Shown piece after piece: positions 1 to 64,000 of a stretch of 64,000 nucleotides of DNA (position 1 is the first letter of the stretch; every line of letters starts with the position of its first letter). Source of the stretch: Serpentinicella alkaliphila (GTDB lineage Bacteria; Bacillota; Clostridia; Peptostreptococcales; Natronincolaceae). The translations under genes were made by a program, and so were the position numbers. The notes under the pieces were generated by a model. That model ran no database searches. It was not told the origin of the DNA and saw only the letters and a list, made by a program, of their open reading frames with translations. The stretch spans positions 2,754,502 to 2,818,501 of the forward strand of contig NZ_CP058648.1 in assembly GCF_018141405.1 (NCBI RefSeq). The letters are read 5' to 3'.

Positions 1-1181
1 CGAGCTGACCCCTTAGCAATCCCGTGTTCAACAGCTAAAATTATTGTTGGCTTGTGAAATTTCTCTACAACTCTTGAGGCCACTATTCCTATAACCCCAT
101 GATGCCATCCATCGCCACTTATAACTAATACTTTTTCGTGTTCGTAATTTTTATCTGATTCTACAATTCTCAAGGCCTCTTCTACTATTTCCGCCTCCAT
201 ATCTTGCCTTTTACTATTTTCATCACTTAAAAGCTTTGCCAAATTCCTAGCTTCATTTATATCATCAGTTATTAACAGCCTTACTGCATTCTGCGGAGAA
301 CTAATTCTACCCGCAGCATTTATTCTTGGTGCGATCATATATCCAATGTGTCCAGCAGTAATTTTCTTTCCTTCTAAACCACAGCTTTCCACTAACATTT
401 TTATACCTAAATTATTGCTATTTTCTATAATTCCTAAACCATATTTAACAAATATTCTGTTTTCATCAGTTAAAGGTACCATATCCGCAATAGTTGCAAT
501 CGCAACTATATCAATGAATATATCTATATGGCTTATAAATATTTCCTTTGGTAATAGGGCTTGTATTAATTTAAATGCTATACCGCATCCACAAGGCATT
601 TTAAATGGGTAGTTGCATCCATCCTGTTTAGGATTAATTATAGCTATAGCTCTAGGCAATTCCCTTTGACACTCATGATGATCCGTAATTATTACATCAA
701 TGCCAAGCTCTTTAGCCTTTTCTACTTCTTTTACAGCTGTAATACCACAGTCTACTGTAATAATCAAATTGCCGCCCTCTGAAGCAATTTTCTCAATCGC
801 ACTTAAATTTATTCCATAGCCTTCTTCTATTCTATCTGGAATATAATAATTAACAGGAAAATTAATTAAGTTGAAATATTTAATGAGTACTGCAGTACTA
901 GATATACCATCTACGTCATAATCTCCATATATCCAGATAGCCTGCTTTTCATCGATAGCTTTCTTTATTTTTGAAACGGCCCTATCCATATCTTTTAACA
1001 AATATGGATCATTTAAATCATCTAATGATGAATTTAAAAAAACTGCAGCTTTACTACAATCGGTAAATCCTCGATTAATTAGAAGTCTAGCAGTTATTTC
1101 AGATATATTTAATTCCTTAACTAAGTTATCAATATGTACTTGCTCATGGTCCCTATATATCCAATATTTTCTATTAAGCAT
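1..1181 (-). CDS. recJ: RecJ single-stranded-DNA exonuclease, N-terminal part (truncated by window edge)
   Basis: 5'-3' exonuclease of the DHH phosphoesterase family, acting on single-stranded DNA in recombination and repair. The first ~393 residues are present; the rest lies beyond base 1. The nuclease core is visible: DYDVDG at residues 87-92 (metal-binding motif), a VDCGIT stretch near 143-148 and the diagnostic DHH at 167-169. The ATG at 1179-1181 follows an AGGTGAT ribosome-binding site. It lies downstream of secDF behind a terminator. RecJ proteins usually run to 550-850 residues, so DHHA1 and the OB fold are missing only because of the cut. Confidence 0.93.
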   Translation of the reverse strand, partial: MLNRKYWIYRDHEQVHIDNLVKELNISEITARLLINRGFTDCSKAAVFLNSSLDDLNDPYLLKDMDRAVSKIKKAIDEKQAIWIYGDYDVDGISSTAVLIKYFNLINFPVNYYIPDRIEEGYGINLSAIEKIASEGGNLIITVDCGITAVKEVEKAKELGIDVIITDHHECQRELPRAIAIINPKQDGCNYPFKMPCGCGIAFKLIQALLPKEIFISHIDIFIDIVAIATIADMVPLTDENRIFVKYGLGIIENSNNLGIKMLVESCGLEGKKITAGHIGYMIAPRINAAGRISSPQNAVRLLITDDINEARNLAKLLSDENSKRQDMEAEIVEEALRIVESDKNYEHEKVLVISGDGWHHGVIGIVASRVVEKFHKPTIILAVEHGIAKGSA

Positions 1182-1230
1182 TTTATCACCTGCATATATT
1201 AATTAGAAATAGTCCTTTAGACTATTTAAA

Positions 1231-1255
1231 AAGGCAGCCTATGCTGCCTTTTTAT
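1231..1255 (-). terminator. Intrinsic terminator after secD-secF
   Basis: Perfect 8-bp stem, AAGGCAGC at 1231-1238 and GCTGCCTT at 1243-1250, with a 4-base loop. It is flanked by A and T runs, so it can work on both strands. It sits between the secF stop and recJ. Confidence 0.85.
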
Positions 1256-2145
1256 TAGTTCGTTTCTGTATTTGCTTTATATGATTTTCCGCTTTGCTTT
1301 TCTTTAAGCATTACCCATACTGGACTGGCAATAAAAATTGATGAATATGTTCCAGCAATAACCCCAGCAATTAACGGTAGAGCGAAATCTCTAATTTGTT
1401 GTACCCCTAATACATAAAGAGCAACTATTGTAATTAATGTAGTTAATGAAGTATTAATTGAACGTCTTACAGTCTGGTTAATACTATCATTAGCAATTTG
1501 AGTATAGTTTGATTTTCTTAAAAATCTTAAATTTTCTCTTATTCTATCGAATACTACGATAGTATCATTTATTGAGTAACCTACTATAGTTAAAATCGCA
1601 GCAACAAAAGGTCCGTTAACTGGGACTCTGAATATAGCATATACCGAAAGAACTATTAAAACGTCATGAATAAGTGCTACAACCGCAGCAACACCAAATC
1701 TAAACTCAAATCTATATGAAATATAGATTAGCATTCCAATTGCAGCAACAATAATAGATAGTAATGCTCTATCCCTTATCTCCTTACCTATTGCAGGACC
1801 GAATTGTTGTGATCTTGCAGGCTCATTTTCTTCTAGATTATACTTTTCTTTGAACTGTTCAAATATATCTGATCTAACCTCACTATTAAAATCAGCAGTA
1901 GTTCTAATTTGAACTACTTGTCTATCTTCACCTAAGAAACTTATACTAGAAGTAGTATCGAATTGGTTAATGATTTCTCTTACCTCATCTACCTCTACTG
2001 CTTGATGTAAATCAATTTCTATTAATGTTCCACCAGTAAAGTCTATTCCGTAGTTTAATCCATTTATCATCGTCATAACTAAACCTATGGCTATAATTAT
2101 AGTTGAGATGGCAAAGGATATTTTTTTATTCTCTACAAATTTCAT
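1255..2145 (-). CDS. secF: Protein translocase subunit SecF
   Basis: Membrane partner of SecD. The SecDF pair uses the proton or sodium gradient to help SecYEG-exported proteins through and off the membrane. At 296 residues it has the usual SecF length, with a first membrane segment at about 13-30, an extracytoplasmic domain (about 30-130) and five further membrane segments. The signature GIDFTGGT is near residues 33-40 and the SINDTIVVFDRIREN stretch of the SecD/F family near 191-205. The ATG follows GGGGGAAAAATC. secD ends 12 bases upstream, so the two are cotranscribed. Confidence 0.97.
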   Translation of the reverse strand: MKFVENKKISFAISTIIIAIGLVMTMINGLNYGIDFTGGTLIEIDLHQAVEVDEVREIINQFDTTSSISFLGEDRQVVQIRTTADFNSEVRSDIFEQFKEKYNLEENEPARSQQFGPAIGKEIRDRALLSIIVAAIGMLIYISYRFEFRFGVAAVVALIHDVLIVLSVYAIFRVPVNGPFVAAILTIVGYSINDTIVVFDRIRENLRFLRKSNYTQIANDSINQTVRRSINTSLTTLITIVALYVLGVQQIRDFALPLIAGVIAGTYSSIFIASPVWVMLKEKQSGKSYKANTETN

Positions 2146-2157
2146 GATTTTTCCCCC

Positions 2158-3387
2158 TTACGCACCGTATAATTTATTGTTAGTTACATTCATTCCAACA
2201 AGAAGCTTTAGTAAGAATCTTGTAACGAAAACTGCTGTAAATAAACTCACTGCAATACCTACAATTAACATTACAGCAAAACCTCTAATTGGACCTGTAC
2301 CAAATTGATATAACACAACACCTGCAATAAGAGTTGTAATATTTGAATCTAATATAGCTCTAAATGCACTTTTAAATCCTGAATCAATTGCAGATCTCAC
2401 AGTTTTACCAAGTTTAATCTCTTCTTTAATTCTTTCAAAGATAATTACATTAGCATCTACTGCCATACCCACTGAAAGTATTAAAGCTGCAATACCAGGC
2501 AAAGTTAATGTAGCATTTAAGCCTGCAAAGATCCCTAACACTAATAAAACATAAATTACTAAAGCTATATTTGCTACTAATCCAGGTATTCTATAGTATA
2601 CTAGCATAAATAGTAGAATTAGAATAATACCGATTTGAGCAGCTTGTACACTTCGATTTAATGCATTAACACCTAGAGTAGCAGTAATAGAAGAAGATTC
2701 TACCTCTGCTAGGTTAACAGGAAGTGCTCCAGCTCTAATTAGAGAAGCAAGTCTTGCTGCATCCTCTACTGTAAATCCACCTTCAATATGACCAACACCA
2801 TTTGAAATTACATTTCTTACAGTTGGTGCAGATATAACTTCTTCATCTAAAACAATATATATTCTATCTCCGATAAACTTTGTTGTAGCGTCTGCAAAGG
2901 CTTTAGTTCCTTCACTATCAAATTCTAATCCAACTACAGGTACGCTATTAGCAAAAGTTGCCTCGGCCTTTCTAACATTATTACCTGTTAGGATAACTTC
3001 ACCATCTGGAGTAACAAACTGCAACTGAGCTGTCTTACCAATAAGCTCTAATGCATCCTGTGCATTGTCTACACCCGGAAGCTCAACACGAATTCTTCTT
3101 TCACCTTCTCTAACAATCACTGGCTCAAGAAGTCCCATAGAGTCAACTCTTCTTCTAAATACTTCAATAGTTTGTTGAATCATTTGGTCAAGTTCACTAC
3201 CTGTAGCATCAGTTTCTGCCTCATATACTACATAAACTCCACCTTGTAAATCTAACCCTTGATTAATTGCCTCTTTTACAGGCCTAATTTCATACTCTCC
3301 TAACTGTAAACCATTCAATGCAGTGTACGTTGATAACCCTACAATTGCAATAATTATTAAAAATATTATTGCGCTTTTCATTTTCAT
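2158..3387 (-). CDS. secD: Protein translocase subunit SecD
   Basis: Six-membrane-segment RND-type subunit of the accessory Sec complex. Its 409 residues match Gram-positive SecD. The sequence shows an N-terminal membrane segment, the GLDLQGGVYVVYE motif at about 44-56, the P1 periplasmic-type domain with RIRVELPGV at about 104-112, and the membrane core with GMAVDANVIIFERIKEE in the C-terminal half. The ATG follows GGGGGAAGGCATA. A strong sigma-A-type promoter lies 35-60 bases upstream. The upstream gene is the SCIFF maturase, a conserved clostridial arrangement. Confidence 0.97.
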   Translation of the reverse strand: MKMKSAIIFLIIIAIVGLSTYTALNGLQLGEYEIRPVKEAINQGLDLQGGVYVVYEAETDATGSELDQMIQQTIEVFRRRVDSMGLLEPVIVREGERRIRVELPGVDNAQDALELIGKTAQLQFVTPDGEVILTGNNVRKAEATFANSVPVVGLEFDSEGTKAFADATTKFIGDRIYIVLDEEVISAPTVRNVISNGVGHIEGGFTVEDAARLASLIRAGALPVNLAEVESSSITATLGVNALNRSVQAAQIGIILILLFMLVYYRIPGLVANIALVIYVLLVLGIFAGLNATLTLPGIAALILSVGMAVDANVIIFERIKEEIKLGKTVRSAIDSGFKSAFRAILDSNITTLIAGVVLYQFGTGPIRGFAVMLIVGIAVSLFTAVFVTRFLLKLLVGMNVTNNKLYGA

Positions 3388-3421
3388 TATGCCTTCCCCC
3401 TAACCTAATATCATAAGTTTA

Positions 3422-3476
3422 ATTATATACTCAACATATAAAAGCGTCAATATTGAAGCTTTACATACAATATTGA
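3422..3476 (-). promoter_or_regulatory. secD promoter with two CAATATTG palindromes
   Basis: On the minus strand there is TTGACG, a 17-base spacer and TATAAT (-10 at 3422-3427, -35 at 3445-3450). The palindrome TCAATATTGA at 3447-3456 overlaps the -35 box. A second CAATATTG copy lies at 3468-3475, 20 bp away (two helical turns). This looks like an operator pair; the regulator is unknown. Confidence 0.6.
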
Positions 3477-3552
3477 TTATACCAGTATTTTACTCATATT
3501 TGCGATGTAGTTTTATACACTATTACTAATTTTTTATAAATCTATCCATTAT

Positions 3553-4914
3553 TTACATCTGTTCTTCGTTGGATAATTTCGCTTGAATCATAATAGCGCA
3601 CTCAATTCTTTTCTTCTCCATCTCACAGCCTATACTATATGGCTTATATATGTCCTGGTTAAAGTTATATGCATTGGCATGGCACCCGCCGCTACAATAA
3701 AACTTTGCCCAACACTCATTGCATTTTTCCTTATTGTATACATGAGCTTCAGAAAAATGATTATATAAGGTGGTGTCTAAAGAAACATCTATAACATTAC
3801 CGACCTTAAATTTTTCATTTCCAACAAATTGATGACATGGATAAAGCTCTCCTTCAGGAGTAACAGCTAGATATTCAGCACCTGCACCACATCCTAATAA
3901 TCTTTTGATTACACATGGACCTTGGTTTAAATCAATATTAAAGTGGAAGAAATTGAATTTTTTATCTGTTTTGCTTCTTTTCAATAGTTGATCTGCTAAA
4001 TAATCATATTGCATAAATATTTGTGGCAAGTCCTCTTCCCTAATAGCATAATCATGATGAGGTTCAGCAACAACAGGCTCTACGGATAGGTTTTCAAAAC
4101 CTAAGTCAGCTAAGTGAAGTACATCCTCTGCAAAATCCTTATTATGTCTAGTAAAGGTTCCTCTTACATAGTAATGCTTGTCCTTCCTAAGCTCTGCCAT
4201 TTTTTTAATCTTTGGAAGAATTAATTCATAGGTTCCATCACCATTGATTGTATATCTCATTTTATCATTAGTTTCAGGTCTTCCGTCTATACTTAAAACA
4301 ATATTGTGTATCTCATCATTGATGTACTTCATATTTTCATCATTTAATAATACACCATTAGTAGTTAACGTAAATCGAATATTTTTATTATATTCCTTCT
4401 CCTTTAATCTACCATAGCTTACTATTTCCTTAATTGTATCCATATTCATTAAAGGCTCTCCACCAAAGAAGTCTACCTCTAAATTTCTTCTTGTACCCGA
4501 CTTCTCTAATAAAAAATCGATTGCTTTTTTCCCTATATCTACAGACATCATAGACCTTTCACCCTTAAAGTTACCTTGTGAGGCGAAGCAGTATTGACAT
4601 CGTATATTGCAATCATGGGCAATGTGTAAGCAAAGGGCCTTAACTACAGGCTTTTTATTAATAAAATTTTCATGGGTTATATATCTTTCTTCTCTATATA
4701 ATAGCCCGTCTTTAATTAAAGTGTCAATTTCTTCTATAGCCTCTTTTATATCTTGACTATCGTATTTTTGACTTAATATACCTACAACCTCTAATTTATC
4801 TTTCTGAGGATAGTAATCTAGTACATTAAATGCAATTTCATCTACAACATGAACTGCCCCACTATTAACATCTAGTACTACATATGTACCCTCCGAATGA
4901 AACTTATGGATCAT
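3553..4914 (-). CDS. scfB: SCIFF radical-SAM maturase (ranthipeptide thioether synthase)
   Basis: Radical S-adenosylmethionine enzyme that installs thioether links in the six-cysteine peptide encoded just upstream (TIGR03974-type). The start chosen is the ATG at 4912-4914, preceded by GGAAGGAG, giving 453 residues. The GTG nine codons upstream lies in front of this ribosome-binding site and is less likely. The N-terminus (MIHKFHSEG..DVNSGAVHVVDE) is the peptide-recognition part. The CxxxCxxC cluster motif is C102, C106 and C109, followed by the GGEPL motif. The C-terminal SPASM domain has GCGAG, YPCHQFVG and CNECWAKFYCSGGCH, which should bind two auxiliary Fe-S clusters. A hairpin terminator separates it from its substrate gene. 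Confidence 0.96.
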   Translation of the reverse strand: MIHKFHSEGTYVVLDVNSGAVHVVDEIAFNVLDYYPQKDKLEVVGILSQKYDSQDIKEAIEEIDTLIKDGLLYREERYITHENFINKKPVVKALCLHIAHDCNIRCQYCFASQGNFKGERSMMSVDIGKKAIDFLLEKSGTRRNLEVDFFGGEPLMNMDTIKEIVSYGRLKEKEYNKNIRFTLTTNGVLLNDENMKYINDEIHNIVLSIDGRPETNDKMRYTINGDGTYELILPKIKKMAELRKDKHYYVRGTFTRHNKDFAEDVLHLADLGFENLSVEPVVAEPHHDYAIREEDLPQIFMQYDYLADQLLKRSKTDKKFNFFHFNIDLNQGPCVIKRLLGCGAGAEYLAVTPEGELYPCHQFVGNEKFKVGNVIDVSLDTTLYNHFSEAHVYNKEKCNECWAKFYCSGGCHANAYNFNQDIYKPYSIGCEMEKKRIECAIMIQAKLSNEEQM

Positions 4915-4954
4915 TACTAACTTACTCCTTCCTATAAACACACTTTATTACTCA

Positions 4955-4997
4955 TGAAAAAAAACAGCAGTTACAAAACAATGCAAAACTGCTGTTT
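4955..4997 (-). terminator. Intrinsic terminator between SCIFF and its maturase
   Basis: An 11-bp perfect stem, AAACAGCAGTT at 4962-4972 and AACTGCTGTTT at 4987-4997, is followed on the minus strand by eight T residues (complement of 4957-4964). It would let the small peptide be made in large excess, with partial read-through into the maturase gene. Confidence 0.85.
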
Positions 4998-5014
4998 AGC
5001 TTTATGTATTTTTC

Positions 5015-5155
5015 TTAACGGTTTTCGCACTCTTGGTTTGCAACAGTACAAGAAGTTTTACAAGCAGATTGACAAGAAGTTTGACATTCTCCACATCCGC
5101 CTTTAGAAGCACTATTAGCTAAAGTCGCTCCACTAAGTGTTTTAATATGTTTCAT
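5015..5155 (-). CDS. scfA: SCIFF six-cysteine ranthipeptide precursor
   Basis: A 46-residue peptide, too short for common ORF cut-offs. It starts MKHIKTLSGATLANSASKGG and carries six cysteines at 21, 24, 28, 32, 36 and 43, ending CENR. This is the clostridial SCIFF family (TIGR03973). The partner enzyme forms thioether bridges from cysteines to the alpha, beta or gamma carbons of nearby residues, often Thr; Thr26, Thr34 and Thr37 are candidate acceptors here. The ATG follows a GGGGG ribosome-binding site, and a TATAAT promoter lies just upstream. No dedicated exporter or protease lies beside it, as is usual for this family. The biological role of SCIFF is still uncertain. Confidence 0.96.
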   Translation of the reverse strand: MKHIKTLSGATLANSASKGGCGECQTSCQSACKTSCTVANQECENR

Positions 5156-5192
5156 GTTTCATGCCCCCTTATTAAGTTTTAAATACTATAGA

Positions 5193-5220
5193 ATTATACC
5201 ATAAATATTTAAAATGCAAA
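5193..5220 (-). promoter_or_regulatory. Promoter of the SCIFF gene
   Basis: The minus strand has TTTGCA (5215-5220), a 16-base spacer and TATAAT (5193-5198), about 38 bases before the scfA ATG. The scfA transcript can therefore be independent of the membrane-protein gene upstream. Confidence 0.55.
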
Positions 5221-5227
5221 AGTATAT

Positions 5228-5653
5228 TTATTTTATATTTATACCTATCATTCCACCTACTAAACCAGTAACTTTACAGATTATTATTCTATAATATACG
5301 GCTTTGTCTAGGGTAAACCCTGGAATAAATATTAAGCTTAAAGCAACTATAAGTACCATATAAATTACACCTATGATTGCACCATGAAGCCAGCCTTTAC
5401 TTTTTCTATGGACAGAAACATAGATAGCTGAATAGGCAACGCTTATGATCATTACAAATGAAATTAATGCAGGAATTATACCTTCCGATAACTTCGTATA
5501 GGTAAATAATACGGCACTAATTAAAAATAGAACTAGAGAAAGCACGTAACCCCTAATTAAGCCCATACCATAGGTTTTTATAATATTATTATTTTTAACC
5601 TTTGTAGAAGTTTGTGTTTTAGGTTTTATTCTATTTCTAGCTTTAAATTTCAA
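5228..5653 (-). CDS. TIGR04086-type four-helix membrane protein
   Basis: Small integral membrane protein of unknown function that is repeatedly found beside SCIFF in Clostridia (family recalled as TIGR04086). It has 141 residues from the TTG at 5651-5653, chosen because GGAGGTG lies 6 bases before it; the GTG five codons earlier is inside that ribosome-binding site. A basic N-terminus is followed by about four hydrophobic segments (near residues 31-50, 55-75, 85-105 and 115-135). It has no catalytic motif. Its position between yajC-type and SCIFF/secDF genes in relatives suggests a link to secretion, but that is inference. Confidence 0.75.
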   Translation of the reverse strand: MKFKARNRIKPKTQTSTKVKNNNIIKTYGMGLIRGYVLSLVLFLISAVLFTYTKLSEGIIPALISFVMIISVAYSAIYVSVHRKSKGWLHGAIIGVIYMVLIVALSLIFIPGFTLDKAVYYRIIICKVTGLVGGMIGINIK

Positions 5654-6001
5654 ATTTGACACCTCCACTTATTGAATATGTAACTTTTTCTCTATATTTA
5701 TAAATATTCGTACAAGGTGCCTAATATTCAGATTATTACGTTGATATACAAAAATAATTCAACTGACTGTTTAATTTAGGTTAAAATCCTAACGCCTACC
5801 ACAAAGTTTTAGGCTATTTTAAAAAACATTAGTGAAATAACAATATAATTTCAAGCTGTTTCCAATTATTCACTTATACTGATATAATTACACAAAAGCA
5901 ATTATTGTTATGATTAATAGTAAAAAAACAGTAACATTTTATATTATGACATCATTAAAGCTATTAAAATGCAAGAAATAATAGGAGATGGGAGTGATAA
6001 C
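5654..6001. other. Intergenic region with possible plus-strand promoter
   Basis: About 350 bases of AT-rich DNA without a convincing gene. A plus-strand TTCCAA, 17 bases, TATAAT lies at about 5859-5887 and could serve the following zinc-ribbon gene; the -35 match is poor. Confidence 0.4.
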
Positions 6002-6475
6002 ATGCCAAGGTGTCCCGAGTGTCTAGAAGAATATAGAGAAGGGTTTGTAACATGTGGTGTATGTGATTCTGAATTAGTTTCTTCAATAGCCCCCACGAAC
6101 AATGAACGTATTGAATTTGATAAAGAGATTTTCCTGTTATCTGTAGGTAGTGATTCGGAAGCATCAATAATAGAATCACAGCTACTGTTACATAAGATTC
6201 CTTTTCTAAAGAAATATAGAGGTGCAGGTGGATATTTGACGATTTCTATGGGTCGGTCAAATTTCGGAATTGACATGTATGTTCCGTCATCACTGTTAGA
6301 AAGTGCAAAAGAAATAATAGGTGCGTATAACAAAGAAGAATTAGATATTCAAAAGGAAGATGAAATTGAAAGTGATTGGGAAGTTGAGCATAATAAAAAA
6401 AGAAGAATCAAAATGTTGTTAATTATGTTTTTTATTTTTCCTGGATTCATATGGATAATTTTCTCAATAGTTTAG
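6002..6475 (+). CDS. Zinc-ribbon / DUF2007 membrane-anchored protein
   Basis: 157 residues from the ATG at 6002, which follows GGGAGTGATAAC; an earlier in-frame ATG at 5969 has no ribosome-binding site. The N-terminus is a four-cysteine zinc ribbon (C4, C7, C18, C21). The middle, about residues 45-105 with the SDSEASIIESQLL and YVPSSLLESAKEII parts, resembles the DUF2007 putative signal-transducing domain. A short charged region and one C-terminal membrane segment (about 135-155) follow. The protein is probably cytoplasmic, held to the membrane by its tail. Function is unknown. It stands alone on the plus strand, in the insert that splits yajC from secDF. Confidence 0.7.
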   Translation: MPRCPECLEEYREGFVTCGVCDSELVSSIAPTNNERIEFDKEIFLLSVGSDSEASIIESQLLLHKIPFLKKYRGAGGYLTISMGRSNFGIDMYVPSSLLESAKEIIGAYNKEELDIQKEDEIESDWEVEHNKKRRIKMLLIMFFIFPGFIWIIFSIV

Positions 6476-6532
6476 AGTATTCTTCAATGAATTACTATAT
6501 AAAATAATTATAAGGTAGACTAAAAAGTACTA

Positions 6533-6564
6533 AAAAGGAGGGTTCCGACTAGGAACACTCCTTT
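6533..6564. terminator. Bidirectional terminator
   Basis: AAGGAGGGTTCC / GGAACACTCCTT stem (one mismatch) with a short loop between two convergent genes. On the minus strand it is followed by five T residues. Confidence 0.7.
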
Positions 6565-6585
6565 AAGTACTATTACTATATAATA

Positions 6586-8034
6586 TTAATTATTTAAAAA
6601 TTCTGTAGCGCTTTTTCCAGCTATTCTACCGAATACAACTATGTCTGCTAATGCATTTCCACCTAATCTATTACCCCCATGTACTCCGCCAGTTACTTCA
6701 CCTGCTGCAAATAAACCAACAATTGGGCTACCTTCTACATTTATTACTTCCGCTTTATTATTAATCTTTATACCACCCATTGTATGGTGAACTGCTGGAC
6801 CTACTTCTATAGCATAAAACTTACTAACTTTTAGAGATCTTGGCATATCATTTCTTCCAAATTCTCCATCTACTCCTGAAGTAACAAAACCATTATAAGC
6901 TTGAACAGTAGCAACTAATGCTTCTGTATCTATTTCTAATTTTCCTGCCAACTCGTCTATAGTCTCACCATCTATAACAATTCCTTGGTAAATATAGTCT
7001 TGGATAGCTTTTAAAGAATCCGTTACGCTTTGATCAAAAAATAGGAAACCCGTTTGTCCTTCTTGTGCCAACATAGCAGCAGAAACAACATCTCTTGTTG
7101 CTAATTCATTTACAAATCTCTTTCCATCTCTATTTATTAATATAGCTCCATTACCTCTAACAGCCTCAGTAATCATATAACCATTACTTGGTACTGCAGT
7201 TGGATGAGTTTGAATCTCTTCCATATCTACTAGGGCAGCACCTATAGCCGTAGCCATTGCAATTCCATCTCCAGTAGCTCCAGGCTGATTAGTTGTACCA
7301 AATCCTTCTAATGCACTATCCCACTCAACTAGCATAGTAGCATTGGCGCCAAAACCACCAGTTGCTAAAATAACAGCTTTTGCCTCTATGTTAATAACTT
7401 TTCCGTCTTTATCTTCAGCAACGATCCCAGATACTACATTATTTTCTGCTACAATTTCGATTGCAGTAGTCTCTGTCATAATTTGAATCCCTAGTTGCTC
7501 TGTTGCTGTTTTTAAAGTTTTAACAACTTCTGGACCTACAGGAGCTCCACCGGATGGACGATGGGAACGGTTATTTGTAGAACCTGCTAATTTACCAACG
7601 TCATTAAAGTCTCCACCTAGAGATAATAACCATTCAATTGCATCAGCTGCATTATCAGTAAAGGCTTTAACTAATTCTGGATCATTTTTATCATATCCAC
7701 CTTTCATAGTGTCAGCATAATGCACTTCAGCACTATCTTCAATTCCTAATGCTTCTTGTACAGAAGTACCCGCAGCATTTAAACCACCTGTTGCTCTTAA
7801 TGTATTTCCACCTACAAATGCCATCTTTTCAACTACAATTACTTCTAATCCTGCATTTTTAGCTTCTATAGCAGCAGATAATCCCGCTCCACCAGAACCT
7901 ATTACTACTACATCTGTACTAATTTTATCCCCATTCGTTGTACTAGGTGTAGCAGGTGAACTACAGCCTACTATTAGACTTCCAACTAACATAATTACCA
8001 TGGTTAGTTTTAATAATTTACTCTTTAACATCAT
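6586..8034 (-). CDS. Lipoprotein flavocytochrome-c-type fumarate reductase-like flavoprotein
   Basis: Extracytoplasmic FAD-dependent reductase of the flavocytochrome c/fumarate (or urocanate) reductase family, 482 residues. The N-terminus is a lipoprotein signal with lipobox LIVGC (Cys24). The FAD fold begins with GSGGAG at 46-51. Substrate-site parts are present: GNGAILINRDGKRFVNE, the HHTMGG histidine and the C-terminal HGGNRLGGNALAD arginine. No heme-binding CxxCH motif and no N-terminal FMN-binding domain are present, so electrons must come from a separate partner that is not encoded nearby. The actual acceptor (fumarate, urocanate, cinnamate-like) cannot be told. The ATG follows AAGGAGGAGATTA. 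A palindrome overlaps the probable promoter. Confidence 0.88.
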   Translation of the reverse strand: MMLKSKLLKLTMVIMLVGSLIVGCSSPATPSTTNGDKISTDVVVIGSGGAGLSAAIEAKNAGLEVIVVEKMAFVGGNTLRATGGLNAAGTSVQEALGIEDSAEVHYADTMKGGYDKNDPELVKAFTDNAADAIEWLLSLGGDFNDVGKLAGSTNNRSHRPSGGAPVGPEVVKTLKTATEQLGIQIMTETTAIEIVAENNVVSGIVAEDKDGKVINIEAKAVILATGGFGANATMLVEWDSALEGFGTTNQPGATGDGIAMATAIGAALVDMEEIQTHPTAVPSNGYMITEAVRGNGAILINRDGKRFVNELATRDVVSAAMLAQEGQTGFLFFDQSVTDSLKAIQDYIYQGIVIDGETIDELAGKLEIDTEALVATVQAYNGFVTSGVDGEFGRNDMPRSLKVSKFYAIEVGPAVHHTMGGIKINNKAEVINVEGSPIVGLFAAGEVTGGVHGGNRLGGNALADIVVFGRIAGKSATEFLNN

Positions 8035-8081
8035 TAATCTCCTCCTTATTATTATTAATACTAACTTGATAATTGTATCAC

Positions 8082-8115
8082 AAACTTTGATATATTCGCA
8101 TCAATGTCAAAGTTT
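8082..8115 (-). promoter_or_regulatory. Inverted repeat (candidate operator) before the fumarate-reductase-like gene
   Basis: Imperfect palindrome with arms AAACTTTGATAT (8082-8093) and ATGTCAAAGTTT (8104-8115), 11 matches in 12. A TTGACA on the minus strand (complement of 8105-8110) lies in one arm. The gene starts 47 bases downstream. A repressor or activator site is the simplest reading; no regulator gene lies next to it. Confidence 0.5.
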
Positions 8116-8294
8116 TTTTTATGTACTAAAATAGAAATGAATAATTTATACCATCTTTTTCTGTAGAAATTTTTATGATATGTTTATATTTGTATTTTCT
8201 GTCATTAGACCACTATATAAAAGGAAAATGAAACTTAGTTTTCTACTTATAATTACATATCTACAAAGCTAATAATATTTAAGGAGGTAAAAAT

Positions 8295-8492
8295 ATGAAA
8301 GCAAATAAATTTAAACTAAATACTGATGTAAAATCTAATGGAAAAAATATTCATAATTCTATATCTAAACTTGATGGTATTAATTCGGTTAGATTAGACT
8401 CCTTTGCTAATACAGTTACTGTTAATTATGATGATTCTAAAGTTTCTTCTTCTGAAATAGAATCAATCTTACGACAAAAAAACTATTTATAA
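8295..8492 (+). CDS. HMA-like domain protein lacking metal-binding cysteines
   Basis: A 65-residue protein with the beta-alpha-beta-beta-alpha-beta pattern of heavy-metal-associated domains: a SISKLDGINSVRLD stretch, then TVTVNYDDSKVSSSEI and a final KNY. It has no cysteine at all, so the usual CxxC copper/zinc site is absent. It could be a non-metal-binding relative with a protein-partner role. The ATG follows AAGGAGGTAAAAAT, a very strong ribosome-binding site, and a terminator follows, so it is likely an intact single-gene unit. No P-type ATPase or metal regulator lies beside it. Confidence 0.65.
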   Translation: MKANKFKLNTDVKSNGKNIHNSISKLDGINSVRLDSFANTVTVNYDDSKVSSSEIESILRQKNYL

Positions 8493-8497
8493 AAAAA

Positions 8498-8525
8498 TGA
8501 GCAAGCCTCAGTTGGCTTGTTTAAT
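8498..8525 (+). terminator. Terminator after the HMA-like gene
   Basis: AGCAAGCC / GGCTTGTTT stem with a 5-6-base loop right after the stop codon. Confidence 0.7.
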
Positions 8526-8581
8526 ATAAATTATGTTTTATTGGATTAATTTAAGTTTATTAAAGGCACAGCTATTTTCAC

Positions 8582-8701
8582 TTATAATTGTTCTATTTCA
8601 ATGCGTGGATCTATACAATTATCACTTAGCTCACCTTTTAGTGCATCTATCAGCTTCTTCACATTAATCTCATTTCTAAAGGCAACTCTTCCAAAAAACA
8701 T
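8582..8701 (-). CDS. Possible 39-residue peptide or gene remnant
   Basis: Open frame MFFGRVAFRNEINVKKLIDA... ending IEIEQL, closed upstream by a TGA eight codons before the ATG. The composition looks protein-like, but no clear ribosome-binding site is seen, so it may be a decayed tail of a lost gene. No family was recognised. Confidence 0.25.
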   Translation of the reverse strand: MFFGRVAFRNEINVKKLIDALKGELSDNCIDPRIEIEQL

Positions 8702-8782
8702 AAGTAAAGATTTTGAATTTCTTCATTTCCCTAGAATAAATCCTACATTTTTTTAAGATGTAAAAAGTTTCATTTATATAAA

Positions 8783-8819
8783 TAAAAGTGATAAGCCTAC
8801 TAAAAGGTTACCACTTTTA
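8783..8819 (-). terminator. Terminator after yajC
   Basis: AAAAGTG at 8784-8790 pairs with CACTTTT at 8812-8818, with further partial pairing inside. It lies directly after the yajC stop. Confidence 0.65.
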
Positions 8820-8825
8820 TAAAAG

Positions 8826-9098
8826 TTAATTATTCTCAGGATTAACAACATCTCCTACTGCCCATTTAGCAATTGCAAGCTTAGTTTTATCCGAACCTAC
8901 TTCAATAGTAATTATATCATCTTTGATTTTAATTACTTTTCCATATATCCCACCGATTGTAGTTACCTCGTCTCCAACCTTTAGGTTATTTCTCATATTT
9001 TTAATCTTCTTGTCCTTCTTTTGTTGTGGGCGAATCATAAGAAAATAAATACCTGCAGCAAACCCAAAAGGTAATACTAATTGACTCAGTGTTTCCAT
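8826..9098 (-). CDS. yajC: YajC, SecDF-associated translocase subunit
   Basis: A 90-residue single-span membrane protein that joins SecD and SecF. It has an N-terminal hydrophobic helix (about 5-22), then the family signature FLMIRPQQKKDKK, and the cytoplasmic NLKVGDEVTTIGGIYGKV domain. It ends the spoIID-like/queA/tgt transcript. In many Clostridia yajC continues into the SCIFF and secDF block; here about 3 kb of accessory genes intervene. Confidence 0.95.
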   Translation of the reverse strand: METLSQLVLPFGFAAGIYFLMIRPQQKKDKKIKNMRNNLKVGDEVTTIGGIYGKVIKIKDDIITIEVGSDKTKLAIAKWAVGDVVNPENN

Positions 9099-9188
9099 TT
9101 AATAACCCCTTTTCTAAATAAGTTTAAATACTTAAATTATATATTCAACGCGAACTATCAAATTTCCTTTTTATGCTATATATTAGCA

Positions 9189-10319
<1,131 letters not shown>

Positions 10320-11345
10320 CTATTTTAATAACATTGCATCTCCAAAGCTAAAGAATCTATATTCTTCTTCAACTGCAACTTTATAAGCATTTAAAATATT
10401 TTCTCTGCCTGCCAAAGCACTTACTAGCATAATTAGCGTAGACTCCGGGAGATGGAAATTAGTAATTAGGCTATCAATTATTTTAAATTTATAGCCAGGA
10501 AAAATAAATATATCTGTCCATCCTGTTTTACTTTCTATTTTACCAGGAACTTCGCTAGCTGATTCAAGTGTTCTACAACTAGTTGTTCCTACTGCTATAA
10601 CCTTATTTCCGTTACTTTTACATTCATTAATTGTTTTAGCTGCTTTTTCTGAAATACTATAAAACTCAGAATGCATTTTATGCTCGGAAATATCCTCAGC
10701 TTTAACGGGCCTAAATGTACCTAAGCCTACGTGTAATGTAATATATACTATATTAACGCCTTTGTTTTTGATTTTTTCTAATAGCTCCTCTGTAAAATGC
10801 AAACCAGCTGTTGGTGCTGCAGCAGAGCCAACCTCCTTAGAATATACAGTTTGATACCTTTCCTTATCTTCTAATTCAGCGGTTATATATGGAGGTAAAG
10901 GCATTTTACCTAATCGTTCTAATACTTCTTCAAATATTCCATCATATGAAAATTTAACAATACGTGAACCCTCTTCGCCAATGTCAACTACTTCGAGATT
11001 TAACATACCTTCACCAAAGGAAAACTTAGAGCCAATTTTAGCTTTTTTTCCTGGTTTAACTAAAGTTTCCCATGTATCTAGGCTAGTTCTTTTTAATAAA
11101 AGAAATTCAACCTTACCACCGGTTTCTTCCTTTTCACCGATTAGTCTCGCAGGTAAAACTCTTGTATCATTTAATACTAAGCAATCATTTTCATTTAAAT
11201 AGTCAATTATGTTGTAAAAATGCTTATGATTAATATCTCCCGTATCTCTTTCTATAACCATTAACCTTGAATGGTCTCTTTTTTCTAAAGGATGTTGCGC
11301 AATTAAATGCTCCGGAAGAAAAAAATCAAAATCCTTTGTCTTCAT
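10320..11345 (-). CDS. queA: S-adenosylmethionine:tRNA ribosyltransferase-isomerase
   Basis: Adds the cyclopentenyl ring precursor (epoxyqueuosine) to preQ1-tRNA using the ribose of SAM. 341 residues. It begins with the typical [23 protein letters not shown] segment and carries [10 protein letters not shown] near residues 180-190 and the [14 protein letters not shown] motif. The gene lies 4 bases after the SpoIID-like gene stop on the same strand and precedes tgt. Confidence 0.97.
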
Positions 11346-11349
11346 TAAA

Positions 11350-12981
11350 TTATTCCACCTTCACTCCTGTATAATAATGAGTTAATATATCTACATATGT
11401 TAAATTCAGTTCTGCCATTTTTTTGGCCCCATGCTGACTCATACCTAAGCCATGACCAAAGCCACGGCCATTAAACACAAAGTCACCTTGGGAATTTGTA
11501 TTCACTACTATCTCCTTATATTGTTGCCCATTATATACTCTAGTATTATCTAAATTATTTAATTTTGTTACACCACTCCTAGAAATAACATGCTTTCCGT
11601 CTATGCTAGCAGATGATTGATTTGAATCATTTTTTAAAGTCATAGACGAAGCAGAAGAAGTTCCACTGTTAACATCAAACCAACTACTTCTAAGTCCAAA
11701 GATAGTTCTTGATCTTTGTTTTTGCATAACTTCTTTACCATTTGTTCCAATAACCTCCAAAGTCAATATTCTACCATTAATCGACCTAGAAGTCACTATA
11801 ATATCTAAAACATCGCCGATAAAAATATTATTTTGTTCTAATATATTTCTAACTTCTGTCTTGCTAAGAGTTACTTGCCATGAAGAATTTGGAGCATCTA
11901 AAGAATAATCATCCTGAACTCCTCTAATATATGGTACAACAGCTGACCAAATATTTTCACTATTTTCTGTATGTCCACCACTATTTGAATGGAAATATGC
12001 ATCAATAATTTTTCCATTAAAGGCAACAACCTTGCCTCTAGTTTCTTCTACTGCCGCATTACTATTTGGATTTTCTCCATCGAAGCCACCATATACCTGT
12101 GAATTAACAGTATTACAAACATTGAAGCCTAAATGTGAAAACTTGTTGTATGCTGTAGTTGCGAAACTTCTAGCTGCTACTGCTTGGGCCTTTAAAGCCT
12201 CTCTCGGCCAAGAAGCAGGCATCTCTCTAGGTATAACTCCATATAAATACTCTTCAAATGGTAATCTATTTATTACTGTCATATCACTACCTGTTTGTCT
12301 CAGAAAAGTTATACTACCCCTATAATTTCTACCATCTACACTAATTACAGTGGAAGTTCTAAAATGCAATTCTTCCTTGGAGTCAAACATAAACAATACT
12401 CTATCAGAAGAATTTAACACCTGTACTCTAGTCGAAGAAGGATTAATAACAGTTACACTTTGGCCGCAAGCTGATTGAATTAAGCCCGCAGCATTTTGTG
12501 CTTGATCTAAAGTAGTATATAGCCCTACGAATACCTTCCAGCCATTCTCATAAACTAAATATGGCTGCTCATTAATGGCTAAAGAGTTTATTAATCCTAA
12601 AGCCTGTTCCCTCGAACTAAAATTATCTCCTATTTGTACATGGAAAGGCCCCTTTATGTTTTGTCCACTGGCACTATTAATGTCTCCAGTAAATTCTACA
12701 TAATTGCCGTTTGCACCCATGTAATATGCATCTTTTCTTACGAATATACTATTATCTTGCCCAAGATTTAGTAACTCTATGAATTGATTCCCTTCATATC
12801 TACCTACGGATATTTGTGAAGATCCCCGTAAGTTCACTACCGACTTTGAAGAATTACTAAAAAACAAACCTACTTTAATAAATTCTGGTGAAATATTGTT
12901 CCCGTAGGCTAATATACTACTTAAGTTTAACAAAATTAGATTAATAATTAATGCTAATACTAAATACCTTCTCATTTTCAT
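11350..12981 (-). CDS. SpoIID/LytB-domain protein with SPOR domain
   Basis: Secreted or anchored cell-wall protein, 543 residues. It has a hydrophobic signal segment at about 7-26, then a region with SPOR-like peptidoglycan-binding pattern (about 110-190), then the SpoIID/amidase-enhancer domain (about 240-345) with [20 protein letters not shown] and FHSNSGGHT, and the C-terminal [15 protein letters not shown] motif. In sporulating cells SpoIID is a lytic transglycosylase that cuts denuded glycan at the septum; the Glu of PREMP is the expected catalytic residue. This protein is longer than B. subtilis SpoIID and is not beside spoIIID/mreB, so it is a paralogue rather than certain SpoIID. A Spo0A box lies in its promoter. 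Confidence 0.85.
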
Positions 12982-13006
12982 TTAATTGCCCCCTATAAGA
13001 ATAACC

Positions 13007-13027
13007 ATTATATTACTAACTTCGACA
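13007..13027 (-). promoter_or_regulatory. Promoter with Spo0A box before the SpoIID-like gene
   Basis: The minus strand reads TGTCGAA (perfect 0A box, complement of 13021-13027), 8 bases and TATAAT (complement of 13007-13012). The 0A box occupies the -35 zone, the usual layout of promoters activated by Spo0A~P. A proper -35 hexamer is missing, which fits activator dependence. Confidence 0.55.
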
Positions 13028-13087
13028 AAGTTTGATATATTCCTTTAATTTAAGAAATCGTAACAAAATTGTAACATAAAAGTTACT

Positions 13088-13123
13088 AAAAAAACTAAGG
13101 CTATCCAAATCGGAAAGCCTTAG
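13088..13123 (-). terminator. Terminator after DUF2905
   Basis: CTAAGGCT (13095-13102) pairs with AGCCTTAG (13116-13123), followed on the minus strand by seven T residues. The stem overlaps the DUF2905 stop codon, closing the ruvCAB transcript. Confidence 0.85.
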
Positions 13124-13335
13124 GGTCTTCGAAAAAATATATTTAATATTACCGTTAGTAGTACACTGAGTATTATGCTAGTTGCTACTGGAAAATAAAA
13201 ACTTACGTTACCTTTCCTAAAAAACAGATCTCCTGGAAGTCTACCAAGACCAAGTCTTCCACCAAATCCGAGCAATAGTCCTACTACTATTAACCCTATT
13301 CCTAAGTAAATGAATATCCTACTAAATTGTTCCAT
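13120..13335 (-). CDS. DUF2905 small membrane protein
   Basis: A 71-residue two-helix membrane protein of the DUF2905 family. The hydrophobic segments are about 8-26 and 46-66, separated by the conserved GRLGLGRLPGDLFFRKGNVSF-type loop. Function is unknown. It starts 4 bases after ruvB and shares its transcript, a placement common in Firmicutes. Confidence 0.85.
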   Translation of the reverse strand: MEQFSRIFIYLGIGLIVVGLLLGFGGRLGLGRLPGDLFFRKGNVSFYFPVATSIILSVLLTVILNIFFRRP

Positions 13336-13339
13336 AATA

Positions 13340-14353
13340 CTACTCCTTATTATATGGTATATTAAAATGTTTGTAACCTTTCTCTAGCACTACTCTGCCC
13401 CTAGGGGTCCTATTAATAAACCCTATTTGAAGTAGATAAGGTTCATAGACATCCTCTATAGTTGATCTTTCTTCTCCAGTTGAGGCAGCTAAAGTATCTA
13501 ATCCTACTGGTCCACCACCAAAGTTTTCAATCATTACTTCTATCATTCTTTTATCAACATTATCTAATCCGAGGGAATCTATTTCTAACAAATCCAGTGC
13601 ATTTTTAGCTACGTCTTCAGTAATACTTCCATTTGCCCTTACTTGAGAATAATCCCTTACTCTTTTAAGCAACCTATTTGCAATTCTTGGGGTTCCTCTA
13701 GATCTAAGAGCTATTTCCTTTGCTCCGCCGTCATCTATATACACTTTTAGTATATCTGCTGACCTTTTAATTATTCTCTTTAACATATTTGTATCATATA
13801 ATTCAAGCTTACATATAACTCCAAATCTATCTCTTAAGGGGGATGTTAATTGACCAGCCCTTGTCGTAGCACCTATTAAAGTAAATCTATTTAAGTCTAA
13901 TCTTATTGACCTAGCACTTGGCCCTTTACCAATTATTATGTCAAGGGCGAAATCTTCCATTGCAGGATATAAAACTTCCTCTACAGATCTATTTAATCTA
14001 TGTATTTCATCTATAAACAGAACATCATTATCAGATAAATTAGTAAGTATTGCCGCTAAATCTCCAGGTCTTTCTATGGCAGGACCTGAGGTAACTCTAA
14101 TATTTACATTCATTTCATTTGCAATTATTGTTGATAAGGTTGTTTTTCCAAGACCCGGTGGCCCATATAGAAGAACATGGTCTAATGACTCATTTCTCTG
14201 TAGTGCTGCCTCAATGAATATCTTAAGCTTTTCTTTAACTTTATCTTGTCCGATATATTCATTAAGCATTTTAGGCCTTAGACCTACTTCTATATCCTTA
14301 TCTTCATCTTTAGCGTCCTTTGTAACTATTCTTTCGTCAAACTCCCTTAGCAC
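13340..14353 (-). CDS. ruvB: Holliday-junction branch-migration ATPase RuvB
   Basis: AAA+ motor that drives branch migration with RuvA, 337 residues. Walker [10 protein letters not shown] is at about 65-73, Walker B DEIH near 114-117, GATTRAG (sensor 1) near 162-168, and the arginine finger in PLRDRFG follows. The C-terminal winged helix includes [11 protein letters not shown]. The start is GTG (14351-14353) behind GAGGTGATA. ruvA ends 17 bases upstream. Confidence 0.98.
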
Positions 14354-14370
14354 ACTATCACCTCACTTTA

Positions 14371-14955
14371 TTACATAAGTCGCTTCAACGCTAGCTTTAT
14401 TGTTTCTTCAGTTGTAAAGTCGTCACCTACACCATCTAAAACTTTATTTATTTCGTATTTTGTATAGCCTAGTGTCATTAAAGCCTCAATAGCCTCTTCA
14501 CTTTTACTGCTTGCAGTAACTACTTCAACAATATTATCATTAGCCAAGGAATCATTAGCATCTATTTTATCTTTAAGCTCTAATATTATTCTCTCAGCAG
14601 TTTTTTTACCAACCCCTGAAACCTTAGAGATAGCTCCAATATTGTTAGATAAAATAAATTGTCCTAGAGTTGAAGTGTTATACATGGACAGTATACTTGC
14701 GGCTACCTTTGGTCCAACCTTTGAAACAGAAAGTAACTTTTGAAACATATTTAATTCTTCTCTTGTTTTAAACCCATATAGATTTATTTCATCTTCTCTT
14801 ACTACGAGATATGTAAATATTTTTTCTATGTCACCCTTTGTAACCTGCGAAGCACTTACTAACGAACTATTTATTCTATAACCAATTCCATTAACATCAA
14901 CAATAATTTTATCTAATAATATATCCTCTATCCTACCTTTAATATACTCGTACAA
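14371..14955 (-). CDS. ruvA: Holliday-junction DNA-binding protein RuvA
   Basis: Tetrameric junction-binding subunit that loads RuvB, 194 residues. The N-terminal OB fold begins MYEYIKGRIEDI. Two helix-hairpin-helix motifs (around SVSKVGPKVAASIL and SKVSGVGKKTAERIILELKDK) follow, then a C-terminal RuvB-binding domain ALMTLGYTKYEI. The start is a TTG (14953-14955) with GGGGG eight bases before it. Confidence 0.97.
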   Translation of the reverse strand: MYEYIKGRIEDILLDKIIVDVNGIGYRINSSLVSASQVTKGDIEKIFTYLVVREDEINLYGFKTREELNMFQKLLSVSKVGPKVAASILSMYNTSTLGQFILSNNIGAISKVSGVGKKTAERIILELKDKIDANDSLANDNIVEVVTASSKSEEAIEALMTLGYTKYEINKVLDGVGDDFTTEETIKLALKRLM

Positions 14956-14973
14956 TATTATATCCCCCTAAAT

Positions 14974-15468
14974 TTATTTAATTTGAAATAAACTTTTAAA
15001 CTTACCGGAATGTGCATGACATATTGCAATTGCCAAAGCATCCGCAACATCATCAGGCTTTGGTACCTTATTTAAATTCAAAATAGTTTTTATCATTTGC
15101 TGTACTTGATTTTTGTCTGCTCTACCATACCCCACTACCCCTTGCTTAACTTGTAGAGGTGTATATTCAAATATTTCTTTATTGTTATTCGCAGCAACGA
15201 GTACAGCAACACCTCTAGCCTGTCCAACAACAATTGCAGTTTTAGCATTTGTATTAAAAAAAAGTTCTTCTACTACTACTGCTTCAGGGTTATAAACATC
15301 TATAATACTATCTAGCTCATCATAAATCTTCTTTAGTCTTAGTGGCATTGGCATCTTACTATCTGTTGTTACGGCACCATAATTGATAACTTCAAAACGG
15401 TTGCCGGAATATTTAATAAGTCCATATCCAGTTATAGCGATACCAGGGTCAATACCTAATATAATCAT
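14974..15468 (-). CDS. ruvC: Holliday-junction resolvase RuvC
   Basis: Endonuclease that cuts Holliday junctions, RNase-H fold, 164 residues. The start is the ATG at 15466-15468, which has TGGAGG in front; an upstream extension would need an ATT codon. Catalytic residues are seen in [16 protein letters not shown] (Asp7), VVEELFF (Glu) and [16 protein letters not shown] (two Asp). The order ruvC-ruvA-ruvB is the normal Gram-positive-type operon. Confidence 0.97.
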
Positions 15469-15618
15469 AGTTGCCTCCAAAATTATCAATTATCTATTTT
15501 ATAGTTTAACACAAGATTTTAACCTGCCCAATACAAAAGCATTCACGCAAACTCAGAACGTACGTTTGAATATATTTTATACTATATAGAGGCTATTGTC
15601 CAGCATTTAACAAACAAA

Positions 15619-15648
15619 AGAAAAGAGTCTACTAAATATAGTAGACTC
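15619..15648 (-). terminator. Terminator after the BofC-like gene
   Basis: Perfect 10-bp stem, GAGTCTACTA (15625-15634) and TAGTAGACTC (15639-15648), loop AATA. It is followed on the minus strand by TTTTCTTTTG. Confidence 0.85.
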
Positions 15649-15656
15649 CGCATTAA

Positions 15657-16268
15657 TTAGCTATAATCTTCTAAGAGAGAGGTTACTTCTTCCTCACTAT
15701 TTTTAATTATTCCGTTTTTAAGCTTTTCTTGATCCACTGGTGGTAGTATTGAAACTGGTATCCTAGTTTCTTGGAAAATAACCCTTTGTCCTTCTTCATT
15801 AAATCTATAAACTATTATATATCCGTTATACTCTGTAATTAAATAATGTTTTGGGCAAATATCTTGCTTCTTCTCTAATAAAACTATTTCATCCTTTGAG
15901 AAGCTAAACAAATCAAATTGAGGCATCGTGTTTAATATCAACTCATTAAAACCCTCTTCATTTAATCCTATCATATTATCATTTAAAGTACTTTCTGTAT
16001 CCACACTTTCTTTACATCTCTCATAATAGGTTCTAAAAATAATCTTAGTTTCATTATTTACAATTTCCTTTTGAGTCGCTACATTAACTATATTAGAATC
16101 ACTTTTATTTTCACTATTTAAATTGTTTGTATTATCAATATTATTTTCGATTTCAGTCAGTCTAGGTGACCTATTGTATGTATAGTAACCAAAAATATAT
16201 CCCATTGATGCAGAAAAAATTGCAACTACTAATAATGGTATTACAATCGAACGTCTTCTTCTTACCAT
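15657..16268 (-). CDS. BofC C-terminal-domain-like membrane-anchored protein
   Basis: 203 residues: a basic N-terminus, one membrane segment (about 8-28), an Asn/Ser-rich linker (about 35-65) and a C-terminal domain with ICPKHYLITEYNGYIIVYRFN, ETRIPVSILPPVDQEKLKNGI and LLEDYS. The last part resembles the BofC_C domain. In B. subtilis BofC restrains SpoIVB signalling to the sigma-K checkpoint. The rest of BofC is not recognised, so the role is uncertain; an extracytoplasmic regulatory function in sporulation is an inference. Its ribosome-binding site sits inside a hairpin. Confidence 0.6.
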   Translation of the reverse strand: MVRRRRSIVIPLLVVAIFSASMGYIFGYYTYNRSPRLTEIENNIDNTNNLNSENKSDSNIVNVATQKEIVNNETKIIFRTYYERCKESVDTESTLNDNMIGLNEEGFNELILNTMPQFDLFSFSKDEIVLLEKKQDICPKHYLITEYNGYIIVYRFNEEGQRVIFQETRIPVSILPPVDQEKLKNGIIKNSEEEVTSLLEDYS

Positions 16269-16273
16269 AATAA

Positions 16274-16297
16274 AACCTCCTTTATTATCTGGAGGTT
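16274..16297 (-). promoter_or_regulatory. Hairpin hiding the Shine-Dalgarno sequence of the BofC-like gene
   Basis: In the mRNA, AACCUCC (complement of 16291-16297) can pair perfectly with GGAGGUU (complement of 16274-16280), which is the ribosome-binding site six bases before the ATG. The loop is 10 bases. Translation may thus depend on ribosomes finishing the gene upstream, which stops 23 bases earlier. Confidence 0.5.
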
Positions 16298-16319
16298 ATT
16301 TTATCCAATTATCTATATT

Positions 16320-17525
16320 TTATACATCTGTATCGATTTCATTAGTAACAACAATATTGTTAATGAACGTCATGAAGTCTTCCTCTAAATTCTGTGCATA
16401 CTGGTATATTACTGAACCTTCTACTACGATTTCTTTAGGTTTACTTAGCATACCTTTTGACTTAATATAATTAAGAAGATTTTGTAGCTCATTCATATCA
16501 TTTTCATCGTAGTAACATATTATAAATTCATCAAAATCACTTATAAAATATATTGCTAGCAAATCTGCACCCAGATAATATTCTTCATTTTTAACATGGT
16601 CATTATTCTTTCTATACTCCACGAACATTAGTCCATTAATAAATTCATATTTTAATAATTTGGGCTTTATTATTAAAAGCTCCCTCTCAAGGGCTTCACA
16701 ACTACCTATTCTATAAACTAAGATATGTTCTTGTTTTTTTATTTCTTTGTAAATTAACTCATAAGGTACTTGAAATTTATCAACTACTTTTACACTTTTT
16801 ACTCTAAATTCATCTTCTGCTTTTTTAGTTTCAACTAATGTAACTACATTAATATATCCACTATCACTATCAATGATGGATTTCGCAGTGTATAAAGCCC
16901 TGTCACAATGTTCTTCAACTAATTTTACAGTGTTTTTAAGTAGAATTGATGCCTTATCTACTAGCTTAATATTTAAATCTTCTCCACAATATAAATATCT
17001 GCTTCCAGGCAAGTCATTAGCCACAACTTTCATTAGAAAAAAATTAACTAATTGAATCGGAGACTCGATTTTCTCATAGATTTTAGCTGTTAATGCTTCC
17101 TGACCTTGTATATCTAATTGATTCTTTCTTTTTATAATAAAATCATACTCAAAAGAAGGTGGAGGTAATGGTTGATTAAACTTTAAATTCAATCTCCCAT
17201 AGTTTTTAATTAAATATATTACATCTTCTTCAGATATACTAACTTTACCTCCTCCTAAACTACCCATAAATCTATCAGTATACAGATCTAACTCATTTTC
17301 ATTGAAAGTTAAAATGCTTGCATAATCATAGATTCCATGCTCCTCTGCATCCAATAAAAACCATTGAACGAAATTCTTATTTTCCGTCGTTATCCAATGA
17401 ACCTTTAAGGCTATAACTCCCATCAATCTTGTCCTAGTTGCTATTGCTGAATAGAATGTTTGGGAGATTTTCGGATTTGTTTTGCCACCACGAATTATTT
17501 TAAATTTTGGTTTTATATTCTTCAT
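16320..17525 (-). CDS. Conserved-looking protein of unknown function (401 residues)
   Basis: I do not recognise a family. The protein is soluble, with no signal peptide or clear membrane segment. It is basic at the N-terminus (KNIKPKFKIIRGGKTNPK) and acidic in the middle and end. Visible landmarks are FMGSLGGGKVSISEEDVIYLIKNYG near residues 83-110, a PLPPPSFEYDF proline run near 118-128, and an AIYFISDFDEFIICYYDENDMNEL stretch near 325-350. The ATG follows GAGGTATATT. It lies between divergent DUF378 and the BofC-like gene, apparently cotranscribed with the latter. Codon use matches its neighbours, so it is a native gene, perhaps sporulation-linked by context. Confidence 0.7.
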   Translation of the reverse strand: MKNIKPKFKIIRGGKTNPKISQTFYSAIATRTRLMGVIALKVHWITTENKNFVQWFLLDAEEHGIYDYASILTFNENELDLYTDRFMGSLGGGKVSISEEDVIYLIKNYGRLNLKFNQPLPPPSFEYDFIIKRKNQLDIQGQEALTAKIYEKIESPIQLVNFFLMKVVANDLPGSRYLYCGEDLNIKLVDKASILLKNTVKLVEEHCDRALYTAKSIIDSDSGYINVVTLVETKKAEDEFRVKSVKVVDKFQVPYELIYKEIKKQEHILVYRIGSCEALERELLIIKPKLLKYEFINGLMFVEYRKNNDHVKNEEYYLGADLLAIYFISDFDEFIICYYDENDMNELQNLLNYIKSKGMLSKPKEIVVEGSVIYQYAQNLEEDFMTFINNIVVTNEIDTDV

Positions 17526-17682
17526 AATATACCTCGATCATATTTTTTTACTTAGAAAATATAATGTACCTATTTTGTTAGTTAATTATAGTTTTTAATG
17601 TAAATTTAAATTTATGTATTAAATTTGCTTATCCGAAACATACTATTAAGGAATTAATAATTCTTTTATAGGAGTGATATAT

Positions 17683-17883
17683 TTGGATAGATTAGCACTA
17701 GTCTTAGTTATAATAGGCGCCCTTAATTGGGGATTGATTGGACTATTCCAATGGGATTTAGTAGCATCGTTATTTGGTGGACAATCAGCCCTATTAAGTA
17801 GAGTTGTATATACCCTTGTAGGTATCGCAGGAGCTTATTGTATAAGCTTATTATTTAGAGAAAGATCTCAACAAAGAGAATAA
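17683..17883 (+). CDS. DUF378 small membrane protein
   Basis: 66 residues from the TTG at 17683-17685, which has AGGAGTG nine bases before it; a GTG at 17674 lies inside that site. The N-terminus RLALVLVIIGALNWGLIGLF and the following WDLVASLFGG...RVVYTLVGIAGAY are the DUF378 signature: two membrane helices around a conserved Asn-Trp-Gly. Function is unknown. It is a single-gene unit with its own terminator. Confidence 0.88.
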   Translation: MDRLALVLVIIGALNWGLIGLFQWDLVASLFGGQSALLSRVVYTLVGIAGAYCISLLFRERSQQRE

Positions 17884-17887
17884 CACT

Positions 17888-17917
17888 AAGCGGAGTATTC
17901 AACTCCGCTTAAATTTT
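17888..17917 (+). terminator. Terminator after DUF378
   Basis: AAGCGGAGT (17888-17896) and ACTCCGCTT (17902-17910) form a 9-bp stem, then AAATTTTTT. Confidence 0.88.
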
Positions 17918-17982
17918 TTAAAGCTATTTGTTTTTACATTTTTTATGTAAACTGGTTTATATTTGCAATGTAGATTTACGTG

Positions 17983-18029
17983 TTGACAATACTAACTTTT
18001 GATTATATACTAATTAAGTGGTCCTACCA
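17983..18029 (+). promoter_or_regulatory. Orphan promoter with GntR/FadR-type operator
   Basis: The plus strand reads TTGACA (17983-17988), 17 bases, TATACT (18006-18011), then seven bases later the palindrome TGGTCCTACCA (18019-18029), at about the expected start of transcription. TGGT-N3-ACCA is the core of FadR/LldR/PdhR operators. No protein-coding gene follows on this strand before the convergent lactate permease. About 90 bases downstream there is a second palindrome, AATTACA (18091-18097) and TGTAATT (18104-18110), then the permease terminator. Confidence 0.55.
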
Positions 18030-18128
18030 CCGGACGAATTATATTGTACATTCTTAAAAAATGGTTCGTAATTTGAATGGGTTTTAATATAATTACACTA
18101 GTTTGTAATTGTTAATACAGGAAAACAA

Positions 18129-18170
18129 AAAAAATTAAACAGCCACAATCCGAGTATATCAAACTGTGGC
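18129..18170 (-). terminator. Terminator after the lactate permease gene
   Basis: GCCACA (18142-18147) and TGTGGC (18165-18170) form the stem. The minus strand continues into eight T residues (complement of the A run at 18129-18135). Confidence 0.65.
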
Positions 18171-18209
18171 CGCCTAATTTAAATTATATAATTAGTATTT
18201 ATCTGTTAA

Positions 18210-19829
18210 TTAACCAAGAATACCAGCTACGATAATACCCATGATACCAATCATTAATCCGTATACGATACATGGTCCAAGAGTTTTTCTAATAACGTCT
18301 CCCTCTTTACCAACAAGACCTACTACCGCTGTAGCAGCAACTACGTTGTGAACGCAGATCATATTTCCTGCAGCTCCACCCATAACTTGTTGCGCTAATA
18401 CAACATAAGTTGGTAATCCCATTTGAGTAGCAACGTCGTATTGGATAGGTGAGAATGTTAATGTAGAAACAGTTGCAGAACCTGTAATAAATGCTCCAAG
18501 AATTCCTAGGTAAGGAGCAACGTTATGCCATACTCCACCTAAACCAGCAGCCATTGCGATTGCAATATATCTAGGCATAGCAACAAATTCATTTGCATTC
18601 ATACCTGAGTTAGTGAATACTTGTACTAATGCTAATGTTGGAAGTAACGCAAGTGATGCACCTTGTACTGAACCAATAGATTCTTTAGAAGCTTTAATGA
18701 AACAATCAAATGATTTACCTTGAATTAATATTGCTGCTAATGCAGCTATAACTAGAATTGTTCCTGGTGAATAAAGTACTTGCCATCCAGAGTTGATTCC
18801 TTCGATTCCCATAATGTTTCTCCAAGTTAAGTCAACATTAGTTTGAGTAAATTTCTTTATAGCTGGTACAAGTCTTGTTACAAGTAATAAACCAACTACA
18901 ACTAAATATGGGCTCCATGCTGCAAATAATCCCATATCAGATTTTTTAGCCTCAACTTTGAATCCATCAACTAAAGCTTCTGTCCAAATTTCTTTTGGTT
19001 GTAAGAAACCTTTTTTTGCTGTAACAGATGCATATGAAATAACTACTAGTGAACTTACTATAGAAACGAATTCTGGTCCGAAAGCATGAGCTACAGTGAA
19101 AGCTGTTGCCGCATATACTACCCCAACAGATAATGTCCATGGGAACATAGCAAATGCATTAGACATTTTTCTTTCTTTACTAAAGAAGAAAACTAAAACA
19201 AATACTAAAAGAGAAGGAACAACTGTTGCAATGAATAAATCCATTGAAGTAACTCTTTTTGCGATTTCATGGAAGAAAGTTGATCTTGCTGCTAAGTCTT
19301 CAGCTGCAATTCCCATAATTCCTGGAATATTAGATAATCCAACAAGGTGTGGAGTTCCTACCGCTCCAAATGAAACAGGAACAGAGTTTGCTATTAATGC
19401 GATTGTTGCAGCAGCCATTGGAGTAAATCCAAGTGCAACCATTAGCGGTCCAACTACCGCCGCTGGAGTACCGAAACCTGCAGCACCTTCAATTAACGCT
19501 CCAAATAGGAAACCAACAATAATCGCCTGAACACGCATATCTGGTGAAATGTTTCTGAATCCTTCATTGATCCTATCTACTGCGCCAGTATGTTTTAGTG
19601 TATTTAATAGAACGATAGCACCAAATAGAATTAACATAATTGTTAATGCTCTATGAGAACCTTGTAAAATAGATGCAACGATAACATTGTTGTGAACTCC
19701 CCACACTGTAGAAGCCAATAATAAAAGAATAATAGCACTGAATGTCATCCCTTTTTTAGCAGGCATTCTAAAAAGAACTAAGAAAATAAATGGTGCAACA
19801 ATAGCACTAAATGCCGTTAACAATAACAT
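18210..19829 (-). CDS. lldP: L-lactate permease
   Basis: Integral membrane lactate/proton symporter of the LctP family, 539 residues, with about twelve to fourteen hydrophobic segments. Family landmarks are GFLFGALIEGAAGFGTPAAVVGPL-type sequence in the first third, FGAVGTPHLVG, and the C-terminal NMICVHNVVAATAVVG. It should bring L-lactate in (or let it out during fermentation). No lactate-utilisation lutABC or lldD gene is adjacent. The ATG follows AAGGGGGACAAGTGT. A short upstream reading frame overlaps the start, and an inverted repeat lies 95-135 bases upstream. Confidence 0.94.
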   Translation of the reverse strand: MLLLTAFSAIVAPFIFLVLFRMPAKKGMTFSAIILLLLASTVWGVHNNVIVASILQGSHRALTIMLILFGAIVLLNTLKHTGAVDRINEGFRNISPDMRVQAIIVGFLFGALIEGAAGFGTPAAVVGPLMVALGFTPMAAATIALIANSVPVSFGAVGTPHLVGLSNIPGIMGIAAEDLAARSTFFHEIAKRVTSMDLFIATVVPSLLVFVLVFFFSKERKMSNAFAMFPWTLSVGVVYAATAFTVAHAFGPEFVSIVSSLVVISYASVTAKKGFLQPKEIWTEALVDGFKVEAKKSDMGLFAAWSPYLVVVGLLLVTRLVPAIKKFTQTNVDLTWRNIMGIEGINSGWQVLYSPGTILVIAALAAILIQGKSFDCFIKASKESIGSVQGASLALLPTLALVQVFTNSGMNANEFVAMPRYIAIAMAAGLGGVWHNVAPYLGILGAFITGSATVSTLTFSPIQYDVATQMGLPTYVVLAQQVMGGAAGNMICVHNVVAATAVVGLVGKEGDVIRKTLGPCIVYGLMIGIMGIIVAGILG

Positions 19830-19894
19830 ACACTTGTCCCCCTTTGAATTTTAAATTCGATTTTTAACTCCCCCATCATTAACTTCGCTTTCAC
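19817..19894 (-). CDS. Possible 25-residue leader peptide overlapping lldP
   Basis: GTG at 19892-19894 is preceded by GGAGGTGGGA. The frame encodes MKAKLMMGELKIEFKIQRGT and ends in TAA at 19817-19819, 13 bases inside lldP in another reading frame. The overlap would couple its translation to that of lldP. It could equally be a chance frame in a purine-rich leader. Confidence 0.3.
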   Translation of the reverse strand: MKAKLMMGELKIEFKIQRGTSVCYC

Positions 19895-19924
19895 TCCCAC
19901 CTCCAAATTGAATATTTAATGTAC

Positions 19925-19964
19925 CATTGCATCAAATAATTATTTGTTCATTATTGATACAATG
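19925..19964 (-). promoter_or_regulatory. Inverted repeat upstream of lldP
   Basis: Arms CATTGCATCAA (19925-19935) and TTGATACAATG (19954-19964), ten matches in eleven, spaced by 18 bases. This is a candidate regulator-binding site for lactate permease control. Confidence 0.45.
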
Positions 19965-20498
19965 ACCTTCATAAGATAACCCTTTTTTTAGAAATCTTAT
20001 GCTAGTACCTTAATTATATTCAATAAATGGATTTTATTCAATACAAATCTTTAAAAAAAGGTTATAAAATTAACAATTTTTTTTATAATTATTACACAAA
20101 CCTTGTAATTTAAAGACTTTTATTGTATAAATTTAGTATATTTTTCCTGGTTAAAAAAGTAATTTCTTTTGAAGTTGATCATTTTTCTGACAAAGTGACT
20201 ATTTTTATGACAAAACCATAAGAGTTAATTTATAGGAGAATTGGATATCTGACTTAACCGTAAATACTCTTTATTTAAGAGTTATACAGGGTTTTGTCCG
20301 ATGTAATCTTATACTACTGGATTTAAAGTTATATAGCAATGTTAAATTTAGTATAATTATCTTTATTGCTCCTATTTAGGAAACCACTTTTTTTACAACT
20401 AATTTATATACTTAATTTTACTAAGATCTTATATACAAGATATGGCATGCATGTATATTATTACACTTTTGTATTCTTATTTTATAATCACATTAAAT
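19965..20498. other. Long AT-rich intergenic region between comEA and lldP
   Basis: No gene was found in ~530 bases. It holds a plus-strand TTGTAA, 17 bases, TATAAA at 20103-20131, and two spaced TGACAAA copies (about 20188 and 20207) each after a TTTTT run. No hairpin with a T run and no start codon with a ribosome-binding site is convincing. Confidence 0.35.
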
Positions 20499-21104
20499 CT
20501 ATTTTGCAGTAATACTGCCCTTAATATCATTAAATTTCTTTTCACCTATACCATTGACATTCTTTAATTCTTCAATGCTATTAAATTTTCCCTTTTCATT
20601 TCTATAATTAATAATTCTATCTGCCAGAGCAGGCCCTATACCTACTAAGCTTTCTAGCTCCTGCTTACTCGCACTATTTATATTAATTGATCCCTTACTA
20701 TTATTACTACTTACACTAGATTCTATATCTTCTAACTCTTCGCCTATGGCAAGTATATAAATAAAGTCTTCATCCACAAGTCTTTTAGCCAAGTTTATAC
20801 GCTTTCTATCCGCATTATCCATAAGTCCCCCAGCTGCGTGTACAACATCATTCATTCTAGAATCCGCATCTAATTCATAAAGTCCTGGATTTTTTACAGA
20901 ACCCTCTATATGCACAAAAATAGTTTGTTTAGCAATTGATTTACTTTCTAGATCGTTAACATCTTTTTTTATTTCCTGGTTAACAGCTGTACTTAAAATA
21001 TAAATTTTTTTCTTTTCGTTTAAATATCCTTTTATAAATACAGATATAACAATAATTACCAAAAACATTATAATTACTTGCTTTTGCTTTAAACTTACTT
21101 TCAT
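20499..21104 (-). CDS. comEA: ComEA-type helix-hairpin-helix DNA-binding protein
   Basis: Membrane-anchored DNA receptor of the competence family, 201 residues from the ATG at 21102-21104 (GAGGTG seven bases upstream). It has one membrane segment (about 9-26), a SLBB domain (IFVHIEGSVKNPGLYELD...VHAAGG, about 65-120) and a C-terminal double helix-hairpin-helix starting ININSASKQELESLVGIGPA and ending IEELKNVNGIGEKK. In B. subtilis ComEA binds incoming DNA. No comEB/comEC follows here, so a role in competence is inferred from family only. Confidence 0.88.
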   Translation of the reverse strand: MKVSLKQKQVIIMFLVIIVISVFIKGYLNEKKKIYILSTAVNQEIKKDVNDLESKSIAKQTIFVHIEGSVKNPGLYELDADSRMNDVVHAAGGLMDNADRKRINLAKRLVDEDFIYILAIGEELEDIESSVSSNNSKGSININSASKQELESLVGIGPALADRIINYRNEKGKFNSIEELKNVNGIGEKKFNDIKGSITAK

Positions 21105-21214
21105 TTTCATCACCTCAAAATAAAGATATTTGTTCCAATTTCTATAAATGAGTAATTTTTTCCTCTAAACATTTTATTTTTCTATTAAAAACATAAGATT
21201 TTTTTGTTATACTA

Positions 21215-21234
21215 TATAAGTCAGTATAAGTCAG
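21215..21234 (+). repeat. Two tandem copies of TATAAGTCAG before the carboxypeptidase gene
   Basis: A 10-bp unit occurs twice directly, one helical turn apart, 29 bases before the ATG at 21263 and just after a TATACT (21209-21214). Confidence 0.45.
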
Positions 21235-21262
21235 TCGATATATATAGGAAGGTGATTATACA

Positions 21263-22570
21263 ATGAAAAAACATATTTACTCTTTTATTCTAATAACTAT
21301 TCTACTGCTAGTAAACATGTCTGGAGCCTATGCACAACCCCTAGATATATCCTCTCCTAATGCAGTATTAATGGATTATACTACTGGTAAAGTAATATTT
21401 GACCATAACGCACATGTCCCTGCATATCCTGCAAGTACTACTAAGGTTCTTACTGCTTTACTAGCTTTAGAAAATCTAGATTTAAATGAAGTTCTAACTG
21501 TCGATTACGATATATATGTTATTGGATCTAGTATGTATTTAATGAAAGGCGAATCTTTTACAGTAGAAGAGTTAATACAGGCTTTAATGATTCGTTCTGC
21601 TAACGATGCTGCAGAGCTCTTAGCAATTCGTATTTCTGGATCTGTTGAAGAGTTTACTAATCTAATGAATAAACGTGCTAAAGAACTGGGTGCATTGAAT
21701 AGTAATTTTACTAATCCCCATGGATTACCTGATGATAACCATATAACTACAGCCTATGATTTAGCAATGATTACTAAGCAAGCCCTAAAGTTTGATAAAT
21801 TTAGAGAAATTATGAGTACGGTGAATTTACAATTTGAGCCTACTGAACAAACACCTGAAACTAGGTACTTTAGAAACTCGAATAGATTTCTCTGGGCTAC
21901 TGGAAGATCAAATCAAATTCTGTATAATGGACGTTACGTAGATATCAAGTACGATATTATAGATGGTGTAAAAACAGGATATACACCACAAGCCCGTAAC
22001 TGTTTAATCTCCTCCTCACTAAAAGATGGTCATAGGCTTATTGCTGTTGTTCTTGGTTCAGGTGGCGGAGAGGTATACTCTGATTCACGAAAGCTAATTG
22101 ATTATGGTTATGATAATTTCAAATTAGTTAATTTAATCAAGGGAAATAATGGTTACACTGATATATCTATAACTAACTCAAAGGCAAATACAACTACTTT
22201 ATACACTGCATCTGATTTACACGCAATTCTTCCAAAGGATTTTAATGAAAGTTTGTTAACTACTAGAATCGAAACTAAAAAAGATATTAAAGCCCCAATA
22301 AATGAAGGTAGTGTACTTGGAAATTTAGATTTTATTTACAATTCAGAAGTTGTTGGTACAGTCAACTTAATAAATTTAGATGAAGTTCAGTCAAAATCAT
22401 TTATAGTTAAATTGTTAAGCTTAAAAAGTATCTTCAGAATCCTATCCACTATATTTGTTTTATGGCAAGGATTAGTTATCTATCTTAGACTTTCGAAGCA
22501 AAAGATTAGAAAATTTGGTACGAAAAGATATGGCAACTCATATAAATTTAGTAGAAATTTATTTAAGTAA
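21263..22570 (+). CDS. D-alanyl-D-alanine carboxypeptidase (penicillin-binding protein, DacA/DacF type)
   Basis: Trims the terminal D-Ala from peptidoglycan pentapeptides. 435 residues, with a signal peptide at about 1-24 (cut after AYAQ-like sequence). The serine-peptidase S11 motifs are complete: STTK at 58-61, SAN at 112-114 and KTG at 237-239. The C-terminal region has a hydrophobic segment near 390-410, then a basic tail, so it is held at the outer face of the membrane. DacA versus DacF identity cannot be settled. The ATG follows AGGAAGGTGATTATACA. Confidence 0.93.
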   Translation: MKKHIYSFILITILLLVNMSGAYAQPLDISSPNAVLMDYTTGKVIFDHNAHVPAYPASTTKVLTALLALENLDLNEVLTVDYDIYVIGSSMYLMKGESFTVEELIQALMIRSANDAAELLAIRISGSVEEFTNLMNKRAKELGALNSNFTNPHGLPDDNHITTAYDLAMITKQALKFDKFREIMSTVNLQFEPTEQTPETRYFRNSNRFLWATGRSNQILYNGRYVDIKYDIIDGVKTGYTPQARNCLISSSLKDGHRLIAVVLGSGGGEVYSDSRKLIDYGYDNFKLVNLIKGNNGYTDISITNSKANTTTLYTASDLHAILPKDFNESLLTTRIETKKDIKAPINEGSVLGNLDFIYNSEVVGTVNLINLDEVQSKSFIVKLLSLKSIFRILSTIFVLWQGLVIYLRLSKQKIRKFGTKRYGNSYKFSRNLFK

Positions 22571-22580
22571 CACTAGAATA

Positions 22581-22609
22581 AAGGGAAGATATATGATATA
22601 TCTTCCCTT
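22581..22609. terminator. Bidirectional terminator between dac and sdaAA
   Basis: AAGGGAAGATATA and TATATCTTCCCTT form a 13-bp stem around TGA. It serves both convergent genes. Confidence 0.88.
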
Positions 22610-22639
22610 TGCTTTTTCTAATCATATATCACTTTATAG

Positions 22640-23524
22640 TTAGCTAAGTTCCTTCTCTAAAATTTCTTTCATTATTCTTTTGCCCGTAGGAGTTGCTGCT
22701 AAGCCTCCCATTGCTGTCTCTCTTAATTCCATAGGCATACACTTACCTACCCTATACATAGTATCTACTACTTCATCAAATGGTATAATACTCTTAACTC
22801 CAGCTAAAGCCATTTCAGCACTAATAAGTGCATTTGCAGAACCTATTGCATTCCTCATTTGACAAGGGGCTTCAACAAGTCCAGCAATTGGGTCACATAC
22901 TAAACCTAATGTGTTTTTTATTGTAAAAGAAGCTGCATCTAATGCCTTCTCCGGTGTTCCACCCATTAACTCAACAATAGCTCCAGCTGCCATAGCTGCT
23001 GCAGAACCAGTTTCTGCCTGACATCCACCCTCAGCACCTGCAACTGTTGCATTTCTTGTAATAATAAACCCAATGGCACTGGCTGTTAGCAGTGCTTTTA
23101 CTAACTCATCATCACTAAAGCCAAATTCTTCACTAACTGTTATAAACACCCCGGGTATAATGCCAGACGAGCCAGCAGTCGGCGCTGCCACAATTTTACC
23201 CATAGCAGAATTAACTTCAAGTACTGCCATTGACCTACTTATTGCCTTACTCATTAGTGGCCCACAAACAGACTTCTCCCTAATATTTCTTTCGTAAATC
23301 TTTTTAGCCTCACCACCAATTAGGCCGCTTAAAGATTTTACCTCTTGCTTTATTCCCACGGTTATGGAATCCTTCATAATCTTCAAGCTCTCTTGTAGCT
23401 TAATAATAATTAAGTCTTCAGAAACCCCTGTATATTTCATTTCCTTTTCTAACATTATTTCATGTATTTTTTTATTATGTAAAGAACAAAGCTCTAGAAG
23501 CTCTTTTCCGTTTGTAAAATTCAT
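22640..23524 (-). CDS. sdaAA: L-serine dehydratase, iron-sulfur alpha subunit
   Basis: Converts L-serine to pyruvate and ammonia with a [4Fe-4S] cluster; forms a heterodimer with the product of the upstream gene. 294 residues from the ATG at 23522-23524 (GAGGTG six bases before). It has GAEGGCQAETGSAAAMAAGA, the CDPIAGLVEAPCQMRNAIGSA segment with cluster cysteines, and GPLMSKAI near residues 87-94. sdaAB ends 17 bases upstream. Confidence 0.95.
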   Translation of the reverse strand: MNFTNGKELLELCSLHNKKIHEIMLEKEMKYTGVSEDLIIIKLQESLKIMKDSITVGIKQEVKSLSGLIGGEAKKIYERNIREKSVCGPLMSKAISRSMAVLEVNSAMGKIVAAPTAGSSGIIPGVFITVSEEFGFSDDELVKALLTASAIGFIITRNATVAGAEGGCQAETGSAAAMAAGAIVELMGGTPEKALDAASFTIKNTLGLVCDPIAGLVEAPCQMRNAIGSANALISAEMALAGVKSIIPFDEVVDTMYRVGKCMPMELRETAMGGLAATPTGKRIMKEILEKELS

Positions 23525-23541
23525 TTTTACCACCTCTTCTT

Positions 23542-24207
23542 TTATAAAGTAACTAAGTATGATCTTGAAATCCCATCAACTTCATTTATGCAGCCCAATA
23601 CTGCTTTTTCTATAGAGTCATCGGTTTCTATTATCATAAATGCATTCTCTCCTCGACCATATCGATACACACGCATAAAGGCAATATTTATATTGTTTTG
23701 TGCAAGTATTGTAGTTACTTTTGCAATAACCCCTGGTTTATCCTTGTGGGATATAATTAATGTCGTATAAGCTCCTGTGAACTCTAAGCTTAACCCATTT
23801 ATTTGACATACAACTATATTTCCTCCACCAATAGATGATCCTACTAATTCTACAATCTCATCATTTGGTTTAGTTATAGTTATTTTAACTGTATTGGGAT
23901 GTACCTCTCCCAAATCCCCTTCTATAAATCTATAATCAATGTTTTTCTCCTTAGCTAAATTAAACGAGTCCTTAATTCTTTCATCATCTGGATTAAATCC
24001 TAAAATCCCCCCTAATAAAGCCTTATCAGTTCCATGGCCTCTATAAGTTTTAGCAAATGATCCATGTAGTAAAAACTCAACTGATTTTATTTCTTTACAT
24101 GCTATTCTATATGCAACTTTACCTAATTTTGTTGCACCTGCCGTATGGGAACTAGATGGTCCTATCATACTGGGTCCTATAATGTCAAACAAGCTAAAAT
24201 CCTTCAC
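23542..24207 (-). CDS. sdaAB: L-serine dehydratase, iron-sulfur beta subunit
   Basis: Partner of SdaAA, 221 residues from the GTG at 24205-24207 (GGGGGG six bases before). The family opening FDIIGPSMIGPSSSHTAGA is near residues 7-25. The C-terminal ACT domain (KPGVIAKVTTILAQNNINIA, then RVYRYGRGENAFMIIETD) probably senses L-serine. Confidence 0.95.
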   Translation of the reverse strand: MKDFSLFDIIGPSMIGPSSSHTAGATKLGKVAYRIACKEIKSVEFLLHGSFAKTYRGHGTDKALLGGILGFNPDDERIKDSFNLAKEKNIDYRFIEGDLGEVHPNTVKITITKPNDEIVELVGSSIGGGNIVVCQINGLSLEFTGAYTTLIISHKDKPGVIAKVTTILAQNNINIAFMRVYRYGRGENAFMIIETDDSIEKAVLGCINEVDGISRSYLVTL

Positions 24208-24313
24208 CAAAATCCCCCCACTTCTTAATTAAATCACTATTATTATACACTAATAAATAAAAAATAAAACAAAAAGTAGTCCGGTTGTATTTTTTTATAA
24301 CCAAAAGTAATAA

Positions 24314-24340
24314 AGGACTTAAGATTAATATCCTAAGTCC
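24314..24340 (-). terminator. Weak terminator-like hairpin after ridA
   Basis: GGACTTA and TAAGTCC with further GAT/ATC pairing. The following T run is short, so read-through to sdaAB is possible. Confidence 0.5.
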
Positions 24341-24358
24341 CCTAATTTATTTGTTAAA

Positions 24359-24739
24359 TTAATCTACTATAGCTATTGCTTCAATCTCCACTCTAACATC
24401 TTTAGGTAATCTAGATACCTCAACACATGATCTCGCTGGTTTGTTTTCTTTAAAAAAGTCAGCATAGATACCATTAATAGTGTTAAAGTCATTCATGTCT
24501 TTAATGAAAACAGTTGTTTTAATAACATTACTAATACTTGTGCCTGCCTCAATCAAAATAGCCTCTAAATTTTTTAATACTTGTAATGTTTGTTCTTCTA
24601 TATTTTGAGAAACAATTTCCATAGTATTTGGGTCTAGCGGTATTTGACCAGAAGTGTAAACAATATTACCTACTTTTATGGCTTGTGAGTATGGGCCAAT
24701 AGCCTTTGGAGATTTGTCAGTACTAATAATTGTTTTCAT
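24359..24739 (-). CDS. ridA: RidA family enamine/imine deaminase
   Basis: Hydrolyses reactive 2-aminoacrylate and related imines made by amino-acid dehydratases. 126 residues, the normal size. The conserved [20 protein letters not shown] is at about 13-32 and the catalytic-arginine segment [12 protein letters not shown] is near 100-111. It lies just upstream of the serine dehydratase genes in the same direction, which fits a role in serine/threonine breakdown. The ATG follows AAGGAGGGTATTTTT. Confidence 0.95.
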
Positions 24740-24900
24740 AAAAATACCCTCCTTAAATAATGGATTAAAAGTTTTGATGATATTAATTTATAAATACTTA
24801 TAGTGCGATAAAACATTCATGTTTTTTAATCACAGTTTGGATACTGCTTAGTTAATTTTCATTTTCATTTATAGACTTTTTTTGAGGCTCACCCATTTTT

Positions 24901-25977
24901 TTAATAAAATGAACAATCCATCTGGAGACCCTCTGCAACTTCCTTTATTTCATTTAAAGTTCTTTCATTTACAAGAATACCCTTTGCCAACCTATCTTCC
25001 ATAGCTTCAATTTCTTTTTCCCCGTGGGTGTAAATACGCTCTTTTCCCGCTGCTCTAAGGGTTTTTCTTATAAGCTCAAGGTATTCTGAGAGATGATTTT
25101 TTATTTCCTCCCTATCGCCGAATATATCTGGGTCTATTGCGATAAATCCATGACAACACCCGTCGATTCCGCCCTTCAAGCAGTTGTTACTTGTCATTCC
25201 CATGGAAAGGATAGAACTAAAGATTTCAACAATCATTCCATAGCCATAGCCCTTGTGTCCTCCATGAACTTCATCTGCTCCTCCAAGAGGAAGTATTCCC
25301 CCGCCTTTACCAGCATTGAAATTATCCAAAACTCTACCCGCATCCGTTGATTCTTCTCCCTTATCATCGAGAGCCCAGCCTTTTGGAAGTTCCTTTCCAA
25401 GCTTTCTGTATACTTCAAGCTTTCCGTGGGTTACTACTGTCGTGGAGGCATCAAAAAGAAAATCCACGGGTTCTGCAGGCATTGCACAGGCTATGGGGTT
25501 TGAGCCTAACATTGGAAGTCTACCATTTGTAGGTACCATTATGGCACCACTATTGGTAAAACTAAGTCCCAGGAGTCCTTCCTCGCAGGCCATCTTTGCA
25601 TAATAACCCGCAATTCCATAGTGGTTTGAATTTCTGACAGTTACAATTCCTACCCCTGTCTTATTAGCTTTTTCTATAGCCATTTTCATGCTCCTATATG
25701 CGGCTAACTGCCCCATACCGAAGTGAGCATCCAAGGTTGCAGATACTGGTGTTTCCTTAAGAATCTCAGTTTTATTGTATTTTTTTACCATTCCACTTTT
25801 TAGATTGTCATGATACATTTTAAATCTTTGGACACCATGACTTTCAATGCCGTAGAGGTCCGAAAGCAATATTACATCAGAAATTATCCTTGCTTCTTCC
25901 TCTGAAAATCCTGCCTTCTGAAATGATTCCTCAGAGAAAGCCCTCAGTGCCTTTTCTTCTATTCTATAGTAGCTCAT
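24901..25977 (-). CDS. Ldh family (type 2 malate/L-lactate dehydrogenase-like) NAD(P)H oxidoreductase
   Basis: NAD(P)-dependent 2-hydroxy/2-oxo acid (or cyclic imine) oxidoreductase of the Ldh_2 family, 358 residues from the ATG at 25975-25977 (GGGAAGGAT seven bases before). Family motifs are LYGIESHGVQR with the catalytic-type histidine at about 39-49, VRNSNHYGIAGYYA near 117-130, and LGSNPIA. The family includes malate, lactate, ureidoglycolate, sulfolactate and delta-1-piperideine-2-carboxylate reductases; the substrate cannot be assigned. The gene is visibly richer in G+C than its neighbours, suggesting acquisition. A perfect inverted repeat lies upstream, and the next gene upstream encodes a YheO/DauR-type regulator. 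Confidence 0.88.
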   Translation of the reverse strand: MSYYRIEEKALRAFSEESFQKAGFSEEEARIISDVILLSDLYGIESHGVQRFKMYHDNLKSGMVKKYNKTEILKETPVSATLDAHFGMGQLAAYRSMKMAIEKANKTGVGIVTVRNSNHYGIAGYYAKMACEEGLLGLSFTNSGAIMVPTNGRLPMLGSNPIACAMPAEPVDFLFDASTTVVTHGKLEVYRKLGKELPKGWALDDKGEESTDAGRVLDNFNAGKGGGILPLGGADEVHGGHKGYGYGMIVEIFSSILSMGMTSNNCLKGGIDGCCHGFIAIDPDIFGDREEIKNHLSEYLELIRKTLRAAGKERIYTHGEKEIEAMEDRLAKGILVNERTLNEIKEVAEGLQMDCSFY

Positions 25978-26038
25978 ATTTATCCTTCCCATTTAGTCAG
26001 CTTAGAACTTATATTATTTAGCTATTGTTATTGGATCC

Positions 26039-26066
26039 TTTGAGTATTTACATATTACATACTCAA
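26039..26066 (-). promoter_or_regulatory. Inverted repeat upstream of the Ldh-family gene
   Basis: TTGAGTAT (26040-26047) and ATACTCAA (26059-26066) are perfect 8-bp arms separated by 11 bases, 62-90 bases before the ATG. It is a candidate operator for the adjacent YheO-type regulator; it could also be a weak hairpin after that gene. Confidence 0.45.
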
Positions 26067-26151
26067 GCAAAATAAGTAGCTACTAATGTCTTCTGTGGCT
26101 CATTTAAATTTATTTTGGAGTCATATTTTTGATTTTTTGACACTACCTAAA

Positions 26152-26796
26152 TTAAGAATCCATTCTAATTTCATCAAGATAATTATATACTGTATATCTA
26201 GATACACATAATATTTTTGCTACATGGTCTATTGCACCTTTAATTAAGAATGCTCCCTGTTCATCTAGTTTTCTAACTATAACTACCTTTTCATCTTTGT
26301 TCATATATGCTACAGGTTTACCATAAGAATTTAAAGTATCTTCAACAACATTATTTAAGACGTCGTTAATATTATTAGATAAACTATCAAAACTAATTTC
26401 CCTCTTAATATCAGGTTGTATAAATTCATCTAGCACTTTGTGAGCAACGACAAATTCAGAAATATCAATATTTATGCATAATGCTCCAATAATTTTATTG
26501 TCCTCGTCTTTTATAAACATTGTTGAAGACTTTAATATTTTTCCGTTCACAGTCTTATTACTGTAGTTTATTATGTTTTCTGCAACTTCCTCTTCTCCTA
26601 AAGCCTGTATGCCCACGTCTAGCATTGGGCTATCAACAGTTCTTCCAGATACATGCCCGTTACTTATAGCAACAATTGACTTCTTCGATTTAGCTATTTG
26701 ATGTAACACTACTTCACAATTTTTACCCATAGTATTAGCTATACCATCTAGCAAAGGTATTAGGCCTCTTAATATTGGGTGTAAGTTTTCCCCCAT
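26152..26796 (-). CDS. YheO/DauR-type PAS and helix-turn-helix regulator
   Basis: Transcription regulator, 214 residues from the ATG at 26794-26796, which has AGGAGGTAAAC in front. The N-terminal YheO-type PAS domain (about 1-115) includes GKNCEVVLHQI and MFIKDEDNKIIGALCINID. The C-terminal helix-turn-helix (about 165-212) contains GAIDHVAKILCVSRYTVYNY. The relative DauR represses D-arginine catabolism genes in Pseudomonas. It starts 10 bases after leuS and probably has read-through from it. The target is likely the downstream Ldh-family gene (inference). Confidence 0.85.
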   Translation of the reverse strand: MGENLHPILRGLIPLLDGIANTMGKNCEVVLHQIAKSKKSIVAISNGHVSGRTVDSPMLDVGIQALGEEEVAENIINYSNKTVNGKILKSSTMFIKDEDNKIIGALCINIDISEFVVAHKVLDEFIQPDIKREISFDSLSNNINDVLNNVVEDTLNSYGKPVAYMNKDEKVVIVRKLDEQGAFLIKGAIDHVAKILCVSRYTVYNYLDEIRMDS

Positions 26797-26806
26797 GTTT
26801 ACCTCC

Positions 26807-29278
26807 TTATTTAACAACAATATTAACTAACTTTTTAGGTACAACTATTATTTTAACAATACTCTTTCCTTCCGTTACCTGTACTACCTTTTCATTTTCA
26901 AGTGCAAGCTTTTTCATATCCTCTTCACTTATATCCGATGGCACAAGAACTTTATTTCTCATCTTTCCATTAACTTGGAAAATAACTTCTTCCTCATCTT
27001 TAACTAAAGCTTTTTCATCATACTTAGGCCAATCTAAAGTAGTTACACTTACGTTGTACCCTATAGTTTCCCAAAGCTCTTCTGCCATATGTGGAGCAAA
27101 TGGTGAAAGAAGTAAAACGACTGTTTCAACACCAAATTTAAACAATGATCCGTCAATAATATTATTATCTGCATCCTTATACTTATATAAATCATTAACT
27201 AATTCCATAATACCACTTATTGCTGTATTAAAGTTAAAACGGGTATCAAGATCATCTGTTACTCTTTTTATAGTACTATGGATTTTAAATTTAAGATCCT
27301 TATCAAGTTTCTGTTCACTATCCTTAGCTGAACTAAAGTATCCGTTATTTATAGATTCTATAACTAATCGCCATACACGATTAATAAATCTGTAGCAGCC
27401 CTCTACTCCTTGATCACTCCACTCTAAGTCTCTTTCAGGTGGTGCAGCAAATAATACAAAAAGTCTTGCGGTGTCAGTACCATATTTTTCAATTATTTCC
27501 TCTGGACTAACAGTATTTCCTTTAGACTTAGACATTTTAGCCCCATCTTTTAAAACCATACCTTGAGTTAACAAGTTTTTAAATGGTTCATCAAAAGTCA
27601 CTAACCCTAAGACCTTAAGTACTTTATTAAAAAATCTAGAGTATAGTAAGTGTAGTATTGCATGCTCTACTCCACCAATATATTGGTCTACTGGCATCCA
27701 ATATTTTGCCTTATCCTTGCCAAACACTTCTTCGCTATTTTTTGGATCAGTATATCTTAAAAAATACCAAGAAGAATCAACAAAAGTATCCATTGTGTCA
27801 GTTTCTCTCTTAGCTTTTTCTCCACACTTAGGACAAGCAGTATACATAAATGTTTCACTTGTAGTTAATGGTGATAGACCCTTCCCTGTAAATTTAACGT
27901 CTATTGGAAGTTCCACTGGTAAATCCTCTTCTTTTATTGGTACAGTACCACATTTTTCGCAATACACCATCGGTATTGGTGTTCCCCAATATCTTTGTCT
28001 AGAAAGTAGCCAATCTCTTAGTCTAAAGCTACTAGTTCTTTTACCAGCACCTAATTTTTCGATTTTTTCTGCAATTTTACTGAAGGCCTCATCTGAATTT
28101 ACTCCATTAAACTCCTCTGAATTAATCATTATACCTGAGTTTGTATATGCTTCATTTGTAATCTTGAAACTATCATCTGCATCCTCTGGTTTGATTACTG
28201 GAATAACCTCTAGGTTATACTTATTCGCAAAATCCAAGTCCCTTTGATCGTGAGCAGGCACTGCCATAATTGCTCCAGTACCGTAATCTACTAATACGTA
28301 ATTTGCTACATATATTGGTATTCTTTTATTTGTTATTGGGTTAATACAGTATCTACCTGTAAATAATCCTTCTTTTTCAGCTTCTGCTGATGTTCTGTCA
28401 ATATCAGAAATATGCTGAAGTTTATGGGCAAAGCCTTTAATAGATGTTTCATATTCAGTTCCATTAATTAATTCATCAATATATGGATGCTCTGGTGCTA
28501 ATACCATATATGTTGCTCCATAGATTGTATCCGGTCTAGTTGTAAATACTTTAAGCTTTTTATCAAATCCATCTATAGCAAAATCAATTTCTGCCCCTTC
28601 ACTTTTTCCTATCCAATTTTCTTGCATTATTTTAACTTTATCTGGCCATCCATCAAGTTGGTCTATATCCTCTAATAACTTGTCCGCATAGTCTGTTATT
28701 TTGAAATACCATTGGCTCAATAATTTCTTATTTACAACATTATCGCAACGCTCACATTTTCCGCTAACTACCTGTTCATTAGCTAGTACTGTTTCGCATG
28801 ATGGACACCAATTTACTCTAGATTCCTTCTTATATACTAAATCATGCTTATAGAACTGTAAAAACAGCCATTGAGTCCATTTATAGTAGTCAGTATTACA
28901 TGTTGCTATTTCCCTATTCCAATCATAGCTCAAGCCTAGCAAACTAAGTTGATCTTTCATATCCTGTATATTTTGCTTTGTCCAAATATCAGGGTGAATT
29001 CCGTGTTTAATGGCTGCATTTTCTGCTGGAAGTCCAAAAGCATCCCATCCCATCGGATGAAGTACATTGAATCCTTTCATTGTTTTATATCTTGCGATTA
29101 CATCCCCAATAGAATAGTTTCTAACGTGTCCCATATGTATCTTTCCTGAAGGATATGGGAACATTTCTAAAACATAATATTTAGGTTTATGGTCCTCTGT
29201 AGTCACAAATGAATTATTTTTTTTCCAATAATCTTGCCATTTCAGTTCTATCTTTTTTGATTCATATACCTTATCCAT
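26807..29278 (-). CDS. leuS: Leucyl-tRNA synthetase
   Basis: Charges tRNA-Leu. 823 residues from the ATG at 29276-29278, preceded by AAGGAGGCAAATA; an upstream in-frame extension lies beyond this site in the leader. It is a class I synthetase: [15 protein letters not shown] (HIGH-type) near residues 42-56, CP1 editing domain with [12 protein letters not shown], zinc-ribbon [17 protein letters not shown] near 580, and C-terminal anticodon domain. It is controlled by a T-box leader. Confidence 0.98.
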
Positions 29279-29301
29279 TATTTGCCTCCTTAGATTATTT
29301 A

Positions 29302-29521
29302 TAAAATAAAAAAACCTTCTAATCATTTAGGGACGGAAAAATCCGCGGTACCACCCTAATTGACAGAAAGTCCACTTTCACAGTTTATAAAGTAACTACA
29401 CTTAATAGTATATTAAAGGCAAGTTCAACAAGTTGCTCTATCAGTTTCCACCAACCACTGACTCTCTAGTAAAAGCTTATTGTTTACTACTCCTTGACTA
29501 TTATTTAAATATTGTATTTAT
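29302..29521 (-). ncRNA. T-box leader riboswitch of leuS (leucine type)
   Basis: The minus strand carries AGGGTGGTACCGCGG (complement of 29343-29357), the T-box that pairs with the uncharged tRNA acceptor end. Upstream is a stem I with AGTGGTTGGTGGAAACTG-like distal elements. A GAACTTGCC specifier-loop sequence offers CUU (Leu) as specifier codon. Downstream, the CCGTCCCTAA / TTAGAAGG hairpin and seven T residues form the terminator. Uncharged tRNA-Leu should turn leuS on. Confidence 0.92.
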
Positions 29522-29527
29522 TCAAAA

Positions 29528-29557
29528 ATTATATATTATTCTCCAGTATTTTGTCAA
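29528..29557 (-). promoter_or_regulatory. leuS T-box promoter inside the end of rsfS
   Basis: The minus strand has perfect TTGACA (29552-29557), an 18-base spacer and perfect TATAAT (29528-29533). The -10 box overlaps the rsfS stop codon. Confidence 0.75.
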
Positions 29558-29897
29558 TATTTATTGTCTTTGCATCCTTCCATATGCCTTCTATATTGTA
29601 GAATTCTCTATCTTTCTCATGAAATACATGAACAACTATATCTCCGTAATCAAGCAAAACCCATCTGCCAACATTGTAGCCTTCCTTATGTGCTGGATGA
29701 ATGTCAAACTCTGAAAGTTCATGTTTTATTTCGTCAGCTATAGCCTTAGTTTGTCTGTCCGATTGCGCGCTAGTAATAATAAAATAATCACCAATAGATG
29801 ACACACTGCTTATATCAAGCATTACAATATTATCACCAAGCTTATTATCAATTATTTTAACAATTTTATAGGCCATTTCCTCTGTATTTTGAAGCAT
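29529..29897 (-). CDS. rsfS: Ribosomal silencing factor RsfS
   Basis: Binds ribosomal protein uL14 and blocks joining of the subunits when nutrients are scarce. 122 residues. The family core SSVSSIGDYFIITSAQSDRQTKAIADEI is at about 25-52 and WVLLDYGDIVVHVFHEKDREFYNIEGIW near 84-111. The ATG follows AAGGAGGAGTTAA. It is in the standard nadD-yqeK-rsfS neighbourhood, with an antiporter gene inserted between yqeK and rsfS. Confidence 0.96.
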   Translation of the reverse strand: MLQNTEEMAYKIVKIIDNKLGDNIVMLDISSVSSIGDYFIITSAQSDRQTKAIADEIKHELSEFDIHPAHKEGYNVGRWVLLDYGDIVVHVFHEKDREFYNIEGIWKDAKTINIDKILENNI

Positions 29898-29913
29898 TTA
29901 ACTCCTCCTTAAG

Positions 29914-30915
29914 CTATAAAAATAATTTTGCTAATGATCCTAAATAAACTATATAAATAGATAAAATACTAAATGCAACTAACCTATTAATTTTATTAAA
30001 TACAATACCACCAACAACTAGTATTGTAATTAAAAGCATAGCAACAGGCAAATCAAAATATAGGGTTTGAGGAATATTATATATCTTTGCCCCAAGCATA
30101 ATATTTTGATAGCTTACTATTACTCCCTGCTTTGCGATTTGGGCTGATAAGCCTAATACCATTGCCATATTCAAAATATTTGCTCCTATTATATTCCCTA
30201 TAGATATACCGGCCTCTTTTTTAACTATTGAAGTTATTGCAGTAGTTAATTCTGGTAAAGAGGTACCTAGGGCAATTAAAGTTAAACTGACAATTTGCTC
30301 TGGAACTCCTACTATCTTGGCTAATTCTACACCATTATCTACTAATAATTTAGCGCCCACTGTAATTAAGACAGCACCAACACTAAACTTCAAAACATTT
30401 TTTACAATAGTTTTTGGTCCAAAACTATGCTCACTGCTATGGCTTATCTGTCTTTTTCCACTCTTTTTAAACTCTGTAACATTTAAAATAATATATGTAA
30501 TGAAAATCAGTAAAAGTATTAGTCCTTCTCGTGATGTTATTATTGTATCCCTTAAAAGAAATAATACTACTGCTGAGCATGCTAGCATAAATAAGCCCTT
30601 TACTTTAAAGTTTGATCCTTTAATATCTATTGGTGATATTAATGCAGTTAAACCAAGAATTAATCCTATATTACATACCACAGATCCAACTACATTTCCT
30701 ACAGCTACATCATATTGTTCCTGGTAGGTAGCAATTGATGAAACAAATAATTCTGGAAGTGTAGTAGCTACACTTACAATCGTTGAACCAATAAAAACAT
30801 TTGGTACACCAGTTACCTTAGCGAGCCAAATGGCTGCATCTACAAACATATCTCCGCCTTTAATAATGATTAGCAACCCTAATACAAACAGCGCAAGAAT
30901 TAATATATTTTCCAT
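29914..30915 (-). CDS. Calcium/sodium antiporter, CaCA family (YrbG-like)
   Basis: Ten-helix cation/Na+ exchanger, 333 residues. The two alpha repeats are visible: STIVSVATTLPELFVSSIA...VAVGNVVGSVVCNIGLILG near residues 44-85, and LTLIALGTSLPELTTAIT...ISIGNIIGANILNMAMVLG near 205-250. It sits 16 bases before rsfS on the same strand. No riboswitch is seen in front of it, unlike its paralogue at 56.3-57.2 kb. The ion (Ca2+, Mn2+ or other) is not decided by sequence alone. Confidence 0.9.
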   Translation of the reverse strand: MENILILALFVLGLLIIIKGGDMFVDAAIWLAKVTGVPNVFIGSTIVSVATTLPELFVSSIATYQEQYDVAVGNVVGSVVCNIGLILGLTALISPIDIKGSNFKVKGLFMLACSAVVLFLLRDTIITSREGLILLLIFITYIILNVTEFKKSGKRQISHSSEHSFGPKTIVKNVLKFSVGAVLITVGAKLLVDNGVELAKIVGVPEQIVSLTLIALGTSLPELTTAITSIVKKEAGISIGNIIGANILNMAMVLGLSAQIAKQGVIVSYQNIMLGAKIYNIPQTLYFDLPVAMLLITILVVGGIVFNKINRLVAFSILSIYIVYLGSLAKLFL

Positions 30916-31018
30916 AACTGCCTCCTAGTACATTTCATTTTTGTCCATACTTTATCGTTAAAATATATTTATTTATATGAGATATATGTCTACTTTTTAA
31001 TGGAAATTATATTATATT

Positions 31019-31600
31019 TTAAACTTTATGAAGTTTTACTAGTAGTTCATTTCTTGCAAAAAATGTATTTGGGTGTAATGGCTTTTCAATATCTATAACA
31101 TATTTAATTGTATTATCAAGAGTCTTTAAAACAGCCCTATCTAAATCTTCTTTTGCTAAAACACGTAAACCTTCTACTACCTTGTAATCTCTACCTGGTT
31201 CAATAAAATCAGCTAAATAAATAATTTTTTCTAATTTACTCATATTTTCTCTTCCGGTCGTATGAAATTCAATGGCATTTAAAATATCTTCATCTTCAAT
31301 GTTATATTTTCTCTTAGCTATAAGTGCAGCTACTTTTCCGTGTAATAGCTCTTTAGCCTTAATAAAAACCTCATCTAGTTCTATGTTCGCCTGATTTATA
31401 AATTCCATTAAACGCTCTTTTTTAAAATCTTTTGCATAGTCATGCATTAGTGCCGCAATAGTAGCCTTTTCTACATCTTCATCATATCTTATGGCCAACT
31501 CCTTAGAAGACTCTACGACACCCATTGTATGTATATACCTTTTAGTTGATACTACATTCTCTAAATCCATCTTTATTTGTTTTATTAATTGCTCCGACAT
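31019..31600 (-). CDS. yqeK: YqeK, HD-domain Ap4A hydrolase
   Basis: Symmetrically splits diadenosine tetraphosphate. 193 residues from the ATG at 31598-31600 (GGAGG five to six bases before; the ATG four codons earlier lies ahead of that site). HD-domain metal ligands are in YIHTMGVVESS, ALMHDYAKD, LLHGKVAA and IEFHTTGRENMS. nadD lies just upstream, a near-universal pairing in Firmicutes. Confidence 0.94.
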   Translation of the reverse strand: MSEQLIKQIKMDLENVVSTKRYIHTMGVVESSKELAIRYDEDVEKATIAALMHDYAKDFKKERLMEFINQANIELDEVFIKAKELLHGKVAALIAKRKYNIEDEDILNAIEFHTTGRENMSKLEKIIYLADFIEPGRDYKVVEGLRVLAKEDLDRAVLKTLDNTIKYVIDIEKPLHPNTFFARNELLVKLHKV

Positions 31601-31622
31601 AAACTCCTCCATTATGAAATAA

Positions 31623-32255
31623 TTAAATAGTATAGTTATTATTATGTAGATATAATTGGTTTTTATTTATATACTTTTCTACATCCTCATGAACTAAATA
31701 TTTAATTGTTTTTCCATTTATAACCCTTTCTCTTATATCTGTAGATGATATTTCTAAAGAAGGAACAAGGACTTTTATAACTTTCGCATCGTATTTAGTT
31801 AAAAAATACTCAATTTTACTATCTAGCTCCTGATTTGTAAAACCAGGTCTAGTAACTACAACAAAGGTTATTTTCTTAAAAAGCTCATCGTATTCCTTCC
31901 AGGTTTCGATACTTAAAAAGCTGTCAGTTCCAGTTATAAAATAAAATTCTACATCTTTCTTAAGCTCTAATAATTCTTTCACTGTATCTATTGTATAGCT
32001 TGGCTCAGTTTTTGAGACCTCAATAGAAGATACGCAAAAATCATCATTACTATTTACTGCTAATGTTGTCATTATATATCTATCCAAAGAAGAAGTAATA
32101 TTTTTATCTTTTTTGTGTGGTGGAGTTCCCGTGGGTATAAACATCACCTTATCCAGCATTAATTCTTTTAAAGCTGACTGGGCAATAAACAAATGACCCA
32201 TATGAATAGGGTCAAATGTTCCTCCCATAATACCGTATTTCTTTTTATTATCCAT
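31623..32255 (-). CDS. nadD: Nicotinate-nucleotide adenylyltransferase
   Basis: Makes deamido-NAD from nicotinate mononucleotide and ATP. 210 residues from the ATG at 32253-32255 (GAGGTG six bases before). GIMGGTFDPIHMGHL with the (T/H)xGH motif is at about 8-22 and the C-terminal SLEISSTDIRERV (ISSTxxR) near 174-186. It slightly follows the stop of the flavoprotein gene and precedes yqeK. Confidence 0.96.
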   Translation of the reverse strand: MDNKKKYGIMGGTFDPIHMGHLFIAQSALKELMLDKVMFIPTGTPPHKKDKNITSSLDRYIMTTLAVNSNDDFCVSSIEVSKTEPSYTIDTVKELLELKKDVEFYFITGTDSFLSIETWKEYDELFKKITFVVVTRPGFTNQELDSKIEYFLTKYDAKVIKVLVPSLEISSTDIRERVINGKTIKYLVHEDVEKYINKNQLYLHNNNYTI

Positions 32256-32269
32256 CCGTATACACCTCA

Positions 32270-33349
32270 TTAAAGTGCTAACTCTGCTTCACTAACTAAC
32301 TCATTCATTAATTCTTTAACAGTGACTATTTTATCAAGTTTATATGCATTACTTCCAACAAAGATTAGTCCCTCATCTATATTTCCTTTAACTGCCTCAA
32401 TTAATGCATCAGTTATACAGTATGGAGTATTTGACGGATTACAGGTTTTTAAACATCCAAGACATCTATTAATCGGAATATTTTGTTCCTTTAAAATACT
32501 AGCAAACTTGTTAAATAGACCTCTACCTGGTAAGCCTGCTGGGCTCTTAACTAATCTTATATCTTCCTTTGTAGCGTTGATATAAGCCATTTTGTAGTCA
32601 ATATGAGCATCGCACTCATCAGTTGCAACAAATCTCGTTGCCATTTGTACACCTGCTGCGCCAATTTTAATAAACTTTGCTATATCTTCCCCTGTATATA
32701 CACCACCTGCAGCAATAACAGGTATCTTTTTACTATACTTTTCTTCATAGGGCTTAATAGACTCAATAACATCCTTTACTAAAGTTTCAAGATCTGTTTC
32801 TTCTTTTTTATGGTTTAGTTGTTCTAAGCTAAAGCCTAGATGTCCACCAGCTTCTGGCCCTTCTACAACTATAAAATCCGGTAAATAGTCATACTTTCTA
32901 TCCCACATTTTACAAATTAGTGCAGCTGCCTTACCAGTAGATACAATCGGAGCTATTTTTGTTTTAGTTTCTTTAACTAAATCAGGTAACTCCGCTGGTA
33001 ATCCTGCACCGGATATAATAACATCAATTTTTTCTTCTACCGCTGCCTTTACTATTTCTTTATAGTTATTAATTGCAACCATAATATTTACACCGATTAT
33101 ACCACTTGGACTTAACTCTCTAGCTTTTTTAATTTGTTTCTTTAATCCCCTTATATTTGCTGCTAAAGTATTAGATTCAAAGTCATCTTCCATAAATCCA
33201 TTCTGTACTCCAGATATAATACCTATACCACCTTCATTAGCTACAGCTGCTGCTAGATTAGATAAAGAAACACCAATACCCATACCACCTTGTATTATTG
33301 GGATTTTAGCGACAAGATCCCCTATTTTTAATTCAGGTAACTTACTCAT
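32270..33349 (-). CDS. Nitronate monooxygenase / FabK-like flavoprotein
   Basis: FMN-dependent TIM-barrel enzyme of the 2-nitropropane dioxygenase/FabK family, 359 residues. It has IIQGGMGIGVSLSNLAAAVANEGG at about 17-40, VEGPEAGGHLGF with the active-site-type histidine near 160-171, and AAGGVYTGEDIAKFIKIGAAGVQMATRF. An unusual C-terminal segment, CLGCLKTCNPSNTPYC, has four cysteines and may bind a metal or cluster. Function could be nitronate detoxification or enoyl-ACP reduction; no fatty-acid genes are adjacent. The ATG follows AAGGAGTCGATCAA. Confidence 0.85.
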   Translation of the reverse strand: MSKLPELKIGDLVAKIPIIQGGMGIGVSLSNLAAAVANEGGIGIISGVQNGFMEDDFESNTLAANIRGLKKQIKKARELSPSGIIGVNIMVAINNYKEIVKAAVEEKIDVIISGAGLPAELPDLVKETKTKIAPIVSTGKAAALICKMWDRKYDYLPDFIVVEGPEAGGHLGFSLEQLNHKKEETDLETLVKDVIESIKPYEEKYSKKIPVIAAGGVYTGEDIAKFIKIGAAGVQMATRFVATDECDAHIDYKMAYINATKEDIRLVKSPAGLPGRGLFNKFASILKEQNIPINRCLGCLKTCNPSNTPYCITDALIEAVKGNIDEGLIFVGSNAYKLDKIVTVKELMNELVSEAELAL

Positions 33350-33420
33350 TTGATCGACTCCTTTATAATGATATAAATAAGTATATTAATTATTTTTATT
33401 TTGGTCAATGCAATACTAGT

Positions 33421-33450
33421 AAAAAAGCTAATGCAATTGCACTAGCTTTT
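33421..33450 (-). terminator. Terminator after yhbY
   Basis: AAAGCTAATGCAA and TTGCACTAGCTTT form a stem with one mismatch (33424-33449), followed on the minus strand by six T residues. It overlaps the yhbY stop codon at 33442. Confidence 0.8.
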
Positions 33451-33738
33451 AGGTAACTCGATTTTTGGGTTTTTACTCGATTTTCTATATATAGTAAATT
33501 TGTTCCCAATCGCTTGAACAAATTCTGCATTTAATAATTTAGAAGTTTCCTCTGCAGCTTCTTGTGCAGTAAGTAAGCTAGTTTCTAGTAAGCTAATCTT
33601 AATTAACTCCCGGGCTTCTAGCGCCAAATTCAGTTCCTCAACTAGGCTTTCAGATATTCCATTTTTTCCTATTTGAGTAATAGGTTTAATACTATGTGCA
33701 ATACTTTTTAAATAACTTCTTTGCTTACCTGTTAACAT
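33442..33738 (-). CDS. yhbY: YhbY, RNA-binding ribosome-assembly protein
   Basis: CRM-domain protein bound to pre-50S ribosomes, 98 residues. It begins LTGKQRSYLKSIAHSIKPITQIGKNGIS and carries the GxxG-like loop IGKNG, then ELIKISLLE and VQAIGNKFTIYRKS. It is in the same transcript as obgE, another 50S-assembly factor. Confidence 0.95.
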   Translation of the reverse strand: MLTGKQRSYLKSIAHSIKPITQIGKNGISESLVEELNLALEARELIKISLLETSLLTAQEAAEETSKLLNAEFVQAIGNKFTIYRKSSKNPKIELPKS

Positions 33739-33761
33739 TTTTATTTATGCTCCTTATGCTT

Positions 33762-33947
33762 TTAAATTTCAACTTCTTTTCTTAGTTTTCTTCTATGAAT
33801 TTCGTATTCCTTTAGGCCTTTTTTCCAACCACTTCTAATTTTTTCAGTAGTAGAGCTAATGCTAGTATTAATTACAAAATCATTTTTTGATACGCAAAAA
33901 TAGGATTTCAGATTCTCTTTACAGTTTTCACAGTTAACACAATTCAT
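33762..33947 (-). CDS. Small cysteine-containing protein between obgE and yhbY
   Basis: 61 residues, family not recognised. The N-terminus has four closely spaced cysteines (MNCVNCENCKENLKSYFCV, Cys at 3, 6, 9 and 18), which could bind zinc or an iron-sulfur cluster. The C-terminal half is strongly basic (IRSGWKKGLKEYEIHRRKLRK), which would suit RNA binding. Its place in a ribosome-assembly operon suggests a link to that process, but this is inference. The ribosome-binding site (GGGGG) is farther from the ATG than usual. Confidence 0.55.
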   Translation of the reverse strand: MNCVNCENCKENLKSYFCVSKNDFVINTSISSTTEKIRSGWKKGLKEYEIHRRKLRKEVEI

Positions 33948-33970
33948 AAAAATAATGAACCCCCGTCTCT

Positions 33971-35257
33971 TTAATCATAGTAATCAAATTCAACATCATA
34001 TATTTTAACTGTATCTCCGTCTTGTACACCCATCTCCTTTAACTTATCAATAACACCTCTCCTACGTAAGGTTTTTTGAAAATAACTAAGGGATTCCATA
34101 TCATCAAAATTTACAGAATCAATTAGTTTTAAAAGGAATTTACCCTCTATAATAAATGTATCATTTTCTTTAGTAACTGTAAATTGATATCTATCTTCTT
34201 TCTCCAAAGTATATAGTTTTTCCTCTTCAACAATAGGTGGGTTTGCTTTTTCATATTCCTCAACTTCTTTTAGTTTTCCGGAAACTCTAGCAAAAAGATC
34301 ATCCATACCTTTATTTGTAACTGCTGAAATTGGGAAAACTTCAATACCTTTATTTTTCATATATTCCTGTAGAAGACTGTAATTTTCTTCAGAACCGGGT
34401 ATATCAATTTTATTTGCTGCTACTATTTGAGGCTTGTGTGTAAGTTTTTCACTATATAATTCTAACTCACTATTGATCTTCTCAAAATCCTCTATTGGAT
34501 CTCTTCCTTCTAGACCTGCAACATCTAGAACATGTATAAGTACCTTTGTTCTTTCAACATGCCTTAAAAATTCGTGTCCTAAACCTACTCCAGTATGAGC
34601 GCCCTCTATTAATCCAGGAATATCAGCTAACACAAAGCTATCACCAAATTTCGTAGACACAACCCCTAAATTAGGTGTAAGCGTTGTAAAATGATAGTCT
34701 GCAACCTTTGGTTTAGCACTAGTAACTATAGATAAAATAGTGGATTTACCTACATTAGGAAAACCTACTAAACCTACATCAGCAATTAGCTTAAGCTCTA
34801 GTGTTACTGTTAATTCGTCCCCAAGCTCTCCGGCTGTGGCAAATTTAGGGGCTTGTCTAGTGGCAGACTTAAAGTTTGTATTCCCTCTACCACCTCTACC
34901 ACCTTTAGCAATTACTTTACTAGTTACTTCGTCAGTTAAGTCAGCTAATATACGTCCTGTTTTTTCATCTTTTATAACCGTTCCTGGTGGAACCTTTAAT
35001 ACTAAATCTTCTCCATCTTTACCAAACATATTCTTACTTTTACCATCTTCTCCATTCGGAGCTTGATAATGTCTTTTATATCTAAAATCCATTAAGGTTC
35101 TCATACCTTTGTCTACTATAAAAATGATGTCTCCACCCTTTCCACCATCTCCGCCAGAAGGACCACCTGCAGGAACGTATATTTCTCTTCTAAATGCTAC
35201 AGCACCATTTCCACCTTTTCCTGCCTTTAATTGTATACTTGCTTTGTCAATAAACAT
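33971..35257 (-). CDS. obgE: GTPase Obg
   Basis: Essential 50S-assembly and stress-linked GTPase, 428 residues. The glycine-rich Obg fold (about 1-158) contains KAGKGGNGAVAFRREIYVPAGG. The G domain has GFPNVGKST (P-loop), a DIPGLIEGAH switch, NKID and ISA motifs. The C-terminal OCT domain (about 350-428) ends with VKIYDVEFDYYD. In many Firmicutes rplU-ysxB-rpmA lies directly upstream; here that space is ftsZ. Confidence 0.97.
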   Translation of the reverse strand: MFIDKASIQLKAGKGGNGAVAFRREIYVPAGGPSGGDGGKGGDIIFIVDKGMRTLMDFRYKRHYQAPNGEDGKSKNMFGKDGEDLVLKVPPGTVIKDEKTGRILADLTDEVTSKVIAKGGRGGRGNTNFKSATRQAPKFATAGELGDELTVTLELKLIADVGLVGFPNVGKSTILSIVTSAKPKVADYHFTTLTPNLGVVSTKFGDSFVLADIPGLIEGAHTGVGLGHEFLRHVERTKVLIHVLDVAGLEGRDPIEDFEKINSELELYSEKLTHKPQIVAANKIDIPGSEENYSLLQEYMKNKGIEVFPISAVTNKGMDDLFARVSGKLKEVEEYEKANPPIVEEEKLYTLEKEDRYQFTVTKENDTFIIEGKFLLKLIDSVNFDDMESLSYFQKTLRRRGVIDKLKEMGVQDGDTVKIYDVEFDYYD

Positions 35258-35396
35258 TTAATCACCTTTTATTTCCTATTTTTTTAACACCTTTAATTAT
35301 AGCAACAAGTTAACGTCTGTCAACTATATTTAGTATAACCATTTAAATATAATTAAAACTTTATATGTATATTTTAAAAAAAGTCTAAGCATTATA

Positions 35397-35418
35397 AATG
35401 GCGACTTAAGTCGCCATT
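35397..35418 (-). terminator. Palindromic terminator after ftsZ
   Basis: The self-complementary AATGGCGACTTAAGTCGCCATT can fold into a strong hairpin 16 bases after the ftsZ stop. The T run after it is short. Confidence 0.55.
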
Positions 35419-35434
35419 ACTAATTTTTATATAA

Positions 35435-36532
35435 TTACTTTCTTCTTCTACGTAAAAACTCAGGTATATCTAGATAGTTACTCTTATCTTCGTCTTTAAT
35501 ATTTTCACTTCCTGCAGCAACCTCTTGGCTAGCTGCAATAATCTCAACTTTTTTCGTGTCTCCACCAAATTTAATTCCTTCATGTTCAAAACCAGTTGCA
35601 ATAACTGTAATTATAATTTCATCCTTTAAATCCTCATTGATCACTGCACCGAAAATAATATTTGCATCTTGATCCGCAGCCTGCGTAACTAGTTCTGCTG
35701 CTTCATTGACTTCGAATAGACTTAAGTTCACCCCACCGGTTATATTAAGTAAAACTCCCTTTGCTCCCTCAATTGAAGTTTCAAGTAATGGACTATGTAT
35801 TGCTTGCTTCGCAGCATCTATTGCGCGATTTTCCCCACTAGCCTTACCTATTCCCATATGAGCTAAACCTTGCTCTAACATAATAGTTTTAACATCAGCG
35901 AAATCTAGGTTAACTAATCCTGGAACTGCGATTAAATCTGAAATGCCTTGTACCCCTTGTTTAAGGACGTCATCAGCTATTTTAAATGCTTCAAGCATCG
36001 ATGTTTTCTTTTCGATTACTTGTAATAATCTATCATTTGGTATTGTAACTAAAGTATCAACTTTACTCTTAAGCTCTTGTATACCTAGTTCAGCATTTTG
36101 CATTCTTCTTTTACCTTCAAACATAAAGGGCTTAGTAACAACACCAACAGTCAATATACCTAATTCTTTAGCAATTTCTGCAACAATAGGAGCAGCCCCA
36201 GTTCCAGTTCCACCACCCATTCCAGCAGTAACAAAAACCATATCTGAACCTTGTAGTAGTTTTAGAATATCTTCTCTGCTTTCTTCAGCAGCTTTTTTAC
36301 CAACCTCTGGATTAGCACCTGCACCTAACCCTTTTGTTAATTTATCGCCAATTTGTACTTTATGCTCTGCCTTTGATGTAAATAGAGCCTGCTTATCTGT
36401 ATTAACAGCAATAAACTCCACACCCTTCAAACCGGATTCAATCATCCGATTTACTGCGTTATTTCCACCACCGCCAACACCTATTACTTTAATTTGCGCA
36501 ACTTGTTCCATATTTAGATCAAACTCTAACAC
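35435..36532 (-). CDS. ftsZ: Cell-division protein FtsZ
   Basis: Tubulin-like GTPase that forms the division ring, 365 residues. [17 protein letters not shown] is near 14-30, the tubulin signature [12 protein letters not shown] near 104-115, and the T7 loop [11 protein letters not shown] near 200-210. The linker is short and the C-terminal tail [13 protein letters not shown] is the standard binding peptide for FtsA/SepF. The start is GTG (36530-36532) behind AGGGGG. It is the last gene of the division cluster. Confidence 0.98.
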
Positions 36533-36680
36533 AGTATAAACCCCCTCATATGTGAAAACTATATGGTTATTTCATTCAAGTATAATTAATTATAAAAACT
36601 AGAATATAAATTAATTCAACAAGAAAGGCCATTTTCCTTTTTAATTTAAAAAATTAAATATAAAAAATTTTCCAATTTTA

Positions 36681-37019
36681 TTATCTCTTTCTATTTTTTA
36701 ATAAATGTCTTCTTATTATTGCAAAATTCTCGAATAATCTCACACCAAATGCGAAAATTGCAGCATAGTACAAGGGCACTCCTAACTTATCCCCAATATA
36801 AGCTAAAAACCCTGCTAAAATTGCGTTAGCAAAAAATCCTGTAATAAAAATTTCAGAGTCAAATTTTTCTTCTAAAATTGCTCTTAAGGCCCCAAAAACT
36901 GAGTCTAAAGAGGCCAAAATCGCAACAGAAATATATAAGGAATAGGCTGCTGGATAAGTAATAGGTAAATATAAACCTAATAATACCCCAGCAATCAAAC
37001 CAATTATTGCCATTATCAT
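36681..37019 (-). CDS. sbp: Small basic protein Sbp (DUF1290)
   Basis: 112 residues from the ATG at 37017-37019 (GGGAGGG nine bases before). Three or four membrane helices; family core ILASLDSVFGALRAILEEKFDSEIF near 34-58 and AIFAFGVRLFENFAIIRRH near the end. In Firmicutes it lies between ylxW-type (DUF881) genes and ftsZ. It is probably division- or envelope-linked, with no known biochemistry. Confidence 0.92.
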   Translation of the reverse strand: MIMAIIGLIAGVLLGLYLPITYPAAYSLYISVAILASLDSVFGALRAILEEKFDSEIFITGFFANAILAGFLAYIGDKLGVPLYYAAIFAFGVRLFENFAIIRRHLLKNRKR

Positions 37020-37020
37020 T

Positions 37021-37746
37021 CTATAATCCCTCCCTCGGTGTTGCATAACTCATACTAATATCTCCTAAAAATCTAGAGATTCTTACTCTCTCGCTAACCT
37101 GTGATTCTACGACTAGTCCATAAACCTCTCTCAAGTTACGAGCATAGGCATTAGGAGCCTTTAAAGCCGCATCAAGAGTAGCCGGATCACCTATTGCCTT
37201 TATTATAAATGGTTGAGCATAGGTATAGTTATTAATAGTTATAGTAGGACCAGTACATTTTATTTCCGAGGTATTTAAAATCCTTTGACCATTTATTGAA
37301 AGGGCCTCTGCCCCTGCAACCTTTAAATCATTTAAAATAGTCAATACATCCCCATCATGTACGATTACGTCATTAGGATTTTCACCTTCGTATAAATCTC
37401 TTTCACTATCACTTAGTTTAAGAATAATTCCGGGACCTTCTAAATCTGTCATGCCCAATAAAACCTTTACATTTCTTAATTCATTTTCTACTACATCCCT
37501 GATACTACCATCTTCTTCTAATGCTTTTCTATATTCTGCTAACTTTAATTCATTTTGTCTTATTAACCTTTTAACATCTGAAATTTCCTGCCTTTCAGCA
37601 GCAACAGATTTTTGTAGATCTGTTATTGTTTTTAAAGTTACATGACCAAAATCATCCTCTACACTTCTTAGCTGCATTACTATTAAGAAGGTTAAAATAA
37701 AACATATTGCTAAGATTATTAAGTTGTTTTTCATCATTGGTTTCAT
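37021..37746 (-). CDS. DUF881 (YlxW/YlxX-type) protein, copy 1
   Basis: 241 residues from the ATG at 37744-37746 (GGAGG eight bases before). One N-terminal membrane segment (about 7-23), a coiled coil (about 28-75), then the DUF881 domain with GPGIILKLSDSE, VHDGDVLTILNDLKVAGAEALSINGQRI and PFIIKAIGDPATLDAALKAP. It faces outward. Function is unknown; it is always near sbp and ftsZ in Firmicutes. It is paralogous to the next gene upstream. Confidence 0.9.
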   Translation of the reverse strand: MKPMMKNNLIILAICFILTFLIVMQLRSVEDDFGHVTLKTITDLQKSVAAERQEISDVKRLIRQNELKLAEYRKALEEDGSIRDVVENELRNVKVLLGMTDLEGPGIILKLSDSERDLYEGENPNDVIVHDGDVLTILNDLKVAGAEALSINGQRILNTSEIKCTGPTITINNYTYAQPFIIKAIGDPATLDAALKAPNAYARNLREVYGLVVESQVSERVRISRFLGDISMSYATPREGL

Positions 37747-37765
37747 AAGCATGTCCTCCTAAACA

Positions 37766-38491
37766 TTATTGAACTGTCTCTATAGGTTTGGCATACTTAT
37801 ATTCTATAACCTTATTGTATCTTGGTACTTCTATCATATTCTCTTTCTTTATATTTACCTGTAATCCATATTGTCTCATCTCCCAAACTACATCAAAGCG
37901 CATATTCAGTGCAGCTTCTAATGTATCTGGATTACCAATTGCTTTAATAACAAAAGGTGGGTTCGTAGGCACTTGATTAATTAAAATATTATTTGACGTA
38001 TAATATACTTCCGTTGTAGCAATATATCTTTGGTCGTTAATTGAAATTGCTTCAGCACCTGAAGCATTTAATTTATTTATAAGTGATAATATAATGTCAT
38101 AATTGTACATAATAAAACTTCCCTCAGTACTTGGACTCTCGGTTGCAGGGTCTTCAACAGTTATTGTTACACCAGGTCCAACCGCAGGTTTTAATCCTGT
38201 ATACAATTGATACCTCTCTAAATCATTTTTAAGGTTTTTTATGATAAGGTTTTCATCAGACTCTGATAACTCATATTCCTTAAGTCTTCTCTCTAGATTA
38301 GTAAGTTCTTCATTTAAAAGCTCCTTTTCATTTCTTAAATTATTTAACTCTATAGCTAGCTGATGTGCTTTTTGAGTAGAAATAGTTCCTCCACCAGGGG
38401 TATTACGAACGGTTTTAAATTGCATTGATATTACTAAGCCAAGTATTCCACAAAGAATAGCTAATGCCGCTTTACCCTTAAACTCCTTCAT
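37766..38491 (-). CDS. DUF881 (YlxW/YlxX-type) protein, copy 2
   Basis: 241 residues, with the same plan as copy 1: membrane segment (about 8-24), coiled coil (about 40-90) and the DUF881 domain with GPGVTITVEDPA, YDIILSLINKLNASGAEAISINDQRYI and PPFVIKAIGNPDTLEAALNM. The two copies are clearly duplicates and are separated by 19 bases. The ATG follows AGGAGGACAAGCAA. Confidence 0.9.
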   Translation of the reverse strand: MKEFKGKAALAILCGILGLVISMQFKTVRNTPGGGTISTQKAHQLAIELNNLRNEKELLNEELTNLERRLKEYELSESDENLIIKNLKNDLERYQLYTGLKPAVGPGVTITVEDPATESPSTEGSFIMYNYDIILSLINKLNASGAEAISINDQRYIATTEVYYTSNNILINQVPTNPPFVIKAIGNPDTLEAALNMRFDVVWEMRQYGLQVNIKKENMIEVPRYNKVIEYKYAKPIETVQ

Positions 38492-38503
38492 TTGCTTGTC
38501 CTC

Positions 38504-39268
38504 CTAATTTAATTTCTCCTTTACAGAGAATGCACCTTCAAATCTCATGTCCACCACAATGTTTTTATTATTACTTGTTAATTTTGCTAATATCTCTTTT
38601 AATGAGACAACAATATATGCAGCATCACTCTCTAAGTCTATCAAGGCTTCTATTCCATTTACAATAACTAAACGAACTGTATTGTTATCTTCAATATTAA
38701 TTTCGGAAATCATATTGTTAATAGAAGCAACCTTTGCTGCCTCCAGTATCTTTATAACCGACTCTAGTTTTTCATTATTTTGTGATACTATTCTTTGACC
38801 TACAGATATATTTAATATTTCAGACCCATTGATTAAAACTAGGTCCTTATGAATGTATTCATCAAAGACATCTATAACATTTAACTTATAATCTATATAG
38901 ATGTATCTACCCATATAGGGTATTATAGCATACTTTTCCCGTTCTTTAATACTTATATTAATGCTGCCGGGGAGCTTCTTAGTAACTTCAGCACTTTCTA
39001 TATATGAATGCTTTTCTATGTTAAATTTTATTTCCTCTAAATTATACTGAAATATATTTCTATTATAAATAAGGCCAGATACATCAATTACTGCATCATA
39101 GGCTACATCACTGTTACCAGTTACATTAATTTTCTTTAAGGTAAATAAATCAGAATTTATAATATAGTAGATAGATAATAAAAAAAACACAAGTAATAAT
39201 AGTGCTAAAGTAACAATTTTACGAGCCTTCATTAATCTGTTTCTTTTTTCTCTTATGTTTTGTTTCAT
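38504..39268 (-). CDS. ftsQ: FtsQ/DivIB cell-division protein
   Basis: Bitopic division protein that links FtsL and FtsB-type partners, 254 residues. Basic N-terminus, membrane segment (about 17-36), POTRA domain (LKKINVTGNSDVAYDAVIDVS, about 43-115) with GSINISIKEREKYAII, and the FtsQ/DivIB beta domain with EINIEDNNTVRLVIVNG. It is placed after murA in the cluster. Confidence 0.9.
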   Translation of the reverse strand: MKQNIREKRNRLMKARKIVTLALLLLVFFLLSIYYIINSDLFTLKKINVTGNSDVAYDAVIDVSGLIYNRNIFQYNLEEIKFNIEKHSYIESAEVTKKLPGSINISIKEREKYAIIPYMGRYIYIDYKLNVIDVFDEYIHKDLVLINGSEILNISVGQRIVSQNNEKLESVIKILEAAKVASINNMISEINIEDNNTVRLVIVNGIEALIDLESDAAYIVVSLKEILAKLTSNNKNIVVDMRFEGAFSVKEKLN

Positions 39269-39311
39269 ATTGTTCCTACCTTTACTATAGCTTGTCTATT
39301 TCTCGTATAAT

Positions 39312-39336
39312 TAAGCGCAGCTTTTCAGCTGCATTA
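39312..39336 (-). other. Hairpin between murA and ftsQ neighbourhood
   Basis: TTAAGCGCAGCT / AGCTGCATTAA forms a stem with one mismatch, between the murA stop and ftsQ start. It lacks a T run, so it may be an mRNA-processing or attenuating hairpin rather than a full terminator. Confidence 0.45.
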
Positions 39337-39371
39337 ATTATATTATATAGTAATGTTATACGGAAAAAAAG

Positions 39372-40622
39372 TTATTGTTTCTTTATGTCCGCCCCTAATT
39401 TTACTAAAAGTCCGTCTATGTTATCGTACCCTCTATCAATATGATGGGTATTCTCAATTAATGTAGTTCCTTCCGCCGCTAGACCTGCGATTATTAGGGC
39501 TGCACCACCTCGTAAATCATGGGCAGCTACTGTTGCTCCACTTAGTTTATCAACACCCTTAACTATTGCAACCCTACCATCTATTTTTATATTAGCTCCC
39601 ATTCTTGTCAGCTCATAAGCATGCTTATACCTATTTTCAAAGATATTCTCAGTAAATATGGTAATACCGTCACTTAAGGCCATTAATGATAATATTTGGG
39701 ATTGCATATCCGTAGGAAAACCTGGATAGGGCATAGTTTTAATTGATTCAATAGCCTTAATTTTATTCGGAGCATTTAACCTTATACTATTTTTATAAAT
39801 GGATATAGTACATCCAGCCTCTTTGAGCTTAAACAATATAGACTGTAAATGCTCAGGAATAACATTGTTTAGAACTATTTCCCCTTTAGTTATTGCTGCT
39901 GCTGCTAAAAAAGTCCCAGCAACTATTCTATCAGGTATTATTTGGTGTTCTACATCTTTTAATTTTTTTACACCTTCAATTCTAATAGTGGCGCTACCTG
40001 CCCCTGTGACTTTTCCGCCTACCCTATTGATAAAATTCTGCAAATCTCTTATTTCTGGTTCCCTTGCTGCATTTCTAATTGTTGTAGTCCCTTCTGCAAA
40101 AACTGCAGCCAGCATTATATTTTCTGTTGCACCAACACTAGGGAAGTCTAATTGTATTTCAGTACCCTTCATTTTTTTTGCATCACAAATTAGGAAGCCG
40201 TGCTCTTCCTTTATGACTGCTCCCATTTCCCTAAGGGCTTTAAGGTGGAGATCAATTGGTCTTGGTCCTAATTCACAGCCTCCAGGATAACTTATTCTTA
40301 CCTGACCACATCTTGCTAGCATTGAACCAAGTACTATTATTGAAGATCTCATTTCCCTTACTAAATATTCTGGGATCTCATAGTTATTTAGTCCAGATGA
40401 GTCCACAATTACTGTACTACCTTCCTTTTTAACCGAACACCCTACTGCAACTAAAATTTTTATCATTATTGATACATCTGATAAATTTGGAATATTATGA
40501 ATGACATTCATTCCACCATTTAAAACAGTTGCAGCTAAAATAGGTAAAACTGAGTTTTTTGCTCCGCTTACATCAACTTCCCCTGCTAACTTATTACCAC
40601 CTCTAACTATAAGTTTACCCAC
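39372..40622 (-). CDS. murA: UDP-N-acetylglucosamine 1-carboxyvinyltransferase
   Basis: First committed step of peptidoglycan synthesis: adds enolpyruvate from PEP to UDP-GlcNAc. 416 residues. The catalytic, fosfomycin-target cysteine is Cys116 in SYPGGCELGPRP; the N-terminal VSGAKNSVLPILAA and PYPGFPTDMQSQ are conserved. The start is GTG (40620-40622) with GGAGGTG in front. A 147-base gap upstream with a TTGCAA, 17 bases, TTTTAT candidate suggests its own promoter. Confidence 0.97.
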   Translation of the reverse strand: MGKLIVRGGNKLAGEVDVSGAKNSVLPILAATVLNGGMNVIHNIPNLSDVSIMIKILVAVGCSVKKEGSTVIVDSSGLNNYEIPEYLVREMRSSIIVLGSMLARCGQVRISYPGGCELGPRPIDLHLKALREMGAVIKEEHGFLICDAKKMKGTEIQLDFPSVGATENIMLAAVFAEGTTTIRNAAREPEIRDLQNFINRVGGKVTGAGSATIRIEGVKKLKDVEHQIIPDRIVAGTFLAAAAITKGEIVLNNVIPEHLQSILFKLKEAGCTISIYKNSIRLNAPNKIKAIESIKTMPYPGFPTDMQSQILSLMALSDGITIFTENIFENRYKHAYELTRMGANIKIDGRVAIVKGVDKLSGATVAAHDLRGGAALIIAGLAAEGTTLIENTHHIDRGYDNIDGLLVKLGADIKKQ

Positions 40623-40769
40623 TTATTAGTCACCTCCAGAACTATACCTATTATGATAATTATATATTAAAGAATAAAATAATTATTAATTTTGGGTTGC
40701 AAACATATGTATATGAAAAAGGTATATAATCATACTATGCAGAAGTTCTAGAGGTGTTCCTGTTTAGTT

Positions 40770-41858
40770 TTAACCCTTTATTAACCTTGTCATTTCGGAG
40801 TAAATAATCTCTAAAGCATTGACTTTCGCAGCATTACTACTCTTAATTTCCATTTCCTTAAGCTTCGTCTTGTTGGTTAATAGGCTTTCAACTTTTTCGG
40901 ATAATAATTTAGGATTTAAATCCTTCTCCTTTATGGTAATAGCAGCCCCTTGGGCTTCAAGAGCTTTTGCATTGTACTCCTGATGATTCTCTGCAGTATA
41001 CGCCTTAGGAATTAATATTGACGGCTTCCCTAGGGCTGTAATTTCTGAAATTGATATAGCCCCGGCACTACAAACTATAATATCACAGGCCTTTAGAGCT
41101 AAAGGCATATCATCTAAATATGGTTTAATTGAAACTAAATCCGAAGTTTTATTACCTATTCTATTTATCACATCATTATAATGACCCTTACCTGTAACTA
41201 AAAGTATTTGATAGCTATTTTTGTTATTTTTAATTAATTCGATTGCTGCATTATTTATGGATAAAGAGCCCCCACTGCCCCCAACAATTAAAATTAAAGG
41301 CAAATCACTCTTCTTATATTTTAAATTTGCTTTAGCTAAATCAACCTTTAGAAAGTCTTCTCTTATAGGATTACCTGATACAAATATTTTTCCTTTTTCT
41401 TTAAAATATTTTTTAGCCTCGTCAAAGCTAATTGCGATTCTATCAACATATTTTCCTAGAATTTTATTTGTTAAGCCTGGGTATACATTCTGTTCATGTA
41501 TAAGAGTTCTAATGCCCATCTTACTTGCAATAAATAATACGGGACCGCAAACAAACCCACCGGTTCCTATAACTATATCCGGGTTAAATTTCTTAATTAT
41601 TCCCCTTGCTTCAAATAGGCCTTTCATTAGCATTGCGGCACTCTTTATATTATGAATAGAAATTTTTCGTTTTAAGTAACTTACTGTAATAGTTTCAAGC
41701 TTATATCCGGCCTTTGGTACAACATCAGCCTCCAGTCCCTTCTCAGTTCCAATGAAGAGTATTTCAGCCTTTGGATTTTCTTTTTTTATTTTGTCTGCAA
41801 TAGCAATAGCAGGGTATATATGGCCACCGGTTCCCCCGCCACTAATAATAACCTTCAT
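40770..41858 (-). CDS. murG: MurG, lipid II-forming GlcNAc transferase
   Basis: Adds GlcNAc to lipid I at the inner membrane face. 362 residues, GT-B fold. ISGGGTGGHIYPAIAIA is at about 5-21, the second glycine-rich loop GGSGGSLSINNA near 193-204, and the UDP-sugar site CSAGAISISEITALGKPSILIPKAYTAENHQEYNA near 262-296. The ftsW stop... gene order is ftsW then murG with 5 bases between. Confidence 0.97.
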   Translation of the reverse strand: MKVIISGGGTGGHIYPAIAIADKIKKENPKAEILFIGTEKGLEADVVPKAGYKLETITVSYLKRKISIHNIKSAAMLMKGLFEARGIIKKFNPDIVIGTGGFVCGPVLFIASKMGIRTLIHEQNVYPGLTNKILGKYVDRIAISFDEAKKYFKEKGKIFVSGNPIREDFLKVDLAKANLKYKKSDLPLILIVGGSGGSLSINNAAIELIKNNKNSYQILLVTGKGHYNDVINRIGNKTSDLVSIKPYLDDMPLALKACDIIVCSAGAISISEITALGKPSILIPKAYTAENHQEYNAKALEAQGAAITIKEKDLNPKLLSEKVESLLTNKTKLKEMEIKSSNAAKVNALEIIYSEMTRLIKG

Positions 41859-41863
41859 TTATT

Positions 41864-42982
41864 TCAACTCCTATCAAGTTTTGAATGCCTCGAAATGTTT
41901 AACAAAATCCCCATACATGCCATAGTTATCACTAAAGATGTTCCCCCATAGCTTATAAAAGGCAATGGCATTCCGGTAACAGGCATTGATGATGTTGCAA
42001 CTGCTATATTAATCATAACTTGAACCGTTATCATAGAAATAATTCCTGAAGCCATTAAACAGCCCAGCAAATCCGGTGCATTAATAGCTACTCTTATTCC
42101 TCTCCATATTAGAATTACAAATAGCAGAATAATAAATACCCCCCCAATGAACCCTAACTCCTCACTAATGATAGCAAAAATAAAGTCATTTTGGGGCTCT
42201 GGTAAATAGAAATGCTTTTGTATGCTTTTTCCAAGTCCTTTTCCAAAAAGTCCACCTGAGCCTATAGCAAGTAAAGATTGTACCGCTTGGAATCCACTAT
42301 CTGATGGATCAGCCCATGGGTCTAGGAAGGCAGTTATCCTTCTAGCCTTATATCCTTTTCCTGAAATAAATATATATGTTATCATACTGGCTAATCCACT
42401 AGCTCCCATAGCTATTAATGCTATAAAGTGAGATAGCTTTATACCACCAACAAAAACCATTGAAATAATTACAACACAGACAACAAAAGCGGTACTAAAA
42501 TCTGGCTGCAAATAAATTAAACCAAATATTATCCCGCATAAAGTTAAATAAGGTAACAATCCATAAGTAAAAGTCTGTATCTTTTCTTTTTTTCGTACAA
42601 TACTTGTCGGAACAAATATTATTACAGCAAACTTTGCAATTTCCGAGGGCATAACTGTAAGGGAGCCAACACCAAGCCATCTAGAAGCGCCATTTATGTT
42701 TATTCCTAATGGAGTTAAAACTAAAATAAGTGTAGTAAGAGCCCCTAAAAGTAAGATATTTGCATATCTCTGTAGAGTCCAGTACTTTATTCTCGCAAAT
42801 ACCCACATTGCTATGCTACCTACAACAGCCCAAACCAAAAGCCTTTTCAGAAAAAAAAACGGGTCACCTTTAGTACCTAAGGAATAGGAATAGCTTGAGC
42901 TAAAAACCATTATAATTCCAATAACTACCAAAAGAGCTACAGTTATTATTATAGTTATATCATATGAATTTTTTCCTTTCAA
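41864..42982 (-). CDS. ftsW: SEDS glycosyltransferase FtsW/SpoVE
   Basis: Polymerises lipid II at the septum together with the class B penicillin-binding protein. 372 residues, about ten membrane helices. SEDS features are GASRWLGVGSLTVMPSEIAKFA near 95-116, the extracytoplasmic LAIGSGGLFGKGLGKSIQKHFYLPEPQNDFIFAIISEELGF region (catalytic aspartate in the family) and PLPFISYGGTSL near the end. It starts with TTG (42980-42982), GGGGG eight bases before. FtsW and SpoVE cannot be separated by sequence alone. Confidence 0.94.
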   Translation of the reverse strand: MKGKNSYDITIIITVALLVVIGIIMVFSSSYSYSLGTKGDPFFFLKRLLVWAVVGSIAMWVFARIKYWTLQRYANILLLGALTTLILVLTPLGININGASRWLGVGSLTVMPSEIAKFAVIIFVPTSIVRKKEKIQTFTYGLLPYLTLCGIIFGLIYLQPDFSTAFVVCVVIISMVFVGGIKLSHFIALIAMGASGLASMITYIFISGKGYKARRITAFLDPWADPSDSGFQAVQSLLAIGSGGLFGKGLGKSIQKHFYLPEPQNDFIFAIISEELGFIGGVFIILLFVILIWRGIRVAINAPDLLGCLMASGIISMITVQVMINIAVATSSMPVTGMPLPFISYGGTSLVITMACMGILLNISRHSKLDRS

Positions 42983-42987
42983 AATCT

Positions 42988-44349
42988 TTACCCCCTTAAA
43001 TTTGCAACAAGGTTGATAAATTCCTTACCTCTTTCTTCAAAATTCTTATACATATCCCAACTTGCACAGGCAGGTGATAATAAAATTGAGTCACCATCAT
43101 TTGAGATTTTATATGCACCCATTACTGCTTCTTTTAAATTAGTCACTTTGAATATAGAATTAAATCCATATTTACGTCCAGAGTCTAATATTTTAGATGC
43201 AGTCTCACCATACACAAACATACTCTTAACTTTATTATGTAAGCCTTCAAATAATAGGTCAAACTCATCACCCTTATCCATTCCACCTGCTAAAAGAATA
43301 ATTGGTGCTTCAACTGATTCTATTGCTTTTATAGTTGAGTTTATATTAGTTGCCTTAGAGTCGTTATAAAAACTTACTCCATTTATTGAATCAACATACT
43401 GAATTCTATGCTCAACGCCTTTAAAGGCCTTTAATGTTTCTCTTATAGTCTCAACTGATATTCCACTATAGTAGCTCATAGTTGTAGCTGCAAGGGCATT
43501 TTCTACATTATGCATACCTGGAATTCTTATATCTTTAATATGTATTACTTCAATTTCATTTTCATTTTCTTTAATAATAATATTATTATCCTTAACAAAT
43601 ACCCCTCTTTGCAACTCAGAGATTCGGCTAAAATAAATAACATTATTCAAATCCTTACTTTTATCATAAGTAATATCGTTATCATAATTTATAATTGCAT
43701 AATCCCTTTGGTTTTGGTTTTTAAATATACTAAACTTTATATCAGCATAGTTTTCCATATTGCCATGTCGATTCAAATGGTCCGGTGTTATATTCAAAAC
43801 CGTAGCTATATGAGGATGAAAATAAACACAGCTCTCTAACTGAAAGGAACTGATTTCCATAATAATATAATCATCTTCTTTAGTTTCTAAGGCTTTAGAA
43901 ATAGCCGCCACACCAATATTACCAACTACATGAGTGTTTCTATTGGCATTTTTAAATATTTCTCCCATTAATGCTGTTGTAGTTGTTTTTCCATTTGTTC
44001 CTGTTATGGCAATAATTGTACCTCTTGATAACCTATATGCCAACTCTATTTCCCCAATAAGCTCAATTCCAGCCTTTTGAATTTCTTTAACAAAGGGTAT
44101 TGTTAAAGGGATTCCCGGGGAAATTATTGCTAGATCGATTTTACCAAGTTCCTCTATATTATCTGGGTGTTTTCCCAGGTAATAATTAACATCTATACCA
44201 TGAAGCTCTGCTATACTATCCTTTAAATCCTCTTCAGTACGCAAATCGTTAACAATAATACTTGCACCTAAAGTATTAAGTACTTTAACTAATGGTATCC
44301 CTGTAACAGCAAATCCTATTACTAAAACTTTTTTATTTTTTAGTTCCAA
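42988..44349 (-). CDS. murD: UDP-MurNAc-L-alanine:D-glutamate ligase
   Basis: Adds D-Glu to the stem peptide. 453 residues from the TTG at 44347-44349 (AGGTG six bases before); the GTG three codons earlier is inside that site. Mur-ligase motifs are ITGTNGKTTT (ATP loop) near 112-121, LNITPDHLNRH near 185-195 and FYNDSKATN near 315-323. Confidence 0.96.
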   Translation of the reverse strand: MELKNKKVLVIGFAVTGIPLVKVLNTLGASIIVNDLRTEEDLKDSIAELHGIDVNYYLGKHPDNIEELGKIDLAIISPGIPLTIPFVKEIQKAGIELIGEIELAYRLSRGTIIAITGTNGKTTTTALMGEIFKNANRNTHVVGNIGVAAISKALETKEDDYIIMEISSFQLESCVYFHPHIATVLNITPDHLNRHGNMENYADIKFSIFKNQNQRDYAIINYDNDITYDKSKDLNNVIYFSRISELQRGVFVKDNNIIIKENENEIEVIHIKDIRIPGMHNVENALAATTMSYYSGISVETIRETLKAFKGVEHRIQYVDSINGVSFYNDSKATNINSTIKAIESVEAPIILLAGGMDKGDEFDLLFEGLHNKVKSMFVYGETASKILDSGRKYGFNSIFKVTNLKEAVMGAYKISNDGDSILLSPACASWDMYKNFEERGKEFINLVANLRG

Positions 44350-44365
44350 TGTTAACACCTACTTT

Positions 44366-45367
44366 CTAAAATACTCCTATAGCACCTATAAGACATAAAA
44401 TCACAGTTGATATCCAAAATACAGTTACTACCTTTGTTTCTTTCCAACCAGATAGTTCAAAATGGTGATGTAATGGAGTCATTTTAAAAACCCTTTTACC
44501 CGTTGATTTAAAGGATATTACCTGAATAATAACAGATAGAGTTTCTATAAAAAATATTCCTGCTACAACTGGTATAATTAATGCAACATTCATAAGGACT
44601 GCAATCGTTGCAATAGCACCTCCAAGGGCTAAAGAGCCCGTGTCTCCCATAAATACCTTAGCAGGATGGCTATTAAACCTTAAAAATCCTAGACAAGCCC
44701 CTACAATAGCACTTGAAAATATTGCAAGACTATTACTTCCGTAATTCATAGCAAGTAGACTAAAAAACGCGGCTACTATTAAAGTTACACCTGCTGCTAA
44801 ACCATCTAGTCCATCAGTTAAATTCGCACTGTTAACTGTTGCTACAACAACAAAAATTATAAATGGTACATAAAATCTACCTATATCTAAGTATTCTGGT
44901 ATAACAAAATTACCTATTTGTAAACTACCATTAATAAATGGAACAATTATTTTTGTGCCTAAGGCCGTATGTGACTGTGACATATGGTACCATGCTATTA
45001 AAACTGCTACAGTTGTTTGTAAAATTAACTTCTGATATGCCCTTAACCCTAAGTTTCTCTTCATTACAACTTTTATAAAATCATCTATAAATCCAATTAA
45101 CCCAAAGGCTAAAGTTGCTATTAGTGCTACCCACAAATCATTATCTATAATTCCTGAAGATAGAGAGGTTATAAATATAGATGTTATTATTATTATTCCA
45201 CCAATCGTAGGAGTTCCGCTTTTTGTTTTATGACTTTCAGGCCCTTCCTCTCTAATAGTTTGGCCTGCTTTTAATCTTTTTAAAAAAGGTATTATTAATG
45301 GGCCTAATATAAGTGTAATTACAAACCCTATAATAATTGTATATATAATCTGTTTCTGGTGAATCAT
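44366..45367 (-). CDS. mraY: Phospho-MurNAc-pentapeptide transferase MraY
   Basis: Makes lipid I on undecaprenyl phosphate. 333 residues, ten membrane helices. Conserved aspartate motifs are FIDDFIKV near 88-95, NLTDGLDGLAAG near 178-189, FMGDTGSLALGG near 233-244, and the HHHFEL histidines in the last cytoplasmic loop. Confidence 0.97.
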   Translation of the reverse strand: MIHQKQIIYTIIIGFVITLILGPLIIPFLKRLKAGQTIREEGPESHKTKSGTPTIGGIIIITSIFITSLSSGIIDNDLWVALIATLAFGLIGFIDDFIKVVMKRNLGLRAYQKLILQTTVAVLIAWYHMSQSHTALGTKIIVPFINGSLQIGNFVIPEYLDIGRFYVPFIIFVVVATVNSANLTDGLDGLAAGVTLIVAAFFSLLAMNYGSNSLAIFSSAIVGACLGFLRFNSHPAKVFMGDTGSLALGGAIATIAVLMNVALIIPVVAGIFFIETLSVIIQVISFKSTGKRVFKMTPLHHHFELSGWKETKVVTVFWISTVILCLIGAIGVF

Positions 45368-45370
45368 ATT

Positions 45371-46765
45371 CTAGCTCCTCTCTTGTATCTCCGTAGCAAT
45401 TTCGTCCATTTTCATACCTCTAGAACCTTTTAACAGAACTATATCACCTTTGGAGACTATTTGTAAAACTGTTTTTAAAGCCTCCTCGTTATTTTGAGCT
45501 TTATAAACATTGTTATGTAGCATACCCTTGTCTAAAGCTTCCTCAGCAATCCATTCTGCAAAATTGCCAACCGTAATTAAATAGTCTATATTATTTGTTA
45601 CAGCTGCCTCTCCGACTAGTCGATGGCCGTACTCTGAATGTTCTCCCATTTCAAACATATTTCCTAATATAGCAATTTTTTTATTTCCATCCATATTAGA
45701 TAACACCTTCAATGCTGCAGTCATAGAATCAGGACTTGCATTATATGCATCATTAATCAATGTAAAATCCTTTAGTTTAACAATCTCTAAGCGCATTTTA
45801 GAAGGTTTAAACTGCCTAAAGGACTCGTCTATTTCTTCTGGGGTCATATTGAAATGTGTACCTACCCAAATAGCAAATAAAGCATTGTATACATTATGTA
45901 GTCCTGGTTGATCTAAATTAAAAGTATAAAGTTTATTATTTATTTTCACATCAAAAACATAACCCTTATCCTTTAAATCTTTAATATTTTCTGCATAAAG
46001 GTCATTATCTTCAGATAAGCCTATAGAGACTTTATTAAAAGTATGTTCTGATTCCTTTGCTTTTTTTAGAAATTTGTCATCACCATTTAGCAATAGAAAA
46101 TTATCCTCATTTAGAAAGTTTGAGATTTCCATCTTTGCCTTGAAAATATTCTCTTGACTACCTAGATGTTCTATATGTGATAAACCAATATTAGTAATAA
46201 TTGCAATTTCAGGTCTTGCGATTTCCGCTAAATCTGATATTTCCCCTAAACCAGACATACCCATTTCAACTACACAGGCTTCATGATTCTCCTCTAAGTT
46301 AAAGATAGTTAAAGGTAACCCTATTTGGTTATTTAGATTTCCTATATTTTTTAATGTATTATATTTATAAGAAAGTACGTGACTGACCATATCTTTTGTA
46401 GTTGTTTTTCCAGTACTTCCTGTTATTCCAATGAATGGTATTGTAAATAAATTTCTATAATACTTACTTAAATTTTGAAGCGCTTCTAAGGTATTATCAA
46501 CCTCAATAAAAGAAACTTTATCATTTGTATTTTTGTTGATAGAAAAATTAGAACCTTGAAATAGAACTGCACTGGCACCTTTTTCTATTGCTGTTTCAAT
46601 ATAGTTATGACCATCAAAGTTTTCTCCTATTAAAGGTATAAATAAGTCTCCATTTTTAGTAGTCCTAGAATCTGTTGATACTCCAAAAACTCCATCTATT
46701 AAACCCTTTTGTACAATCTTTCCTCCGCAGGCCTTTGCAACTATTTCTAGTGCCTGTTTTATCAT
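45371..46765 (-). CDS. murF: UDP-MurNAc-tripeptide:D-Ala-D-Ala ligase
   Basis: Adds D-Ala-D-Ala to complete the pentapeptide. 464 residues. ITGSTGKTTTKDM near 112-124 (ATP loop), MGMSGLGEI, NDAYNASPDSM near 340-350. Its ATG overlaps the murE stop (ATGA), so the two are translationally coupled. Confidence 0.97.
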   Translation of the reverse strand: MIKQALEIVAKACGGKIVQKGLIDGVFGVSTDSRTTKNGDLFIPLIGENFDGHNYIETAIEKGASAVLFQGSNFSINKNTNDKVSFIEVDNTLEALQNLSKYYRNLFTIPFIGITGSTGKTTTKDMVSHVLSYKYNTLKNIGNLNNQIGLPLTIFNLEENHEACVVEMGMSGLGEISDLAEIARPEIAIITNIGLSHIEHLGSQENIFKAKMEISNFLNEDNFLLLNGDDKFLKKAKESEHTFNKVSIGLSEDNDLYAENIKDLKDKGYVFDVKINNKLYTFNLDQPGLHNVYNALFAIWVGTHFNMTPEEIDESFRQFKPSKMRLEIVKLKDFTLINDAYNASPDSMTAALKVLSNMDGNKKIAILGNMFEMGEHSEYGHRLVGEAAVTNNIDYLITVGNFAEWIAEEALDKGMLHNNVYKAQNNEEALKTVLQIVSKGDIVLLKGSRGMKMDEIATEIQERS

Positions 46766-48231
46766 AGTAATCCTTCCTCTCTTGCAACCTCTAAGGCTAC
46801 TTTTTTATCATCGAAGGGGTAAACATTTTTCCCAATTATTTGTACCTTTTCATGTCCTTTACCCACTATTATTACTATATCCCTTTTTTTAGCATTATTT
46901 AAAGCGGCTTTTATTGCTTCTTTTCTATCTTCTACTATTAAGTATTCACCTTCTGTCTTTTCGATACCTTCTTTAATTTCTTTAATAATAACTTTGGGGT
47001 CTTCAGATCTGGGATTATCAGAAGTTATTATAGTTAAATCACTAAGGCTACCTGATATTTCACCCATTATTGGCCTTTTTGTTTTATCTCTGTCCCCACC
47101 ACATCCCATTACTGTTATTATTCTATTTTCTTTAAATTTAATTGCAGAATTTAGAACATTTTCTAATGCGTCTGGTGTGTGAGCGTAATCTACAATCACT
47201 GTAAAATCTTCTATTTCTTTAATAATTTCAAAACGACCCGGAACACTACGTAGACTATGTAACCCCTTTTTAATCGCTTCCTTATCAATATCTAGGGCAT
47301 AGGCGGCGCTACAGGCTGCCAGAGTATTGTAAACTGTAAAAAGACCAGGAGTTCCAATATTTAAAGTGACAGTGTACTTAGGAGTAACTAAATCAAAAGT
47401 CACATCTTTTATTGTCATGCCAATATTTTGTGCTTTAATGGTTGAGTGATTATTTATTCCATAAGTAATTATTGGAGTATTTAATTCCCCTATTTCTGTT
47501 ATAATCCTCTGGCCATGACAATCATCCGCATTAATAATATTACATAATGAAGTTTTATAAAACAACTCTTTTTTTGCATTAAAGTAATTTTCCATAGTTT
47601 CGTGAAAGTCTAAATGATCTCTTGTTAAATTAGTAAAGATACCTATCTTAAAATCAGACCCATCTACTCTATGAAGAACTAAAGAATGGGATGAAACTTC
47701 CATCACGCAGCTATCTATTCCAGCATCTAGCATTTCACAAAATAAATATTGCAAATCATTGGATTCAGGGGTTGTTCTTGTAGTGTCAATTTCTCTGCTA
47801 CCAATCCAATTTGAAATAGTTCCAACTAAACCTACTTTTCTATTAGCCTGCAATAATATATTCCTAATCATATAAGTGGTTGATGTTTTACCATTTGTGC
47901 CAGTAACACCTATTAGATCTAATTTTTTAGTAGGGAAATCATAAAAAACATTTGCTATTTCTGCTAGCACCTTTCTCGTATTTTTAACTTTTATAATAGT
48001 AACCTTTTCATTTGCTATATCTATTTCCTTACTCACTACAATTGCAATAGCACCTTTACTGATTGCATTCTCTATATATTTATGTCCATCTGTATTAAAA
48101 CCCTCTATGCAGATAAACAGACTATTCTCCTTAGCTCTACTTGAATCATATGTAATGCTATCAATCTGTATTTGTGTTTCTCCATTAACCCTTTCTTTCT
48201 CAATGCTTTGGAGTATTTTTTCTAAAAGCAT
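46762..48231 (-). CDS. murE: UDP-MurNAc-tripeptide synthetase MurE
   Basis: Adds the third residue of the stem peptide. 489 residues. VTGTNGKTSTTY near 112-123, TTPESNDLQ near 156-164, DYAHTPDALEN near 355-365. The substrate-binding loop reads DNPRSEDP (near 408-415), the DNPR-type motif typical of meso-diaminopimelate-adding enzymes, so a meso-DAP cell wall is predicted. Confidence 0.97.
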   Translation of the reverse strand: MLLEKILQSIEKERVNGETQIQIDSITYDSSRAKENSLFICIEGFNTDGHKYIENAISKGAIAIVVSKEIDIANEKVTIIKVKNTRKVLAEIANVFYDFPTKKLDLIGVTGTNGKTSTTYMIRNILLQANRKVGLVGTISNWIGSREIDTTRTTPESNDLQYLFCEMLDAGIDSCVMEVSSHSLVLHRVDGSDFKIGIFTNLTRDHLDFHETMENYFNAKKELFYKTSLCNIINADDCHGQRIITEIGELNTPIITYGINNHSTIKAQNIGMTIKDVTFDLVTPKYTVTLNIGTPGLFTVYNTLAACSAAYALDIDKEAIKKGLHSLRSVPGRFEIIKEIEDFTVIVDYAHTPDALENVLNSAIKFKENRIITVMGCGGDRDKTKRPIMGEISGSLSDLTIITSDNPRSEDPKVIIKEIKEGIEKTEGEYLIVEDRKEAIKAALNNAKKRDIVIIVGKGHEKVQIIGKNVYPFDDKKVALEVAREEGLL

Positions 48232-48335
48232 TGGACCGCCTCCCCGTCTTAATTGCTATTATACTCACTTAATATAAAAATATTAACTTTATCGACGGTT
48301 AAAGAGAAAACATAAAAATTTGTATTAACTTTTCA

Positions 48336-48370
48336 AATGGCAACACGAAAAATTAATTTCGGTTGCCATT
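48336..48370 (-). terminator. Hairpin at the end of the spoVD-type gene
   Basis: AATGGCAAC (48336-48344) and GTTGCCATT (48362-48370) with extra GAAA/TTTC pairing form a long stem that contains the stop codon at 48353. No T run follows, so it may only reduce transcription into murE. Confidence 0.45.
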
Positions 48371-50536
48371 AGTATCATTATTGAACTCAACATTTATAAT
48401 TGTACCTGGTTCTACTGCTACTCCCGAATTTGGAACTTGATTAGTTGCAAATCCATTACCAGTTATATTTAATTTTAATCCTAAGCTTTCCACAATAATA
48501 TTTGCCTCACGTATAGTTTTACCAATTAAATTTGGAACTAATACGGAACTTGGTATTTCATTATTTGTTTTTGTGTACAGTATTATAGTCGACTTTTCAA
48601 AAACCTTAGCCCCTGGTTTAGGGAACATATCTACAACAATTGCATTTTCATTCCCAGTAAATTCAGGTCCATATCTTGAGTCTAACTTACTATTAGATAT
48701 AATCTTAGATGCCTCTCTAATAGAGAGATTTCTTACATCAGGGACAGTAACCTCTTGCCTAGTATATATGGCCTCGTCTTTTTCAGTATACTTAGGTTTT
48801 ATATCAAGATACTTTAATGTCTCTTCAAATATTTCTTTAGCTACTGGAGCTGCTACTACTCCCCCAAAGTGGCTAAAACCATTAGGTTCATCAATAATTA
48901 CTAATACGGCAATTTCAGGATTTGTCGCTGGAGCAAAACCTACAAAGGATGAAATATACTTACTTTGGGCATACCTACCATCAATAACCTTTTGAGCTGT
49001 ACCAGTTTTACCAGCCACATGATATCCTGGAATATAAGCAAGGGATGTCTCAGAAACTACGGATTCTAAAATATCTATCATCTGCATAGCTGTCTTTTCT
49101 GATATTATCTGTCTAACTAAATTGTCATCGAATCTATGAACTACATTACCCCCACTATCAACTAATTCCTTAACTAGCTTAGGTCTCATTAATTTACCAT
49201 TGTTGGCAACTGCCGATACGGCAGTAATTAACTGTATAGGTGTTATAGAAATACTTTGGCCAAAGGACATCGTAGCTAGTTCAACAGGTCCTGCAGCGTT
49301 AATATTGTACATTATGGAGTTTCTCTCTCCTGGCAGGTCTATTCCTGTCGGTTCAGCGAACCCAAATGTTTCAATGTATTTATAAAATGTAGGTGCACCT
49401 AACTTCTGAACTAATTCAACAAACACAGGGTTATCAGAGTTTGCTACCGCTTCTGCCAAGGTTTGATGACCAAATGGATTATACCATCTCCAACTTTTAA
49501 TTTGTCTACCACCAACCATTATAAAACCTTTAGAGTAATATGTGCTTTGAGGTGTTGCGATTCCTTCCTCTAATGCTGCGGAAGTAGTTACAATCTTAAA
49601 GGTTGAACCAGGCTCATAGGTGTCATTTATTATTGGATTTCTCCACATCTTAAACCATGCTTCAAGTTTTTTATCATTTTCCATTGCGTCTATTTGCATT
49701 TTTAACTCTTCATCAAGGGGTACCCTAGGATTATTTGGATCATAGTCTGGTTTAATAGCCATGGCCAAAATATCTCCAGTTTTTACGTCCATAACTAGTG
49801 ACATAACTCTCTGGGCTTTATTCGCTTCCAATGCATTTTCTATTGCTTTTTCTGCGAAATGCTGTATTACTTCATCAATAGTTAATACTACATTAAGTCC
49901 ATTCTCAGCTGCAAAATACTTTTCTGAACTAAAGGATAATTGTCTTCCCTTTCCATCTGTATTTTTAATCCATCTTCCAGGAAGACCACTTAAATATTTA
50001 TCATATTCTAACTCTATACCTGCCATACCCCTGTTATCATCAGTTGTATGACCTAATATATATGATGCAAAGTTTCCGTAGGGGTAGAATCTTTTATTAT
50101 CTTCTGCTATCCAAACCCCTCTAAGTTTTTCTTTCCGTATTAACTCCGCTAAGTCATCATCAACCCACCTAGCAATTCTGACTAATCCGTATCTTTTATT
50201 ACTTATTTTTTCATAAGTCTCCTGCTCATCTAAGTCTAATATACTAGATAAGGCCTTAGAGGCCTCTTCTGGCTTTTGTACTTCGCTAGGCCTAACCCAA
50301 ACTGTATTTGAACTAGCACTAATTGCCATTTTTTTACCGTTTCTATCATATATAATTCCTCTTTTGGCTGGGATTGGTATATCTCTAGTCTGCTGACTAT
50401 TTGCTAATTCCTTATACTTCTCACCATTTACTAACTGTATCCACCCTAGTCTAATAATCAAGCAAAACATCACAAAAGAAACAACTGTGAAAATAAACAG
50501 AAGTCGTTTCTTTGATGACACACTTGGGACTGACAT
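48353..50536 (-). CDS. spoVD: Class B penicillin-binding protein with PASTA domains (SpoVD/FtsI type)
   Basis: Transpeptidase for septal or spore-cortex peptidoglycan. 727 residues from the ATG at 50534-50536 (GGGGG eight bases before). N-terminal membrane anchor (about 12-32), dimerisation domain, transpeptidase domain with STFK (about 315), SDN (about 370) and KTGTAQ (about 510), then two C-terminal PASTA repeats (VPDVRNLSIREASKI and VPNLIGKTIREANII). In Clostridia this cluster member may serve division, sporulation or both; no second class B gene is in the window. Confidence 0.92.
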   Translation of the reverse strand: MSVPSVSSKKRLLFIFTVVSFVMFCLIIRLGWIQLVNGEKYKELANSQQTRDIPIPAKRGIIYDRNGKKMAISASSNTVWVRPSEVQKPEEASKALSSILDLDEQETYEKISNKRYGLVRIARWVDDDLAELIRKEKLRGVWIAEDNKRFYPYGNFASYILGHTTDDNRGMAGIELEYDKYLSGLPGRWIKNTDGKGRQLSFSSEKYFAAENGLNVVLTIDEVIQHFAEKAIENALEANKAQRVMSLVMDVKTGDILAMAIKPDYDPNNPRVPLDEELKMQIDAMENDKKLEAWFKMWRNPIINDTYEPGSTFKIVTTSAALEEGIATPQSTYYSKGFIMVGGRQIKSWRWYNPFGHQTLAEAVANSDNPVFVELVQKLGAPTFYKYIETFGFAEPTGIDLPGERNSIMYNINAAGPVELATMSFGQSISITPIQLITAVSAVANNGKLMRPKLVKELVDSGGNVVHRFDDNLVRQIISEKTAMQMIDILESVVSETSLAYIPGYHVAGKTGTAQKVIDGRYAQSKYISSFVGFAPATNPEIAVLVIIDEPNGFSHFGGVVAAPVAKEIFEETLKYLDIKPKYTEKDEAIYTRQEVTVPDVRNLSIREASKIISNSKLDSRYGPEFTGNENAIVVDMFPKPGAKVFEKSTIILYTKTNNEIPSSVLVPNLIGKTIREANIIVESLGLKLNITGNGFATNQVPNSGVAVEPGTIINVEFNNDTNGNRN

Positions 50537-50566
50537 AGTCATTTCCCCCTTCAGGCCCTAATATTG

Positions 50567-51049
50567 TTATAATTGAAGTTTACTTAAAAATTGCGTAAAT
50601 AGTTTCTTATCCGTTTTTTCGATTTGTACATTATTGAATCTATTTTCTAAGTGACTAGATATTTCAGCGACTTCCATTTGATTAACATTAATATATATAG
50701 TTTGTTCTGACTTTGGATATGTCATATTTAATCTAGTTTTTGCTTGACTCTCAACAAATCTTGACTTGGTAACCTTTTCAACCTCAATTCTAGTCTTTTG
50801 TGTTTGCACATCCAACTGCTCTAGCTGATTATTTAGACTATGTATTGCATACCTAGCTTCAATAATCTTCGTATATCTGAGTAGTAATAAAAGAGAAGCG
50901 CTTAAGAAAATAAAAATGGCAGAAAAAACCAACAGTTTTTCTAATCGGTAGCTTTTAGGTTTCTTACTTTTTTTAGTGTTTTTTTGTTCTGCTTGTTTAT
51001 GATCAATATCAGGCATACCATAATAATACTTTTTTTCTGCTACTACCAA
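50567..51049 (-). CDS. ftsL: FtsL-like division protein
   Basis: 160 residues. Basic, polar N-terminus, one membrane segment (about 37-60), then a coiled coil (about 70-105) ending in the AKTRLNMTYPKSEQTIYINV part typical of FtsL/DivIC-type proteins. It lies between rsmH and the penicillin-binding protein gene, the standard ftsL place. The start is TTG (51047-51049) behind AAGGGGTGAATAAA. Recognition rests on position and topology rather than motif. Confidence 0.82.
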   Translation of the reverse strand: MVVAEKKYYYGMPDIDHKQAEQKNTKKSKKPKSYRLEKLLVFSAIFIFLSASLLLLLRYTKIIEARYAIHSLNNQLEQLDVQTQKTRIEVEKVTKSRFVESQAKTRLNMTYPKSEQTIYINVNQMEVAEISSHLENRFNNVQIEKTDKKLFTQFLSKLQL

Positions 51050-51081
51050 ATTTATTCACCCCTTCTTATGTTTAGAACCCC

Positions 51082-52017
51082 CTATATTCTCTCAGCTACA
51101 CGCAATTTAGAACTCTTTGACCTAGAATTTGATTCATACTCTTCATCAGTAGGCACTATTGGTTTCTTAGTTATAACCTTTAGTTTGCTTATTCTATTAC
51201 AGGTGCAGATTGGAAACTGAGGTGGGCATATACATGGATCACTTAGTTCTTTAAAGGTATTTTTTACAATTCTATCCTCTAGGGAATGAAAAGTAATAAT
51301 GCATATGCGTCCTCCAACATTCAGTTTTTCTGTTGCTGAAACAATTGTATTCTCTATAATTCCTAGTTCATTATTAACCTCAATCCTTATGGCCTGAAAA
51401 ACTTTCTTAGCTGGATGAGAACCTTCCATTCTAGCCTTTTTAGGTATTGCCTTTTTTATAACATCAACTAGTTCAAAGGTTGTAGTAATTTCTTTTTCTT
51501 GTCTTTCTTGAATTATAAATTCGGCTATTCTTTTAGCCCATTTTTCTTCACCGTATTTCCAGAAGATATCCGTCAACTGTTGCTCTGTATAGTTATTTAC
51601 TATATCTTTAGCAGTAATTGGCCCCCGCTCATCCATCCTCATGTCTAGTATGCCATTTTGCATATACGCAAAACCCCGTTCAGCCTCGTCGAGTTGTGGA
51701 GACGAAACCCCTAGATCTAAAAGTATTCCATCTATTTTATCTACATTAATATTCTGTAAGATATTTTCTAAGTTGCTAAAGTTGTCATGGACTAACTTGA
51801 TTTTACACTTTAATTCCTCTAATCTTTTTTCTGCTGCCCTAATTGCATTAATATCTTGATCTATTCCAATCAACATGCCATTTTCATTCAGTCTTTTTGC
51901 AATATCCTTGGAATGGCCAGCTCCCCCAAGAGTACCGTCTACATAGATTCCATCTTCTTTTATCTTTAAATTTTCAATACATTCTTCTAGCATTATCGAT
52001 ACGTGTTTAAACTCCAC
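51082..52017 (-). CDS. rsmH: 16S rRNA (cytosine1402-N4)-methyltransferase RsmH
   Basis: Methylates C1402 of 16S rRNA. 311 residues. VDGTLGGAGHSKDIA near 27-41 (SAM loop), DLGVSSPQLDEAERGF near 101-116, and IITFHSLEDRIVKN near 258-271. The start is GTG (52015-52017) behind AAGGTG. It is the second gene of the mraZ cluster. Confidence 0.97.
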   Translation of the reverse strand: MEFKHVSIMLEECIENLKIKEDGIYVDGTLGGAGHSKDIAKRLNENGMLIGIDQDINAIRAAEKRLEELKCKIKLVHDNFSNLENILQNINVDKIDGILLDLGVSSPQLDEAERGFAYMQNGILDMRMDERGPITAKDIVNNYTEQQLTDIFWKYGEEKWAKRIAEFIIQERQEKEITTTFELVDVIKKAIPKKARMEGSHPAKKVFQAIRIEVNNELGIIENTIVSATEKLNVGGRICIITFHSLEDRIVKNTFKELSDPCICPPQFPICTCNRISKLKVITKKPIVPTDEEYESNSRSKSSKLRVAERI

Positions 52018-52034
52018 AAAATCACCTTCATATT

Positions 52035-52466
52035 CTATATTCCTAATTCCTGCATTTTTGAAGCTATTTCATTAAAACTAAGATTTTCTCCCGAATTATA
52101 TTTTTCCCAGTTTTCTAAGCTCCAAATTTCAATTCTCGTGCCAACACCTATTATTACAGTTTCCTTGTCAAGAAATGCGTGATCACGTAGATTATTAGGT
52201 AGTCTTATTCTTCCCTGATTATCTAACTCACATTCCGACGCGCCAGAAAAGAAAAATCTTACAAAGGCCCTTGCATCAACATTTGTCATTGGCAAAGATT
52301 TTAATTTCCCTTCAACTATTTTCCACTCATCCATTGGATATACAAATAAACAATTATCCAGGCCTTTTGTCGCAATAAAATTATCCCCTAGCAAATCTCT
52401 AAACTTTGCGGGCATGCTTATTCTTCCCTTATTATCAATGTTATGATTATATTCACCAATAAACAT
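52035..52466 (-). CDS. mraZ: Transcription regulator MraZ
   Basis: Dodecameric AbrB-like ring protein that represses its own division/cell-wall operon. 143 residues from the ATG at 52464-52466 (CAGGTG five to six bases before). Two repeats: [21 protein letters not shown] and [19 protein letters not shown], each with the DxxGR signature. Three direct repeats that fit its binding site lie directly upstream. Confidence 0.97.
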
Positions 52467-52494
52467 TTTTAACACCTGCCCTTGGGAAATGTCC

Positions 52495-52549
52495 CCACTT
52501 CATACCACTTTCCACCACTTATTATGTTAAATTCGATGATTTTGGTTAA
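52495..52549 (-). promoter_or_regulatory. mraZ promoter with three MraZ boxes
   Basis: The minus strand has TTAACC (52544-52549), 17 bases and CATAAT (52521-52526). Immediately downstream are three AAGTGG copies (complement of 52495-52500, 52505-52510 and 52515-52520) spaced exactly 10 bases, the known layout of MraZ operators. Confidence 0.8.
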
Positions 52550-52624
52550 AATCCTTCTTATCTTTTAATTTTTTTTCTATTTTTTCAATATGGGTCAACA
52601 GTACTATTTAATTCCGGGCAAAAA

Positions 52625-52658
52625 CTGAAAAAAGCTATCTGCATATTGCAGATAGCTT
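52625..52658 (-). terminator. Terminator after the Spo0E-like gene
   Basis: AAGCTATCTGC (52632-52642) and GCAGATAGCTT (52648-52658) form a perfect 11-bp stem, then six T residues on the minus strand. Confidence 0.88.
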
Positions 52659-52692
52659 ATTAAATATTCTTATTAAATTTATATTTATATAA

Positions 52693-52848
52693 CTAGTTTA
52701 TAGCTTTTTTTCCTTCTGCTGACTTATAATAAGCTGAGATAAGTTGGTCCAACTGTACACTTAAGTCATAAATAATTGAGTAATCCATTTCCTTATTAAT
52801 GCAATCATTTAACTGTTTTCTCAATTTAATTATCTCATTTTTAATCAT
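52693..52848 (-). CDS. Spo0E-like aspartyl-phosphate phosphatase
   Basis: 51-residue helical-hairpin protein. The Spo0E family signature SxxxD is SVQLD at residues 30-34, inside YDLSVQLDQLISAYY; the N-terminal helix is EIIKLRKQLNDCIN. Family members remove phosphate from Spo0A~P and so delay sporulation. ATG at 52846-52848 follows GGGGTGATATCGA. It has its own promoter and terminator, so it is a single-gene unit upstream of mraZ. Confidence 0.9.
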   Translation of the reverse strand: MIKNEIIKLRKQLNDCINKEMDYSIIYDLSVQLDQLISAYYKSAEGKKAIN

Positions 52849-52915
52849 TCGATATCACCCCGTATTTTTCTTTTGTGGTGTTTTATCTGTGGTATTAATT
52901 AAAGTGGTAATTTAT

Positions 52916-52944
52916 ATAATATCCACTTTTCTTTTGCTTGTCAA
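52916..52944 (-). promoter_or_regulatory. Promoter of the Spo0E-like gene
   Basis: The minus strand has perfect TTGACA (52939-52944), 17 bases and TATTAT (52916-52921), about 68 bases before the ATG. Confidence 0.7.
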
Positions 52945-53087
52945 AGTAAAAACGGTCGATATTTGATATAATTCCAGATATTTTCTATAATTATCTTCTA
53001 TTTGCTAGCTAAATTGAGCTAATTTGTCAAATTATACAAAATATGTTGAAGAACTGTAAATCTTGTTGAAAATCCAACAAACAAACA

Positions 53088-53822
53088 TTAATAAGTATTT
53101 TTTCTGCTATTTAAAACCTTCATTCCAATTACAGCTATTAAAATAAGGCTTATACTTATTAACTGAGCAACCCTTAATGGGCCTATCATTAAGCTATCAG
53201 TACGTAATCCTTCAATAAAGAAGCGTCCTAAGGAATATAAAGCTAAATATAATAAAAATATTTGTCCATTATATTTTTTCTTTTTTGTATAGTATATTAG
53301 AAAAATAAAAACGACAAAATTCCACATAGACTCATAAAAGAATGTCGGATGAACCATCTCTCCATTTATTTCTATAGCCCATGGTAAATCCGTTGGCCTT
53401 CCGTATGCTTCTTGATTAAAATAATTGCCCCATCTACCGATAGCTTGACCTAGAATTATACTAGGTGCACAAACATCTGCTAAAGTTAAAAAGTCAATTT
53501 TTCTATATTTACAAAATAAATATCCACCTAAAACTCCAGCTAATACAGCCCCATGTATTGCTAGACCACCTTCTCTTATTTTGAAAATTTGAAAAATATT
53601 TTGACTATAATAATCCCACTTAAATATAACGTAATAGGCTCTAGCTCCAATTATAGCAAGTGGAATTGCAATTAAGCACATGTCAATTATAGTTTCTTCA
53701 TGTAATCCCACTTTTACAGCCCTTTTTGTAGCTACAATTACGCCCAATATAATACCTATAGATATAATAATCCCATACCACGCGACCTGTATTCCGAAAA
53801 ACTCAAATGCTATTGGATCCAC
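53088..53822 (-). CDS. lgt: Prolipoprotein diacylglyceryl transferase
   Basis: Transfers diacylglycerol from phosphatidylglycerol to the lipobox cysteine of lipoprotein precursors. 244 residues from the GTG at 53820-53822 (GGGGTG six bases before); this gives the typical MDPIAFEFFGIQVAWYG start. Seven membrane helices. The Lgt signature GRWGNYFNQEAYGRPTDLPWA is near 133-153 and the YSLGRFFIEGLRTDSL stretch near 200-215. The window contains several lipoprotein substrates (8.0, 54.4 and 54.8 kb). Confidence 0.97.
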   Translation of the reverse strand: MDPIAFEFFGIQVAWYGIIISIGIILGVIVATKRAVKVGLHEETIIDMCLIAIPLAIIGARAYYVIFKWDYYSQNIFQIFKIREGGLAIHGAVLAGVLGGYLFCKYRKIDFLTLADVCAPSIILGQAIGRWGNYFNQEAYGRPTDLPWAIEINGEMVHPTFFYESMWNFVVFIFLIYYTKKKKYNGQIFLLYLALYSLGRFFIEGLRTDSLMIGPLRVAQLISISLILIAVIGMKVLNSRKNTY

Positions 53823-53940
53823 ATTTTTCACCCCATTATTACTTTTTTTAGAAATCAGTATTAAATTATTATATCCTTATAACATTTTTTTTACAATATT
53901 ACTATAAAAAAAGCCATAAAGAAGTTAATTATAATATAAT

Positions 53941-53973
53941 AAAAAATAAAGCTGAAGCAAATGCTCCAACTTT
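53941..53973 (-). terminator. Terminator after the YhcN-type gene
   Basis: AAAGCTGAAGCA (53948-53959) and TGCTCCAACTTT (53962-53973) form a 12-position stem with two mismatches, then a T run on the minus strand. Confidence 0.65.
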
Positions 53974-53981
53974 ATTTTTTA

Positions 53982-54473
53982 TTATGCATTAGGAATAATT
54001 CTTCTTAAAATTTCTTCAACTTCTCTTCCAAATCCACTTAGAGGTCTTCCTCTTCCTGTTTCGTCAGCTACGTTTCTTATTCTAGTTATAAGGTCTGGAT
54101 CCGCAGTAACTGCTACTCTATCAATTTCTCTATCAGTCTTAGTTACTACATCTTCAATCCTTCTTTTTAAATCTGTTGCAACATCATTAGTATTTCCTGC
54201 TAATGCTACACCTACTAAAGCAGTAGTATCAGTAATTACAACATAAGCACTTCTTACTTCTTCCATTTTAGCTACTGCATCTGCAATTCTTTCTGCCCTA
54301 GCTGTTAAATTTCCATCTCCACCTCTAGCGTCCATTCTGGGAGTAGTTTCCTTTATTTCTTCATCAGTGTGTGGATCTCTTGGAACAGGTCTTTCTAATG
54401 GTCTACAACCAGTTGCAAATACAGCAAATACCATGACTAAACATAAGGCTATTATTAATTTTCTGTTTGACAT
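53982..54473 (-). CDS. YhcN/YlaJ family sporulation lipoprotein
   Basis: Spore-associated lipoprotein, 163 residues. Signal peptide with lipobox FATGC (Cys23), short polar linker, then the YhcN/YlaJ domain (about 55-160): ARAERIADAVAKMEEVRSAYVVITDTTALVGV and VTKTDREIDRVAVTADPDLITRIRNVA. In B. subtilis the relatives are made in the forespore and sit in the inner spore membrane. ATG follows GGAGGTGAGCAAAT. Its first 30 residues resemble the next lipoprotein upstream. Confidence 0.9.
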   Translation of the reverse strand: MSNRKLIIALCLVMVFAVFATGCRPLERPVPRDPHTDEEIKETTPRMDARGGDGNLTARAERIADAVAKMEEVRSAYVVITDTTALVGVALAGNTNDVATDLKRRIEDVVTKTDREIDRVAVTADPDLITRIRNVADETGRGRPLSGFGREVEEILRRIIPNA

Positions 54474-54576
54474 ATTTGCTCACCTCCTAATTATATTTTC
54501 TCTATATCCTCATTTTTTATTTTAGTTATTTTTTCAAGTACTCTCAGTTTCTTCTTTTAAAACAATGAACAATAAA

Positions 54577-54617
54577 TTAAAACCAAGCAAATAATATACT
54601 ATACTCGCTTGGCTTTA
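54577..54617 (-). terminator. Terminator after the Gln/Pro-rich lipoprotein
   Basis: CCAAGC (54583-54588) and GCTTGG (54607-54612), extended by flanking AAA/TTT pairs, then TTTT on the minus strand. Confidence 0.6.
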
Positions 54618-54631
54618 ATAATCTAACTTAA

Positions 54632-54868
54632 TCAGCCACCCGCTCCAGGAACTGGAGTGTTTTGAGGTTGTGGTTGAGTTGGTTGTAGTTGCCTTTGAGG
54701 AACCGTTTGTTGTGGTTCTTGAGGTAATGGTGTTTGCCATTGTTGCTGTTGATCCTGCGGAACTGTTCTTTCTTGTGGAACAGGACGTTCTTGTGGTCTA
54801 CATCCAGTTGTAAATACAACAAATAGCAATACTAAGCAAAATGTTATCATGATTTTTTTAAATGTCAT
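54632..54868 (-). CDS. Small Gln/Pro-rich lipoprotein
   Basis: 78 residues. Signal peptide with lipobox FTTGC (Cys23), then RPQERPVPQERTVPQDQQQQ and further Gln/Pro repeats to the end. The segment TGCRPxERPVP is shared with the YhcN-type protein encoded next, but the YhcN domain is missing. It could be a truncated duplicate whose tail was replaced by low-complexity sequence, or a spacer-type spore-surface lipoprotein. ATG follows GAGGTGATAAA. No family was recognised. Confidence 0.7.
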   Translation of the reverse strand: MTFKKIMITFCLVLLFVVFTTGCRPQERPVPQERTVPQDQQQQWQTPLPQEPQQTVPQRQLQPTQPQPQNTPVPGAGG

Positions 54869-55001
54869 TTTATCACCTCCTTTTATAGTTTGCCTTTATA
54901 GAGACTTAATATTTTGACAAATTTTTTCTTGAAAATGAAACTATTTTCTTTTTTACAAGTACTTATTTTAGTTATACAATTAGGTTATTATAATTAATAA
55001 G

Positions 55002-55030
55002 TTGATAACCAAATTTTTATAATATATAAT
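55002..55030 (+). promoter_or_regulatory. Promoter of ychF
   Basis: TTGATA (55002-55007), 17 bases and TATAAT (55025-55030), 45 bases before the ATG. Confidence 0.6.
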
Positions 55031-55075
55031 ATTTTTTATGTTGTATTATTTAATTAAGGGAAGGAAGATAAAAAA

Positions 55076-56170
55076 ATGAAATTAGGCATTGTTGGATTGC
55101 CAAATGTAGGTAAGAGCACACTATTTAATGCTATTACTCAGGCTGGTGCAGAGTCTGCGAACTACCCGTTTTGTACTATAGAACCAAATGTAGGGGTTGT
55201 TTCAGTTCCTGACTATCGTTTAAATATATTAAGGGATATGTACAATCCAGAAAAACTAATACCGGCTATTGTTGAATTTTATGATATTGCTGGATTAGTT
55301 AGGGGAGCTAGTAAGGGCGAAGGTTTAGGTAATAAATTTTTATCTCATATTAGAGAGGTTTCTGCTATTATCCACGTTGTGAGATGTTTCGAGGATTCAA
55401 ATATAACTCATGTAGATGGTGATGTTAATCCTATAAGAGATATTGAAACAATTAATCTTGAATTAATTCTTTCTGATTTAGAGTCAATCGAAAAAAGAAT
55501 TCAAAAAACAGAAAAACTAGCAAAATCAGATAAAAGTCTAGTACAAGAGCTTGATCTATTACATAAAATTAAAAATGTACTAGAAGAAGGTAAATCAATT
55601 AGATTTTTAGACTTATCAGAGGAAGAAGTAAAGCTAGTTAGTAGTTTTAATCTACTGTCAAACAAACCGGTTATTTATGTAGGAAATGTTTCTGAAGAAG
55701 ATATTCAAGATTTAGGTGCTAGCAATGCTTATGTGAGAAAACTTAAGGATTTTGCAGAAGAAGAAAATTCTGAGGTAGTAGTTATATGTGCTAAAATCGA
55801 AGCTGAAATTTCAGAACTTGATGATGAGGAAAAAGGTTTGTTCTTAGAGGAGCTGGGATTAAAAGAATCTGGATTAGATAGATTAATTAAAGCTTCCTAC
55901 TCATTACTAGGTTTAATAAGTTATATTACTGCTGGACCAAAAGAAGTTAGGGCATGGACTATAAGAAAAGGTACTAAAGCTCCTCAAGCCGCAGGAAAAA
56001 TCCATACTGATTTTGAAAAAGGTTTTATTAGAGCGGAAACTGTATCATTTGATGATCTAAACAATCTTGGTTCTGTTGTTGCAGCTAAAGAAAAAGGACT
56101 TGTTAGATTAGAAGGTAAAGAGTATATTGTAAAAGATGGGGATGTAATCTTATTTAGATTCAATGTTTAG
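55076..56170 (+). CDS. ychF: YchF/OLA1-type ATPase
   Basis: Obg-family nucleotide hydrolase that prefers ATP; linked to ribosomes and redox stress. 364 residues. GLPNVGKST near 6-14, [20 protein letters not shown] near 68-87, and NKPVIYVGN replacing the usual NKxD. The C-terminal TGS domain (about 280-364) carries [14 protein letters not shown]-like sequence (here [20 protein letters not shown]). Single-gene unit on the plus strand. Confidence 0.97.
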
Positions 56171-56198
56171 TAAAATTAATGCAATATAATTAACTATT

Positions 56199-56232
56199 AA
56201 TGGCTTAATATAAAAATCTTAAGCCATTTTAT
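56199..56232 (+). terminator. Terminator after ychF
   Basis: AATGGCTTAA (56199-56208) and TTAAGCCATT (56219-56228), 10-bp perfect stem, then TTATATTT. It can also serve the convergent antiporter gene. Confidence 0.8.
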
Positions 56233-56262
56233 ATTTATAAATAAATATTATGTTTTGGTTTT

Positions 56263-57231
56263 TTAGTTTCTTTTGATTATATAAATCATATAGATTATAT
56301 AAGTTAATGTTAGTATTATTCCCTCATATCTATTAAATGCCTTTTTTGTTATAGCAAAATAATATGTTATTATAGTTATTACTAGCAGAAAAAGTATATC
56401 TAATAGTATTTTAGCCTCCACAAATACCGTACCAATAACCGATGATACCCCTAAAATGAATAGAATGTTAAATAGATTTGATCCAATGACATTACCAATG
56501 GCTATATCCCCTTCACCTTTTCTCGCAGCAACTATAGATGTAATTAGTTCGGGGAGTGAGGTTCCAATAGCAACTATAGTAAGTCCTACCAAAGTTTCAC
56601 TCATTCCAAACCGCAAGGCTATAACTGTACTGTTTTTTACTACTAAATCGGAACCGAAAAGAATTCCTCCTAACCCAAGTACACCCCATAATAAGCTTGT
56701 ATATATATTTAAAACCTTTCCGTCACCATCAGAGCTTTCAATCTGTGCTTCTTTCGATAAAAAAGCCATCTCAATTAAATAGTAAAGAAATACAGCAAAT
56801 ACAGAAAGAATAATTAGTCCATCACCCACGGATAGTCTATTAACCATACTATCTTGAAAAATTATATCATTTCCTAATATATATAAAACTATTGTGGCAA
56901 GTAGCATGAATGGAAACTCTTTAACTATAGTATTAAGCTTAATATCTATTGGATGAATAATTGATGCTATTCCTATAACTATTAATAAATTAAATATATT
57001 TGATCCAACTATATTACCCACTACTATTCCACTAGAATTTTTGAGAGCTGCATTTATACTTACAGCAGCTTCAGGAGCACTAGTTCCAAAAGCAACTATT
57101 GTTAGTCCAATTAATATTGAAGGAACTTTTAATTTTTTTGCTATTGAGGATGCACCGTCAACAAAAAGGTCCGCACCCTTTATAAGTAAATAAAATCCGA
57201 TTATTAATAACATGTAGTTTATTTTAATCAC
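56263..57231 (-). CDS. Cation/Na+ antiporter, CaCA family, under a manganese riboswitch
   Basis: Second CaCA exchanger of the window, 322 residues, ten helices. Alpha repeats: LTIVAFGTSAPEAAVSI...VGNIVGSNIFNLLIVIG near residues 44-90 and LTIVAIGTSLPELITSIVA...IAIGNVIGSNLFNILFILG near 217-260. A yybP-ykoY-type leader suggests that it exports Mn2+ (or is made when Mn2+ is high), unlike the copy at 29.9-30.9 kb. The start is uncertain: a GTG at 57231 lies within the GAGGAG ribosome-binding site, while the next ATG (57213) is 17 bases from it. Confidence 0.9.
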   Translation of the reverse strand: MIKINYMLLIIGFYLLIKGADLFVDGASSIAKKLKVPSILIGLTIVAFGTSAPEAAVSINAALKNSSGIVVGNIVGSNIFNLLIVIGIASIIHPIDIKLNTIVKEFPFMLLATIVLYILGNDIIFQDSMVNRLSVGDGLIILSVFAVFLYYLIEMAFLSKEAQIESSDGDGKVLNIYTSLLWGVLGLGGILFGSDLVVKNSTVIALRFGMSETLVGLTIVAIGTSLPELITSIVAARKGEGDIAIGNVIGSNLFNILFILGVSSVIGTVFVEAKILLDILFLLVITIITYYFAITKKAFNRYEGIILTLTYIIYMIYIIKRN

Positions 57232-57301
57232 TCCTCTAAAGTATTATCTGTAGTTAAACCATCTAATTATACTAGCTTTACTAAATAACATAAAATTTAG
57301 T

Positions 57302-57445
57302 AGAATAATAAAAAAAGACCTTTAGTTAATGCAATTTAGCATTAACCAAAAGTCTCGCTCCTTTAATACAGAATATTAAAAGTAATAGATCCAGAGTTAC
57401 ACCCGGGTATGTTGAATCTATTAATCATGCTACTCCCTTTTAGTT
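57302..57445 (-). ncRNA. yybP-ykoY (manganese) riboswitch
   Basis: The minus strand has the motif's conserved parts in order: AAAAGGGAGTAGC at the 5' end, TTCAACATACCCGGGTGTAA in the middle and GGAGCGAGACTTTTGG at the 3' end. The last part overlaps a terminator, GACTTTTGGTTAATGC / GCATTAACTAAAGGTC, with seven T residues (57309-57353). Metal binding should keep the 3' strand in the aptamer and let transcription proceed into the antiporter gene. Confidence 0.85.
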
Positions 57446-57455
57446 TATATATACT

Positions 57456-57484
57456 ATTATAATAAGTTGTCTTAATAGTTACAA
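57456..57484 (-). promoter_or_regulatory. Promoter of the manganese riboswitch transcript
   Basis: TTGTAA (57479-57484), 17 bases and TATAAT (57456-57461) on the minus strand, a few bases before the aptamer. Confidence 0.65.
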
Positions 57485-57523
57485 TATGTTTTTGTTAGTT
57501 TGTTTATTTTTTTAATTATTTTA

Positions 57524-58936
57524 TTAATTAACATCTTTAAACCATGTCTTTCTTAGTATTTCTAAAGCGTCACTTATTTGTTCCTCGGTCATTGTTGCGT
57601 AACCTAGTAATATTTTAGGTATTTTTTCTACATGGTGTTTATTATAAAAATATTTCGATAATCCATATACCTTTACCCCATCCTCTAAAGCAGATGCTAC
57701 TAATTGTTCTTCAGTCATTCCATTATCAAAAGATATTAATAAATGTAGCCCAGCATCAGCTCCAAATATTTTTATGCCACAGTTTAAGTCTAGTAGTTTT
57801 TTTACTAGAGTTTCTCTTTTCTTCTTATATATGTTTCTCATTTTATTAAGGTGTCTTTCAAAATAACCTTCGTGAATAAATTTATAAAGTACTTTTTGAT
57901 TTATTATTGGCACTGGACATATTATATATGAAAGTTTTTCCCTATATCGCTTAACTAGATGAGGGGGTAGAACCATATAACTGACCCTTACAGAAGGCGA
58001 TAGGGATTTTGAAAAAGCACCAATATATATAACTTTTTCATTAGCATCAAGTCCTTGTAATGCTGGTATGGGCTTACCGCTATATTTAAATTCACCATCA
58101 TAGTCATCTTCAATAATATATCGTCCATTTTTTTCATTTGCCCAGTTTAATATTTGTACCCTTCTATTTATAGGCATTATCTCCCCTGAAGGAAATTGAT
58201 GGGCAGGTGTAATACATAGGACATCAGCCTTATTCTTAATTATATCTTTAATTATCATTCCGCCTTCATCAATATTTATTCCTTTGAATTTAATGTGATT
58301 GCTTGAAAATAATAGATTAAGCTTTTCATAACCCGGGTTCTCAATCCCATAAACACTATCCCTATGGAGTAACTGTATAATTATTTGCATAAGAGACTCT
58401 GTACCGGCACTTACTATAATTTGATTAGGGCTACAATTTACCCCCCTAGACTGGTGAAGATATTCAGCTATACTAGTTCTTAAATTTTCATTACCCTGAG
58501 AATCCCCTAATTGTAAAAGATCTAAATCGTATTCACTAATTATATCCTTGGTAAATTTTCTCCAAGTTGAAAATGGAAAGGTTTGCATATCAACCCCATT
58601 ATAGGAAAAATCGTATTTAACAATATATTTATTTATTTTCTGATTAGTTTCCGGGTATTCTATATTAAGGTCAATCTTAGTAATGTTATCTATTTTACAA
58701 ACATAATAGCCTTTTCTTTCTCTAGATATGACATAGCCCTCTTCGATTAACTGGTCATATGCATTTTGTATTGTATTTTGACTAATACTTAAATATGAGG
58801 CTAATTTTCTTTTAGATGGGAGCTTCGAATTATATGCAATTCTCCCTAGCTGTATTTCTGACTTAATATAGGAATACAATTGATGATATATTGGGACTTT
58901 ACTATCTAAATCTCCAGAAAACATTAGCATGTGCAT
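57524..58936 (-). CDS. pdxR: PdxR, MocR-family regulator of vitamin B6 synthesis
   Basis: GntR-type helix-turn-helix domain (about 10-75: YHQLYSYIKSEIQLGRIAYNSKLPSKRKLA) fused to an aminotransferase-like domain that binds pyridoxal phosphate. 470 residues from the ATG at 58934-58936 (GGGGGTG six to seven bases before). SAGTESLMQIIIQLL and IIEDDYDGEFKYSG are seen, and the PLP lysine is probably in YIGAFSKSLSPSVRVSYMV. It is divergent from pdxST, which it should activate when PLP is low. A more distant MocR role cannot be excluded, but the position is decisive. Confidence 0.92.
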   Translation of the reverse strand: MHMLMFSGDLDSKVPIYHQLYSYIKSEIQLGRIAYNSKLPSKRKLASYLSISQNTIQNAYDQLIEEGYVISRERKGYYVCKIDNITKIDLNIEYPETNQKINKYIVKYDFSYNGVDMQTFPFSTWRKFTKDIISEYDLDLLQLGDSQGNENLRTSIAEYLHQSRGVNCSPNQIIVSAGTESLMQIIIQLLHRDSVYGIENPGYEKLNLLFSSNHIKFKGINIDEGGMIIKDIIKNKADVLCITPAHQFPSGEIMPINRRVQILNWANEKNGRYIIEDDYDGEFKYSGKPIPALQGLDANEKVIYIGAFSKSLSPSVRVSYMVLPPHLVKRYREKLSYIICPVPIINQKVLYKFIHEGYFERHLNKMRNIYKKKRETLVKKLLDLNCGIKIFGADAGLHLLISFDNGMTEEQLVASALEDGVKVYGLSKYFYNKHHVEKIPKILLGYATMTEEQISDALEILRKTWFKDVN

Positions 58937-58949
58937 TTTATTCACCCCC

Positions 58950-59011
58950 AACTGATACCTTCATCTTTATATAAACTGATACTTATTACTATACCAGTAC
59001 TGTATTATAAT
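58950..59011 (+). promoter_or_regulatory. pdxR-pdxS divergent control region with PdxR half-sites
   Basis: AACTGATAC occurs at 58950-58958 and 58974-58982 (24-base step), and a reversed, near-identical ATACCAGT at 58991-58998. The pdxS -10 box TATAAT is at 59006-59011 and has no good -35, which fits activation by PdxR bound just upstream. Confidence 0.65.
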
Positions 59012-59056
59012 AAATCAAAACAAAATAAACTGTCAAGTAATGGAGGATGAACAGCA

Positions 59057-59929
59057 ATGAATAATCGCTATGAACTTAATAAAAATTTAGCACAAATGCT
59101 TAAGGGTGGAGTAATTATGGACGTAACTACACCTGAACAGGCTCGTATCGCTGAAGAAGCTGGGGCTTGTGCTGTTATGGCTTTAGAAAGAATTCCAGCT
59201 GATATTAGGGCTGCAGGTGGAGTTTCAAGAATGAGTGATCCTAAGATGATTAAAAGTATTCAGGAGGCAGTAACTATACCAGTTATGGCAAAAGTACGTA
59301 TTGGCCATTTTGCTGAGGCCCAAATACTTCAGGCTATAGAAATAGATTATATCGATGAAAGTGAAGTCTTATCACCAGCAGATGACCTCTTTCATATCGA
59401 TAAAAGCAAATTTAATGTTCCATTTGTTTGCGGTGCTAAGGACTTAGGGGAAGCACTTAGAAGAATTAACGAAGGGGCCTCTATGATCCGTACTAAAGGG
59501 GAACCAGGAACGGGGGATATAATTCAGGCAGTACGTCACATTAGACTAATTAATCAACAAATCAGACGTTTACAAAATTTAAGGGAAGATGAATTATATC
59601 ATGCAGCAAAAGAATTACAAGTACCTTATGATCTAGCTAAATATGTACACATTAATGGTAAACTTCCAGTTGTAAACTTCGCTGCAGGCGGAGTTGCAAC
59701 TCCAGCAGATGCAGCTTTGATGATGCAACTAGGTGCAGAGGGAGTATTCGTTGGATCAGGTATTTTTAAATCAGGTAATCCAGCTAAACGAGCTCAAGCA
59801 ATTGTTAAGGCAGTTACTAATTTTAATAATCCTCAAATACTAGCTGAACTTTCGGAGGACTTGGGTGAAGCAATGGTTGGTATTAACGAACAGGAAATTG
59901 AATTATTAATGGCTCAGAGAGGTATATAA
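59057..59929 (+). CDS. pdxS: Pyridoxal 5'-phosphate synthase subunit PdxS
   Basis: Synthase subunit that condenses ribose 5-phosphate, glyceraldehyde 3-phosphate and ammonia to PLP. 290 residues, TIM barrel. [20 protein letters not shown] near 17-36 (first active-site region), [30 protein letters not shown] and the [13 protein letters not shown] phosphate site near 230-242. The stop overlaps the pdxT start by one base (TAATG). Confidence 0.98.
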
Positions 59930-60513
59930 TGAAAACAATTGGAGTCTTAGCAGTTCAAGGTGCTTTTATAGAGCATATACACACACTTAATAAATTAAAT
60001 GTAAACTGTGTTGAAATAAGGGAAAAGTCAGATTTAACTAATAATAAACTCGATGGAATCATACTACCCGGTGGAGAAAGTACCGTAATCGGAAAATTAA
60101 TTAGGGAACTGGATATATTTAATCCTTTAAGACAATCTATATTAGATGGTTTGCCGGTTTTAGGAACTTGTGCTGGGTTAATACTACTTGCTAAAGATAT
60201 CGTTAATGATGAAAATACTTATTTAGGTACTATGGATATCAAAGTCAGGAGAAATGCCTATGGTCGACAGCTTGGAAGCTTTAATACCTCCGGAAAATTT
60301 GGTAGTTTAAATGACGTACCAATGACATTTATTAGGGCCCCTTTAATAGAATCTGTTTCAGAGAACATTGAAATACTATCTCAAGTTAATAATCATATTG
60401 TTGCTGCAAAACAAGACAATATGGTAGTTACATCCTTTCATCCTGAACTAACTGACGATATTAGAATTCATAATTTCTTCTTAGATTTAATAGATAAAAA
60501 GCATAATATATAA
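59929..60513 (+). CDS. pdxT: PLP synthase glutaminase subunit PdxT
   Basis: Class I glutamine amidotransferase that feeds ammonia to PdxS. 194 residues. LPGGESTVIGKL near 45-56, nucleophile cysteine in LGTCAGLILLA near 77-87, and the His-Glu pair in TSFHPELTDD near 170-179. The three residues of the catalytic triad are present. Confidence 0.97.
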   Translation: MKTIGVLAVQGAFIEHIHTLNKLNVNCVEIREKSDLTNNKLDGIILPGGESTVIGKLIRELDIFNPLRQSILDGLPVLGTCAGLILLAKDIVNDENTYLGTMDIKVRRNAYGRQLGSFNTSGKFGSLNDVPMTFIRAPLIESVSENIEILSQVNNHIVAAKQDNMVVTSFHPELTDDIRIHNFFLDLIDKKHNI

Positions 60514-60539
60514 TAATTTTTGAGATAATGTTTTTAAAC

Positions 60540-60568
60540 AGAGAAAGCACCACATGGTGCTTTCTCTT
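60540..60568. terminator. Terminator between pdxT and the zinc-ribbon peptides
   Basis: AGAGAAAGCACC and GGTGCTTTCTCT form a 12-bp stem with a 4-base loop. It serves pdxT (plus) and probably the convergent peptide gene (minus). Confidence 0.75.
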
Positions 60569-60616
60569 ATTAAATGTATATTAATCATAATCATATGTAT
60601 ATAATTGTTTAATGTT

Positions 60617-60736
60617 CTACATGTATTCCCCACAATATGGGCAACGTTCAACACTATCGTCTATATATTCTCCGCAGTATGGACAACTAATTTCCCTCTT
60701 TGAACTGATGTTTAGCAGTTTAAGCAAGATTTTCAT
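60617..60736 (-). CDS. Zinc-ribbon micro-protein A (39 residues)
   Basis: Starts MKILLKLLNISSKREI (amphipathic helix) and continues CPYCGEYIDDSVERCPYCG, with cysteines at 18, 21, 32 and 35: a two-knuckle zinc ribbon. ATG at 60734-60736 follows GGAAGGAGGATTTACAAT, a very strong ribosome-binding site. It is one of three tandem paralogues with identical spacing of all four cysteines. Function is unknown. The helix could sit on the membrane or bind a partner, with the ribbon as an adapter. Confidence 0.8.
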   Translation of the reverse strand: MKILLKLLNISSKREISCPYCGEYIDDSVERCPYCGEYM

Positions 60737-60855
60737 ATTGTAAATCCTCCTTCCTACTTAAATATGTGTCTATTAGTTTTACTTGTTGTAATACTATTAT
60801 ATGCATGCACCTCTGGTCTGAACACCTTTCCGTGTAAATTTGTAAAATTTTTTTC

Positions 60856-60984
60856 TTATTTAGCTCTTACTTGAGCACCACAAAAAGGGCATTTTTTGAC
60901 TTCATTGCTTATATATTCTCCACATACTGGACAGCTAATAATACTCATTGATCGGATTTTCAATAGTGTTAGTAAGGATTTCAT
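60856..60984 (-). CDS. Zinc-ribbon micro-protein B (42 residues)
   Basis: Starts MKSLLTLLKIRSMSII and continues CPVCGEYISNEVKKCPFCG, with cysteines at 18, 21, 32 and 35 and a basic end QVRAK. ATG at 60982-60984 follows AAAGGAGAATTTAA. It is the most divergent of the three tandem copies and has a 3-residue longer tail. Confidence 0.8.
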   Translation of the reverse strand: MKSLLTLLKIRSMSIISCPVCGEYISNEVKKCPFCGAQVRAK

Positions 60985-61042
60985 TTAAATTCTCCTTTCC
61001 TACTTAAACGGTTGACACATCTAATGTGTGAATACCTCCGTT

Positions 61043-61077
61043 AAAAAGGAAAGCACCTATTGGCGCTTTTCCTTTTA
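61043..61077 (-). terminator. Terminator after zinc-ribbon micro-protein C
   Basis: AAAAGGAAAGC(A)CC and GG(C)GCTTTTCCTTTT form a long stem with one mismatch, then five T residues on the minus strand. It lies between copies C and B, so these are separate transcripts or B receives only read-through. Confidence 0.7.
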
Positions 61078-61124
61078 CCTATATAGTTATTTCTAATGAC
61101 TAATCATAAGTATTACTGCTATAA

Positions 61125-61244
61125 CTAAATAAATTCACCACAGTGAGGACAATAAGTTACATCTGCACCTATATACTCACCACATACTGGACAATTACCC
61201 ACCTTCACAGAACGAATATTCAGCAGTCTAAGCAAGATTTTCAT
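61125..61244 (-). CDS. Zinc-ribbon micro-protein C (39 residues)
   Basis: Starts MKILLRLLNIRSVKVGN and continues CPVCGEYIGADVTYCPHCG, with cysteines at 18, 21, 32 and 35. ATG at 61242-61244 follows AGGGAGGATTTAAGT. It is close to copy A, and its upstream region also resembles that of A: GCATATTATAG here and GCATATAATAG before A, then AAGTAAAA, GACAC and TTTAAGTAGGA. Confidence 0.8.
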   Translation of the reverse strand: MKILLRLLNIRSVKVGNCPVCGEYIGADVTYCPHCGEFI

Positions 61245-61354
61245 ACTTAAATCCTCCCTCCTACTTAAAATTAGTGTCCGTAATTATATATATTTTACTT
61301 ACTTCTATAATATGCTTGAGTAGTACATAAGTTGTGTAAATTTTCAAAAAATTT

Positions 61355-61386
61355 AAAAAGCCTACCGATAAAGGTAGACTTTTTAA
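61355..61386 (-). terminator. Terminator after deoC
   Basis: AAAAAG, CTACC / GGTAG and CTTTTT form the stem with one mismatch. The minus strand then has TTTTT and a further T run. Confidence 0.8.
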
Positions 61387-61406
61387 ATATTATTTTAATA
61401 TTAATT

Positions 61407-62075
61407 TTAATAGCCATCATTTGTGCTTTGAATTCCTTTAACTATATCAACAGATGAGCTAGCTCCAAGTCTTGTAGCACCCGCAGCAATTAGCTCCCGA
61501 GCTGTTTTAATATCTCTCACACCACCAGAAGCTTTAACTCCTAGTTCAGGACCTACTGTTTCTCTCATCAGTTTTATATCCTCAACAGTTGCCCCACCAG
61601 TACTGAAACCTGTAGAGGTTTTTACAAAATGTGCACCTGCCTGTTTTGATAATTGACAAGCTAAAATCTTCTCTTGTTTATTAAGTAAAGATGTTTCAAT
61701 TATTACTTTAACTATGGCCTTTTCATTAGCAGCATTAACTACTGACTGAATATCTCTTAATACTAATTCATTATTTCCTTCTCTAAGAGCACCTATATTA
61801 ATAACCATATCTATTTCGTTTGCACCATTATCTATAGCATTAGTAGTTTCGAACACTTTCGTTTCTGTTGTCATGGCCCCCAGCGGAAAACCAACAACAG
61901 CTGTTACTTTTACATCAGTTTCACTCAACTGTTCTGCAACAAATGGTACATTCGAACCATTTACACATACGGAATAAAATCCAAATTCTATAGCCTCATC
62001 ACAAATTTTTTTAATATCATTTTTAGTGACCTCAGGCTTTAATAGTGTATGATCAATATATTTCGCTATATTCAT
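61407..62075 (-). CDS. deoC: Deoxyribose-phosphate aldolase
   Basis: Splits 2-deoxyribose 5-phosphate into acetaldehyde and glyceraldehyde 3-phosphate. 222 residues. [12 protein letters not shown] at 6-17, the Schiff-base lysine Lys152 in [10 protein letters not shown], and [12 protein letters not shown] near 182-193. It starts 13 bases after pduL and is cotranscribed with it. Confidence 0.97.
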
Positions 62076-62088
62076 AAGCGCACCTCAA

Positions 62089-62667
62089 TTAGTATTTTAT
62101 CAATTCAACCATATCTCCATTTTTAACATTAGCTGCATTTCCTTCATCTACATCAACATGCATTTCTAAATCATAAGCTTCATTAACCCTCACTAGAACA
62201 TTTTCAAAGATTAAAGATCTTTCCCCAGGAGTTTTTATTTTCACTTTTTCTTTATCCACTACATCAAATTTCTTAGCATCATCTAATCCCATATGTATAT
62301 GTCTAGCTGCTGCAATAATTCCTTCAGATAATTCTACTTCTCCATTTGGACCAACTAACTTAGCCCCTGGACTACCAACTATATCACCAGAATCCTTAAT
62401 TGGCGGATTAACACCTAGAATAAAACCATCTGCTAAAGAAATTTCTAATTGAGTGTTTGGTCTAGTTGGTCCTAGGACACGTACACCTTTAATAGTACCT
62501 TTTGGTCCAACAACATCAACCTTTTCGTTTGAAGCGAACTGCCCCGGTTGAGATAAATCTTTCATTTTAGTTAATTCATAGTCCTTACCAAACAATATAT
62601 CTACATGCTCTTTACTTAAATGAATGTGTCTGTTTGATAATGCAATTGGTAACATTTTTTCTGCCAT
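62089..62667 (-). CDS. pduL: Phosphate propanoyltransferase PduL
   Basis: Interconverts acyl-CoA and acyl phosphate, an alternative phosphotransacetylase. 192 residues with two barrel repeats: LPIALSNRHIHLSKEHVDILFG near the N-terminus (zinc-site histidines) and IIAAARHIHMGLDDAKKF near 118-135, then AYDLEMHVDVDEGNAA. No microcompartment shell genes are adjacent and there is no encapsulation tail, so a cytosolic role, using acetyl-CoA from DeoC-derived acetaldehyde, is likely (inference). ATG follows GGAGGAAATTAC. Confidence 0.95.
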   Translation of the reverse strand: MAEKMLPIALSNRHIHLSKEHVDILFGKDYELTKMKDLSQPGQFASNEKVDVVGPKGTIKGVRVLGPTRPNTQLEISLADGFILGVNPPIKDSGDIVGSPGAKLVGPNGEVELSEGIIAAARHIHMGLDDAKKFDVVDKEKVKIKTPGERSLIFENVLVRVNEAYDLEMHVDVDEGNAANVKNGDMVELIKY

Positions 62668-62745
62668 GTAATTTCCTCCTTCTATTATTAAGAATTGCTT
62701 TAAAATAAATTATAATTCTTTTAGGTTAAAAAATCAAATAATATA

Positions 62746-63750
62746 CTAGAAATTTTTAAATAAATAATCCATATTAACTGTTTCATCATGTTCATTTTTA
62801 CGTTTAATAGTTGTTAAAGTCATACTAACCAATCCCATTATCAAAGCAAATACAGCAACCCCCATGTAATACGTTCTGAAAGGAACATAAAATGAAGCTA
62901 AAAACAAATAGCCAAAAAGAAAGAGATAAGACTTTATTTTATTTGGAGAAAGGGCAATGTCTTTGTATTCCTTAAGCTTCCTTTCCTTTTTACTAATTTT
63001 ATTTTCTATTAGCTCATCAATTTCTTCATCCTTTGGGAACATTCCGTTTTTCTCAATTAATTTTAAAAATGTATCTTTATTAACTAGCATTAATTTGTAT
63101 TTACCTGTTAATTGTTCAATAAATGTATAACAGTCTTTTGTAAAATCTGATGTCGTTATTACTATACCCTTTTTTACTTCATTTTTAACTAAACTTTGTA
63201 TCATTTCTTTAATATCTTTTACTTCTACATCTAAGTCATTTTTATATGAAAGAAATAAAATATTTAATTTTTCATTATTTAGATTGGCACTGTATAATAT
63301 AGCTTTATTTTGAATATAGCTAAAACTTAAATTTGAAAAATTCATTTTTACTAGTAGCTCTGTGACATAGTTCTTTAGCTCTTCTTGAGTTTTATTCATT
63401 ATTTCCTTATATACCTTTTGACTAGCTATGTATCTTCTTTTTTTTACTCTTCCCTTTTCTATCTTCTTATTTCTTATTTCAATTGACATAATATGCATTA
63501 AAGTGAGAATAATTATAGAAGCCATTAGAGCAATATATATGTTTCTAAATTCAATAAACAATACACTAAATATTCCAACAAAAATTAACATTCTACCTAA
63601 AAAATAATCAATAATCTTAGCACCTACCCCTTTAGTATCATTTTTAGTATCTAAGTAGTATGCTTTAAACCTTCTACTGGAGCTTCTACTTTTGCTATAA
63701 CCTCTAACCTGCCCAGTTAAAAATTGAAAGAAAGCATTTATGTTTTTCAT
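62746..63750 (-). CDS. Membrane protein with Mrr-like restriction-endonuclease-fold domain
   Basis: 334 residues. Basic, Ser/Arg-rich N-terminus (residues 13-30), two membrane helices (about 50-90), a cytoplasmic domain (about 105-265) and two C-terminal helices (about 275-320). The cytoplasmic part resembles the Mrr_cat/NERD-like fold: ELKNYVTELLVKMNF, LFLSYKNDLDVEVKDIKEMIQSLVKNE and KKGIVITTSDFTKDCYTFIEQ. The QxK-type catalytic motif is not clear, so it may not cut DNA. Function is unknown. It is read alone toward pduL. ATG follows GGAGGTTGTTAAC. Confidence 0.65.
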   Translation of the reverse strand: MKNINAFFQFLTGQVRGYSKSRSSSRRFKAYYLDTKNDTKGVGAKIIDYFLGRMLIFVGIFSVLFIEFRNIYIALMASIIILTLMHIMSIEIRNKKIEKGRVKKRRYIASQKVYKEIMNKTQEELKNYVTELLVKMNFSNLSFSYIQNKAILYSANLNNEKLNILFLSYKNDLDVEVKDIKEMIQSLVKNEVKKGIVITTSDFTKDCYTFIEQLTGKYKLMLVNKDTFLKLIEKNGMFPKDEEIDELIENKISKKERKLKEYKDIALSPNKIKSYLFLFGYLFLASFYVPFRTYYMGVAVFALIMGLVSMTLTTIKRKNEHDETVNMDYLFKNF

Positions 63751-63795
63751 GTTAACAACCTCCTATTCTTTGGAGTATTGCCAATTTTACAAATG

Positions 63796-63830
63796 AAAAA
63801 CCTCCAAATTTAAAATTTAGAGGTTTTTTG
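63796..63830. terminator. Bidirectional-type terminator
   Basis: AAAAACCTC..AAATT and AATTT..GAGGTTTTTT form a stem with one mismatch. On the minus strand it ends the partial gene at the window edge; it has T runs on both strands. Confidence 0.8.
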
Positions 63831-63837
63831 TATTATA

Positions 63838-64000
63838 CTAAGCCATAGCCTGTTCTAATTTATCTAAATGTTGTAATGGAAAATGCTTTAATAACTCTTT
63901 AAACTGCTCTACTGTTAGACCTTGTGTAGTAGTATAAATTTCTATCTTACCATTTAAATCAGAGTTTATAAATCTTTGTTTAATTATTTCAAAATCTGCA
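63838..64000 (-). CDS. C-terminal end of a protein of unknown function (partial)
   Basis: 54 codons are visible, ending in TAG at 63838-63840; the start lies beyond the window. The sequence includes DFEIIKQRFINSDLNGKIEI, a YTTTQGLTVEQFKELLKHFP segment and ends LDKLEQAMA. The N-terminal portion is missing and no family was recognised. Confidence 0.75.
   Translation of the reverse strand, partial: ADFEIIKQRFINSDLNGKIEIYTTTQGLTVEQFKELLKHFPLQHLDKLEQAMA

Follow-up and report, generated by a model that had tools for sequence, protein, structure and literature searches.

Tandem zinc-ribbon micro-proteins in Serpentinicella alkaliphila with putative sporulation promoter elements

Three short tandem frames of the spore-forming clostridium Serpentinicella alkaliphila, designated C, B and A and lying on the minus strand between deoC and the convergent pdxT within the 64,000-nucleotide stretch analysed here (the window, from contig NZ_CP058648.1), are real, selected coding sequences. 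Judged from sequence, their products are stand-alone zinc-ribbon micro-proteins with a short hydrophobic N-terminal tail. They appear as orphan members of the already described C(P)XCG micro-protein kind, with a link to sporulation that we infer from promoter-like boxes. Little work has been done on bacterial one-domain zinc-finger micro-proteins, which annotation readily overlooks, and a tandem family of orphans whose promoter elements can be read is a concrete, testable case. These putative elements would tie a micro-protein family to a developmental programme.

Three paralogous genes and their products

The frames have the lengths, strong ribosome-binding sites and residues that an initial annotation had listed for them (Table 1). 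A GGAG-type ribosome-binding site stands ahead of each copy, and the internal alignment of the peptides is gapless, with 20 invariant columns (M1, K2, L4, L5, L7, L8, I10, S12, C18, P19, C21, G22, E23, Y24, I25, V29, C32, P33, C35 and G36) and all four cysteines in register, as had been claimed. Pairwise dN/dS values are 0.32 (A-B), 0.17 (A-C) and 0.20 (B-C), and none of 4000 random-substitution nulls produced fewer amino-acid changes than are seen among the copies. Real genes had been expected to show homologous frames in related genomes and purifying selection on the cysteines; such frames were not found, but purifying selection between the paralogs shows that A, B and C are genes. Comparing paralogs with one another can confirm a gene that has no homologs. 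Sixty dinucleotide-shuffled 9-kb stretches yielded no short frame with CPxCG-x9-11-CPxCG preceded by a ribosome-binding site. In 864 kb of the genome, there is one other short frame (28-70 aa) with a ribosome-binding site and two similarly spaced CxxC pairs, which we take to resemble ribosomal protein S14.

Table 1. Features of the locus, in window coordinates
Feature	Position	Strand	Sequence or property	Basis
mrr-like gene	62746-63750	(-)	334-aa protein; Mrr-type nuclease domain and hydrophobic segments; adjoins pduL-deoC	PF04471
deoC	61407-62075			
Terminator, deoC to C	61351-61388	(-)	hairpin	
Putative sigma-K promoter of C	61306-61332	(-)	AC-N16-CATATTATA	consensus of PMC3789822
Leader element of C	61259-61269	(-)	TTTAAGTAGGA; adjoins ribosome-binding site	
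22-nt leader and ribosome-binding site of C	61248-61269			
Copy C	61125-61244	(-)	MKILLRLLNIRSVKVGNCPVCGEYIGADVTYCPHCGEFI, 39 aa; first in transcription order	PF13240 over cut-off; dN/dS
Terminator, C to B	61044-61080	(-)	-16.8 kcal/mol, z -4.4	
Inverted repeat in B leader	61015-61029	(-)	ACACATTAGATGTGT	
Leader element of B	60998-61008	(-)	TTTAAGTAGGA	
22-nt leader and ribosome-binding site of B	60987-61008			
Copy B	60856-60984	(-)	MKSLLTLLKIRSMSIISCPVCGEYISNEVKKCPFCGAQVRAK, 42 aa	PF13240 over cut-off
Putative sigma-E/K -10 box of A	60795-60803	(-)	CATATAATA after a G; AC absent at -35	
Leader element of A	60752-60762	(-)	TTTAAGTAGGA	
22-nt leader and ribosome-binding site of A	60741-60762			
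Copy A	60617-60736	(-)	MKILLKLLNISSKREISCPYCGEYIDDSVERCPYCGEYM, 39 aa	PF13248 and PF13240 over cut-off
Hairpin after A	60533-60575	(-)	-23 kcal/mol, z -7.8; weak T-run; between A and convergent pdxT	
pdxT	59929-60513	(+)		

Residues of about 15-38 in each peptide match the Pfam zinc ribbons PF13248 (Zn_ribbon_3) or PF13240 (Zn_Ribbon_1) above the curated cut-offs, with scores of 34.9 against 27 for A (PF13248) and of 26.0 and 25.4 against 25 for B and C, respectively (PF13240). Searches of NCBIfam and PHROGs gave weak zinc-ribbon matches only, and a search of Rfam returned nothing. In an AlphaFold2 model, which rests on three sequences only, the mean pLDDT of 10-residue blocks is 81-91 over residues 11-39, and the first ten residues are poorly modelled, with a pLDDT of about 50 at the N-terminus. 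The two CPxCG knuckles would clamp one metal ion. Zinc binding through the four cysteines is not assured for A, B and C; nine of 14 purified Haloferax C(P)XCG proteins bound zinc and the other five were zinc-free (PMC11241148).

The first 16 residues had been described as a hydrophobic/basic amphipathic helix. This is not supported, with no N-terminal helix in the three-sequence model and none of the helical moments of A, B and C above those of shuffles. A membrane-binding micro-protein with an N-terminal amphipathic helix was considered as a candidate and is unsupported by the same two results. A helix induced by a membrane or a partner may form in the N-terminus. Of the proposed family of helix-plus-zinc-ribbon adapters, it is the paralogous zinc-ribbon micro-proteins that stand, by Pfam and by alignment, and the helix that lacks support.

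Duplicated units and promoter-like boxes

The elements GCATATwATAG, AAGTAAAA, GACAC and TTTAAGTAGGA are common to the upstream regions of A and C, as first reported, and TTTAAGTAGGA is moreover present in B. This 11-nt leader is identical in all three copies and lies directly upstream of the ribosome-binding site; a 17-nt motif containing it has no exact match elsewhere in the 3.26-Mb genome. The terminator reported between C and B is seen as a hairpin, and the hairpins after A and after C are similar in sequence. Because promoter region, gene and hairpin all resemble each other, the whole unit was probably duplicated between A and C, which bears out the earlier view of duplicated, separately terminated units; the upstream similarity of A and C taken alone is not significant (local alignment test, p = 0.18). 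Tandem duplication would have raised the number of zinc-ribbon genes.

The 22-nt segment of leader and ribosome-binding site is better conserved (95% between A and C) than much of the coding sequence, and synonymous differences between A and C are 0.43 in the first 17 codons and 0.91 in the remainder. Perhaps selection acts here on translation initiation or RNA-level control. The B leader carries a perfect inverted repeat, absent from A and C, which is a possible operator or small hairpin.

GCATATwATAG matches the -10 box of mother-cell sporulation sigma-E/K promoters, a match that the initial annotation had missed. It contains CATATTAT in C and CATATAAT in A. In C. difficile, the two sigK promoters have been reported to carry these sequences as their -10 boxes, and AC is found at -35 in sigma-K promoters and ATA in sigma-E promoters (PMC3789822). 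The full sigma-K arrangement (-35 AC, -10 CATAnnnT, spacing of about 16 nt) is found at C, with AC exactly 16 nt upstream of the -10 box; A has the -10 only and B has neither. No sigma-70-type promoter was called at the -10 boxes of A and C. If the sporulation promoter is true, a start site is expected slightly downstream of GCATATTATA ahead of C.

Sigma-K is encoded in this genome (TIGR02846 over cut-off), with CATATTAT upstream of its gene. Just three sites in the genome match AC-N15-GCATATWATA: one ahead of C, one whose first base lies 45 nt ahead of the start of a Tyr/His/Pro-rich cupin gene, and one with no close clear gene start. A second Tyr/His/Pro-rich cupin-type gene has AC-N17-CATACACTA upstream. 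Within the 864-kb sample of the genome used for promoter statistics, AC-N16-CATA[ACT][AT]AT lies upstream of four genes of at least 60 aa, which are a SafA/ExsA-type coat assembly gene (TIGR02899), the first of these cupin genes (coat-like), a PRK06851-type ATPase gene and a gene that is antiporter-subunit-like by sequence appearance only. The -10 box alone precedes genes for YyaC (TIGR02841 over cut-off), a Met/Tyr/Pro-rich coat-like protein, a LysM-deacetylase and a Pfam 'Gate' protein, which is presumably SpmA-like. The strict -10 matches in the sample number 31, about six of them sporulation-looking and many non-sporulation (raw, uncontrolled counts), and at -35 several dinucleotides other than AC are found just as often. 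Based on the boxes, the arrangement at coat genes and the encoded sigma-K, mother-cell expression is likely for C and plausible for A; it is not proven, since the -10 box also precedes many ordinary genes.

The two Tyr/His/Pro-rich genes (L136 and L123) are paralogs whose products look like spore coat proteins, and a sigma-K-like promoter stands a short way ahead of each; the cupin domain (PF07883) was tested in the L136 copy.

Possible roles

We favour the explanation that these are lineage-specific zinc-ribbon micro-proteins, of which A and C are made in the mother cell during sporulation and are perhaps coat-associated, and we consider it evenly poised between true and false. Sigma-K would transcribe C and A in the mother cell from the GCATATwATA -10 boxes, with sigma-E as an alternative for A, and B would be expressed by read-through or an unrecognised promoter. 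As a weaker step, the products would be small mother-cell proteins that become part of the spore coat or of the machinery that assembles it, the zinc knuckle offering a rigid surface for protein binding and the hydrophobic tail a segment for docking; a coat destination is just the natural guess for late mother-cell proteins. The most specific version, that lineage-specific and undescribed zinc-ribbon micro-proteins made under sigma-K are incorporated in the spore coat as tandemly duplicated, metal-clamped mini-scaffolds, is put forward tentatively, the balance being somewhat against it. If true, the coat of this lineage would hold such scaffolds. Other very short sporulation proteins expressed in the mother cell are SpoVM, CmpA and SscA, none of which, to our knowledge, has a zinc ribbon. 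A, B and C would be like them in being very short and, as we infer, mother-cell expressed.

It is possible, but rather unlikely, that the three are vegetative regulatory zinc-finger micro-proteins, serving as adapters for nucleic acid or a partner protein and expressed from sigma-A promoters under a stress or nutrient condition. The similarity in GCATATwATAG would then be an inherited sigma-A -10, and CATATAAT does contain TATAAT and CATATTAT TATTAT; the kind is also known in regulation (PMC2253796, PMC6562870), and the 11-nt leader common to the three genes suggests co-regulation. However, no sigma-A -35 was called at the boxes of A and C, whereas C has a correctly spaced sigma-K -35, and the neighbours pdxST, deoC and pduL carry no functional hint.

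The initial annotation had also suggested binding to the membrane surface or the ribosome, for which only weak, non-significant likenesses were seen. The peptides resemble Nop10 (E 0.0075) and bL32 (E 0.084) weakly at the profile level, and a structure search, with no match at E <= 0.001, gave a weak fold likeness to ribosomal zinc ribbons and RanBP2-type fingers. These likenesses would agree with ribosome- or RNA-associated zinc ribbons acting as dormancy or biogenesis factors, but a generic CxxC zinc ribbon would give equally weak matches, the copies are not strongly basic and late mother-cell expression would suit a dormancy factor ill, which makes such a role improbable. Short tandem paralogs with a conserved N-terminus and cysteines might also be precursors of a RiPP (a modified peptide) or small toxins of type I, but we give this hardly any credence: from ychF to the mrr-like gene no maturase, transporter or immunity gene was recognised, the hydrophobic stretch has too few residues to span a membrane, and the cysteine region matches zinc-ribbon profiles.

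Distribution and comparison with known micro-proteins

A profile of the three sequences found no full-length match outside their own genome in about 1,300 genome look-ups from family to phylum (20 family, 98 relatives, 394 order, 391 class and 398 phylum genomes, in overlapping sets with differing E-value limits). Elsewhere the profile matched just the zinc-ribbon portion of longer proteins, or short proteins that are unrelated. In the searched relatives, the zinc-ribbon domain nearly always lies within a longer frame, whereas in A, B and C it makes up most of the protein. Plasmids and phages gave the zinc-ribbon part or weak matches only, and in viral contigs there was nothing beyond two chance matches in another frame. 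A strict motif search of 84,980 species had zero matches; a relaxed one gave nine stretches, three with a pattern-fitting frame (Planctomyces, 63 aa; Omnitrophota, 373 aa; Heimdallarchaeum, 73 aa), all unconvincing as homologs. All the searches leave the family an orphan. It could be genus-wide; the searched genomes included no second member of the genus, and the collections may omit records close to the window. Relatives keep pduL-deoC, with no zinc-ribbon frame found within 1.5 kb of deoC; the three genes look as if they had been added in this lineage. The mrr-like gene adjoins pduL-deoC in many relatives, and this order is kept in many genomes of the same family.

The initial annotation knew of no such family, which is right for the full-length sequence, but the kind has already been described. 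One-domain C(P)XCG zinc-finger micro-proteins, defined as having fewer than 70 aa and two C(P)XCG motifs, have been studied in Haloferax (PMC6562870, PMC11241148), and A, B and C fall within this definition. Deletion mutants of the haloarchaeal proteins show phenotypes (PMC6562870), and the kind is said to occur in bacteria too, at lower ratios. Like A, B and C, Haloferax HVO_2753 and HVO_0758 are stand-alone, below 70 aa, and pair two C(P)XCG motifs with a short N-terminal extension, whereas Halobacterium Brz has one C(P)XCG motif and a CxxxH. The present proteins differ from the haloarchaeal ones in being bacterial, in forming three tandem paralogs and in their possible sporulation promoters; the similarity is shown only in the motif.

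Two genera of the same family share another cassette (L041:1324-2431 and L043:1563-2670), which consists of an approximately 80-aa gene, a 52-aa gene, a 36-aa zinc-ribbon micro-protein and a gene that is RadC-like by sequence appearance. The 36-aa proteins have two CxxCG knuckles, as in A, B and C, but lack the MKxLLxLLxI N-terminus, are single-copy and have other neighbours, including the RadC-like gene.
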